40,041 bases of DNA. Source: Ruminococcus sp. (GTDB lineage Bacteria; Bacillota; Clostridia; Oscillospirales; Ruminococcaceae). The position numbers were made by a program, and so were the translations under genes. A model generated the notes under the pieces. It searched no databases. It saw only the letters and a list, made by a program, of their open reading frames with translations, and had not been told where the DNA came from. Positions 1-40,041 of this stretch are shown here, piece after piece; position 1 is the stretch's first letter, and each line of letters opens with the position of its first letter. Location: positions 1 through 40,041 of the forward strand of contig JAFZRF010000013.1 in the NCBI GenBank assembly GCA_017620025.1. Reading direction: 5' to 3'.

Positions 1-2
1 GT

Positions 3-85
3 AAAAGCTGACATCCTCCCCCGTCCCAAGGTTTCCCCCTCTGGACTCCCCCTTCCTTTCCCTCCACCCCCTCCTGTCAGCTTTT
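3..85. other. C-rich tract closed by an inverted repeat
   Basis: AAAAGCTGACA at 3-13 is the exact reverse complement of TGTCAGCTTTT at 75-85. The 61 bases between are almost pure pyrimidine with many C runs, so the minus strand has repeated G runs. The 11-bp arms would form a stem with a G-rich loop in a minus-strand transcript. It lies downstream of the ABC operon, beyond its terminator. No gene is seen from 1 to 386; the open frames there have no ribosome-binding site and run through repeat sequence. Confidence 0.55.
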
Positions 86-172
86 GCTTTCTATCAGAGA
101 CAGCAGGCCTTGTCAGGCTATCGCACGTGCAACTTGTACTGCGCTGTTACTTTGTGTGTCACGGCTTGTATC

Positions 173-205
173 ATGTGTAGGGGGCAATGCCCACATCGCC
201 CCGCC
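173..205. repeat. Dispersed hairpin repeat, copy 1
   Basis: The unit reads GTGTAGGGGGC-A-ATGCCCACATCGCCCCGCC and matches the copy at 26045-26076 except for two bases. It folds as GGGGCAATG/CATCGCCCC with loop CCCA; the single stem mismatch is perfect in the other copy. It lies between genes and codes for nothing recognisable. Confidence 0.6.
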
Positions 206-333
206 CCCCCTGTATACGCTCCCCTTCTGTAGGGACGCCCATTGGTCATCCGCTGCCACAAAATCCGCTGCGACGGACGCCAGTACTGCTACAGATAAGG
301 AAATACGAATTCCGCATCCCGAATTAAAACATA

Positions 334-370
334 AAAGCCAAAGAACGAACATCTATCGCTCTTTGGCTTT
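334..370 (-). terminator. Terminator of the ABC importer operon
   Basis: AAAGCCAAAGA (334-344) pairs with TCTTTGGCTTT (360-370). On the minus strand the stem is followed by TTTTATGTTTT, placing an intrinsic terminator 17 bases past the permease stop codon. Confidence 0.75.
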
Positions 371-386
371 ATCATCTTATACTTTT

Positions 387-1307
387 TCATGCTTTCCACC
401 TTAAAAGACGGCTCTGTAACTTGTTGAAGAGGAATGTAACTCCGATAACAACAAAGCCGATAACGAGGAGACCTGTTATTGTTCTTGTGTAGTCGCCGAA
501 GTCTGAATAGTACTTTACGTAGTAGCCCATACCGTCCCTTGCGCCGATCATCTCAGCAGAAGTAAGAAGTATGAAGGATACGCTGAGTCCCTGATTGCAG
601 CCGAGGAATATCTGCTGGAGCGCTGCGGGAAGGATCACTCTGAAAAGCATCTCCGGCTTGCTTACGTTCAGCACCTTGGCCGAGTCGATTATCTTCTTGT
701 CAACGCCCAGCACTCCGCTCATTGTTCCGGCAAATACAGGCCAGAAGGTCGCAAGGAAGATAACGAATACCGATACAGACTTGAATGTCGGGAGAAGTGC
801 GATACCGTAGGGGATATATACTATCGGGGGTATCGAACTGAAGAACTTTGTGATATATGTTGCTGCTCCGCCTACTCTTGCGCTCCAGCCGATGAACAGT
901 CCGAGCGGTACTGCTACGATGACTGCAAGCAGGAAGCCCTTGAGTGTGGTTCCGAGCGAGCTCACAACATTGACGAGTATCTTGTCCTTGTCGTCAACGA
1001 ACTGGTGTATCACCTTTCCGGGCGCCGGGAAGAGAAGATCGTTGAGGATGTTGAATTTTGCCGTAGCAAGTGACCATATTGCAAGTATGGCATATACGAA
1101 GCCTGTTATATCAAGGAGAAGTGCAAGTGACTTCTCGTTCTTTATGAACGCCGATGCAGCAAGTACGATCACTTCAACGCCTACCGCAAAGGCTATAAGC
1201 GAGCCTGTGAACACTTCCTTTGTAGACTTATCAGGAAGCAGCTGTATTAGCAGCAGTATCACGAAGAGTATATGTGTGACACGGAGATATCTCTTTGCAA
1301 ATGTCAT
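387..1307 (-). CDS. ABC transporter permease, sulfonate/taurine/nitrate type
   Basis: Membrane subunit of an importer of the SsuC/TauC/NrtB family, 306 residues. The C-terminal 200 residues carry the binding-protein-dependent permease fold, with the cytoplasmic coupling (EAA) loop around the stretch GVDKKIIDSAKVLNVSKPE. It is longer than typical SsuC (about 260 residues) because of an extra N-terminal hydrophobic region of about three segments (residues 10-80). The start follows GAGGTGG, and its ATG overlaps the TGA of the upstream ATPase gene as ATGA, so translation is coupled. It is the last gene of a three-gene operon. The substrate cannot be read from the permease; sulfonates or taurine are plausible because of the binding protein and the cysteine-containing leader. 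Confidence 0.9.
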   Translation of the reverse strand: MTFAKRYLRVTHILFVILLLIQLLPDKSTKEVFTGSLIAFAVGVEVIVLAASAFIKNEKSLALLLDITGFVYAILAIWSLATAKFNILNDLLFPAPGKVIHQFVDDKDKILVNVVSSLGTTLKGFLLAVIVAVPLGLFIGWSARVGGAATYITKFFSSIPPIVYIPYGIALLPTFKSVSVFVIFLATFWPVFAGTMSGVLGVDKKIIDSAKVLNVSKPEMLFRVILPAALQQIFLGCNQGLSVSFILLTSAEMIGARDGMGYYVKYYSDFGDYTRTITGLLVIGFVVIGVTFLFNKLQSRLLRWKA

Positions 1308-2122
1308 AATACCACCTCATCTCCGCCGATGCGCTCGGCAATATCATTATAGAGGAGAGAGAGGAGCCTGTTCCTGAACCTGCTGTATTCCTCTGTCCTT
1401 ACCAGATCGTCACGTCTGCGGGGACGGTCGAAGGGTACATTTACTACCTCGTTGACTGTACCGGGATGAGCGGTGAGTACAACGATCTTGTCTGAAAGAA
1501 GTATTGCTTCATCTATGTCGTGTGTAACGAATACCACTGTCTTGCGGGGCTCTGTGCCGTCGCCCTCCCAGAGCTTGAGCAGAAGATCCTGGAGTATTAC
1601 TCTGTTCTTCGGATCGATAGCGCTGAAAGGCTCGTCCATGAGGAGAATCTCGGTATTCATTGCAAGAGCTCTTGCGATAGCTGCTCTCTGCTGCATACCG
1701 CCGGAGAGCTGTGAGGGGTACTTTCCGCCGAAGCCGGAAAGACCTACCTTATTGAGAAATTCGTCAGCTATCTTTCCGCGCTCGCTGCGCTTCACATCAT
1801 GGCGTGCCTGCTTGATACCGAACTCTATATTCTTCTTTGTGGTCATCCACGGGAAGAGCGAGTAATGCTGGAACACTACGCCTCTTTCTGTACCTGTGCC
1901 GTGAAGTACCTTGCCGTCTATCTGTACAGTGCCGCCGGCAGGGGCATAAAGCCCCTCCAGGACACTGAGCAGAGTTGATTTGCCGCATCCGCTTGCACCG
2001 ATAACGCTTACGAACTCGCCGTCGGCAACTCCGAAGGAGACGTTGTGCAGAGCGTTGAAGCTGCGCTTGTTTTCAATATAGTTTACTGTGAGATCCTTTA
2101 TCTCTATCTTATTCGTAGTCAT
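1304..2122 (-). CDS. ABC transporter ATP-binding protein, SsuB/TauB type
   Basis: Nucleotide-binding subunit of 272 residues that energises the importer with the neighbouring permease. Visible motifs are Walker A GASGCGKST (residues about 42-50), the Q-loop in VVFQHYSLFPW, the ABC signature LSGGMQQR, Walker B LLMDEPFSAID and the switch histidine in VFVTHDIDEA. This pattern is typical of the nitrate/sulfonate/taurine ATPases. The gene overlaps the end of the binding-protein gene by 14 bases and the start of the permease gene by 4, so all three subunits are probably made in coupled fashion from one mRNA. Length and motifs are complete. Confidence 0.93.
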   Translation of the reverse strand: MTTNKIEIKDLTVNYIENKRSFNALHNVSFGVADGEFVSVIGASGCGKSTLLSVLEGLYAPAGGTVQIDGKVLHGTGTERGVVFQHYSLFPWMTTKKNIEFGIKQARHDVKRSERGKIADEFLNKVGLSGFGGKYPSQLSGGMQQRAAIARALAMNTEILLMDEPFSAIDPKNRVILQDLLLKLWEGDGTEPRKTVVFVTHDIDEAILLSDKIVVLTAHPGTVNEVVNVPFDRPRRRDDLVRTEEYSRFRNRLLSLLYNDIAERIGGDEVVL

Positions 2123-3338
2123 TGAAATGCTCCTCTAACGATTTATATATATCATCGGAGCCCTCAGCCAGGATGCTGTCAAGTGCATTCTTGTAGATGT
2201 CTGTATTGTAGTACGGCTCAATATCGTAGTCGTTTGTGTAGCCGAGGTCGATGATGGTGTCTTTAAGTGTGAGTGTACCCTTCTTGTCGGGATCGGGGCT
2301 TGATACGCTGTAGCCGCCGTAAACTTCTGTATCGATGAATTCCTCGTCGATATCGATGTACTTCTTTACGTCCTTGACGGTCTTTTCGTGGTCGGTCTGT
2401 GTGAAGTGGTATGCCTTGATGAACGCACGCTCGAGAGCGGTGAAGGTATTGGGAGTATCGCTCAGAGCAGCAGTCTTGGCAACCTGACGGCAGCAGGGCT
2501 GGTTCTCAAGGGCTTTTTCATGTGCGCAGTAGTAAACTACCTTGTAACCCTGTGACTTTGCAAGGGAAGCATAGGGTGAGTATACCGAAGCCGCATCGAT
2601 CGTATCGTTGAGCAGTGCAGCGTATGCGTCCTTCTGGCTGTCGAAGTAAACGATGTTTACCTTGTCATCGCCCTCGCCGATCTCAATGCCGGCATCTTTA
2701 AGAAGGATCTGGAGCTCTGCGTCCTGTACGCTGTTCTTTACGGAAGCAACATTTCTTCCCTTGAGTATCTCAACGCCTGCCTCGTCCTTGTCTGTGAACT
2801 CAGACTTGATAACGTAGCCGTGACCGTTTGTCATAGCGCCGCCGAAGATCGATACCTCGTGGCCCTGGCTCTGGAATGTGAGAGTAGGAACCGAACCGAT
2901 GAATGCAACATCGAGCTTGTCGGATTCAAGGCCGTTCACAAGCTCAGCAGCACTGGAGAACTGTGTGAGTGTGACCTTGAGGCCTTCCTCCTTGAAGTAG
3001 CCCTCCTCCTCAGCAACGAAAGCAAGGAGATGTGCTGTGGAGTTGAGGTAGCCGATGCTGATGTTTTCCTTCTCAGGCTTTCCAAGAACGACCTCAGCGC
3101 TGTCGCCGCAGCAGTCGGCAGGCTCGTCCTTGTCCTTGCAGCAATCCTTTTCTCCTTCTTCGCAGCAGTCCTTGGTCTCCTCTGCTGTCTCTTCAGCAGC
3201 GGCTGTCTCCTCTGCGGACTGTGCAGCTTCTGTGGGAGCAGCTGCGGGAGCGTCTGTGCTTGTGTTATTGAATGCGCCGCAGCCTGTGAGCAGGGAAACG
3301 GCAGCGAGTACGGAAATTATCTTTGCTTTATTATTCAT
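2109..3338 (-). CDS. Cysteine-rich substrate-binding lipoprotein of the ABC importer
   Basis: Periplasmic-type binding protein of the SsuA/TauA/NMT1 family, 409 residues, anchored by lipid at C20 (lipobox LLTGC). After an Ala/Thr/Glu-rich linker comes an unusual insert with three Cys-Cys pairs at residues 58-59, 66-67 and 76-77, embedded in Asp/Glu/Lys. A further pair, PCCRQ, is at 282-283, with C271 nearby. The binding domain starts near residue 90 (ISIGYLNSTAHLLAFVAEEEGYF-like region). The ATG at 3338 is preferred over the GTG at 3350 because AAAGGTG sits 8-9 bases before it. First structural gene of the importer operon. The cysteine insert could bind metal or sense redox state; that is inference. 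Sulfonate, taurine or a thiamine-precursor substrate are all possible. Confidence 0.85.
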   Translation of the reverse strand: MNNKAKIISVLAAVSLLTGCGAFNNTSTDAPAAAPTEAAQSAEETAAAEETAEETKDCCEEGEKDCCKDKDEPADCCGDSAEVVLGKPEKENISIGYLNSTAHLLAFVAEEEGYFKEEGLKVTLTQFSSAAELVNGLESDKLDVAFIGSVPTLTFQSQGHEVSIFGGAMTNGHGYVIKSEFTDKDEAGVEILKGRNVASVKNSVQDAELQILLKDAGIEIGEGDDKVNIVYFDSQKDAYAALLNDTIDAASVYSPYASLAKSQGYKVVYYCAHEKALENQPCCRQVAKTAALSDTPNTFTALERAFIKAYHFTQTDHEKTVKDVKKYIDIDEEFIDTEVYGGYSVSSPDPDKKGTLTLKDTIIDLGYTNDYDIEPYYNTDIYKNALDSILAEGSDDIYKSLEEHFNDYE

Positions 3339-3384
3339 TTTAAAAATCACCTTTCATATCATCATTGATCATTATTGTTTACTT

Positions 3385-3450
3385 TTATCGGATTGCGACG
3401 GGGCAACATCGCATTCGCTCCGAATCAGTGATGCTTCTGTAAATTTTCAT
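3385..3450 (-). CDS. Cys-Cys leader peptide ahead of the ABC operon
   Basis: A 21-codon reading frame that begins MKIYRSITDSE and ends RMRCCPVAIR-stop. It is preceded by AAGGAG ten bases before the ATG, and lies between the predicted operon promoter (3486-3515) and the binding-protein gene 46 bases further on. TGCGA near the two Cys codons can pair with TCGCA just before the stop, so ribosome position over the Cys codons would affect RNA folding. Cysteine-responsive attenuation by short Cys-containing frames is established in mycobacteria; the assignment here is by analogy. It could also be a chance frame, but the position, ribosome-binding site and Cys pair argue against that. Confidence 0.6.
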   Translation of the reverse strand: MKIYRSITDSERMRCCPVAIR

Positions 3451-3485
3451 GCTTCATTCACTCCTTGTTTTTCTCTTGTGAACTA

Positions 3486-3515
3486 ATCATACCATACCTA
3501 TAGGAATTTGTCCAA
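3486..3515 (-). promoter_or_regulatory. Promoter of the ABC importer operon with CCTATAGG palindrome
   Basis: On the minus strand, TTGGAC (3510-3515) and TATGAT (3486-3491) are separated by 18 bases. The spacer holds CCTATAGG, a perfect 8-bp palindrome (3497-3504) inside an imperfect longer one, a likely operator for a sulfur- or nutrient-responsive repressor. The repressor is not identifiable from the window. Confidence 0.5.
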
Positions 3516-3562
3516 TACGAAAGGCTTATTATCATTTATAGGATGTGTTTATAACCGGAATA

Positions 3563-3593
3563 AAAAACGGCTCTCGTTATGAGAACCGTTTTT
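3563..3593 (-). terminator. Terminator of the internal-dockerin gene
   Basis: AAAAACGGCTCTC pairs with GAGAACCGTTTTT around a GTTAT loop, with one internal mismatch, and T runs follow on either strand. It lies 108 bases past the stop of the minus-strand dockerin gene. Confidence 0.7.
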
Positions 3594-3701
3594 AAGGGGG
3601 AATAATACAGGCAGAAAGATAAAAACAGGGCTGCAAAATGTGGGGCTTCAGCTTATCAAAAAAAACTGTAACATCAAGGCCTGGTTTTCACTATCTGAAT
3701 A

Positions 3702-5633
3702 TCAGGGCACGAAATAAGAGATGAGCTCAATTTCTTTTCCGGTAACAGCATCAATGATCCTTTCATGTGTCTGGTTTTTGTCTTTCAGCATATACGCCAG
3801 CCTGGGAAGGTACTGGCCAAGTCTGCTGCTTGAATCATCGATTGCGAAAAAGATTATTTTGCTGATATCATAATCCGGATAGTAGTCTCTGTTGTATGCT
3901 TCCTCTTCCGGGAGCATATTCTCCGGATCAAGGTCGATATCCTTATATTTCTTCGGATCTATGAGCAGCTCTATCGTCGGATTTCCTTTATAGTCAAATG
4001 CGGCGTAGACATTGTCAATTAAGCTGAGGTCACCGTAGCCGTGCGCAAGGATCCCCTTATAATAAACGTAGAAACACGGACCTGCAAAATGGTTGCTCAG
4101 CGGATGATCGGGGGAATACTCAAAGGTAAAGTCGCTCAGATCAAAGCCGGGATACATTTTTGAAAGTGCATCTGTCAGCGTGATCCTCTGCTCATCTGTC
4201 ACTTTGCCGTAGTCATCACGGATAACCGGAGCATTTTTCAGCTCAGGATAATTCTCCGCAAGAAGCTGCCTCATCCGGCAGAGATCGAAAGTATCAAGTA
4301 CTCCGTCACTGCAAAGGTTGGCGGCTTTCCAGTCGGCAAGCTCAGCATCGGCAGCTCCGAGCAGCCATCTTTTGAATACCACAAGATCGGCGATGCTGAA
4401 TTTGCCGTCGCCGTTTACATCTCCGCTTACAGTCTTTTTCAGCCTGAATTCCAGATCGTAGGAATTATTGTCGTATCGGGTGATGCTTGTTTCTTCCGGC
4501 AGAGAAGTGTAATTACTGAGGACACGGTTCACGTCTTCAAGGTGGAAACTGTATTCACGTTCTTCGGACAGATCCTTATAACTGATGATACAGGGATTGG
4601 ACCTGACATTTGTGATCGCAGGATTCTCAACATTGCCGTCACCGAGATCACATTCACGGAACAGCCAGCAGCCGTACTCGGATTCAGAGAGCTGAGGACA
4701 TACTACAGGCTCACCGGTATCATGATCTGTCAGAGTTACTCTTGCATCACCGGACAGCAGTACTGTTTTCGCATCATCAAGACTGACGCAGTCGGCGGTC
4801 AGGGTATACTGCGTGGGCTCCTGAGGATCAGGCCTTGCACTGGAGGTGCGCACCCATGAGAGCTTTTCATATCCGTCTTTCACAGCCTGACAGACATATA
4901 TCTTGTCAATGGAACCGTCACAGTACATATCCCTGACTTCCATTGTACAGTCGGAGGTAAGGAGATACTTAAAGTTTTCATATTTGTTGCTGCTGTCAGG
5001 TTCCCATCTGTCTCCAAGCTGTTCGATAGTCACCGTACAGAACACAACATAGTTATCATGTGCGGATACTTCGCCGTTGTCTATGACGTAATCGCTGAAT
5101 TCCTGACTGCAGTCCGGAAGCCAGCTGTAGATATCGGTCTCGGTAATACTGAGATCGTCGTCAACAGAAAATGAATATGTATCCAGGAGCGTAGGCTCTG
5201 CTGTTTTTCTTTCTCTGGCTGACTCCGCATGATTATCAATGATCTGCAATTCTATGTCGCCCTGTTTCTTAGGCTGATATACGAATACATAGAAACAGGT
5301 CGCAGAATATTCGCTGGAGAAGATATCATGCTTCAGTATCTCACCTGCATCGGGAGTGATATTCATGCTGTAGCCGGTGCCGGCTTCACCTCTGCTTGTA
5401 TTGCGCTTCGGATATACAACGCAGATCAGGCCGTTGTCAATGTGTGTAGCGCCGTAGGAGTTACGGAAGTTTACTGCTGAATCAAAATCAGTCGGTATCC
5501 AGTCCGGGAGTTCGGCAGCGGCGGTATCCTCCGCAGATACCTTGACGGGAGTGAATACGGGGAGGTTTGACGAAAAGGGTGTGATCGCAGTCATAGCTGC
5601 AATTACAGCAGCGGTAAGCTTTTTAAGTTTCAT
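3702..5633 (-). CDS. Secreted protein with an internal dockerin module
   Basis: A 643-residue secreted protein of unknown activity. A signal peptide (residues 1-36, KLKKLTAAVIAAMTAITPF) is followed by a roughly 360-residue region without a recognised catalytic domain, a type I dockerin at about 400-460 (GDVNGDGKFSIADLVVFK, then LADWKA and a second, weaker loop NLCSDGVLDTFD), and a further 180 residues. Dockerins normally sit at a terminus, so the internal position is uncommon. The dockerin closely resembles that of the heparinase-like protein at 11003-13141. The start at 5633 follows GGATGGTGA; upstream in-frame ATGs at 5648 and 5672 are less well placed. The protein presumably docks onto a scaffoldin through cohesin binding. 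Preceded by two direct repeats (5646-5680). Confidence 0.8.
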   Translation of the reverse strand: MKLKKLTAAVIAAMTAITPFSSNLPVFTPVKVSAEDTAAAELPDWIPTDFDSAVNFRNSYGATHIDNGLICVVYPKRNTSRGEAGTGYSMNITPDAGEILKHDIFSSEYSATCFYVFVYQPKKQGDIELQIIDNHAESARERKTAEPTLLDTYSFSVDDDLSITETDIYSWLPDCSQEFSDYVIDNGEVSAHDNYVVFCTVTIEQLGDRWEPDSSNKYENFKYLLTSDCTMEVRDMYCDGSIDKIYVCQAVKDGYEKLSWVRTSSARPDPQEPTQYTLTADCVSLDDAKTVLLSGDARVTLTDHDTGEPVVCPQLSESEYGCWLFRECDLGDGNVENPAITNVRSNPCIISYKDLSEEREYSFHLEDVNRVLSNYTSLPEETSITRYDNNSYDLEFRLKKTVSGDVNGDGKFSIADLVVFKRWLLGAADAELADWKAANLCSDGVLDTFDLCRMRQLLAENYPELKNAPVIRDDYGKVTDEQRITLTDALSKMYPGFDLSDFTFEYSPDHPLSNHFAGPCFYVYYKGILAHGYGDLSLIDNVYAAFDYKGNPTIELLIDPKKYKDIDLDPENMLPEEEAYNRDYYPDYDISKIIFFAIDDSSSRLGQYLPRLAYMLKDKNQTHERIIDAVTGKEIELISYFVP

Positions 5634-5645
5634 AATGTCACCATC

Positions 5646-5680
5646 CATTCTTAACGAATCGGTTTTTGTCATTCTTAACG
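5646..5680 (-). repeat. Direct repeat CGTTAAGAATG x2 before the dockerin gene
   Basis: On the minus strand the 11-mer CGTTAAGAATG occurs twice with starts 24 bases apart, the proximal copy ending 12 bases before the chosen ATG. Tandem half-sites at this spacing are typical of a regulator contacting two turns of DNA. A chance duplication cannot be excluded. Confidence 0.4.
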
Positions 5681-5912
5681 GGTATTCCGTAATCCGGGAG
5701 GACAGCTCCCTTTGTAAGGTTTAACAGATCTGAGTACCGGAATGTGCGGCTGTGATTGTAAACTTTCTGTGAACAATAGAAGTCGCCTTTTCAGATAAGT
5801 CTTTTGAGAACAATTGATGTTCCGGAGCATTCAGTTTTCCCGCGCCCATTCTGACATAATGGAGCGGGATCATGGCGTTTTGCTGCTAAGGGACCACTGA
5901 TCAGACCGTTCC

Positions 5913-6305
5913 TTAATGTCCCTCGATATTATTGACGAACGGTGCACGCTTACGCAGGAAAAAGAGGTACTCTCCTTTGTTTGCTGTCTCGTTCACATAG
6001 CAGTTCAGGTCATTCCATTCGTAGCTGCTGCTTAGTTTATCCTGTACTTCAGAAAGAGACAGATCAGAGGAAAAAGTGATGCGTGTCAGGCAGTCCACAT
6101 GATTACCTGTACCGGAGGTGTTGCCGGTCTCGGATTCGACAGAGATGATCTGTGTATCGGGAAATGCCTCAACGATGTCACGGCGCAGGCGGTTTGTCTG
6201 GATGCCGGTAGAGGCGTGATTGACGATCATACCGGAGATTTCTAATAATATCAGAAGCAGCGGTATGGCAATGATGCCGATAATAACTTTTTTAAGCGTT
6301 TTCAT
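5913..6305 (-). CDS. Small membrane-anchored hypothetical protein
   Basis: A 130-residue protein with one hydrophobic segment at residues 6-28 (KVIIGIIAIPLLLILLEIS) and a soluble C-terminal domain of about 100 residues, most likely outside the membrane. The soluble part has no family motif I recognise; it mixes polar residues and ends with FLRKRAPFVNNIEGH. The ATG follows AAGGAGG at good distance and a clear promoter lies at 6345-6373. Probably a single-gene transcript, read away from the cysteine hydrolase gene. Confidence 0.7.
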   Translation of the reverse strand: MKTLKKVIIGIIAIPLLLILLEISGMIVNHASTGIQTNRLRRDIVEAFPDTQIISVESETGNTSGTGNHVDCLTRITFSSDLSLSEVQDKLSSSYEWNDLNCYVNETANKGEYLFFLRKRAPFVNNIEGH

Positions 6306-6344
6306 TATACCCTCCTTATAACCCGGATTCTTTTGTACGATACC

Positions 6345-6373
6345 ATTATACCATAATCCTTCCGTTTCATCAA
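6345..6373 (-). promoter_or_regulatory. Sigma-A promoter for the small membrane protein
   Basis: TTGATG (6368-6373) and TATAAT (6345-6350) on the minus strand, 17 bases apart, about 40 bases before the start codon. Confidence 0.7.
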
Positions 6374-6401
6374 GTCAGAACGGGAAAAGCAGTTTATCCG
6401 C

Positions 6402-6431
6402 TTTACTTTTTCCGGAGGAGTATGCTATAAT
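6402..6431 (+). promoter_or_regulatory. Sigma-A promoter for the cysteine hydrolase gene
   Basis: TTTACT (6402-6407) and TATAAT (6426-6431) separated by 18 bases, with TGC just before the -10 box. The leader to the ATG at 6555 is about 115 bases. Confidence 0.7.
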
Positions 6432-6554
6432 GAATACAAGCATTCATTATAAACTATTCAAAGCCGTTGCAGCGTAACGCTTTGCTTCTGTGCTGTAATA
6501 TGGAAAACAGAGCGCAGGTACTCTGTGCTGAATAAGGATTCGGGGGATGATTAT

Positions 6555-7091
6555 ATGGTGCTTTTAGTCGTTGATACGCAAAAGGCGATAGTAAACAACA
6601 AGCTGTATCATTTTGATATGTTTGTTTCCTGTGTCAGAGAGATAATTGATACTGCCCGGAAAAACCATATTGAAGTCATATATGTGAGACATGATGACGG
6701 TCTGGGCAGTGAACTCATAAAAGGGAATGAAGGCTATGAAATATATGACGGTTTTAAACCGGCTGAAAATGAGATCATTTTCGATAAACGTGTGAACAGT
6801 GCCTTTAAAAGCACAGGTTTATCGGAGTATTTAAAGCAAAAGAATGAAAACACCGTTGTAATTGTCGGACTTCAGACAGAGTATTGCATTGATGCTACTG
6901 TTAAAGCAGGATTTGAACACGGCTTTAATATGATAGTGCCTGAAAACACGAACAGTACATTTGACAACCGGTTTATGTCTGCTGAAATGACTTATACGTA
7001 TTACAATGAATTCATATGGAACGGAAGATATGCAAAGTGCATTCCGTTCAATAAAGCTATTGAGCTGATGGAAGCTTGCCAGGAGGGTTAA
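6555..7091 (+). CDS. Isochorismatase-like cysteine hydrolase
   Basis: Cytoplasmic hydrolase of the isochorismatase/nicotinamidase superfamily, 178 residues. The catalytic triad is visible as D7 (LLVVDTQ), K78 (FDKRVNSAF) and C111 (GLQTEYCIDAT). The sequence is full length for single-domain members such as nicotinamidase-like and ureidoacrylate-type amidohydrolases, but the exact substrate cannot be read from sequence. The ATG at 6555 follows GGGGGA at 7 bases; the in-frame GTG at 6525 has no ribosome-binding site. It stands alone between convergent and divergent neighbours. Confidence 0.88.
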   Translation: MVLLVVDTQKAIVNNKLYHFDMFVSCVREIIDTARKNHIEVIYVRHDDGLGSELIKGNEGYEIYDGFKPAENEIIFDKRVNSAFKSTGLSEYLKQKNENTVVIVGLQTEYCIDATVKAGFEHGFNMIVPENTNSTFDNRFMSAEMTYTYYNEFIWNGRYAKCIPFNKAIELMEACQEG

Positions 7092-7110
7092 TGTCTAACG
7101 TGATGACATG

Positions 7111-7138
7111 AAAAAAGGCACCTGCCGCAGCAAGTGCC
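7111..7138 (-). terminator. Terminator of the 7173-7523 gene
   Basis: On the minus strand GGCAC and GTGCC close an 11-base loop and are followed by TTTTTT. Short stem, but placed just past the hypothetical gene; it may also stop transcription of the convergent cysteine hydrolase gene less well. Confidence 0.6.
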
Positions 7139-7172
7139 CGATGCTCTTTCAGTTAATACCCGGATTCAGGAT

Positions 7173-7523
7173 TCATGCCTTAAAGTCTTTGTAGTAATCA
7201 ATAAAATCCCGAATCAGTTCATTTCTTGAAGGAGTATACTCGTCTTCCGCCCCTCCGTTTTCAAGGCTTGATAACCATTCGTAATCTATCATACAGCCTA
7301 CATCCATGTTGATCCCGTATTTTGCCTTTTTGATAAGCGGAATATCAGAACTGTCGCCCAGGCAGAACAGATATCCGCATAATAATCTGATGTATTCGGA
7401 ACTGCCTTCCTGATAATTATCAATTTCATCTTGTAATAATTTCACTATATCAGCTTTGGAGATAGTATCAAAGTCGAATCCTGATTTCTTAATAAGTGCT
7501 TCGGCACGCTGTTCATTTGTCAT
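7173..7523 (-). CDS. Hypothetical acidic cytoplasmic protein
   Basis: A 116-residue acidic protein without signal peptide or membrane segment. It looks mostly helical (ADIVKLLQDEIDNYQ; RNELIRDFIDYYKDF). I recognise no family. Small acidic proteins of this kind include immunity proteins of toxin systems, but no toxin gene is adjacent, so this is only a possibility. Start ATG follows AAAGGAGG. A strong promoter lies at 7583-7611. Confidence 0.7.
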   Translation of the reverse strand: MTNEQRAEALIKKSGFDFDTISKADIVKLLQDEIDNYQEGSSEYIRLLCGYLFCLGDSSDIPLIKKAKYGINMDVGCMIDYEWLSSLENGGAEDEYTPSRNELIRDFIDYYKDFKA

Positions 7524-7582
7524 AGAAATCCTCCTTTAACTTCCGGTTTGTACGGTAAGGCTATGTGCCTTGCTACACCGGA

Positions 7583-7611
7583 ATTATAGCACAGATGTGA
7601 GAAAAAGTCAA
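7583..7611 (-). promoter_or_regulatory. Sigma-A promoter with extended -10
   Basis: TTGACT (7606-7611), 17-base spacer, TATAAT (7583-7588), with TGC before the -10 box, on the minus strand. It shares the TTGACTTTT...GCTATAATT form with promoters at 18700 and 34489. Confidence 0.8.
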
Positions 7612-7638
7612 TCGGAAGGAATCGGATCCGCATATCCG

Positions 7639-7661
7639 GCCCGGTCAATGTCAGACCGGGC
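7639..7661 (+). terminator. Orphan hairpin with T-rich tail
   Basis: GCCCGGTC (7639-7646) pairs perfectly with GACCGGGC (7654-7661) around a 7-base loop and is followed by TGTTTCTTATT on the plus strand. No plus-strand gene lies immediately upstream, so it may insulate the promoter at 7671. Confidence 0.5.
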
Positions 7662-7670
7662 TGTTTCTTA

Positions 7671-7700
7671 TTGACTTTTCCCGCCTGCACATGGTATAAT
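7671..7700 (+). promoter_or_regulatory. Sigma-A promoter upstream of a frameshifted remnant
   Basis: TTGACT (7671-7676), 18-base spacer, TATAAT (7695-7700). It points at the ATG at 7720 with a very short leader and no clear ribosome-binding site. Confidence 0.65.
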
Positions 7701-7719
7701 TCTGGTAAGTGCGAAAAGC

Positions 7720-8041
7720 ATGGGGCTTTTTGAATATTTCTCCACCAATTAACTCTTGAAGAATTATTGCGAAGGACCGGCAGAAAAGACAAGGAAGCCG
7801 CAGGAATGAAAGCTTTACATCGGAAGACGTCGTTCTTTCTTCCGGGGAAAAGGCAAGGAAAATATCTTTTTTGGCACTTCGTTCAGAGGGAAAATATCTT
7901 GTATACAGAGAATCAAGCGGCCTTGTAGTAAATGTAGCCGTTTATGCTTTCTGCAAGGGAGACCGGTATTTCTTCATAGATGATGATAATTCATGGCGTG
8001 CCGATTATGAAATGGAGCAGATCGCAAATTCTGTAGCATAA
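7720..8041 (+). pseudogene. Frameshifted remnant of a small gene
   Basis: Protein-like sequence is spread over three frames. From the ATG at 7720 the frame reads MGLFEYFSTN then stops; another frame continues LTLEELLRRTGRKDKEAAG; the third, open from 7760 to the TAA at 8041, reads NESFTSEDVVLSSGEKARK, then LALRSEGKYLVYRESSG and RYFFIDDDNSWRADYEMEQ. The last part has ordinary coding character but only a TTG (7871) as an early start. The simplest reading is a decayed gene with two frameshifts behind an intact promoter (7671) and terminator (8061-8089). A short real gene starting at TTG 7871, or sequencing error, are alternatives. Family not recognised. Confidence 0.45.
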
Positions 8042-8060
8042 TTTATAATTGTTATGTAAA

Positions 8061-8089
8061 ACAGCCCCTCCGTTCTCCGGAAGGGCTGT
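8061..8089. terminator. Bidirectional terminator
   Basis: ACAGCCC-C-TCCG pairs with CCGGA-A-GGGCTGT (one mismatch) around a 5-base loop. On the minus strand it is followed by TTTTAC and ends the VWA gene; on the plus strand ATTGTTT follows and it ends the remnant. Confidence 0.75.
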
Positions 8090-8094
8090 ATTGT

Positions 8095-8745
8095 TTACAT
8101 CTTTTTCCTGCGTGCGTTATCGGCTTCAACAGAGCATTTCCATTCCTTATTGACGCCCTTTTTGGATCTTACGCTGCTTACAGCACAGCTGACGGCTTCG
8201 TAGAGCACTTCTGTACCCAGGCAGTCGGCGTGATAGTCAACTGCATTTTCCGCACGGATACCGATAGAGCCTGCTGTCTCTGCTGCATCGATATTGGCGC
8301 CGAGGAATACAAATTCCCAGCCGTTTTCCTTCTGCATCTTTTCGATGAGCTTTTTCACGTCCTTGTGGCTGTATTTCCTGCTTGAATTCTCCATACCGTC
8401 AGTTGTGATAACGAACAGTGTCTTTTCCGGTACATCCTCCTTGCGTGCATACTTATGGATATTTGCAATGTGACGGACTGCGTCACCGACTGCATCGAGA
8501 AGAGCGGTACAGCCGGAAGGAACATAGTCCCGGTCAGTAAGCTTCGGAACATCTTCGAGCTTAACCCTGTCGTGGATGACTTTGGATTCATGGTTGAAGA
8601 AGACCGTTGACACAAGAGCCTCTCCCTCTTCGTTCTTCTGCTTTGCGATAAGAGAATTGAAGCCGCCGATGGTATCAGCGGTAAGCCCGCTCATTGAGCC
8701 GCTCTCATCAAGGATGAATACCAGTTCTGTAAGATTCTTTTTCAT
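8095..8745 (-). CDS. VWA-domain protein
   Basis: Cytoplasmic von Willebrand factor A domain protein of 216 residues without signal peptide. The metal-ion-dependent adhesion site is complete: D13-S15-S17 in LDESGSMSG, T80 in GCTALLDAV and D116 in ITTDGMENS. The fold covers most of the protein (residues 5-190); a basic tail ends in NARRKKM. The ATG at 8745 follows ACGGAGG; the in-frame ATG at 8787 lacks a ribosome-binding site. It lies 108 bases after a macrodomain gene in the same direction. Its ribosome-binding site can pair with an upstream complementary segment (8812-8830). Cytoplasmic VWA proteins usually mediate protein-protein contacts, for example with ATPases or in stress loci; the partner here is unknown. 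Confidence 0.87.
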   Translation of the reverse strand: MKKNLTELVFILDESGSMSGLTADTIGGFNSLIAKQKNEEGEALVSTVFFNHESKVIHDRVKLEDVPKLTDRDYVPSGCTALLDAVGDAVRHIANIHKYARKEDVPEKTLFVITTDGMENSSRKYSHKDVKKLIEKMQKENGWEFVFLGANIDAAETAGSIGIRAENAVDYHADCLGTEVLYEAVSCAVSSVRSKKGVNKEWKCSVEADNARRKKM

Positions 8746-8747
8746 AA

Positions 8748-8830
8748 TAATACCTCCGTTTTGATGTTTATTCGGAACCGCTTTCACGTTTCCTTACTGT
8801 AATTACAGTATACATCATCACGGAGGTATT
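8748..8830 (-). promoter_or_regulatory. Inverted repeat able to mask the VWA ribosome-binding site
   Basis: On the minus strand AATACCTCCGT (8820-8830) is the exact complement of ACGGAGGTATT (8748-8758), which contains the VWA Shine-Dalgarno sequence. Pairing extends through GATGT/ACATC, so 17 of 19 positions pair between 8748-8766 and 8812-8830. A read-through transcript from the macrodomain gene would carry both arms, while one starting at the -10 box TATACT (8807-8812) would lack the anti-Shine-Dalgarno arm. A 16-bp palindrome lies in the loop. Confidence 0.6.
8795..8810. promoter_or_regulatory. 16-bp perfect palindrome overlapping a -10 box
   Basis: TACTGTAATTACAGTA is a perfect palindrome. 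Its edge overlaps the minus-strand TATACT (8807-8812) of a possible VWA promoter whose -35 region is poor. This looks like an operator. The binding protein is unknown; the HTH-like tail of the upstream macrodomain protein is one candidate. Confidence 0.5.
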
Positions 8831-8853
8831 TTGGTCGCTTTAAAGGCGACAAA

Positions 8854-9927
8854 TCATGAGCCTATCAGACTCTGGTCAAAAGCAAACAGAGCCTCGTTGA
8901 TCTCGTAGATATTATAGTTGCTGCGTTCAATGAAATAGCGTATTATCAGATCAAATTTCAGACTGTCCGACAGGGCGAATCCTGCTTTTTTCAGCAGATC
9001 CTCGGTCTCGCCGAGATCAAGCTCAAGCGCTACGGCAAAGGCAACAGCCGTCTGCTTTTTAGGCTTGTAGTTCCTGTCGCTGCGTATCTTTGAAAAGAGC
9101 TTGCGGTCGATATTGGCTTTTTTATATGTCTCGACATCCGTCATGCCCTTTTCATCTATCAGCCGGAGCAGAGCCTCCGAGAAGGATTCATCATGCGTTT
9201 TCAGCATATCTTCAAGGTCGGCACTTGTTTCACAGCAGATATCCTCTTTGAGCATTAAAGGCGAAGCGTATTCTGCCTGGCTTTCCTTTTTCTTCCCGAA
9301 TAAACTGCTGCTTTTCGGCTTCAGCGGTGATGCGGCAGCATGATTCATTCCGGATGATTTGCAGTTCTTTCTGTTCCTTACGTCATTTTCTGCGCATTTT
9401 TTTGCGTAAGCATCGCTTATATACTGCCTTATCTCACCGACGATCCCGGAGCTTACCTCAAAGGAAGCCTTATCGAATATGACGAGTGTGATATCCATGT
9501 CGTATTTCTCAAGGAAGCTCCTGAATTCGGAAACCGCCGCATCAAGAGCCTTATCCTTCGGGTATCCGTATATGCCTGATGATATAAGAGGGAAGGCTAT
9601 ACTTTCACAGCCTTCAGACCGTGCAAGCTCAAGGGAATTCCTGTAGCATGAACGCAGGAGCTCTTCCTCGTTCCGGTCTCCGCCCTGCCATGCAGGACCT
9701 ACCGTATGTATTATATATTTACAGTCAAGAGCATATCCCTTTGTAAGCTTTGCTTCTCCTGTTCTGCAGCCGCCGAGAGTCCTGCATTCCTCGAGCAGCT
9801 CAGGTCCTGCGGCATGATGTATTGCGCCGTCAACTCCGCCTCCGCCGAGCAGTGATGAATTGGCAGCGTTTACTATCGCATCGGCACTGACCTTTGTAAT
9901 ATCGTTCCTGATGATCCTGAAAGGCAT
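8854..9927 (-). CDS. Macrodomain protein with HTH-like C-terminal domain
   Basis: A 357-residue protein whose first 165 residues form a MacroD-type ADP-ribose-binding domain. Visible motifs are NAAN (20-23), [14 protein letters not shown] (28-41), IIHTVGPAW (72-80) and [12 protein letters not shown] (112-123). Proteins of this type bind ADP-ribose and often remove it from proteins or hydrolyse O-acetyl-ADP-ribose. A Ser/Lys-rich linker (about 185-230) leads to a helical domain (245-357) with [20 protein letters not shown] and [19 protein letters not shown], which reads like an XRE-type helix-turn-helix followed by [20 protein letters not shown]. Start ATG follows GGAGG; promoter at 9960-9988. 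The VWA gene follows at 108 bases, so a two-gene unit is likely. Function as a regulator is inferred. Confidence 0.88.
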
Positions 9928-9959
9928 ACAAGCAACCTCCGTTCACTCTGATTTATAAA

Positions 9960-9988
9960 ATTATAGCATACCTGACGCAGATTATCAA
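9960..9988 (-). promoter_or_regulatory. Sigma-A promoter of the macrodomain gene
   Basis: TTGATA (9983-9988), 17-base spacer, TATAAT (9960-9965) with TGC before the -10 box, minus strand. Confidence 0.75.
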
Positions 9989-10046
9989 TACCTTGCCCTA
10001 TTCCATAACAGAGCACATCAGCATTCTTTCATACCGCCTGGTCCGG

Positions 10047-10880
10047 TTACATCTTCTTCAGAGGAATACAGATATAGCGTACAGCATCGGCAGGATCCTT
10101 CGTATCTGTAAGATAGACCTCCATTGAATAATTGCCTGCAAGAGTGTAACCCTGCAGGGCGGGAAGCCACTCCGTCCAGATCTGTGTATTGACCTTCTGC
10201 ATACTGTCAGGCAGAGGCCCTTTGCACGGGAACAGTGCCCACAGTCCGCCGGGGATCAGATATGTTTCGCAGCCGTCCGGAATATCCTCCCAGGGCTTGT
10301 ACAGGTCGGCGATCCAGTAGTCCAGATTTTTTCCGTCTTTGTCCGTACACAAGCCGAACATTCCCTCCAGCCCTTTACGGTCTGACATCCACTCTTTCCA
10401 GAATTCCGGGACTTCTCTGTAGGAAGTCTCAGCACAGAATCTCCTTCTGACACCTACGATAGTAAACGGTGCCTTTTCAACGATCTGATAGTCAAGCATA
10501 TTTCCGCCCTCCAATTTGATATTGATATGCACCGGAGCAAATGACCGCAGCCTGATCCCGGCTTCCCTTGCCTGAGCCGGAGTTATACAATGAAAACGCT
10601 GAAAGGCTTTTGCAAAGCTGTCGGGTGAATCGTAGCCGTACTTCACAGCAATGTCGATCACCTTATGATCAGAGCGGGAAAGATCCTGTGCTGCCAGTGT
10701 CATACGCCGTGCACGGATGTATTCTCCGACTGTCATTCCGCACAGAGCACCGAAGATACGCTGATAGTAAAACGGAGAAATTGCAGCATTCTGCGCAATT
10801 TCCTCGATGTTCAGCTCTTCCGTCAGATTCCGCTCAATATAGTCAATGGAAGCCTGAATTCCTTCGATCCAGCCTTTCAT
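10047..10880 (-). CDS. AraC-family regulator with GyrI-like effector domain
   Basis: A 277-residue transcription regulator. Residues 1-105 hold two helix-turn-helix motifs of the AraC/XylS type (NIEEIAQNAAISPFYYQRIF; KVIDIAVKYGYDSPDSFAKA, with the GYDSPDSFAKAFQ signature). Residues 125-277 form a GyrI/SOUL-like ligand-binding domain (DYQIVEKAPFTIVGVRRRF at the start, GNYSMEVYLTD near the end). The architecture matches Rob/BmrR-like multidrug or small-molecule sensors common in Clostridia. The ATG at 10880 has GGAAGGA upstream; the GTG at 10889 is too close to it. Its target cannot be inferred: no efflux gene is adjacent. Confidence 0.9.
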   Translation of the reverse strand: MKGWIEGIQASIDYIERNLTEELNIEEIAQNAAISPFYYQRIFGALCGMTVGEYIRARRMTLAAQDLSRSDHKVIDIAVKYGYDSPDSFAKAFQRFHCITPAQAREAGIRLRSFAPVHINIKLEGGNMLDYQIVEKAPFTIVGVRRRFCAETSYREVPEFWKEWMSDRKGLEGMFGLCTDKDGKNLDYWIADLYKPWEDIPDGCETYLIPGGLWALFPCKGPLPDSMQKVNTQIWTEWLPALQGYTLAGNYSMEVYLTDTKDPADAVRYICIPLKKM

Positions 10881-11002
10881 AACAGGCACTTCCTTCCGTT
10901 GCAGTTTAAGTATATCATTTCAGGACGCTTTTCTCCCGACAATCCCTGCACTTTTTGTCGGAGCGGGTACAGAACGTATCGCACTGATGACCGCAGTCCT
11001 CT

Positions 11003-13141
11003 TTATTGTTCATTTACCAGTCTGCGTCTCATGAAGCAGAGGTCAAATGTATCCAGTCTGCTGTCTGCATAAAGGTCGCCGGCTTTCCAGTCGGCAAGAC
11101 GGGTATCCGGTACGCCAAGCAGCCACTTCTGCAGCAGAACTGCATCGGCAATGCTGAATTTACCGTCACCGTTCACATCGCCCGCTGCCGTCTGAGCAGT
11201 CCATCCTGAGAGCGCTTTTACAGACGGTACCCATGCAGGCTTTGTTTCTCCGTTTTTCAGCGGGATGCAGGCTACTGAGATCGCTGCCTCTTTTGTATTC
11301 GTCAGATGAACGGCGAGCTTTCTGTACTCACTGTTATCCTTCTGATCGGGTACGACAGGGGAGGAGGGCAGAGCTTCGGCATTCATTGCAGTGAACCTGC
11401 CGCCTTCGCTGAGCAGACCCGTCCACAGCTTTTCGGAGCCGACGGTAATAACGGCGCTTCTGCCGTCATCAGCTACCTCTATCTGTCCCTTCGTGTGAGC
11501 AAACCAGTATATCTCACCGGGGGCATCAAGAGATATCTCATCCTGGATTATAACGCATTCCTTGTCCTTTATCATTTTCAGGCCGCGCACAACGCTTTCT
11601 GCGCCGCTCGGTTCGTATGCGGCGGTCAGATCGGTGACAGCAAAAGCTTCGTTTCCTCCGCTGAAGCGGCTGATAAGACATTCTGCACCTTCCTGCTGAT
11701 CGAGCTCTGCGGAGGGATTTATGACAATGGTGTTATGGCCTTCGGCTCTTATCCTGTAGGAATACTGACGGTTCGGAAGCTCATAGCTCTCATTGCCGAG
11801 ATCGGTAAAGAATCTTGCACCGTTCGACTCGATATAGAATGAACCTAAGTCGTAGTGGCCGTGATATTTGTATTTGTTTTCGCCGGCATGAAGAGCCGCC
11901 ACAATGCCGCTTTCATCCCAGGTATTCCTGAAGCTTGCGTTTGACGCTCCTTCTTCACCCCAGTCAGTGGGACTGTCCTTGGCTGAACCGGATGTCTTGT
12001 CCTCATCGATCCAGAGAAGATCGAGATAATTGAAGCTGTCGTCCTTTATCTTACCGAGACGAATGGCTGATATGTCGTATGAACGGAAATAATCACCCAG
12101 CCAGAGGAGAACTGCCCAGCCTGTATCACGGCTGTCACCGTCATCACCGAAACTGAAGGACTTTGAGGTGTTGGAACTCATATAGCGGATAAAATCAACA
12201 GATTTACGGAGCCCGTCAAAATCAGCAAGACCGTAGTCGGTTCCTGCGGCGCTTGTCAGTGCGGAGGAATTCAAGCCAAGATAATATGTTGCGTAATCCC
12301 AGTAGCCGAGTCCTTCACTGTATGTTCCGTCTTTTTCGCTGTAGGCACGGCGAACAAATGAATATGCTTCCTTATAGGCATAGGTGAGGACGTCAGAAGC
12401 GATGTCTCTTGCGTCGGCTTCATCTCCGACTGCAAGTGCGGCCATGCTTATGCTTCCGGTGCAGACAAGTTTCCAGTTATCGCCGGGAAAATCCTGATAC
12501 CAGCGGTATGTGCGGCTTCGCTGCTTGTCCTCAAAATCCTCCATGACCTGAGTGAGTCCTTTTTCGATCAGGCTTTTCCTGACGAAAGCTCTTTGCTCAT
12601 CGTTCATCCAGTTATATAGCCAGTCATAGCCGATCGCAAAGCCTGTACTCATTTCAGCGGTATCAAGAAAATGATACGGATTCCAGTCCTTGAAATTACC
12701 GGCTGCTTCAAGCTCTGCATAGCACCGGCGGGCATATTTTTCATCGCCGAAAATATTGTACGCCATTGCAAGCGCAGCAACACGGCGCTGTATTCTTTTT
12801 GAGGTTTCGAGAAGGCGTATCCCGTCGGGGATCTCATACTGACATACTGAAGTATCCAGTATCCTGTCAGCTTCCTTGCGCATTTTCTCAAGAAGAACGG
12901 CCGTTACCGAATCGTCTCCGATATGCGTTTTCAGTTTTTCAAATTTCTCCTCCGACATGATGATGCGCGGATGAGCATACATCCCGTTCTTTTCGATCAT
13001 ATCGCTGATAACCTTTTTGCCGTCAGTGAATTCGCCGTAGCTTTCTGGCTGTGAACCGGTATCCGCAGCAAAAGCCGAGCCCGGTATTATACCGATAACC
13101 ATGACCAGTACAAGCAGAATGATAAACATATGCTTTTTCAT
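11003..13141 (-). CDS. Dockerin-containing heparinase II/III-like polysaccharide lyase
   Basis: Secreted 712-residue enzyme. A signal peptide (1-27) is followed by an alpha-helical toroid region (about 40-370, with typical PYHFLDTAEMSTGFAIGYDW and FPGDNWKLVC), then the heparinase II/III-like beta-sandwich around residue 428 (HGHYDLGSFYIES, RAEGHNTIVINP), and a C-terminal type I dockerin at about 650-712 (GDVNGDGKFSIADAVLLQKW; LADWKAGDLYADSRLDTFD). Related enzymes cleave uronic-acid-containing polysaccharides by beta-elimination; the precise substrate is not readable. The start at 13141 follows GGGAGGG. The dockerin's close match to the one at 3702-5633 suggests both use the same cohesins. Promoter at 13189-13217. 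Confidence 0.87.
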   Translation of the reverse strand: MKKHMFIILLVLVMVIGIIPGSAFAADTGSQPESYGEFTDGKKVISDMIEKNGMYAHPRIIMSEEKFEKLKTHIGDDSVTAVLLEKMRKEADRILDTSVCQYEIPDGIRLLETSKRIQRRVAALAMAYNIFGDEKYARRCYAELEAAGNFKDWNPYHFLDTAEMSTGFAIGYDWLYNWMNDEQRAFVRKSLIEKGLTQVMEDFEDKQRSRTYRWYQDFPGDNWKLVCTGSISMAALAVGDEADARDIASDVLTYAYKEAYSFVRRAYSEKDGTYSEGLGYWDYATYYLGLNSSALTSAAGTDYGLADFDGLRKSVDFIRYMSSNTSKSFSFGDDGDSRDTGWAVLLWLGDYFRSYDISAIRLGKIKDDSFNYLDLLWIDEDKTSGSAKDSPTDWGEEGASNASFRNTWDESGIVAALHAGENKYKYHGHYDLGSFYIESNGARFFTDLGNESYELPNRQYSYRIRAEGHNTIVINPSAELDQQEGAECLISRFSGGNEAFAVTDLTAAYEPSGAESVVRGLKMIKDKECVIIQDEISLDAPGEIYWFAHTKGQIEVADDGRSAVITVGSEKLWTGLLSEGGRFTAMNAEALPSSPVVPDQKDNSEYRKLAVHLTNTKEAAISVACIPLKNGETKPAWVPSVKALSGWTAQTAAGDVNGDGKFSIADAVLLQKWLLGVPDTRLADWKAGDLYADSRLDTFDLCFMRRRLVNEQ

Positions 13142-13188
13142 TGATATCCCTCCCTGAATCAGATGAATAAAGAATGGTCTATATATAT

Positions 13189-13217
13189 AATATACCACAA
13201 TTATCGGCATATTTCAA
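13189..13217 (-). promoter_or_regulatory. Promoter of the heparinase-like gene
   Basis: TTGAAA (13212-13217), 17-base spacer, TATATT (13189-13194) on the minus strand. In the rest of the 13142-13466 gap I see no gene and no convincing plus-strand promoter for the LRR gene. Confidence 0.65.
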
Positions 13218-13466
13218 GCTTTTCTGCAACAGGTTACCGGATGGAAGAGAGAATCGCATAAACGTGCATCTGTTTTTATGGCGGCATAATATACAAAGAA
13301 AACGGTCGTGTTTTGTGCATTGATACAAAGTGTTTCTCAAAAAGTAAAAACCTGACACTTTTCAGACATTTATATAACAGAAGCTTTTACAGATGCAGCA
13401 TATAATACCTGTACACATTATACCAGTGATGTTTACGGCATCATTATCAACGAAGGAGTGACTGAT

Positions 13467-16400
13467 ATGTTATTCAGAAGATTTACAGCAGCAGTGCTCG
13501 CCCTGACATTAACAGGCGGAGCATTCTTATCATCGGCAGGAGACTGCCCGGTATTCCCGGTCAGCTATGCGGAGGAAGATATAGTCATTACCGGTCAGGG
13601 CCATGACTATATCTCTGTAACCGCAGGAGGACTGAACTACCTTGTCTTTGAGAAATCAGCGTGGCTGAACGGCTGTGATCCGGCGCTGAAAGGTGAGGTG
13701 AACATACCCGCAGAGATAATGGGGGTGCCTGTTGTCTGCATAACTTATGCGGCTTTCAGCGACAGGACAGACATAGTATCGGTGACTATACCTGATTCTG
13801 TTACCGAGATACAGTCAAAGGCATTCAGGAACTGTTCCGGTCTGACATCGGTCAGCATCCCGGCTTCTTTAACGAAGATAGGGGAGTTAATGTTTTCGGG
13901 CTGTTCCTCTCTGACATCGGTGACCATACCGGATTCCGTTACCGGTATAGGCACCGCTGCCTTTGCCGGATGTACAAGCCTTTCATCTGTTACGATACCG
14001 GATTCGGTCACCAGTATAGGCGGCAGTGCGTTCTCTGAGTGTACAGCCCTTACATCTGTAATATTACCGGCTTCTGTCCACTGGATAGACGACAGAGCGT
14101 TTGAGCTTTGTTCCGCCCTTGAGTCGATAACCATAAAGTCGCCTTGCTGCCGGATATCTCCGGAAGCTGATACGATCTGCAGCAGCGAGGATCCCGATGC
14201 GGATCACAATAACCGGTGTAAGTTCAACGGAACGATCAAAGGCTACGAAAATTCAACAGCACAGATGTACGCCGAGCATTTCGGTTATAGATTTGAATCC
14301 CTCGGCGCTGCGCCTATGATAGAAGATCCCGAAATAAGCACAGAGCCTTATGCCGAAGTTCTGAAGGATTCTCTGATATTCCGTGTCTTCTCCGATCATG
14401 CAGAGCTGGCCCACACTTATATGCCCGGTGAAGAGCTCGTCATTCCGGAAACGGTCAATGGTGTTCCGGTTACTGTGATAGGAGATGCAGCGTTGCTGCA
14501 GACTTATTTCACATCTGTAAGCATCCCGGATACGGTCACAAGTATAGGCGAAAATGCGTTTTGCAACAGCAGAGGCTTTTCATCTCTGGAGATACCCGAC
14601 TCGGTCACAAGCATAGGCAGGTCTGCATTCGACGGCTGCGGTTTTACATCGGTCACTATACCTGACTCGGTCACAAGCATAGGTAAGTATGCATTCTATG
14701 AATGCGACCTTGAATCGGTCACTATACCCGATTCAGTTACAAGCATAGACGAGGATACTTTTTTCGGGTGTTCAGAACTGGAATCTGTAACGATACCTGA
14801 TTCCGTGACCGATATAGGAATGGAAGCATTTGAGGGATGCAGCAGCCTTAAAGAAGTGGAGCTCCCGTCATCACTGACAAGTATAGCGAAATGGTGTTTC
14901 GGATTCTGTAGAGCTCTTGAGAAAGTCACTATTCCCGATTCGGTAACAAGTATAGGTGAAGGTGCGTTCTGGGAATGTGAAAGCCTTTCATCTCTGGAGA
15001 TACCTGACTCGGTCACAAGCATAGACGGGCGTGCATTCTACAACTGCGGTCTTAAATCGATCACTATACCCGATTCTGTTACTGTAATAGAATCTGAATT
15101 ATTCGCTTACTGTACTGAACTTGAAGCGGTCACTATCCCTGATTCAGTCACGGCGATCGAGGCCTGTGCGTTCAAGGACTGCAGAAGCCTCAGATCGGTT
15201 ACTATCCCTGATTCTGTCACGTCGATAGGCAGTCATTGTTTCTGGGACTGTGAAAGCCTTGAAGAGATCATCATTCCCGCTTCTGTTACAGATATATCCG
15301 AAGGTGCATTCTGGAGTACACCGTGGCTGAAGGAAAGACAGAAGGAAGATCCTCTTGTTGTAGTGAACGGCATATTGATAGACGGAACTGCTGTCAGCAC
15401 GGAAGATGTTATCATACCCGATACAGTGGAACGTATCGGCGCTATGGCATTTGTAAACTGCAGCACTGCCGTATCTGTGACCATACCCGATACTGTCAGG
15501 GAGATCGGCTGGAATACATTCTCTGGCTGCGAAAACCTCTCATCGGTAACGATACCGGATTCTGTCAGCAGGATCGGAAACGGAGCATTTAGAAACTGTA
15601 CGAATCTTCTCAGCGTAACTATCCCCGCTGCTGTTTCAGAGATAGCGCCAAGGACGTTCAAGGAATGCAAGAAGCTGAAGACAATAAGTATACCTGATAC
15701 AGTCACAGTCATAGGCGATGACGCTTTTTCCGGCACTGAATGGCTGAAGGACAGACAGAAGGAAGATCCGCTGGTAATAGTAAACGGTATGCTTATAGAC
15801 GGAACAACGTGTACCGGCGCTGTTACCGTACCCGATACTGTAAAGAGGATATGCGATTCGGCATTCTATATGAGTAATGTCACATCGGTCACTGTTCCCG
15901 CATCTGTGAAGAATATAGGCTGTTATGCATTCTATTACTGCGATGAGCTTGAAACAGTGACGATACTGGATCCCGACTGTGATATATATGACGGAAAGGA
16001 AGTTTTCAGAGGAACAGACAAGTCAGGCGATCTTGACATATGGTATTTCGAAGGCACTATCCGCGGCTATGAAGGCTCTGCTGCTCAGAAACACGCTGAG
16101 AAGTACGGGTATAAGTTTGAGTCCCTCGGTGCAGCGCCCGCAGCAGCCGGAACAGAAATTCTTCCCGTTACTACGACATCAGGAAAAACAGCAGTTACCA
16201 CAACAACGACAGCATCGACCTCAAAACCGGCAGGCAAGACAACGACAACCTCGACTGCGAAGCCGGCAGACAAGACTACAGCGGCGACCACAACAGCAAA
16301 AACAGTCACAACGGCGACGACTACTGAATCAACGGCTGCAACGGAAAAAGTGCCTGAACCGGCCGGCACTGAGACTGTCGGCACGGTAGCTGCCGGAGAC

Positions 16401-16631
16401 GTAAACTCCGACGGCAGCACAGATTCAACGGATGCTTCCGAGATACTGCTTATCTATGCGCAGATATCAACAGGAGAAAACATCCTGACTGACGAGATAA
16501 AGGCCGCAGCCGATATCAACGGCGACGGACTTGTGGATTCCGCCGACGCATCACTGGTACTCGAATACTATGCCTACGTTTCCACAGGCGGAACTGATAC
16601 CGCTGATGTATACTTCGACAGCAAGCAATAA
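13467..16631 (+). CDS. BspA-type leucine-rich-repeat protein with dockerin
   Basis: Secreted 1054-residue protein. A signal peptide (1-37) is followed by two blocks of LRR_5/BspA (TpLRR) repeats of about 23 residues with consensus VTIPDSVTSIGxxAFxxCxxL, roughly residues 85-235 and 330-840; these form a ligand-binding solenoid and are known from bacterial surface and adhesion proteins. Each block is followed by a similar non-LRR stretch (KGYENSTAQMYAEHFGYRFE; RGYEGSAAQKHAEKYGYKFE). A Thr/Lys-rich linker (about 895-965) leads to a type I dockerin (977-1045: GDVNSDGSTDSTDASEILL, DINGDGLVDSADASLVLEYY). The ATG at 13467 follows GAAGGAG. Because many repeats share codons the DNA is internally repetitive. 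It probably docks on the cellulosome or cell surface to bind substrate or host protein; it has no catalytic domain. Confidence 0.9.
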   Translation: MLFRRFTAAVLALTLTGGAFLSSAGDCPVFPVSYAEEDIVITGQGHDYISVTAGGLNYLVFEKSAWLNGCDPALKGEVNIPAEIMGVPVVCITYAAFSDRTDIVSVTIPDSVTEIQSKAFRNCSGLTSVSIPASLTKIGELMFSGCSSLTSVTIPDSVTGIGTAAFAGCTSLSSVTIPDSVTSIGGSAFSECTALTSVILPASVHWIDDRAFELCSALESITIKSPCCRISPEADTICSSEDPDADHNNRCKFNGTIKGYENSTAQMYAEHFGYRFESLGAAPMIEDPEISTEPYAEVLKDSLIFRVFSDHAELAHTYMPGEELVIPETVNGVPVTVIGDAALLQTYFTSVSIPDTVTSIGENAFCNSRGFSSLEIPDSVTSIGRSAFDGCGFTSVTIPDSVTSIGKYAFYECDLESVTIPDSVTSIDEDTFFGCSELESVTIPDSVTDIGMEAFEGCSSLKEVELPSSLTSIAKWCFGFCRALEKVTIPDSVTSIGEGAFWECESLSSLEIPDSVTSIDGRAFYNCGLKSITIPDSVTVIESELFAYCTELEAVTIPDSVTAIEACAFKDCRSLRSVTIPDSVTSIGSHCFWDCESLEEIIIPASVTDISEGAFWSTPWLKERQKEDPLVVVNGILIDGTAVSTEDVIIPDTVERIGAMAFVNCSTAVSVTIPDTVREIGWNTFSGCENLSSVTIPDSVSRIGNGAFRNCTNLLSVTIPAAVSEIAPRTFKECKKLKTISIPDTVTVIGDDAFSGTEWLKDRQKEDPLVIVNGMLIDGTTCTGAVTVPDTVKRICDSAFYMSNVTSVTVPASVKNIGCYAFYYCDELETVTILDPDCDIYDGKEVFRGTDKSGDLDIWYFEGTIRGYEGSAAQKHAEKYGYKFESLGAAPAAAGTEILPVTTTSGKTAVTTTTTASTSKPAGKTTTTSTAKPADKTTAATTTAKTVTTATTTESTAATEKVPEPAGTETVGTVAAGDVNSDGSTDSTDASEILLIYAQISTGENILTDEIKAAADINGDGLVDSADASLVLEYYAYVSTGGTDTADVYFDSKQ

Positions 16632-16648
16632 ACAGCACTAAAGAAAAA

Positions 16649-16681
16649 CAAACCGTCCATGTGTATGGGCGGTTTGTTTTT
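16649..16681. terminator. Bidirectional terminator between convergent genes
   Basis: CAAACCG-T-CCA pairs with TGG-G-CGGTTTG around a 6-base loop; TTTTT follows on the plus strand and T runs on the minus strand. It ends the LRR-dockerin gene and the PPOX operon. Confidence 0.8.
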
Positions 16682-16735
16682 GACAGTCATTTTTTTACGG
16701 GCATTTCAAGGCAATACCGTACAGTGCCGTATAGC

Positions 16736-17152
16736 CTAAACAGTAAAGCTTTCCGTTTTCAGATCGCAGTAGTATCTTCCGCTTTCTGCAGTGAATCTGA
16801 GAACGCAGTAATCCGGATCAGTAACGCCGCCCTTGTAGAACAGTGTATCGCCCTTGCGCCAGATCATGTCCTTTGTCTTCTGGTCGGTCAGCACTTCCAT
16901 CTTTCCTTTCAGCATGACTCCCGTGTACCTTATCAGACCTTTATGACAGAAGTAAATGCAGGCTTTGGGATTTTTCATATACTGTTTCACCCGCATTGAG
17001 GAGGTGTTTGTCGAGAAGTAGAAATGATGAAGACCGTCGGTCTTTCTTGGCTTCAGCATCGCCTTGACATTCGGGAAGCCCTCTTCATCAACGGAACAGA
17101 TAAAGGCAACCTTTTGTTTCCTGATAAATCCTGCTATTGTATTGGTATCCAT
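16736..17152 (-). CDS. Pyridoxamine-5'-phosphate-oxidase-like flavin-binding protein
   Basis: A 138-residue cytoplasmic protein of the PPOX split-barrel superfamily (FICSVDEEGFPNVKAMLKPR; HHFYFSTNTSSMRVKQYMKN; KACIYFCHK). Such proteins bind FMN or F420-like cofactors and often act as small reductases or general stress proteins. It lacks the C-terminal part of true PdxH, so vitamin B6 synthesis is unlikely. The ATG at 17152 follows GGCGG. It is the last gene of the four-gene minus-strand group that begins at 18637, 34 bases after the preceding stop. Confidence 0.83.
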   Translation of the reverse strand: MDTNTIAGFIRKQKVAFICSVDEEGFPNVKAMLKPRKTDGLHHFYFSTNTSSMRVKQYMKNPKACIYFCHKGLIRYTGVMLKGKMEVLTDQKTKDMIWRKGDTLFYKGGVTDPDYCVLRFTAESGRYYCDLKTESFTV

Positions 17153-17186
17153 AATTATCACCGCCGTATGTTAAGATTGGTTTCTG

Positions 17187-17600
17187 TCAGTATCTGTGCT
17201 GCAGCCCGTCTCTGACATCGCAGTTTGTGAAATCTGCATTGGCTGCAAAGAAGACGCAAAGGAGACTTACCCCGAACAGTATCTTCTGCCATGAAGGCAC
17301 CGCAGTCATGCGTGACACCTGAACGACTGTAAAAACGGTCTCAATGACTGCCGGAATGAAGAGCTTTGCGATATTGACGAGGGTTGCAAATGTGTATGGT
17401 ATCATAGTGATGCAGTTTATGACAGACAGTATGATAAATGCGGTCATGAAGCCCTGAGAGAAGCATATGACTGCCGCCGCAGGAACAGCGGTCAGCAGAT
17501 AGCCCGGCCACGGTATCACCTTGAATAAAAGCCGGCAGGCAAGCGTCAGCAGTCCGCATACAACGATATACAGAATCAGACATTGGAGTGTTGAAAACAT
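17187..17600 (-). CDS. Hypothetical integral membrane protein
   Basis: A 137-residue hydrophobic protein with about four or five membrane segments (LQCLILYIVVCGLLTLACRL; YLLTAVPAAAVICF; FIILSVINCITMIPYTF; ILFGVSLLCVFFAA). No family recognised. The ATG follows AAAGGAAG. It lies 51 bases after another small membrane protein and 34 before the PPOX gene, so it is most likely cotranscribed and may form a complex with its membrane neighbour. Confidence 0.72.
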   Translation of the reverse strand: MFSTLQCLILYIVVCGLLTLACRLLFKVIPWPGYLLTAVPAAAVICFSQGFMTAFIILSVINCITMIPYTFATLVNIAKLFIPAVIETVFTVVQVSRMTAVPSWQKILFGVSLLCVFFAANADFTNCDVRDGLQHRY

Positions 17601-17651
17601 GATATATCTTCCTTTCTCAGGTCAGGGCATTTAACCGAACGGATACACGTT

Positions 17652-18116
17652 TCACGGGCCGCCCATTCCCTTTGCAAATGCGGTCAGATAGCCGATGATA
17701 TAGGCGGTGCTTACCATGCCGCACAGGCAGCATGATATAATGACGATCCTGCGGAGATCTCCGGCAAAGGAGATGCAGCAGAGGATCACCGTCAGGATGC
17801 AGAGTACACCGGCGCATATCCCGACAGCTTTTGCCGGAAGAAAATCATGAGTCCTGCAGTCTGCCAGGAAGAGCAGTACAGCTGCGGCAAATGCAATACA
17901 GCAGAGTACTGAAATGATGATCGCAGGTATCATGTGCCCTTTCTGATAAAAGCGTATCCCCGATACGGCTATCAGATCGGGGACAGCTGCATAGGCAGCG
18001 GCTGTCAGGCAGAACGGTGCTTTGAATTCCGGAATATCGATAACGGTATAGGCGATGACTGCAAGCAGCAGTGAAAGCAGATACAGCAGCCATGTATGTG
18101 AGGTCAGATAAGTCAT
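17652..18116 (-). CDS. Hypothetical integral membrane protein
   Basis: A 154-residue protein with about five membrane segments (WLLYLLSLLLAVIAYTVIDI; MIPAIIISVLCCIAFAAAVLLF; AVGICAGVLCILTVILCCIS; IVIISCCLCGMVSTAYIIGY). It is rich in Cys within the membrane segments. The ATG at 18116 follows AGGAGG, and the stop of the upstream kinase-like gene lies just before this ribosome-binding site, implying coupled translation. Family unknown. Confidence 0.72.
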   Translation of the reverse strand: MTYLTSHTWLLYLLSLLLAVIAYTVIDIPEFKAPFCLTAAAYAAVPDLIAVSGIRFYQKGHMIPAIIISVLCCIAFAAAVLLFLADCRTHDFLPAKAVGICAGVLCILTVILCCISFAGDLRRIVIISCCLCGMVSTAYIIGYLTAFAKGMGGP

Positions 18117-18127
18117 ATTTCCTCCTG

Positions 18128-18637
18128 TCACAGGTCAGGTAATCTGTAGTCTTCATCGATAAGATGATAATCAAGGCCGTATCGTATGCAGCTGCTGAGA
18201 TAATATCTGTTTTCCCGTATTACGGAATCAATGCTGAGATCCTCATCATAAAGACGCTTTTCGATCACGTTCTCATATCCTGTTATATCATCGAAGTGTT
18301 CACGGATGTACCTCTCGCTCATGGCAAGACAGATGTATCTTATCTGCGAAAGATACTCCTCCTCAAGGCTCTCCTTCCAGTCAAACGGTATATAGCAGCC
18401 CTCTGCTATAAGGTTCTGTTTGTTTTCTATTGCGGTTTTTATCATCTCTCTGAGTATGCTCCAGAGGTAATCTGTCAGCGCTTCATCATCGTATGGAGTG
18501 AGCTCTGTCTGTCCGCTTCGTATCAGCCCCATTTTCAGGTGGTCTATGGACAGATAAGGATAGTGGTATTTTTCAAGCAGCTTCTGTGCAAGAAGCGTTT
18601 TGCCGGTGTGGGAGGCACCGGTTATGAGTATTATCAC
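18128..18637 (-). CDS. P-loop kinase-like protein
   Basis: A 169-residue cytoplasmic P-loop NTPase of the small-kinase type. Walker A is GASHTGKT (7-14), followed by the adenylate-kinase-like LLAQKLLEKYHYPYLSIDHL and a LIAEGCYIP strand. A basic lid region is seen in SERYIREHFDD and NVIEKRLYDE. It resembles uncharacterised kinases near 2-phosphoglycerate kinase, shikimate kinase or zeta-toxin-like families; the substrate is unknown. It is the first gene of the operon with two membrane proteins and a PPOX protein and has its own strong promoter at 18700-18728. Confidence 0.78.
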   Translation of the reverse strand: MIILITGASHTGKTLLAQKLLEKYHYPYLSIDHLKMGLIRSGQTELTPYDDEALTDYLWSILREMIKTAIENKQNLIAEGCYIPFDWKESLEEEYLSQIRYICLAMSERYIREHFDDITGYENVIEKRLYDEDLSIDSVIRENRYYLSSCIRYGLDYHLIDEDYRLPDL

Positions 18638-18699
18638 GGTATTTGCTCCTTTTCATGGAGTATCTGTATCGGAGCTGATGCTCCCCGATATATACCAGA

Positions 18700-18728
18700 A
18701 TTATAGCACGTAAGGAAGGAAAAGTCAA
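18700..18728 (-). promoter_or_regulatory. Sigma-A promoter of the kinase/membrane operon
   Basis: TTGACT (18723-18728), 17-base spacer, TATAAT (18700-18705) with TGC before the -10 box, minus strand; same sequence style as at 7583 and 34489. Confidence 0.8.
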
Positions 18729-18747
18729 TCTGTTGCCGGAAAGAAGA

Positions 18748-18775
18748 ACGGCTCAGAGATGATGCTCTGAGCCGT
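18748..18775 (-). terminator. Terminator of the sigma/anti-sigma unit
   Basis: ACGGCTCAGAG (18748-18758) pairs perfectly with CTCTGAGCCGT (18765-18775) around a 6-base loop. On the minus strand TCTTCTTTCC follows. It sits 7 bases past the anti-sigma stop and 20 bases before the next operon's promoter. Confidence 0.82.
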
Positions 18776-18782
18776 TTTCATA

Positions 18783-19754
18783 TCACTGTGCAATTCCGTT
18801 GTTTATTACAGGAGGTACAATATAGTCGGCTGATCCGGAATTCGGGAACATGATCCCGTAACCGTAGTCGTCTCTTCCGGAGATGTTTTTCAGCTGGCTG
18901 TAGGTAACGTGAAGTGTTATCCAGTTCTCACCGCTGGAGTCGGTGTTTACTCCTGCAGCGATACATCCGCAGGAGTAAAGTCTTTCCGCTTCCGCACGCA
19001 GCTCGCTGTAGCCATTTACATAACGGCTGCCGTTATCTGCCCATATCTCCAGCATGACGAGGTAGTCCGCGCTGTCGCCGTATTCTTCCATAGCGTACTG
19101 TACCGACGGCATCAGGCAGACCTCACCATTGTACGGAGCACGCATATCGCCTGCAACGCCATAGGGATAGGAGCTTATCAGCGTGCGGAACTCCGAAGGT
19201 GTATCGCCGGGTCTGAGCATGACATCATTTCCGCCGCCGCCGGGGGCTGCTGCCTGAGTTTCCGCAGATGCCGTATTGCTTGCTGCCGTTGCAGCAGTCT
19301 GCGCCGGCTGTACTGTTACAGGTACTGTTGCTGCTGCCTCTGTCTGAGGTGCGGTCTGTGCAGCTGCACCGGAAGTCTCCTGCTGCTCTGCGGCTTCAGT
19401 GACGGCTTCGGTCTTTTCCTCTGCGGGAGAAGAGGTCTCCTGCGCCGTCGCTTCTGTCACGGTCTGAGCGGATGCGGTTACAGCTTTCGTTGCTGCGGCA
19501 GGGGAGGAGGTCTCCTCAGCGGCGGTCACAGTCTCCGTAACGATGTCTCCGCCGGGAGTGTTGTTCATCAGCTGTCCGGGCTCGGGGGAGAGCGCTCCGC
19601 CCTTCCATAATACAACACCTGCGACAGCTGCCGCACAGAGCGGAACGGCTGCGGCAGTGAGCCTTATCACGGCCTTTTTATGTTTCTTCCTTTCGTTCTC
19701 GTATTCTTCAATGCGTGCAAGAACATCTCTTGCCATTTCCTCATAGGTTTTCAT
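18783..19754 (-). CDS. Probable membrane anti-sigma factor with Ala/Thr-rich stalk
   Basis: A 323-residue single-pass membrane protein. A short charged cytoplasmic region (1-30, MKTYEEMARDVLARIEEYEN) precedes a membrane segment (30-52), a long Ala/Thr/Glu/Gln-rich stalk (about 60-190) and a globular extracellular domain (195-323, PSEFRTLISSYPYGVAGDMR; YVNGYSELRAEAERLYSCG). The gene overlaps the ECF sigma gene by 14 bases, its ATG following GGAGGG. Gene order and topology match anti-sigma factors that hold an ECF sigma factor at the membrane, although the cytoplasmic part lacks a readable ZAS zinc motif. The outer domain is a plausible sensor; polysaccharide sensing, as by RsgI proteins of cellulolytic Clostridia, is speculation. 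Confidence 0.7.
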   Translation of the reverse strand: MKTYEEMARDVLARIEEYENERKKHKKAVIRLTAAAVPLCAAAVAGVVLWKGGALSPEPGQLMNNTPGGDIVTETVTAAEETSSPAAATKAVTASAQTVTEATAQETSSPAEEKTEAVTEAAEQQETSGAAAQTAPQTEAAATVPVTVQPAQTAATAASNTASAETQAAAPGGGGNDVMLRPGDTPSEFRTLISSYPYGVAGDMRAPYNGEVCLMPSVQYAMEEYGDSADYLVMLEIWADNGSRYVNGYSELRAEAERLYSCGCIAAGVNTDSSGENWITLHVTYSQLKNISGRDDYGYGIMFPNSGSADYIVPPVINNGIAQ

Positions 19755-20301
19755 ATTCAAAGCCCTCCGTTTCAAGCTGTGATCTGAGTGACTTCTTTGC
19801 ACGGTAGAGAAGGGATTCCACGCTGCGGACGCTCCTGCCCATGACCTGAGCGGCGTCCTTGTTGCTCATATCCTCGAAGTAGGTGAGCCACAGCACCTGC
19901 TGATAGTCTGCCGGCAGTTTCCGCATCGCCTTGTGGAGGATTATCTTCTGCTCCTTTTTCAGGTAGAGCGTCTCGGCTGAATCCTCCTCGCTGACGAGCT
20001 CTGCCTGTTCCCCGAGAGGCAGCTCGGGATGCCGCCTGTGCTTCCTGAGGTAATCGACAGCGATATTCCTTCCGATAGTATAGAGCCATGTCCGGAACGA
20101 GCCCTTGCCCTTGTCGGCAGGCTTCTTCGTACCAAGCAGCACGAAGGTATCTTCTGCGAGCTCCTCGGCAGTGCGGATATTCCCGACTATGCTTGTAAGG
20201 TAGAGGATAAGTCCGTCCTTGTAGTCTCTTATTATCTCAACTATACCGTTTTCATCACCGTTGTCACGGTAACGGCGGTAGCTACTTGCACCGTTATCCA
20301 T
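19741..20301 (-). CDS. ECF-type RNA polymerase sigma factor
   Basis: A 186-residue sigma-70-family factor of the extracytoplasmic-function class. Region 2 spans about residues 18-90 (EELAEDTFVLLGTKKPADKG; FRTWLYTIGRNIAVDYLRKH) and region 4 about 120-178 (KLPADYQQVLWLTYFEDMSN; VRSVESLLYRAKKSLRSQL). The start at 20301 follows GAAAGGAG; the in-frame ATG at 20340 is less likely. It is translationally coupled to the downstream membrane protein, its probable anti-sigma factor. No promoter of sigma-A type is clear in the 74 bases before it, so it may be autoregulated or read through from the HD gene. Confidence 0.9.
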   Translation of the reverse strand: MDNGASSYRRYRDNGDENGIVEIIRDYKDGLILYLTSIVGNIRTAEELAEDTFVLLGTKKPADKGKGSFRTWLYTIGRNIAVDYLRKHRRHPELPLGEQAELVSEEDSAETLYLKKEQKIILHKAMRKLPADYQQVLWLTYFEDMSNKDAAQVMGRSVRSVESLLYRAKKSLRSQLETEGFEYENL

Positions 20302-20375
20302 TGACAGACTCCTTTCCGAAAGCCTTCTTTCCGCTTTCACTTATTACACGAATGAAACGGTGCAGACTACTCACA

Positions 20376-20942
20376 TTATTTCTGAGGATCACGCAGCTTT
20401 TTCTCGGTGTCGCTGAGTATCTCCTTCCGCAGCTCAGTCAGCCAGCCGGAGAAGGCGACTGTATCGAAGGCGTAGGTCAGGTTGAGCTTGTACTCGTTGT
20501 CCGACCACGTATCAAGAGGGGATTCGTTATGCTGTATCAGTGCCTCGAGCTTGTCGAGCGCCTTGAAGAGCTTTGCTTCGGCAGTATCCTGAGCCTCCAT
20601 CTCACGAAACAGTCCGCTCAGTTCACGTGAGATTTCGGGCGGGAGAGAGGAGAGCCAGCCGTGCAGCAGCTCGTCCTCAGTGCATCTGTCGCCGTCGGTC
20701 TTGACGAAGGTCGGTATATCGCCGGTAAAGCATTCGCCGAGGTCGTGTACGATGCACATGGCAACAACACGGTCGATATCAGCTTCCGGGAATTCATTTC
20801 TGAGCAGCAGCGCCATGAGCGATATCCGCCAGCTGTGCTCGGCAACGCTCTCCGGACGGCGCTGAGAGGTGGTGCAGTGCCGGAGAGTGTCCTTCAGTCT
20901 CTCCGCAACGTGCAGTATATCGAGAAATTCTCTTGCATCCAT
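20376..20942 (-). CDS. HD-domain phosphohydrolase, YfbR-like 5'-nucleotidase
   Basis: A 188-residue HD-superfamily metal-dependent hydrolase. The metal ligands are H36 (SVAEHSW), H66-D67 (CIVHDLGECFTGDIPT) and D130 (LFKALDKLEALIQ). Spacing and the EHSWR and HDLGE motifs match the YfbR/HDDC2 group, which removes phosphate from deoxynucleoside monophosphates. Full length. Its promoter is at 20974-21002 and AAAGGAG precedes the ATG. It lies between guaA and the sigma factor, all on the minus strand; the guaA terminator separates it from guaA. Confidence 0.88.
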   Translation of the reverse strand: MDAREFLDILHVAERLKDTLRHCTTSQRRPESVAEHSWRISLMALLLRNEFPEADIDRVVAMCIVHDLGECFTGDIPTFVKTDGDRCTEDELLHGWLSSLPPEISRELSGLFREMEAQDTAEAKLFKALDKLEALIQHNESPLDTWSDNEYKLNLTYAFDTVAFSGWLTELRKEILSDTEKKLRDPQK

Positions 20943-20973
20943 AACTAAGGGCTCCTTTATAATGATATGTATG

Positions 20974-21002
20974 AGTATACACTATGGGCGTGGGAAAGTC
21001 AA
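20974..21002 (-). promoter_or_regulatory. Promoter of the HD nucleotidase gene
   Basis: TTGACT (20997-21002), 17-base spacer, TATACT (20974-20979), minus strand. Confidence 0.75.
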
Positions 21003-21034
21003 TGCTGTATTCTGTTATCAGATAAAAAAGCAAG

Positions 21035-21069
21035 CCCCGAAGACCCGCTGTAAAGCGCAGTCTTCGGGG
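21035..21069 (-). terminator. guaA terminator
   Basis: CCCCGAAGAC (21035-21044) pairs with GTCTTCGGGG (21060-21069). On the minus strand the stem is followed by CTTGCTTTTTT. It lies 10 bases past the guaA stop. Confidence 0.82.
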
Positions 21070-21078
21070 TTGTTTGTA

Positions 21079-22635
21079 TTATTCCCACTCCACAGTTCCC
21101 GGAGGCTTTGAGGTGATATCGTAAACAACTCTGTTTACGTGCTCTACCTCGTTGCAGAGCCTGTTGGAAACTCTTGCGAGCACGTCGTAGGGGATACGTG
21201 CCCAGTCTGCTGTCATGAAGTCGTCGGTAGTTACCGCACGGATAGCGATAAGGTGGTCGTATGTACGGTGGTCACCCATAACGCCTACGGTATGTACATC
21301 GGGGAGCACTGCAAAGAACTGCTTGAGCTCGCTCTCGATGCCGCTCTTCTTTATCTCGTCACGGAACACAGCATCTGCGTTCTGGAGTATCTCGATCTTC
21401 TCCTCGGTGATCTCGCCGATGATACGCACGCCGAGTCCCGGACCCGGGAACGGCTGTCTCCATACGAGCTCATGGGGGATGCCGAGCTTCTCGCCGACTG
21501 CTCTTACCTCGTCCTTGAAGAGATCTGCAAGCGGCTCGATAGTTCCGGCGAACTTGATATCCTCCGGCATCTTTACCATGTTGTGGTGTGTCTTGATAAC
21601 GGCGGTTGAGCCGTGGCCGGCCTTGTTGCCCTTTCCGGACTCTATGCGGTCGGGGTAGATGGTACCCTGTGCAAAGAAGCCGTCAGTGCCCTGCTCACGG
21701 ATCTTGTCCCAGAACACGTTATAGAACTCTGTGCCGATTATCTTACGCTTCTTCTCGGGGTCGGATACGCCCTTGAGAGCAGCGAGGAACTTGTCCTTGC
21801 AGTTTACACGGACGAAGTTCATATCGAACAGCTTTGTGAATGTCTCCTCAACGAAGTCTCCCTCGTCCTTGCGCATAAGGCCCTGATCCACGAATACGCA
21901 GGTCAGCTGCTTTCCTACTGCACGGCTGAGAAGTCCTGCGGCAACGGAGGAATCAACTCCGCCGGAAAGGCCGAGTATTACCTTCTTGTCGCCGATCTGC
22001 TCACGGAGCTTTGCAACGGTGGACTCGATGAAGTCATCCATTACCCAGTCGCCTGTGAAGCCGCATACCTTGTAGAGGAAGTTATGGAGTATCTGCTTGC
22101 CGTACTGGCTATGAGTCACCTCAGGGTGGAACTGTACTGCATAGAGCTTTCTCTCCGGATTCTCAAAAGCGGCGCAGGGGCAGTCCTCGGAGGTGGCCTT
22201 TACTGTAAAGCCCTCCGGGAGTTTGCTTACGAAGTCGGTATGGCTCATCCATACAACGCTCTTCTCCGGAACGTCATCAAAGAGCAGACCGCCTGTCTGT
22301 GTGACGTCTATCTTGCCGTATTCGCTCTTCTCGCAGCTCTCAACGGTGCCGCCGAGAGTATAGGCCATGAGCTGGCAGCCGTAGCAGATACCGAGTATCG
22401 GGATACCGAGCTCGAATATCTCCGGTGAGATATGGGGAGAGGTCTCGTCATAGACGCTGTTGGGGCCTCCGGTGAAAATGATGCCGTCGGGAGCCATTGC
22501 CTTCAGCTCCTCGATAGGAGTCATGTAGCTCCTGATCTCGCAGTATACACCGCACTCACGCACACGTCTTGCGATGAGCTGATTGTACTGGCCTCCGAAA
22601 TCGAGAACTATGCAAAGCTGATTCTTTTTTGCCAT
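21079..22635 (-). CDS. guaA: GMP synthase (glutamine-hydrolysing)
   Basis: Converts XMP to GMP with ATP and glutamine in purine synthesis. The 518 residues are full length. The N-terminal class I glutamine amidotransferase domain shows the nucleophile C84 ([11 protein letters not shown]) and the His/Glu pair in QFHPEVTHS. The ATP-pyrophosphatase domain starts near residue 215 with the PP-loop [11 protein letters not shown]. The C-terminal dimerisation domain ends with the conserved [10 protein letters not shown]. The ATG follows CAGGAGGG. It has its own terminator; upstream lies the terminator of the GNAT gene. No purine riboswitch fold was seen in the short leader. Confidence 0.97.
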
Positions 22636-22671
22636 ACTTTCCCTCCTGAGTAATTATCGTTAATATATAAA

Positions 22672-22709
22672 GAGCCGGCAGGCGGTAAGTATCAGCCGCC
22701 CTCAGGCTC
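22672..22709 (-). terminator. Terminator of the GNAT gene upstream of guaA
   Basis: GAGCC/GGCTC outer and GGCGG/CCGCC inner stems, separated by a 4x4 internal loop; on the minus strand TCTTTATATATT follows. It stands between the acetyltransferase gene and guaA. Confidence 0.6.
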
Positions 22710-22721
22710 GTTTACATCGTT

Positions 22722-23183
22722 TCAGTTTTTCTCGTAGAAGACCAGAGTAAGGCTTTCGTTGACCTTCTCTGTTCTTCCTGTCCTGTGATATCCCATTTTC
22801 TCGTAGAGGTAGCAGTTGCCGGGCTCTTCGAGTATAGTCTCCAGCGCCCAGTTATCGCTGCCGTGAAGCTTCTCCGCAGCAAGTATAGCCTGCTGTGCGA
22901 GGCCTCTGCCCTGATACTCAGGGCTTACGAATATCGGAGATATGCGCTTTCTGCTGCCGTCACTCATATCGACTATGCGTACTGCGCCGGCGTCTTCACC
23001 GTCAACTCTGATGAAGTACCAGTAGGTGAACGGCTGAGCGAGTCTATCGTCGATACGGCTGAGGGGCTCTGCGGCAGGATTCGTCTCATAGTCCCGATAG
23101 CGCTCAAGCAGCTCTGCAAAGGCTTCCTTCTGCATATTCCAGAGCTTTTCGCTCTCATTTGCGGATATCCTTACAAGCTCCAT
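22722..23183 (-). CDS. GNAT-family N-acetyltransferase
   Basis: A 153-residue acetyltransferase of the GNAT fold. The acetyl-CoA loop reads PEYQGRGLAQQAILAAEKL, with a preceding strand pattern KRISPIFVS and a late YEKMGYHRTG motif. The acceptor is not predictable. The ATG at 23183 follows AAGGAGG; the longer frame to 23252 would include the promoter. Monocistronic: promoter at 23212-23240, terminator at 22672-22709. Confidence 0.88.
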   Translation of the reverse strand: MELVRISANESEKLWNMQKEAFAELLERYRDYETNPAAEPLSRIDDRLAQPFTYWYFIRVDGEDAGAVRIVDMSDGSRKRISPIFVSPEYQGRGLAQQAILAAEKLHGSDNWALETILEEPGNCYLYEKMGYHRTGRTEKVNESLTLVFYEKN

Positions 23184-23211
23184 ACTGCGCCCTCCTTGAT
23201 GGGATAATATA

Positions 23212-23240
23212 ATTATACCGTTTTTATCCGTGTATTTCAA
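23212..23240 (-). promoter_or_regulatory. Promoter of the GNAT gene
   Basis: TTGAAA (23235-23240), 17-base spacer, TATAAT (23212-23217), minus strand. Confidence 0.75.
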
Positions 23241-23322
23241 GAGGGTTTTCAAAATTTGCGGGAGTTTAGAGAATTTTGTCGATAATGCCCGGTTTCAACA
23301 CCGGTCTGAAAAAGCTTTTGGC

Positions 23323-24183
23323 TTATCGCTCAGTTGTGATGGTTATCTTCGTTCCGTCGCTGACGGCAGTTATTGTGCCGTTGTAGCAGGTGGCGTAGGA
23401 GGGGATATTCATATTCTTCAGCAGCTTCTGCGTGGTGTTGGCAAATTCGGTCGCAGAGGTGCAGGTAACAGCATACTGCGGCATAACGGCCTTCAGGAAG
23501 GGACCGAGGTTAGTGAGCTTGCGGCCGTGATACGGCATCTTCAGCAGGGTACACTGTCCGATATCCATTATCTCCTCGATGCGGTCCTCCATGGCGTCGC
23601 CGGCGAACAGCATGGTATTGCTGCCGTGTACCGCCTTGGTGACGAGTGAGAAGTCGTTGTCGTTATCCGGGCCGTAGGAAAGCTTTTTCGGTGCGTAGAT
23701 GGTATAGTCCACTCCGCCTGCCGAGAAGGTGATATCCGAGGTTACAAGATTAGGCGTGATGCCCTTGGTGTCAAGAGCCTGCCTGTACTTTTCAGATTCC
23801 TCGTTGCTGCCGGTATAGTTCGGGGTATAGATGTTCTTTATATCAAAGTTCTTGATTATCTTGGATGCACCGCCGACATGATCCTTGTCGAAGTGGGTGA
23901 TTATAAGGGCGTCTATCTCGGTGACGCCGCTCTCCTCAAGCTTTGCCTGTATTTTCTTGCCGTCATCCTTCTCACCGCAGTCTATAAGTACAGTCGAGTC
24001 CTGTGACTGCAGTATGATAGCGTCAGCCTTGCCGACGTCGAGAAATGTCATTGTGAAGTCATGGATAGTATCTGCCGGATTGCTGCTGCCGCTGCCGTTC
24101 CCACCCTCCGGTTCCTTGGTGCATGAGGAAGAGCAAACGGCAAGAGCCATTGCTGAGATAAGTGCAGTGATTTTTTTAAGCAT
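23323..24183 (-). CDS. Metallo-beta-lactamase-fold lipoprotein (ComEC C-terminal-like)
   Basis: A 286-residue secreted hydrolase. It has a lipoprotein signal with C21 (AVCSSSC), a Gly/Ser linker, then an MBL domain like the soluble domain of ComEC/Rec2: FLDVGKADAIIL, HxDxDH motif ITHFDKDHVGGA (H97, D99, D101, H102), LLFAGDAMED and MPYHGRK. Free-standing secreted members are common in Firmicutes and may hydrolyse nucleic acid or another phosphodiester; the function here is not established. The ATG at 24183 follows AAGGAG. It lies 28 bases after the RimJ-like acetyltransferase gene and is probably cotranscribed. Confidence 0.87.
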   Translation of the reverse strand: MLKKITALISAMALAVCSSSCTKEPEGGNGSGSSNPADTIHDFTMTFLDVGKADAIILQSQDSTVLIDCGEKDDGKKIQAKLEESGVTEIDALIITHFDKDHVGGASKIIKNFDIKNIYTPNYTGSNEESEKYRQALDTKGITPNLVTSDITFSAGGVDYTIYAPKKLSYGPDNDNDFSLVTKAVHGSNTMLFAGDAMEDRIEEIMDIGQCTLLKMPYHGRKLTNLGPFLKAVMPQYAVTCTSATEFANTTQKLLKNMNIPSYATCYNGTITAVSDGTKITITTER

Positions 24184-24211
24184 CTGATCAGCTCCTTGTG
24201 AACGGTTAATG

Positions 24212-24754
24212 TCAGTTTTTGATAGTAGAGGGGTGAAGGGCTTCAAATTCCTTACCGAGTAAGGCGTATACGTAGTAATCGTCAAAAACTCCCTCTTCGC
24301 CCTTTCTCGGGTACATCTCCCTGTAGAGTGCTTCACGGCGCATACCGAGCCGTTCTGCGAGGTGCACGGACTTTATGTTGCGGGCGCATATCTGCGCGAA
24401 TATCCTTCTGACTCCGAGTTCGGAGAAGGCATACTCAATAAGACCTGTCGTGCTCTCAAAGGCAAAGCCCTGCCCCTGATAGCTCTTATTGAAGGTATAA
24501 CCGAGCTCATAGCTCCCGAAGCCTTTGTTTGAAAAGAACAGCTTGCCGATGACCTTTCCTGCAAGCTCGACCGCATAGAATTCATCGCTCTCTGCGAGTG
24601 AGGCGGCCTCCTTGATGCAGGCCTCCCTTGTGAAGGTATCGTAGGGCTCAAAATAAGTGACGTCCTTATCGGTGAGTATCTCGGCGAGATCCTCCCAGTC
24701 ATCGGCTCTGAAGCGCCTTACCGTCATACGGCGTGTCATGAATGCTGAAGACAT
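24212..24754 (-). CDS. GNAT acetyltransferase, RimJ/RimL type
   Basis: A 180-residue acetyltransferase of the RimJ/RimL/SpeG-like group. It starts with MTVRRFRADDWEDLAEILTD and shows ELGYTFNKSYQGQGFAFEST (acetyl-CoA binding) and SVHLAERLGMRREALYREM near the end, typical of N-terminal amino-acid acetyltransferases and related resistance enzymes. The ATG at 24754 follows GGAGG at 6 bases. Probable operon with the MBL lipoprotein downstream. Confidence 0.9.
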   Translation of the reverse strand: MSSAFMTRRMTVRRFRADDWEDLAEILTDKDVTYFEPYDTFTREACIKEAASLAESDEFYAVELAGKVIGKLFFSNKGFGSYELGYTFNKSYQGQGFAFESTTGLIEYAFSELGVRRIFAQICARNIKSVHLAERLGMRREALYREMYPRKGEEGVFDDYYVYALLGKEFEALHPSTIKN

Positions 24755-24885
24755 AGCTAACCTCCATTTTATCATTTTCTAAATTATACTTCAATAATCT
24801 TGAATGAATCTTAATAAAGTGTGAACAAACTATGAAGATTTTGCACGAGTTGTCTGCATATGATTACAGCAACGGGAGGGATAAT

Positions 24886-26013
24886 ATGAATGTGAAATAC
24901 TTAACGCTGATACCGCTGTTTATGCTTGCAGGCTGTTCGGTGCAGTATCCGCCGGAGGAGAGCGTACCGGCGCCGTACATACAGGAGATGGAGCAGCTGC
25001 ATATCAAGGAGGAGGCTGAGACGGAATCCGGCTTCATTCACGGCAGGTGGATACCGTATATGGAGTACGGGGAGTATATGTCCGGCAGGAGCGAAGAGGA
25101 GTTCCGCAGCGCCGTGCAGGAGAGGTTTGCAGCTGCAAGGGCTGAGGGTACAGACACTCTGTATATCCATGTACATCCCTGCGGAGATGCCTACTACCGT
25201 TCGGACATCTTTCCGAAGGGAGCGTGCCTCGACGGGGATTACGATCCCTTTGAGATAATGACAGAGGAGGCACATAAGCTCGGTATGAAGGCTCATGCGT
25301 GGATAAACCCTCTGCGCTGTCAGACGGCGGAGCAGATGCAGGCGCTGCCGGACAGCTTTACCGTGAAGCAGTGGACGATGACAGGACAGGCGAAACTGAA
25401 AGGGGAAAGGTGGTATCTTGATCCCTCATACCCGGAGGTAAGACAGCTTATATGCGACTGTGCGGCGGAGCTCCTTGACCGGTACGATGCGGACGGCATA
25501 CATATCGACGACTATTTCTATCCGACCACGGATTCTGAGTGGGACAGGGCGGAGTTTGAGATGTCCGGTGCGGCTGATCTTGCTCAGTGGCGGCGGGATA
25601 ACTGCACGGCTATGGTCAAGGCGCTCTGTGATACGGTCAGGGCGCATGACAGCAAGGCGGAGTTCAGCATCAGCCCTCAGGGGAACATCAGTGCCGACAT
25701 TGACACACTGTATGCAGATGTGAGACTGTGGGGCGGCACTCCGGGCTACTGCGACACTGTCATACCGCAGATATACTACGGCTTCCGCAACGAGACCTGT
25801 CCTTTCGAGGCGACGCTGCGGCAGTGGGAAGAGCTGGTATCCGGCAGCGGAGTGAAGCTTGTGGTCGGGCTTGCGGAGTACAAGCAGGGGAAGGCGGACA
25901 AATGGGCAGGAGCGTCCGGCGAGAATGAATGGACAGAGGACAGCGGAATCATTGAACGTCAGAAGGAGATGACAGAGCAGTCCTCGGCCTCGGGCTGGGC
26001 GCTTTATGGGTAA
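24886..26013 (+). CDS. Lipoprotein with GHL10-type glycoside-hydrolase-like domain
   Basis: A 375-residue exported lipoprotein: signal MNVKYLTLIPLFMLAGC with C17. Residues about 48-375 match the glycosyl-hydrolase-like family 10 (DUF187/YngK) barrel: ARAEGTDTLYIHVHPCGDAY, KLGMKAHAWINPLRC, LDPSYPEVRQLICDCAAELL and DADGIHIDDYFYP. YngK-like proteins are thought to act on cell-wall or exopolysaccharide; the substrate is unproven. The ATG at 24886 follows GGGAGGG, while the longer frame to 24832 lacks a ribosome-binding site. It is divergent from the acetyltransferase gene. Confidence 0.87.
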   Translation: MNVKYLTLIPLFMLAGCSVQYPPEESVPAPYIQEMEQLHIKEEAETESGFIHGRWIPYMEYGEYMSGRSEEEFRSAVQERFAAARAEGTDTLYIHVHPCGDAYYRSDIFPKGACLDGDYDPFEIMTEEAHKLGMKAHAWINPLRCQTAEQMQALPDSFTVKQWTMTGQAKLKGERWYLDPSYPEVRQLICDCAAELLDRYDADGIHIDDYFYPTTDSEWDRAEFEMSGAADLAQWRRDNCTAMVKALCDTVRAHDSKAEFSISPQGNISADIDTLYADVRLWGGTPGYCDTVIPQIYYGFRNETCPFEATLRQWEELVSGSGVKLVVGLAEYKQGKADKWAGASGENEWTEDSGIIERQKEMTEQSSASGWALYG

Positions 26014-26044
26014 TTCGAAATTTGGAATTTATTATTGGTGAATG

Positions 26045-26130
26045 GTGTAGGGGGCGATGCCTACATCGCCCCGCCATTATATTCACATCTGCCTATCATG
26101 ATGTAGGGGCGCACAGTGTGCGCCCCTACA
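26045..26130. repeat. Paired hairpin repeat
   Basis: Two hairpins lie side by side. The first, 26051-26072, is GGGGCGATG/CATCGCCCC with loop CCTA, inside a unit shared with 173-205. The second, 26102-26130, has perfect 14-base arms TGTAGGGGCGCACA/TGTGCGCCCCTACA around a single G. A degraded relative of the second is seen near 28053 (GGCGCATACTGTACGCCC). No gene is seen in 26014-26263. Confidence 0.65.
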
Positions 26131-26230
26131 CTTAAATCATAGCCGTAAGGCAGCACCGCTTCTGTTCACAATTCTATCTTCTGTTTTATGTTATCAGGAA
26201 AGTTCTCTGCGATGTGTTGCAACAAAGAAA

Positions 26231-26250
26231 GCCTCCGGCGAACCGGAGGC
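26231..26250. terminator. Terminator of the sodium/solute symporter gene
   Basis: GCCTCCGG pairs with CCGGAGGC around CGAA; on the minus strand TTTCTTTG follows, on the plus strand TTTTGG. It lies 13 bases past the symporter stop and may also end the convergent GHL10 gene. Confidence 0.82.
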
Positions 26251-26263
26251 TTTTGGTATCTTA

Positions 26264-27841
26264 TTACTTTTCATTGAGACTGCTGAATGCGTCGTCTACT
26301 ACCTTCTTCTCGGGAGCCTTTGTGAAGCTGCTTACGATAGGTACGAGTATCAGTGAGAGTATCATTGTGATCGCACCTGCGTTGATGGGCGAGAGGAGGT
26401 TGAGAGGACATCCGCAGCCTGCAACAGCCTGCTTGATGCCGTCGAAGGCACTGATGTTGAGGCTGAAGAACAGCATATGAAGTACTGTGATGCCGATTCC
26501 TGTGATGAAGCTTACCCAGCAGGCTGCCGGTGTAGCCTTCTTAAGGAAGAGGCTGTAGAGGAACGGACCGAGGAATGCGCCTGAGAGTGCTCCCCATGAG
26601 TAGGACATAAGAGTGGAGATGGAGGCGTTCTTGTTGCAGGCGATGATAACTGAGATAAGCAGGAATACTGCGATGAATATACGCATAACCAGCATCTGCT
26701 TCTTGTCATCAAAGTTCTTTACACGGGGCTTGATAAGGTCGTTTGTGAGAGTGGAGCTCGATGTGAGAACGAGTGATGAAAGAGTTGAGAGTGAAGCGGA
26801 AAGTACAAGTACAACAACGAGTCCGATGAGGATATTCGGGAGAGCCTGCTGGAGAAGAGCAGGTACCATCGTATCGAATACAGGCTTGCCGTTTGCACCG
26901 GTCTCGATGAATGCCTTGGAGGTATCAGCGGGATCAAGTGTGCAGTAGAGTCTGATGAAGCCGCCCATGAAGTAGCAGCCGCCTGCAACTACGATCGCAA
27001 AGAAGGTGGATATGATAGCGCCCTTTTTGATAGCCTGGTCATCCTTGATGGCGTAGAACTTCTGTACCATCTGAGGAAGTCCCCATGTACCGAGTGATGT
27101 GAGTATTACAACACCGAGGAGGTTTATCGGATCGGGGCCGAACATTGATCCGAGCTTGCCGTCGTCGGTGAGAGATTTCAGTGAATCAACAGCGGCAGTG
27201 AAGCCGTTCTTCTTCTGAAGAGTGAGAGCAACGACTGTACCTATTCCGATCAGCATGATGATGCCCTGTACGAAGTCGTTGAGAGCTGTAGCCTTGTAGC
27301 CGCCGAGTGTAACGTATACAGCGGAGAGCACAGCCATAAGTATGATTATGATTGTAGCACCGTTCTCACCGAGATCGAATACCATTCCGAACAGACGGGA
27401 AAGTCCGTTGTATACGGAAGCGGTATAGGGGATGAGGAAGATGAATACGATCAGTGCGGATACTGTCTTGAGTGCAGTGCTGTCAAAGCGCTTGCCGAAG
27501 AAATCCGGCATTGTGCGTGCGTCGATGTGCTTGGACATCAGTCTTGCACGTCTTCCGATGAGGAAGAAGGGGATTAGACTTCCGATGAATGCGTTTCCGA
27601 GACCTACCCATGAAGCGGAAACACCGTAGCTCCAGCCGAACTGTCCGGCATAGCCGATGAATACAACAGCCGAGAAGTAGGTGGTGCCGTAGGAGAATGC
27701 TGTTAGCCACGAGCCGACATTTCTTCCGCCGAGCATGAAGTCATTTGTGGATTTTGTGCGCTTGGAGGTGTAAAAACCGATACCAAGCATGGTTGCTACG
27801 TAGATCGCCAGTATGACGAAGGTAGCTGCCTGAGAACCCAT
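26264..27841 (-). CDS. Sodium/solute symporter, SSS family
   Basis: A 525-residue membrane transporter of the SSS family (PutP/PanF/SGLT-like) with about 13 membrane segments. Recognisable stretches are NDFMLGGRNVGSWLTAFSYG, GYAGQFGWSYG, VYVTLGGYKATALNDFVQG (the SSS signature region) and SASLSTLSSLVLTSSSTL. It couples sodium entry to uptake of an organic solute; proline or pantothenate-like substrates are typical but cannot be distinguished here. The ATG at 27841 is chosen over the GTG at 27850 because AAAGG would be too near the latter. Strong promoter at 27915-27943. Confidence 0.92.
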   Translation of the reverse strand: MGSQAATFVILAIYVATMLGIGFYTSKRTKSTNDFMLGGRNVGSWLTAFSYGTTYFSAVVFIGYAGQFGWSYGVSASWVGLGNAFIGSLIPFFLIGRRARLMSKHIDARTMPDFFGKRFDSTALKTVSALIVFIFLIPYTASVYNGLSRLFGMVFDLGENGATIIIILMAVLSAVYVTLGGYKATALNDFVQGIIMLIGIGTVVALTLQKKNGFTAAVDSLKSLTDDGKLGSMFGPDPINLLGVVILTSLGTWGLPQMVQKFYAIKDDQAIKKGAIISTFFAIVVAGGCYFMGGFIRLYCTLDPADTSKAFIETGANGKPVFDTMVPALLQQALPNILIGLVVVLVLSASLSTLSSLVLTSSSTLTNDLIKPRVKNFDDKKQMLVMRIFIAVFLLISVIIACNKNASISTLMSYSWGALSGAFLGPFLYSLFLKKATPAACWVSFITGIGITVLHMLFFSLNISAFDGIKQAVAGCGCPLNLLSPINAGAITMILSLILVPIVSSFTKAPEKKVVDDAFSSLNEK

Positions 27842-27914
27842 AGGGATCACTGCCTTTCTTTATTGATTTGTCCGTATAAACCGATAAAACTTTAAATCGG
27901 TAAAGTGCATTTCC

Positions 27915-27943
27915 ATTATAATACATTTCCGGCACTTTGTCAA
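27915..27943 (-). promoter_or_regulatory. Strong sigma-A promoter of the symporter gene
   Basis: TTGACA (27938-27943), 17-base spacer, TATAAT (27915-27920), minus strand, both boxes at consensus. The leader holds a small ACCGAT/ATCGGT hairpin. Confidence 0.85.
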
Positions 27944-28029
27944 TAGCTTCTTACATTTTTAGATGTTATAATCAAATCACGGGTCAGGCAGTCTGCCGGG
28001 TATCTCTTTGGGGCAGTAATAAAAGGGGA

Positions 28030-28183
28030 CGCTGTGCTTGTGGTGGCAGGCGCATACTGTACGCCCTTGCATCATTCAAATACATCGCCGCAAGGCGATA
28101 CCATTAATTCCGCATTCCGAATCAGATCTAAAATCTGACGGCTCAGAATAATTATGAATTATGAATTAAGAATTATGAATTAA
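28030..28183. other. Repeat-derived intergenic sequence
   Basis: No gene is seen. There are degraded hairpins (GGCGCATACTGTACGCCC; ATCGCC-GCAA-GGCGAT; CAGAT-CTAAA-ATCTG), the phrase ATTCCGCATTCCGAAT also found near 310, and an AT-rich direct repeat at 28150-28182 built on AATTATGAATTA. It looks like remains of small dispersed repeats. Confidence 0.5.
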
Positions 28184-28184
28184 A

Positions 28185-28208
28185 AAGGGACGCCCGTAAG
28201 CGTCCCTT
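28185..28208 (-). terminator. Terminator of the pectinolytic gene
   Basis: AAGGGACGC pairs with GCGTCCCTT around CCGTAA; on the minus strand TTTTTAATTC follows, 11 bases past the stop. Confidence 0.82.
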
Positions 28209-28219
28209 CAGGTTTAGTA

Positions 28220-31200
28220 TTATTGTTTCAGCGGCAGATCTTCCGGCTTTACGATACCTGCATCGATCTTCTGTATGACGATGGCATCTGTACCGGTGAT
28301 ACCTGCGGAGCCGTCGATATCGGCGTTTATGTAGCCGTCATCGGTGAGCGGGTACTTAGTCTTGTTGGCAACGTACTGGAGCACCGCTACTGCATCCGCA
28401 ACGTTGACAGAGCCGTCGCAGTTGGCATCTCCGTATGACGGAGACGCTGTCGTGATCTGTGTTTCGGGCTCTGTGGGCGGATCCGTTGGAGGCTCCGTCG
28501 GAGGCTCGGTGGGCTGAACTCTCTCCGCAGCGAATGCGGTATAGTTCATGCAGGCTCCGCTCATGCCGTTCGTGCCGAGTGTGAGCGTATCGCCGGCGTT
28601 CACGTCCTTTGCGTATACGTCGAAAGGCCTTATCTCCTCGCTGTCGTTGATCTCGACGATCTGGCCGGTCTTTGTGAAGCTGCCGAGCCAGGAGGGCGGA
28701 TTCTCAACTCTGCGGTCGAGTGCCACGTATACCGTTATATCCTTTGCAGCTGTGAGAACTGCCAGGTCTGAATCGGTATTCTTGGAGTTGCAGGCTGTTA
28801 TGATATGCTCTGCACCTGCGATATCGGCAGGAACGGAGGCTATGACGTGCTCACGGTCTCCGAATGCCTTGTCTCCTGTGCTGAAGCGCTCTGCTACAGA
28901 CCACTGTGCTCCGTAGCTTGCGTCCCTGACCTCGAGCTTTGCGATAAGCTCTGTCTTTATGTAGTCAGGCTCTGCGGGAGGAGTTGAGCCGCTTGAAGCA
29001 GAGCCGGCATTATATGCCTTCTGCTGCATACGTCCGGCGTTTGCGATGACCTCTGCCTTTGCCTGATCGGGAGTCTGGGGAGTATAGCTGTACATATTCA
29101 GATCGAAGTTGTCGTATCCGTCGCCGCCGCCCACAAGGTTGCCTATCTGTGCGGCTTCGTTTCTGGAGTATACGATCTTGTATGCAAGGTTGCTGCCCAT
29201 ATTGCAGTTGTCGAACTTGTCGTTGTAGGACTTGATAGTTCCGGAGTACTGGTCGCTGCCCATATTGACTGCATCGAGCGGAAGATTTGTCTGCTGGAAG
29301 TAGTTGGCCTCGGAGAATACCTTCGAGTTGTAGGAAGCGCCTATGCCGTACTGCTTGTTGGTGGTGAAATAGTTGTTGTAGCTGTGTACATGGGCCCTTC
29401 TCGCACGGGGATTTCTTGACTCGGTGTTGTTGAACCAGTTGTGGTGGTAGGTTATCCAGTCCTGCTCATGTGATGTGCCGCCGCCTACGAGTGAGGTCTT
29501 GTGGCAGTCCTTGTATACATTATAGGATACTGTAACATACTCAGCCCACTTGATATCCGTTGAGCCGTCGCCGTCAGCCTTGTCGTCGTCAACGATTCCG
29601 TTTCCGGCGAAGGCATTGTAGCCGCTCTCAAGGGTGTTGTTGTGTATCCACATATGGTAGCACTTGCTCGAGCTGCCGCCCGACATGGAGATTCCGTCAT
29701 CGGGGTACTTGCCGAGCCAGAGATTCCTTACCTCGCAGGAGGTGGAGTGCTTCATGTCGAAGCCCCACTTGTCGAGGTTCGCATCGTAGCCGATACCTTC
29801 AACAGTGACGTTCTTTCCGCCCTTCATGTAGAGCATATTGGAGCCGTCATTCTGCTGGCCGTCATTAGCCTTTGCGCCTGCGGGAACACCGACAGTGCCG
29901 ATGAGACGGAAGCATACGTTTGAGGGCTCGTTGTCGAAGATGCTGAAGAGGCCTGTCTTGCCGCCGTATGTGATGGTGTCCTTGTTGGAGTTTGTAACAT
30001 AGATGACAGTAACGCCTGATTTCAGAGTACCGTCGTTGTTGTAAGCGCCGACGCCCTCGGTGGTGTTGTAGTGAGCGTAGCCGCTGCGGTCGTATGCCAT
30101 TGTCTTTATATCACACGATGCGCTGCCGTTTGAACCTGTGACAGTTACGGTATACTCAGTGTTGCCCTTGAGTCCGGGGATATCAACACGGCTGCCGCGG
30201 ATGAGCTCCGCATCTGCCTTTGAAAAGGATGAAGCGCCTTTCTCGGCGTAGGTAACTGTTACGCTGCTGCCGAGCTTTGAGCTGTCCCACTCGACGAAGG
30301 CTGTCTCGAACCAGCCGCCGCAGAGGGTAATTGCATCTGATACTGACTGGCCGGGCTGCTCCGTCTGACCGGACTGGCCGGACTGCTGGCCGTCGCCGTT
30401 TATGAAGGCGGGCGTCCAGTTGTTCATGTAGTTCTTTATATTGATGCCTGCTGCATCATTGGCGGAGATCACGTGTCCCTTTCTTGCATAGAGGTTCACG
30501 CCTGAGCCGTCGGCGAGCTTTGTGCCGTATTCCTTGAAGCCGTCAACGGTCTCGGGCTCAACACCGCTCATGGAGTACCAGCCGGCATCGTTTATCATAT
30601 TGCCGTTCTGGAGAGTGGTATTGAGGAAGAGCACCTGTGCATCCTGTCTCCAGGGTCTGCCGAGGTAGCCCCTGGTGACTGTGAGCTGGGAATTGGCTGT
30701 CACCTTGCAGTTGTTGAAGAGGTAGCCCGTGTAGGGGCTGCCCTGGCTTCTTGCTGCGGTGATGTAGCCGCCTGTGGAACCGCTGCTGTAGCCCTTCCAG
30801 CGGAGCTCACAGGAATCGAATACCGCATTGCTGCCGCCGAAGATGTAGTCGGTCTGTCCTTCGATGAGACAGTTGCGGTAGTACTGAGGAGAACCGCCTG
30901 TATAGAGGGTATCCTGGCTTGAGAGGAACTTGCAGTTGAGGAACTCGCAGTATCCTGTATCAGCCGAGAGAGCAGCGGCACGCTCAGTATACGCCTTTGA
31001 CTGAACGTCAACGCCGCTGTAGCGCTGTACAGTAAGAGTCTCGTTGGTGCATTCAACGCCGTCTGCTATCTCCTCCTGTGTGAGGTAGCGGTTGAAGGAA
31101 TTTTCGAAGGTGATGTTCTGAGCCCTGAAGTATGTAGCCTTCGGCCAGAGCTGCACAGTAGCGCCCCAGCGGTAGTTGGCGACGTTTTTGCCGGACTTTG

Positions 31201-31594
31201 AAGCTGCATGGCCTGAGTCATAGTAGCCCTTGTCGTTGGCACTGTAGTACTTGTAGCCTATACCGTAGTACCAGGTGAGCACGACATCGCCCTTCGAGGG
31301 TTCATCGTTCATGAAAGTGATGTAGGGTGTCTGTACCACGACCTGCTGACGGTAGGTGCCGGGAGCGATGTGGATGGTGACACGTTCGTTTTCGGATGAG
31401 GGGTTGAGCGAAGCCGCTCTGTTCACTGCCTCCTGGACGGTCGAGAAGTTGTTGTCTCTGCCTGAGTAGCCGACATAGAGGTCGGTGCCCGCCGCATAGG
31501 CTGTGTGCTGAGGGAACACCAGCATTGCGGTGAGGAACATACACAGTGCAGAGATCACAGCAAGAGCGTCCAGCGTGATCTTTCTGACTTTCAT
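28220..31594 (-). CDS. Pectin methylesterase / pectate lyase with dockerin
   Basis: Secreted bifunctional pectin-degrading enzyme, 1124 residues. Signal peptide (1-35); carbohydrate esterase family 8 domain (about 36-395) with catalytic D228 (SSQDTLYTGG), D249 (GQTDYIFGG) and GRPWR (312-316); a fibronectin-III-like domain (about 420-500); a polysaccharide lyase family 1 domain (about 500-830) with DDGISMSGG, ITYHHNWFNNTESRNPRARR and HSYNNYF; a beta-rich C-terminal domain (880-1020), probably carbohydrate-binding; a Pro/Thr/Glu linker; and a type I dockerin (1053-1115, GDANCDGSVNVADAVAVLQY; DIDGSAGITGTDAIVIQK). The esterase removes methyl groups so the lyase can cleave polygalacturonate. The ATG follows AAAGGAG. 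Promoter at 31705-31733. Confidence 0.93.
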   Translation of the reverse strand: MKVRKITLDALAVISALCMFLTAMLVFPQHTAYAAGTDLYVGYSGRDNNFSTVQEAVNRAASLNPSSENERVTIHIAPGTYRQQVVVQTPYITFMNDEPSKGDVVLTWYYGIGYKYYSANDKGYYDSGHAASKSGKNVANYRWGATVQLWPKATYFRAQNITFENSFNRYLTQEEIADGVECTNETLTVQRYSGVDVQSKAYTERAAALSADTGYCEFLNCKFLSSQDTLYTGGSPQYYRNCLIEGQTDYIFGGSNAVFDSCELRWKGYSSGSTGGYITAARSQGSPYTGYLFNNCKVTANSQLTVTRGYLGRPWRQDAQVLFLNTTLQNGNMINDAGWYSMSGVEPETVDGFKEYGTKLADGSGVNLYARKGHVISANDAAGINIKNYMNNWTPAFINGDGQQSGQSGQTEQPGQSVSDAITLCGGWFETAFVEWDSSKLGSSVTVTYAEKGASSFSKADAELIRGSRVDIPGLKGNTEYTVTVTGSNGSASCDIKTMAYDRSGYAHYNTTEGVGAYNNDGTLKSGVTVIYVTNSNKDTITYGGKTGLFSIFDNEPSNVCFRLIGTVGVPAGAKANDGQQNDGSNMLYMKGGKNVTVEGIGYDANLDKWGFDMKHSTSCEVRNLWLGKYPDDGISMSGGSSSKCYHMWIHNNTLESGYNAFAGNGIVDDDKADGDGSTDIKWAEYVTVSYNVYKDCHKTSLVGGGTSHEQDWITYHHNWFNNTESRNPRARRAHVHSYNNYFTTNKQYGIGASYNSKVFSEANYFQQTNLPLDAVNMGSDQYSGTIKSYNDKFDNCNMGSNLAYKIVYSRNEAAQIGNLVGGGDGYDNFDLNMYSYTPQTPDQAKAEVIANAGRMQQKAYNAGSASSGSTPPAEPDYIKTELIAKLEVRDASYGAQWSVAERFSTGDKAFGDREHVIASVPADIAGAEHIITACNSKNTDSDLAVLTAAKDITVYVALDRRVENPPSWLGSFTKTGQIVEINDSEEIRPFDVYAKDVNAGDTLTLGTNGMSGACMNYTAFAAERVQPTEPPTEPPTDPPTEPETQITTASPSYGDANCDGSVNVADAVAVLQYVANKTKYPLTDDGYINADIDGSAGITGTDAIVIQKIDAGIVKPEDLPLKQ

Positions 31595-31704
31595 AATTTA
31601 ACTCCTTTACATATTCAGTTTTGAGGGTTGTCCGGCCGGCAGAGGGAGCCTTCCGGAAGTGGTTGCCTTAACTTGCCTCCTTTCGTGAATATATTCTTGT
31701 CATA

Positions 31705-31733
31705 AGTATACCATATTTTACACAAAAAGTAAA
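31705..31733 (-). promoter_or_regulatory. Promoter of the pectinolytic gene
   Basis: TTTACT (31728-31733), 17-base spacer, TATACT (31705-31710), minus strand. The leader is about 105 bases and holds an extra AAAGGAGG without a nearby start codon. Confidence 0.7.
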
Positions 31734-31864
31734 CATTCACAGATATTTTTTAATTTCTTTGTAGATTAACTACAAACTTAAGATTTAAGGATAGTGATAT
31801 ATGCCATAAAAAGATGCCGTGAGTTATATGGAGCCGCAGTTTGCGAAAAAGTTCTATTCTGATA

Positions 31865-32098
31865 AGTTTGGGATTCTAAAGGGGCGCGCCCCTTTAGCGG
31901 AGTCCCGCGGCAGCGCCTCTGGTGGGGTGACTCCCCACAGTGTGGGGAGATGTCAGCGAAGCTGACAGAGGGGACGGACCGGTTAGGTTGGGGCAACGCC
32001 CCGCATTTATCCGCAGGGCGCTTCGCAAGGAGTGAATTCCAAAACAGTCCGGGGGACTGTTTTGGAAGAGGGGACGCCTTGCAAGTGAAGGCGTCCCC
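31865..32098. repeat. Composite hairpin repeat, copy 1
   Basis: A chain of hairpins repeated at 39881-40041. In order: a perfect 22-bp palindrome at 31876-31897 (half CTAAAGGGGCG); CTCCCCACA-G-TGTGGGGAG at 31931-31949; TGTCAGC-GAA-GCTGACA at 31951-31967; GGGGC-AAC-GCCCC at 31990-32002; TTCCAAAACAGTCC-GGG-GGACTGTTTTGGAA at 32037-32067; and GGGGACGCCTT/AAGGCGTCCCC at 32070-32098. Compared with copy 2 it carries an extra module of two hairpins (about 31930-31988). No transposase and no real gene lie inside. The last hairpin may serve as a terminator. The rest of 31595-32216 holds only the pectinase promoter and leader. Confidence 0.85.
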
Positions 32099-32216
32099 TG
32101 ATTAACTATGGTTTGGGGAAAGACTGAAGGCTGCCATATGGCAGCCCTATTGTGATAATGAAAACAAAGCAGTATCTGATATACACAGCTGTATTGCAGT
32201 AAAGACGTTCCCTGTA

Positions 32217-33068
32217 TCAGTTTTCCTTTGTTTCCCTATTTTCTTTAATACGCAGGATGATACAGTGCAGCGCAATAAGCACTGCGCCTGTTCCGACCAG
32301 AATACAGCCTGCCGTGAAAACAAAATTATTCAGTGATCCGAGCGTCCCCGTAACGAGAGTATATGTCGTATAATCCTTTAGCGAGAACTTCTGTATCAGA
32401 TTCTCAGCCCTGACAACTGCTGACGGTATCAGAAGCAGCAGACCGGAAGAGAACAGCGCCGTTCCCGTCCAGTATGCAGAACTGCCGAGAAAGATAAGTG
32501 CAATAAAAAGAACTATGAGTGCTGCGATACAGGCGGGTATACACTTCCTTACAACCGTCATGCCGGAGGAGAGCTTGTCAGTTATACCTGCCCTTTTCAT
32601 GACATCAAAAGAGTAGATATCAGCTGCATTCAGAGCGGTTTTCTGTGCATAGCTGACCGACTCCGCAAGCTTGTTCTCGTATATCTCGTCCTTGATGACG
32701 TGCTCTTCACGAGCGTAGTTCTCAAAGTATTCTGTTATGTTTTCTTCTGCTGCCGTGCAGTCGATAACAGCTTCGTAGTTTTCATAGCTGCTTCTGATTT
32801 TTTCTTTAATGGCTTCTTTCATCCATTCAGGAGTAAATGACTTTTCATATACCTCTGCCGGAATGCCGGAGATGCTGTAGTTATCCTGAAAGCGCTTCAT
32901 AAGAGAATTATATGCATTTTCGCAGGTGTTTGTCTTCTCTGCCTGAGACAGGAGAAACTCCGGTGTGTATACCCTGTCCGCTGTTAAAGCTGCGAAAGTG
33001 CCGATGATCGCAAATACCATAAGAATGCAGATGATAATACTGAGCACAGAGGAAATCTTATTCTTCAT
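32217..33068 (-). CDS. Hypothetical membrane protein of the sortase operon
   Basis: A 283-residue protein with an N-terminal membrane segment (SSVLSIIICILMVFAIIGTF), a charged helical region of about 150 residues outside the membrane (residues 30-180) and three further C-terminal membrane segments (IPACIAALIVLFIALIFLG; TALFSSGLLLLIPSAV; NFVFTAGCILVGTGAVLIAL). No family recognised. The ATG at 33068 lies inside the end of the sortase gene (11-base overlap) after GGGAGG. A role in assembly or anchoring with the sortase is inferred from the overlap. Confidence 0.75.
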   Translation of the reverse strand: MKNKISSVLSIIICILMVFAIIGTFAALTADRVYTPEFLLSQAEKTNTCENAYNSLMKRFQDNYSISGIPAEVYEKSFTPEWMKEAIKEKIRSSYENYEAVIDCTAAEENITEYFENYAREEHVIKDEIYENKLAESVSYAQKTALNAADIYSFDVMKRAGITDKLSSGMTVVRKCIPACIAALIVLFIALIFLGSSAYWTGTALFSSGLLLLIPSAVVRAENLIQKFSLKDYTTYTLVTGTLGSLNNFVFTAGCILVGTGAVLIALHCIILRIKENRETKEN

Positions 33069-33744
33069 CAGCAGCAACCTCCCTGGGCTCGGTATAGTAT
33101 TCGCTCTTTGTCAGTTCACAGATACATCCTATCCTTTTTGTGGAGGATGCAAGCAGATCTCTTTCGCAGGTATAAAGCGTAAGTATCTGCTTATCACCTT
33201 TTTTGAGGTATTTCTTGTCCGTTGATTCAAACTCAATAAGTTTGGATACCTTGTAGGTGAAGCGTCCGTAGTCAGTGTATATCTTTACCTCATCGCCGGC
33301 CTTTACCTTATTGAGGTTTGCAAAGAATGTATTCACATGGGCGCTTATTACAGTATTACCTTCTCCTCCTGCCGGAACAGAAGAAGGAGTATTGCAGCCG
33401 CCGAGTTCAAGCAGTTCAGAGCCGTTTCCCCAGTATACCGGTGCAAAGATATCAGCTGCCTCACATTCGATTACAGCATATTGTGTGCCGTATTCCGGGT
33501 ATATGATATCGCCCTTTTCATAGGTGCTGCCGCTGTATTCCGTATCGATATCCGTCTGAACGATGTTCAGTCCCGCAATGCCTTCGCTCTGGGGAATGAC
33601 GGTGTTATTGTCCATAAAGGATACTTTAAGATACGTCTGAGCCTTTTCGTAGGGCTTTATAGAAATAAGAAATAGTACTCCTCCGCAGAATGCCGTTACA
33701 AGGAAGGGCATTATAAGCTTCGGCAGCAGTGAGCTTTTCTTCAT
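33058..33744 (-). CDS. Sortase
   Basis: A 228-residue membrane-anchored transpeptidase. An N-terminal membrane segment (residues 10-28) is followed by the sortase barrel with catalytic H136 (NTVISAHVNTFF), C193 (ILTLYTCERD) and R204 (STKRIG). The TLYTC motif and single N-terminal anchor best fit class D or a neighbouring class; the class is not certain. Its ATG shares the A of the preceding TGA (TGATG), so it is translated right after the upstream secreted protein, its likely substrate. The in-frame start at 33807 would lie inside that gene. Confidence 0.88.
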   Translation of the reverse strand: MKKSSLLPKLIMPFLVTAFCGGVLFLISIKPYEKAQTYLKVSFMDNNTVIPQSEGIAGLNIVQTDIDTEYSGSTYEKGDIIYPEYGTQYAVIECEAADIFAPVYWGNGSELLELGGCNTPSSVPAGGEGNTVISAHVNTFFANLNKVKAGDEVKIYTDYGRFTYKVSKLIEFESTDKKYLKKGDKQILTLYTCERDLLASSTKRIGCICELTKSEYYTEPREVAADEE

Positions 33745-34454
33745 CACTCGCACCTGCCTTTTTTCACCATCACGGCAAATCCTGCAACAGAGAGAAGTAT
33801 GCTGCATGAAGCAGCGATTACCGGCAAGGTATATGTGATGCCTGTCTTTTCTACGGAATCTCCGAGCACTGTAACTCCGACAAGATTATTGTCATCGTCT
33901 CTTGCGCTTATCATAACAGAACCGTCGGAGGCGATATCCTCAATGGAAAAATTGATGCCGAAGGGATTTCCGAATCCGAGCATACCTGCAATGACTTCTA
34001 CCTGTTCCGAGGTGTCAAGCTGCTTGAGGAGCTGATTCTTTTCGTCGTTTGTCATGACGTCAAGATATTCCTGCTTCTGTTCATTCGGAACAGAAGTGAT
34101 GTATTCCTGTTTTTCTTCTAAGGACATTTCCTCGAATACTTCCGGTTCAACCGGCTCGGGAACTTCCTGTTGTTGCTGCTGCCCGGACTGACCGCCGCTG
34201 CTGATCGCCATATCTCTTTCATCAGCCCATGCGCTGAGAGCGCCGATAGCCTGATCGCACTGTTCGGAAGTCCATTCCTGACCGCTTCCCATTGCAATAT
34301 AGCTCTGTATCATATCTTCGGGCATACCTACTTCATAGGCGTAGGCTATAACATCGCCGACAGTTGTGGCGGAGGATACCATAGGAGTGCAGCTGAGTGC
34401 TGCTGTCAGCACTGCTATCGCTGATACTGTTATTGTACTGAGTTTAAGCTTCAT
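33744..34454 (-). CDS. Secreted, C-terminally anchored protein, likely sortase substrate
   Basis: A 236-residue exported protein: signal peptide (1-29), a helical region with a Gln/Pro/Glu-rich stretch (GQSGQQQQQEVPEPVEPEVF), a run of small helices (EEKQEYITSVPNEQKQEYLD), a beta-like domain (about 165-205), then a hydrophobic C-terminal segment and basic tail (SILLSVAGFAVMVKKGRCE). That tail is built like a cell-wall sorting signal, but there is no LPXTG; the best candidate is TYTLPVIAAS just before the hydrophobic stretch. First gene of the three-gene sortase operon. Promoter at 34489-34517; the ATG lies 7 bases after CAGGAGA. Confidence 0.75.
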   Translation of the reverse strand: MKLKLSTITVSAIAVLTAALSCTPMVSSATTVGDVIAYAYEVGMPEDMIQSYIAMGSGQEWTSEQCDQAIGALSAWADERDMAISSGGQSGQQQQQEVPEPVEPEVFEEMSLEEKQEYITSVPNEQKQEYLDVMTNDEKNQLLKQLDTSEQVEVIAGMLGFGNPFGINFSIEDIASDGSVMISARDDDNNLVGVTVLGDSVEKTGITYTLPVIAASCSILLSVAGFAVMVKKGRCE

Positions 34455-34488
34455 CTTTTCATCTCCTGAAAGGGTTTATAATGTTCTA

Positions 34489-34517
34489 ATTATAGCATTC
34501 TGACTGGGAAAAGTCAA
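34489..34517 (-). promoter_or_regulatory. Sigma-A promoter of the sortase operon
   Basis: TTGACT (34512-34517), 17-base spacer, TATAAT (34489-34494) with TGC before the -10 box, minus strand. Confidence 0.8.
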
Positions 34518-34617
34518 CCTTGTTCATATGCTGCGTATTTTCCCGCATCACCGGCTGAATATCAGTATGCATCATGTGTTTAAGTTTATACACTTAGCAA
34601 ATGAAGCAACAAATGTC

Positions 34618-34646
34618 TTGACTTTCTTTTCTAAATGTGATAGTAT
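34618..34646 (+). promoter_or_regulatory. Promoter of the DUF285/BspA gene
   Basis: TTGACT (34618-34623), 17-base spacer, TAGTAT (34641-34646). The leader to the ATG is about 130 bases long. The 34455-34780 gap otherwise holds only the divergent sortase promoter. Confidence 0.65.
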
Positions 34647-34780
34647 TAATGTGTTATTCATTACAAACAGTTGAGCGATTATGTTGTTATACATTATTCA
34701 ATCAATCATCTATCCATGATCCGTATAAGAATACCTTGCGGGGAATATTCCCTGTAAATAAGAAAACAGGAGAAGAAGCT

Positions 34781-36934
34781 ATGGAAAACAAATTCATGAA
34801 GAAGACGCTGGCAGCTGTTTTTGCGATCGCTCTTTTAGGCAATTCAATGCCACTGAGCGGTGTTCAGTTGCCTTTAGCTGTTCCTATGACAGTAAATGCC
34901 GCTGAAAAGGAGTACACATCGCTTAGATTTGAAGAGGGTGTACTCACTCTGTACGGTAATGTTGTCAAGTCTGAAGTAAAAGATTTCAAGTACAGGAGCG
35001 ACGTTGAGCTGGTAGTCTGCGAACCAGAGACAATTCTTCCTTCTGATTCAAGCGGTCTCTTTTCATATTTCAGAGCGAAGGAGATCGACCTCTCCAACGC
35101 AACAGAGTATTCATCATTTACAAGCATGAGAGGTATGTTTGAAAGCTGTGAGAAACTTGTAACCCTTAACATTGACGGAATTGATACGACCGGTGTTACG
35201 GATATGGGTAATCTGTTCAAGGACTGTGAATCCCTCAAGTCAATTGATCTGTTTGGTTTCGATACTTCGCAGGTTAAGAAGATGGAGTGGATGTTTGCCA
35301 ACTGTAAAGCTGTCACCAATCTTGATCTGACGAGATTTGATACTTCAAATGTCGAAAATATGTCATATATGTTCTACAGCTGTTCAGGTATGAGTGATAT
35401 TGATGTTACAGCTTTTGATACTTCTTCAGTAACTGACATCAGCCATATGTTTGATAACTGCACCGGCATCACATCCATTGATGTAAGCGCATTCGATACT
35501 TCAAAAGTTAAGAATATGTATGGTATGTTCCTCGGCTGCACCGGACTGAAGAGACTCGATGTCAGTGGTTTTGATACCTCGAATGTTACGAACATGACAC
35601 ATATGTTCACAAGATGTTCTTCTCTTACTACGCTTGATATCGGAACTTTTGATACTTCAAGCGTAACTTCGATGGGTTATATGTTTTCAGGATGCAGCAA
35701 TCTTGTAAGAATTGATCTTTCCGGTCTCAATACTTCAAGTAACACATCGATGAAGAATATGTTTGACGACTGCAAGAGCCTTAGACAGCTTGATCTGAGC
35801 AGCTTTGATACAAGCTCCGTTGATGATATGGAGAATTTGTTCGGCGGCTGCGAGAGCCTTACTTCTCTTGATCTTACGAGTTTCGATACCAGCTCTGTAA
35901 CAAATATGCGTTATATGTTCAGCGGCTGCAAGAAGCTTACCACACTCGATGTAAGCAGTTTTGATACATCCGGTGTTACCAAAATGGAGCGGATGTTCTC
36001 AGTTTGCCCTGAGCTTGGCTGGATCGATCTCTCCGGCTTTGATATGAGCAGCGTTTTGAATTGCAGCAATATGTTCCTCGGCAGCAATGCTATCAGTTCT
36101 TATATTTTAAATGTTACCAGCAACAGTGTTACACTCGACGGTGGTGTAGGTCTCAACTTCTATGTCAAGCCGTGCGATGAGCTTGCAAAGATAGTGATAA
36201 GCGGACCGAACGGCGAAACGACATTTACTGACTTTGATGATTATGCAGAGGATGACGGACGCTATAAACTGCCTTATTATTTGAATATGGCCCAGAGCTG
36301 CAAGGATGTCACCCTTCAGGCTTTCACAAGTGACGGAAGAAGCCTTATCGTCTGCAATAAGGACGGACAGCTCCTTGATCATTCAAAGGCTGATATGACA
36401 CTGGCAGGATATCTGGATAATGCCGCCAAGGGTTCCGAGGATCAGAAGCTGAGCAGCCTTATAACCGCACTTGGTAACTATTGCCGTTGCGCAGATCAGT
36501 ACTTCAATCATACAAAACAGTCCTTCGATGAGCCTTCTTTAGATGATAAGGATCTTGAATATATCGGGTCAAAGAAGATGCAGGATGAGACAGGTGTATG
36601 CAAGATCTCCATTGTACTCAATTCAAGAACAGACATCAGGATATACTACTCAGGAGAAGAGAATACCGCAAAGTACGGCGACAGGACTATAACAGCACAG
36701 CAAAACGCCAACGGCAAGTACTTTGAGATAACAAGCATCGGTGCAAATCAGCACGGCGACGAGATCACCCTTGAGATCGGCGGAAAGAAGGTTACCTTCT
36801 GTGCCCTGTCCTATGTCCAGAGAGTGCTGAACAACGATGACACCAGCATCAGTGATGTCAAGAAGCTTTGCAAGATGTTCTACTTATACGGAAAAGCTGC
36901 AAAGGAATACAAGGATTCATTAACGGAGGAATAA
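34781..36934 (+). CDS. DUF285/BspA-like surface repeat protein
   Basis: A 717-residue exported protein. A signal peptide (about 1-36) is followed by about 15 repeats of 24 residues (roughly 85-440) with consensus LDLSxFDTSSVTNMxxMFxGC, the DUF285 repeat related to BspA and to surface proteins of mycoplasmas and lactic acid bacteria. The C-terminal 270 residues (from SVTLDGGVGLNFYVKPCDEL) form a separate domain I do not recognise, ending without a wall-anchor or dockerin. The ATG at 34781 follows ACAGGAG. Likely adhesion or substrate contact. A 31-residue peptide gene follows 3 bases after its stop. Confidence 0.87.
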   Translation: MENKFMKKTLAAVFAIALLGNSMPLSGVQLPLAVPMTVNAAEKEYTSLRFEEGVLTLYGNVVKSEVKDFKYRSDVELVVCEPETILPSDSSGLFSYFRAKEIDLSNATEYSSFTSMRGMFESCEKLVTLNIDGIDTTGVTDMGNLFKDCESLKSIDLFGFDTSQVKKMEWMFANCKAVTNLDLTRFDTSNVENMSYMFYSCSGMSDIDVTAFDTSSVTDISHMFDNCTGITSIDVSAFDTSKVKNMYGMFLGCTGLKRLDVSGFDTSNVTNMTHMFTRCSSLTTLDIGTFDTSSVTSMGYMFSGCSNLVRIDLSGLNTSSNTSMKNMFDDCKSLRQLDLSSFDTSSVDDMENLFGGCESLTSLDLTSFDTSSVTNMRYMFSGCKKLTTLDVSSFDTSGVTKMERMFSVCPELGWIDLSGFDMSSVLNCSNMFLGSNAISSYILNVTSNSVTLDGGVGLNFYVKPCDELAKIVISGPNGETTFTDFDDYAEDDGRYKLPYYLNMAQSCKDVTLQAFTSDGRSLIVCNKDGQLLDHSKADMTLAGYLDNAAKGSEDQKLSSLITALGNYCRCADQYFNHTKQSFDEPSLDDKDLEYIGSKKMQDETGVCKISIVLNSRTDIRIYYSGEENTAKYGDRTITAQQNANGKYFEITSIGANQHGDEITLEIGGKKVTFCALSYVQRVLNNDDTSISDVKKLCKMFYLYGKAAKEYKDSLTEE

Positions 36935-36937
36935 GAA

Positions 36938-37033
36938 ATGAACGAGAATTATACATCACCTGAGCTGGAGATCATAGTATTCGAGAGCGAGGACGTTATC
37001 ACAGCAAGCATCCCTGAACTCCCGCAGATGTAA
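36938..37033 (+). CDS. Small conserved-looking peptide, 31 residues
   Basis: A short frame starting MNENYT, with core SPELEIIVFESEDVIT and tail ASIPELPQM. GGAGG lies 8 bases before the ATG, inside the last codons of the BspA gene, so the two are cotranscribed and probably coupled. A hairpin at 37061-37105 follows. It has no signal peptide, no cysteine and a net negative charge. Short peptides with a P-E-L-E-x-x-x-F-x-x-x-D-V-I-T core occur, as far as I recall, in many Clostridia without known function. It could be the precursor of a modified peptide, a signal, or a chaperone-like partner of the BspA protein; no maturase gene is nearby. Confidence 0.75.
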   Translation: MNENYTSPELEIIVFESEDVITASIPELPQM

Positions 37034-37060
37034 GATCTGACTGAACTATACATAATCGTT

Positions 37061-37105
37061 CCGCCATGGTGTTTCCGAGTCTGAAAACCGGAAATGTCAT
37101 GGCGG
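37061..37105 (+). terminator. Hairpin after the peptide gene
   Basis: CCGCCATG (37061-37068) pairs with CATGGCGG (37098-37105); an inner TTTCC/GGAAA stem lies between; TTTCC follows. It is a weak terminator or attenuator between the peptide gene and the lipoprotein gene. Confidence 0.55.
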
Positions 37106-37137
37106 TTTCCGGAAGACGAAGGCAGCGGAGGTGTGAA

Positions 37138-38067
37138 ATGAAGAAACCAATATACACAGCAATAGTATCACTGTTTATACTGTCACTTGCAGGCTGCAGT
37201 CATAGCGGTACTGTATCGGATGTGCCGTCTGCGGCAGAGGAGTCAGTAACAGAAGCGGAAACGGTAACAGAAGCAGAAACTGAGGATGTCACAGAGCCAT
37301 CTGAAATGTCTGAGACTGAGGCTGTGCAGGAGGAAACCGAAACGGAGCCTGCAACGGAAGCAGCAACGTATTACGCACGCAGCATCGAACTGAAAAACAC
37401 GGATTTCGGTACACGTCCTGTTCCGGATATCTATTACGAAAACGGAAACATTGCCCAGAGCTTCGGTCGTGCCCGAACAGCTATTGAAGAGGGCAGGGAA
37501 ATGCTCGGCAGCTGTGAGGAATACTGTATCGACTACGACAATGACCGGATCTTCGTATGTATGTACTACGGATATGAGACCGTCAGCTTTCAGATCCGCA
37601 AGGGCTATACGTTCTACCGTATAGACACAAATACCGGAGAGATAACTGAGCTTTGTACCGACGATGATTCCGAGCTGAGAAATGTATTCACAATGTTCTG
37701 CATGAACGGAAGGCTGCTTGTTCCCACTTACCACGGCTTTTACGAGATAAACGAGGACACAGGAGAACTGAGCGTCATTGATCAGTATTTCGAGCCTGCC
37801 GGAGGAATGGGATATGTCAGGGACGGCAGGATATATCTGGCCTGCATTCATCCTTCTGATGATGTTGAATTCGGGTATTATCCCGAGTGCGTTATGTATG
37901 ATCCTGCTGACGGTACGACCTCAGTTACCGGGGATATCGGATATATGGATTCTCCGGACAAGATCGGATTAATGGCATACAGCCATCTGAACAATAAAAT
38001 GACCGTGACCGGAGAAAAATACGGGGAGGAAACTTATCTTATCGAATGGGATATGCGCACGGAATGA
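37138..38067 (+). CDS. Lipoprotein with Glu/Thr-rich linker
   Basis: A 309-residue exported lipoprotein with lipobox SLAGC (C20). Residues 35-80 are a Glu/Thr/Ala linker made of repeats (VTEAETVTEAETEDVTEPSE), also repetitive in DNA. The rest (about 82-309) has repeated beta-strand patterns such as YTFYRIDTNTGEITELC, GFYEINEDTGELSVIDQYF and CVMYDPADGTTSVTGDIGYM, suggesting a beta-propeller of the kind seen in WD40- or DUF5050-like proteins. The function is unknown; contact with polysaccharide or protein is plausible. The ATG follows GGAGG. It may be read through from the BspA/peptide unit; terminator at 38093-38115. Confidence 0.8.
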   Translation: MKKPIYTAIVSLFILSLAGCSHSGTVSDVPSAAEESVTEAETVTEAETEDVTEPSEMSETEAVQEETETEPATEAATYYARSIELKNTDFGTRPVPDIYYENGNIAQSFGRARTAIEEGREMLGSCEEYCIDYDNDRIFVCMYYGYETVSFQIRKGYTFYRIDTNTGEITELCTDDDSELRNVFTMFCMNGRLLVPTYHGFYEINEDTGELSVIDQYFEPAGGMGYVRDGRIYLACIHPSDDVEFGYYPECVMYDPADGTTSVTGDIGYMDSPDKIGLMAYSHLNNKMTVTGEKYGEETYLIEWDMRTE

Positions 38068-38092
38068 TGTCGGCTGACTGATTGCATACTAA

Positions 38093-38115
38093 AAGCCCTG
38101 CTTTCGGCAGGGCTT
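38093..38115 (+). terminator. Terminator of the lipoprotein gene
   Basis: AAGCCCTGC pairs with GCAGGGCTT around TTTCG, followed by AATTTTATA. Confidence 0.8.
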
Positions 38116-38165
38116 AATTTTATACCATTATGAGAGATCAAAGGGGATATAATCATAGTGCATGA

Positions 38166-38184
38166 ATGTCATTAACAGCGACAT
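38166..38184. promoter_or_regulatory. Operator-like inverted repeat, upstream copy
   Basis: ATGTCATTAACAGCGACAT: arms ATGTC and GACAT. Identical to the copy at 38298-38314 over 17 bases except one. It lies about 60 bases before the -35 box of the dehydrogenase-fusion promoter. Confidence 0.65.
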
Positions 38185-38242
38185 ATCTCCGGCGAGATGT
38201 GAAGTATTATGTGAAAGACTGTAACAATATTGAACAAAGCTA

Positions 38243-38271
38243 TTGACATTGAAGCAAGCGTCTGTTATAAT
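38243..38271 (+). promoter_or_regulatory. Strong sigma-A promoter of the XRE-dehydrogenase fusion
   Basis: TTGACA (38243-38248), 17-base spacer, TATAAT (38266-38271), both at consensus. Flanked by two copies of an inverted repeat, which suggests tight repression of a strong promoter. Confidence 0.85.
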
Positions 38272-38297
38272 GTATTTATCGATAACAGATCGAAGTG

Positions 38298-38314
38298 TGT
38301 CATTAACAGTGACA
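38298..38314. promoter_or_regulatory. Operator-like inverted repeat, downstream copy
   Basis: TGTCATTAACAGTGACA: arms TGTCA and TGACA around seven bases. It lies about 20 bases past the expected transcription start and 24 before the ATG, where bound protein would block transcription. Second copy at 38166-38184. Confidence 0.7.
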
Positions 38315-38337
38315 TTGCTGATCAGGAGGTATAAAGG

Positions 38338-39828
38338 ATGAAACATCTTTCTTTGGAAAAGCTTGCACAGGTAGTAATCAGCAAGCGTAAGGCGCTTGGT
38401 CTGTCGCAGACTGTTATGTCCGAAAGGACAGGCATCAGCCGCACCATGTTCACAAGGCTTGAATCCGGGAACTACAGCCCGTCAGTAGATCAGCTTCTTG
38501 CGCTGTCGGAGGTACTGGATTTCGATTACAGAGACCTGTTCGTTGATGAAGAGGTCAAGGCAAGTCCGGTGGAGAAAAAGAAGATAGCGGTTGCAGGTAC
38601 GGGTTACGTCGGACTTTCTCTTGCAGTTCTTCTCTCACAGCACAACGATGTTACTGCCGTTGACATCGTACCGGAGAAGGTCGAGAAGCTGAATAACTGG
38701 AAATCACCTATACAGGATGACTATATAGAGCAGTATCTTGCGGAGCATGAGGAGAGGGGACTGTCTCTCCGGGCTACAACAGACGGCGAGTCTGCATATA
38801 AGGACGCTGATTTCATCATAGTTGCTGCTCCTACAAACTATGACCCGAAAACCAATTTCTTTGACTGCTCAGCTGTTGAAGCGGTGCTGGAGCTTATAAA
38901 GAAGGTGACCGGCAAAAAGAAGCACAAGCCGACTGTTGTTATCAAGTCGACTATCCCGGTAGGATATACCGTGCAGGTGCGTGAGAAAATGGGCATGGAT
39001 AATATCATATTCAGCCCGGAGTTCCTGAGAGAGTCCAAGGCGCTTTACGATAACCTCTATCCGAGCCGTATCATCGTGGGTTCTGACGAAAAGAACATGG
39101 AGGCGGCGGAGATCTTTGCAGGTCTGCTCAGTAACGGTGCTATCAGGACGAATATACCTGTTCTTTTTATGGCCACAACGGAGGCCGAGGCAACAAAGCT
39201 GTTCGTGAATACATATCTTGCACTGCGTGTGAGCTACTTCAACGAGCTTGATACCTATGCAGAGGTCAAGGGACTTAATACTGCGAATATCATACGCGGG
39301 GTATGCCTTGATCCCCGTGTAGGCGATTACTACAACAATCCCTCGTTCGGCTACGGCGGTTACTGCCTGCCTAAGGATACCAAGCAGCTCCTTGCGAATT
39401 ATCAGCACGTGCCGCAGAATATGATGACTGCTATAGTAGAGTCAAACAGGACACGAAAGGATTTCATAGCTGACCGTGTGCTGCAGATGGCTGAGTACTA
39501 CAGCTACGGAAGCAACAACGAATTCGACAGCAGCAAGGAGAAGAATGTAGTTGTCGGAGTGTTCCGCCTGACCATGAAGTCAAACAGCGATAACTTCCGC
39601 CAGTCCTCTATTCAGGGCGTTATGAAACGTATCAAGGCGAAGGGCGCTACAGTGATAATATATGAGCCTACGCTCGAGAACGGAAGCACATTCTTTGGCT
39701 CCCTTGTTGTGAACGATCTTAAAAAGTTCAAGAAGAAGTGCGGATGTATCATAGCGAACAGATACGACAGCGTTCTTGATGACGTAGCCGAGAAGGTCTA
39801 TACAAGAGACCTGTTCAGAAGAGACTGA
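38338..39828 (+). CDS. UDP-glucose/UDP-sugar 6-dehydrogenase fused to an XRE DNA-binding domain
   Basis: A 496-residue fusion. Residues 1-70 are a complete XRE/Cro-type helix-turn-helix ([40 protein letters not shown]). Residues 80-496 are a nucleotide-sugar dehydrogenase: NAD site G87-x-G89-x-x-G92 ([10 protein letters not shown]), [25 protein letters not shown] and catalytic C343 in [14 protein letters not shown]. The length after the fusion point matches the short E. coli Ugd type, so UDP-glucose to UDP-glucuronate is the best guess; UDP-N-acetyl sugars remain possible. The ATG follows AGGAGG and is the only sensible start, so the fusion is not an artefact of start choice. Two inverted repeats around its promoter suggest autoregulation. 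No frameshift seen. Confidence 0.92.
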
Positions 39829-39880
39829 TGATATCCTGTTCAGTATAACGAGCTGTTTTTCAGAGACAGCATTTTCAATC

Positions 39881-40041
39881 AGTTTGGGATTCTAAAGGGG
39901 TGCGCCCCTTTAGCGGAGTCCAGAGGCAGAGCCTCTGGTGGGGTGTGGGGCAACGCCCCGCATTTATCCGCAGGGCGCTTCGCAAGGGGTGAATTCCAAA
40001 ACAGTCCGGGGGACTGTTTTGGAAGAGGGGACGCCTTGCAA
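39881..40041. repeat. Composite hairpin repeat, copy 2 (cut by window end)
   Basis: Same element as 31865-32098. It begins AGTTTGGGATTCTAAAGGGG, has one change in the first palindrome (T for C, still a G-U pair in RNA), a perfect CAGAGGC-AGA-GCCTCTG hairpin (degraded in copy 1), lacks the two-hairpin module of copy 1, and continues through the CCAAAACAGTCC stem to the window end in the last stem. Confidence 0.85.

Follow-up and report, generated by a model that had tools for sequence, protein, structure and literature searches.

An XRE-type DNA-binding domain fused to UDP-glucose dehydrogenase in Ruminococcus and its relatives: a probable trigger enzyme that would repress its own gene

Introduction

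Few enzymes are known to control their own genes by a DNA-binding domain of their own. For E. coli K-12, the consulted part of PMC8249747 counts five trigger enzymes (BirA, NadR, PepA, PutA and PyrH), and PutA is described there and in the consulted part of PMC6978683 as binding DNA only in the spacer that separates putP from its own gene, putA. In a 40,041-nucleotide stretch of DNA from a Ruminococcus sp. (contig JAFZRF010000013.1; "the window" below means this whole stretch), a UDP-glucose dehydrogenase (UGDH) gene begins with an XRE-type helix-turn-helix (HTH), and two inverted repeats stand on either side of its promoter. This raises the question of whether the fused protein binds these repeats, and whether it thereby represses its own gene.

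Results

An HTH joined in frame to a complete dehydrogenase

The features of the locus, with strand and basis, were as follows.

38093..38115, + strand: intrinsic-terminator-like hairpin of the upstream gene (consensus scan only)
38167..38183, no strand: predicted distal operator, TGTCATTAACAGCGACA (sequence; box search)
38243..38271, + strand: sigma-70-type promoter TTGACA-17-TATAAT, 12/12, with TG before the -10 hexamer (consensus scan)
38298..38314, no strand: predicted proximal operator, TGTCATTAACAGTGACA, about +20 to +36 from the presumed start site (sequence; box search)
38324..38329, + strand: Shine-Dalgarno AGGAGG (sequence)
38338..39828, + strand: XRE-UGDH fusion gene, 496 aa, ATG start (ORF reading and domain profile matches)
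38383..38532, + strand: XRE/HTH_3 domain, residues 16-65 (Pfam profile match)
38443..38454, + strand: recognition-helix residues 36-39 (TMFT), tracking operator class (mutual-information ranking)
38578..39825, + strand: complete UDP-glucose 6-dehydrogenase, residues 81-496, catalytic Cys343 (profile matches, invariant residues)
39852..39870, + strand: terminator-like hairpin after the stop codon (consensus scan only)

The fusion gene is the last gene of the window; it stands alone as far as the end of the contig, 213 bp after its stop codon, and appears monocistronic. Its 496-aa product matched the Pfam HTH_3 profile at residues 16-65 (37.7 bits against a cut-off of 23) and three UGDH domains between residues 81 and 483, which bore out the initial annotation in describing an XRE HTH joined in frame to a complete UGDH-like enzyme (residues 81-496). 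The nucleotide-sugar dehydrogenase model TIGR03026 scored 311.3 bits, above its curated cut-off of 189.8. The best family match was NF011631 (UDP-glucose 6-dehydrogenase equivalog), to which residues 82-496 aligned at positions 2-388 of 388, the full model length, yet its 530.7 bits were below the curated equivalog cut-off of 757. The enzyme part also aligned at full length to 3phl (E 6e-148) and 1dli (E 4.8e-138), which we take to be the Klebsiella and Streptococcus UDP-glucose 6-dehydrogenases; these ordinary UGDHs matched the fusion only from residue 79-82 on, with no HTH aligned. Residues T205, E228, E232, K287, N291, C343 and D347, which we take to be the catalytic residues of UGDH, were unchanged in all 85 fused proteins over 480 aa. 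The fused protein is apparently an active enzyme that shares one chain with a DNA-binding domain, and by homology UDP-glucose would be its substrate.

The HTH resembled P22 c2, SinR, 434 and C.AhdI chains, several only weakly (E 0.013 to 0.74 for P22 c2, 434 and SinR, weak for each). XRE repressors of the P22 c2, 434 and SinR type have palindromic operators; unlike in these repressors, the C-terminal domain of XRE-UGDH is a catalytic enzyme. Residues 36-39 presumably lie within the recognition helix, judged from the helix assignment and the alignment to known XRE proteins. A BzdR/BoxR-type identity was not supported, as NF006015 (anaerobic benzoate catabolism regulator), which we take to be the model of this type, gave 23.9 bits against a cut-off of 204 and covered residues 6-74 only.

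A consensus promoter between two near-identical palindromes

The initial annotation had placed a consensus promoter between two nearly identical inverted repeats, and both parts were found again: the promoter matched at 12 of 12 positions, and the boxes at 38167-38183 and 38298-38314 were 17-bp palindromes with one base different, two perfect 5-bp arms being present only in the second. The gap from the first box to the -35 hexamer was 59 bases, and that from the -10 hexamer to the second box was 26 bases. With the start site placed 7-8 bases after the -10 hexamer, the distal box would lie at about -112 to -95. The hairpin at 38093-38115 would insulate the fusion-gene unit from the upstream gene; terminator-like sites near the fusion gene numbered three in the region against a mean of 1.4 in shuffles. 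No Rfam match at gathering score was obtained for an RNA element within the window.

Besides the pair, the window had no box matches at up to 3 mismatches, and shuffles gave a mean of 0.47, with at least 2 in 8 of 100. The 2.7-Mb assembly (75.9% complete) likewise held no box matches besides the pair at up to 2 mismatches; since a reversed control pattern gave 4 matches in the same assembly at this limit, the match count in the assembly is no argument by itself, and it is location that counts. By the shuffles of the window, the pair is only mildly unusual, and the case was therefore made from relatives, so that the claim that the boxes exceed chance is one of cross-species comparison and not of the window.

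Occurrence of the fusion

A search for relatives took in 99 genomes, the window's own among them, and showed the full-length fusion (query 1-496) in that genome and in 13 congeners, of which three had two copies. Most of the further close UGDH relatives listed from the genus aligned only from about residue 75-82 on. Within these 14 fusion genomes, a further near-complete close UGDH was listed only for G043, where it has one internal stop, and G024 had a fragment. The relatives search and the class-motif search of the genus described below are both samples. At the order level, 24 of 197 genomes matched at E ≤1e-60, and in 6 of the 24 (own included) the alignment began at residue 1 and took in almost the entire protein. 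When named genomes were scanned with the HTH alignment, 104 relatives came up; the best 80 of the 104 were kept and included Ruminococcus flavefaciens strains, R. albus AR67, Eubacterium ruminantium, Lachnospiraceae and many rumen MAGs, a set biased to close relatives because the scan was seeded with two peptide patterns and kept the best 80 of 104. Full-length fusions were also carried by plasmids of Butyrivibrio fibrisolvens, Enterococcus hirae and E. faecalis (4 records among the 10 matches listed of 806), and in the three plasmid copies that were read, nearby genes had polysaccharide-synthesis annotation.

Phage origin was considered and rejected. The whole protein matched 39 phage records, but nine of the 10 listed began inside the enzyme or just before it (residue 73 on) and the remaining one was weak (26.7%, from residue 30). 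The HTH stretch matched 40 phage records, each with less than 60% identity; among the 20 listed, the annotated ones were mostly repressors or XRE regulators, and several had no annotation. Three other XRE-bearing frames of weak similarity were read as not being nucleotide-sugar enzymes.

A serine-recombinase-like gene was recognised by motif within 5 kb in 13 of 90 fusion loci (L034, L036, L050, L054, L055, L068, L080, L085, L111, L124, L127, L128 and L129), and a BLAST cluster of such genes covered 18 loci; the one at L080 matched the Ccr and XisF models below their cut-offs. Some fusion copies may ride on mobile elements.

Paired boxes distinguish fused from non-fused UGDH genes

We compared 90 fusion loci, near-duplicates such as L056/L058 included (distinct upstream stretches and distinct proteins number 87 each), with 16 non-fused UGDH relatives, 15 of the genus and one (L032) of the order. 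A box was defined as TGWYR-N7-YRWCA with at most 1 mismatch, and a strict box as TGTYR-N7-YRACA. Boxes were counted in three windows in all, among them a proximal (-60 to -20) and a distal one (-186 to -150), measured from the start codon; for the non-fused genes positions were counted from the match start, and L030 had only 52 bp upstream. The shuffles kept base composition only.

Counts are given as fused loci; shuffles; non-fused genes.

Proximal box: 74/90; 4.9; 1/16
Distal box: 64/90; 5.2; 4/16
Both boxes: 58/90; 0.45; 0/16
Box in any of the three windows: 83/90; 13.65; 7/16

A strict box within 600 bp was present at 62 of 90 fused genes (28 lacked it) and at 0 of 16 non-fused genes; for the latter the count was again 0 of 16 in up to 700 bp. 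In total, 91 strict boxes were found in 52,277 bp, against 0.68 in shuffles. This analysis showed that both boxes together, or a strict box, separate fused from non-fused genes, but a single one-mismatch site does not. Fusion homologues without the repeats, which the initial annotation had named as counting against its reading, were seen at seven of the 90 loci: L070, L082, L088, L098, L115, L116 and L110, the last with only 117 bp of DNA upstream.

Where both boxes were present, 46 of the 58 loci had the proximal and the distal box 130-132 bp apart. The pattern class TTGACA-17-TATAAT was recognised in 47 of 90 fusion loci (12/12 in 31 of 90), and in these the position of the -35 hexamer hardly varied: in 42 of 46 of them it preceded the proximal box by 54-55 bp. 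A third, farther box occurred in 25 of 90 fusion loci against 3.5 in shuffles, many of them Lachnospiraceae-type, and of the 20 loci that have it together with the distal box, 15 show a distance of 33 bp between the two. The three plasmid copies each had two palindromes at the promoter, with spacings of 94, 124 and 124 bp, and the distal boxes of both Enterococcus copies had one mismatch. Strict helical phasing was considered, since the spacing in L045 (122) is about one turn shorter, but it was rejected on account of the plasmid spacings of 94 and 124 bp.

Box class follows the recognition helix

The box sequence varies between fusion loci. In boxes without mismatch, the TGTCA half-site made up 36 of 46 in genes with an [ST]MF[ST] helix but 2 of 212 in the others; genes without the MF helix mainly had the half-sites TGTTG, TGTTA, TGACG or TGTCG. 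We then ranked 70 HTH columns by mutual information with box class over 70 distinct HTHs (identical HTHs collapsed; L087, L112 and loci without boxes left out; half-sites of L052 entered by hand), and columns 38, 37, 39 and 36 ranked first to fourth. Without the hand entry, helix and box agreed in 15 of 16 MF rows, the exception being L052 itself, and in 58 of 58 others.

A tree built from the dehydrogenase portion (88 rows) shows 6 changes of helix class and 7 of box class. Independent switches of helix and operator numbered three when only branches with good support were counted (6 for the best tree) and agreed in 3 of 3, which is not significant because so few switches cannot reach p = 0.05. 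The sharpest single case was L069 (R. flavefaciens YAD2003), which by its enzyme falls with L042 (100/99) and the window (98/90). Over the last third of that enzyme, identity is 88% to L042 and 78% to L033. Between -120 and nucleotide 240, L033 is the nearer (87-93%, against 52-80% for L042), and the boxes of L069 are of L033's class. Farther upstream, at the distal box, identity is 73% to L034, 71% to L067, 59% to L033 and 42% to L042. The breakpoints are not sharp, because this distal stretch is nearer to L034 and L067 and the region 300-1000 barely separates L033 from L042. The simplest reading of these identities is a mosaic, in which promoter, operators and HTH would have moved together onto another enzyme backbone.

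Paralogues in one genome with different helix and box class were L042/L078 (ATCC 19208), L049/L080 (007c) and L041/L067, and those with one box class were L005/L038 and L077/L079.

Search for a wider regulon

The initial annotation had also suggested looking for sites at other polysaccharide genes, and with the class motifs no wider regulon was seen in 60 genus genomes. The TGTT-class motif gave 11 sites, 8 of them at fusion promoters, with 3 for the reversed-pattern control, and the TGTC-class motif gave 31 sites, 7 at fusion promoters, with 28 for the control (sites were assigned to fusion genes by coordinates). Outside fusion genes, the class motifs were at background level. One suggestive pair of sites, G048:C1, was discarded because it lies inside coding sequence, which presumably belongs to tlyA and dxs. 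A looser palindrome, TGTYRYN5RYRACA, was near the reversed-control counts in most of 14 genomes and was uninformative; it exceeded the control in G044 (41/10), G040 (32/16), G046 (32/18) and G017 (38/20). The simplest target is the fusion gene itself, together with any gene that shares its operon.

Genes around the fusion loci

An epimerase/dehydratase-family gene lay within 100 bp downstream in 27 of 90 loci by motif count (80 of 90 have at least 1.2 kb downstream), and the one at L078 matched PF01370; conversion of UDP-glucuronate to UDP-galacturonate would fit this gene. In nine of 90 loci (L072, L073, L075, L093, L094, L097, L099, L105 and L106) a galactokinase-like GHMP kinase followed the fusion after 3-39 bp, with a sugar nucleotidyltransferase after the kinase in L072; these loci possibly represent a uronate salvage route. 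A second, HTH-less UGDH was present within 5 kb of the fused one in L089, L095, L101, L107 and L127, 20-23 bp downstream in three. In these neighbours the residue matching D109 of the window protein was Thr in 5 of 5 and the other ten checked residues were kept, and the Thr may reflect a different cofactor preference. Some recombinase-bearing loci had a small gene (136-142 aa) after the epimerase, for example L080 7740-8151, which had no Pfam or NCBIfam match.

Elsewhere in the window, 11003-16631 and 28220-31594 encode dockerin-bearing heparinase-like and BspA-repeat proteins and a pectinesterase-pectate lyase fusion, so the organism looks like a cellulosome-type plant-polysaccharide degrader. 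A macro-domain protein of 357 aa is encoded at 8854-9927, and about 220 residues after its domain had no Pfam match.

Discussion

The best reading of the comparisons is that XRE-UGDH is probably a bifunctional trigger enzyme that represses its own gene through the boxes flanking the promoter. The earlier proposal that the enzyme represses its own gene was supported in part, as far as binding is concerned: comparison between loci (both boxes at 58 fused genes and none of the non-fused, the match of helix and box, and their apparent joint exchange) strongly supports binding of the fused HTH to its own promoter. Repression rather than activation is what we infer from box position and promoter strength, and it is favoured by the 12/12 match of the promoter and by the box that lies a short way past the start.

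A UGDH dimer (homodimer contacts of family members are described in the consulted part of PMC4794789) would present two XRE HTHs to one 17-bp palindrome. The protein would then bind the palindromes on either side of its strong promoter and shut off its own transcription, so that the level of the enzyme making UDP-glucuronate would set itself. With a second box, binding might be cooperative or form a loop; looping is possible, the spacing being 130-132 bp in most loci with both boxes, though 94, 124 and 124 bp in the plasmid copies. Occupancy by UDP-glucose, UDP-glucuronate or NAD(H) may plausibly tune DNA binding.

A fuller reading joins these parts. Promoter, two or three operators and HTH would form an exchangeable specificity cassette, replaced as one block on active enzymes and comparable to phage immunity regions, so that chromosomal and mobile copies repress themselves without cross-talk, each as a metabolite-gated loop repressor of UDP-glucuronate supply. 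We put this forward tentatively, as possible but less likely than not; same-class copies in one genome (L005/L038, L077/L079) speak against the insulation part, and the distal-box stretch of L069, with its 59% identity to L033, against block replacement.

The alternative that comes closest is that the HTH binds its own boxes without gating by the catalytic domain, as a level-sensing autorepressor for which UGDH serves only in dimerisation. Joint variation of box class and HTH speaks for it, but fusion to the very enzyme controlled and 85 intact active sites in 85 proteins are easier to understand if ligand state matters, and we regard ungated autorepression as possible though somewhat doubtful. 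Positive autoregulation from the distal boxes is improbable: a distal box about 100 bp upstream of the presumed start, and in some loci a third box 33 bp further upstream, would suit an activator, but perfect-consensus promoters (31 of 90 loci) hardly need one, and the commonest box lies downstream of the presumed start. Still less probable is a separate XRE regulator that binds the boxes, with the fused HTH as a passenger; other XRE-like stretches are common in these genomes, but neither the strict box nor the pair occurs at the 16 non-fused genes, and box class follows the gene's own fused helix also in paralogues (L042/L078, L049/L080). That the repeats have no function and are there by chance, or because the region is of common descent, is hardly credible despite the weak window-only test (8 of 100 shuffles; 4 control matches in the assembly) and the one-mismatch sites at 7 of 16 non-fused genes, since the boxes stay where identity from -230 to -120 to other loci is 17-45% (two of three genes; 34-73% in the third), change class with the helix, and occur as a pair at 58 of 90 fused genes but none of 16 non-fused ones.

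Like PutA, BirA and NadR of E. coli (PMC8249747 and PMC6978683, in the parts consulted), the probable autorepressor described here would be a metabolic enzyme with its own DNA-binding domain; unlike in those three, the domain is of XRE type on a nucleotide-sugar dehydrogenase, no wider regulon was found with class motifs, and box and recognition helix diversify together between loci. With BzdR, an XRE HTH on a shikimate-kinase-like domain, it shares the N-terminal HTH and the enzyme-derived C-terminal domain, but the XRE-UGDH family keeps its catalytic residues in 85 of 85 proteins, whereas the BzdR authors call loss of activity essential (PMC3602430, consulted part). The family thus resembles a natural version of the HTH-plus-enzyme chimera that, according to the same part of that paper, they built. 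A term search in the available text of a UGDH family analysis (PMC4794789) gave no helix-turn-helix, DNA-binding or fusion, and among the matches listed in an open-access literature search no description of an XRE-UGDH fusion was found.

The XRE-UGDH family would thus be trigger enzymes of a new variety, a status that sequence comparison suggests. In it, an XRE domain is naturally joined to what appears to be a working enzyme, homologues with operators to match are available by the dozen, and two things become testable: a joint change of specificity in HTH and operator, and a first committed enzyme that would itself set the supply of UDP-sugars for acidic polysaccharides.
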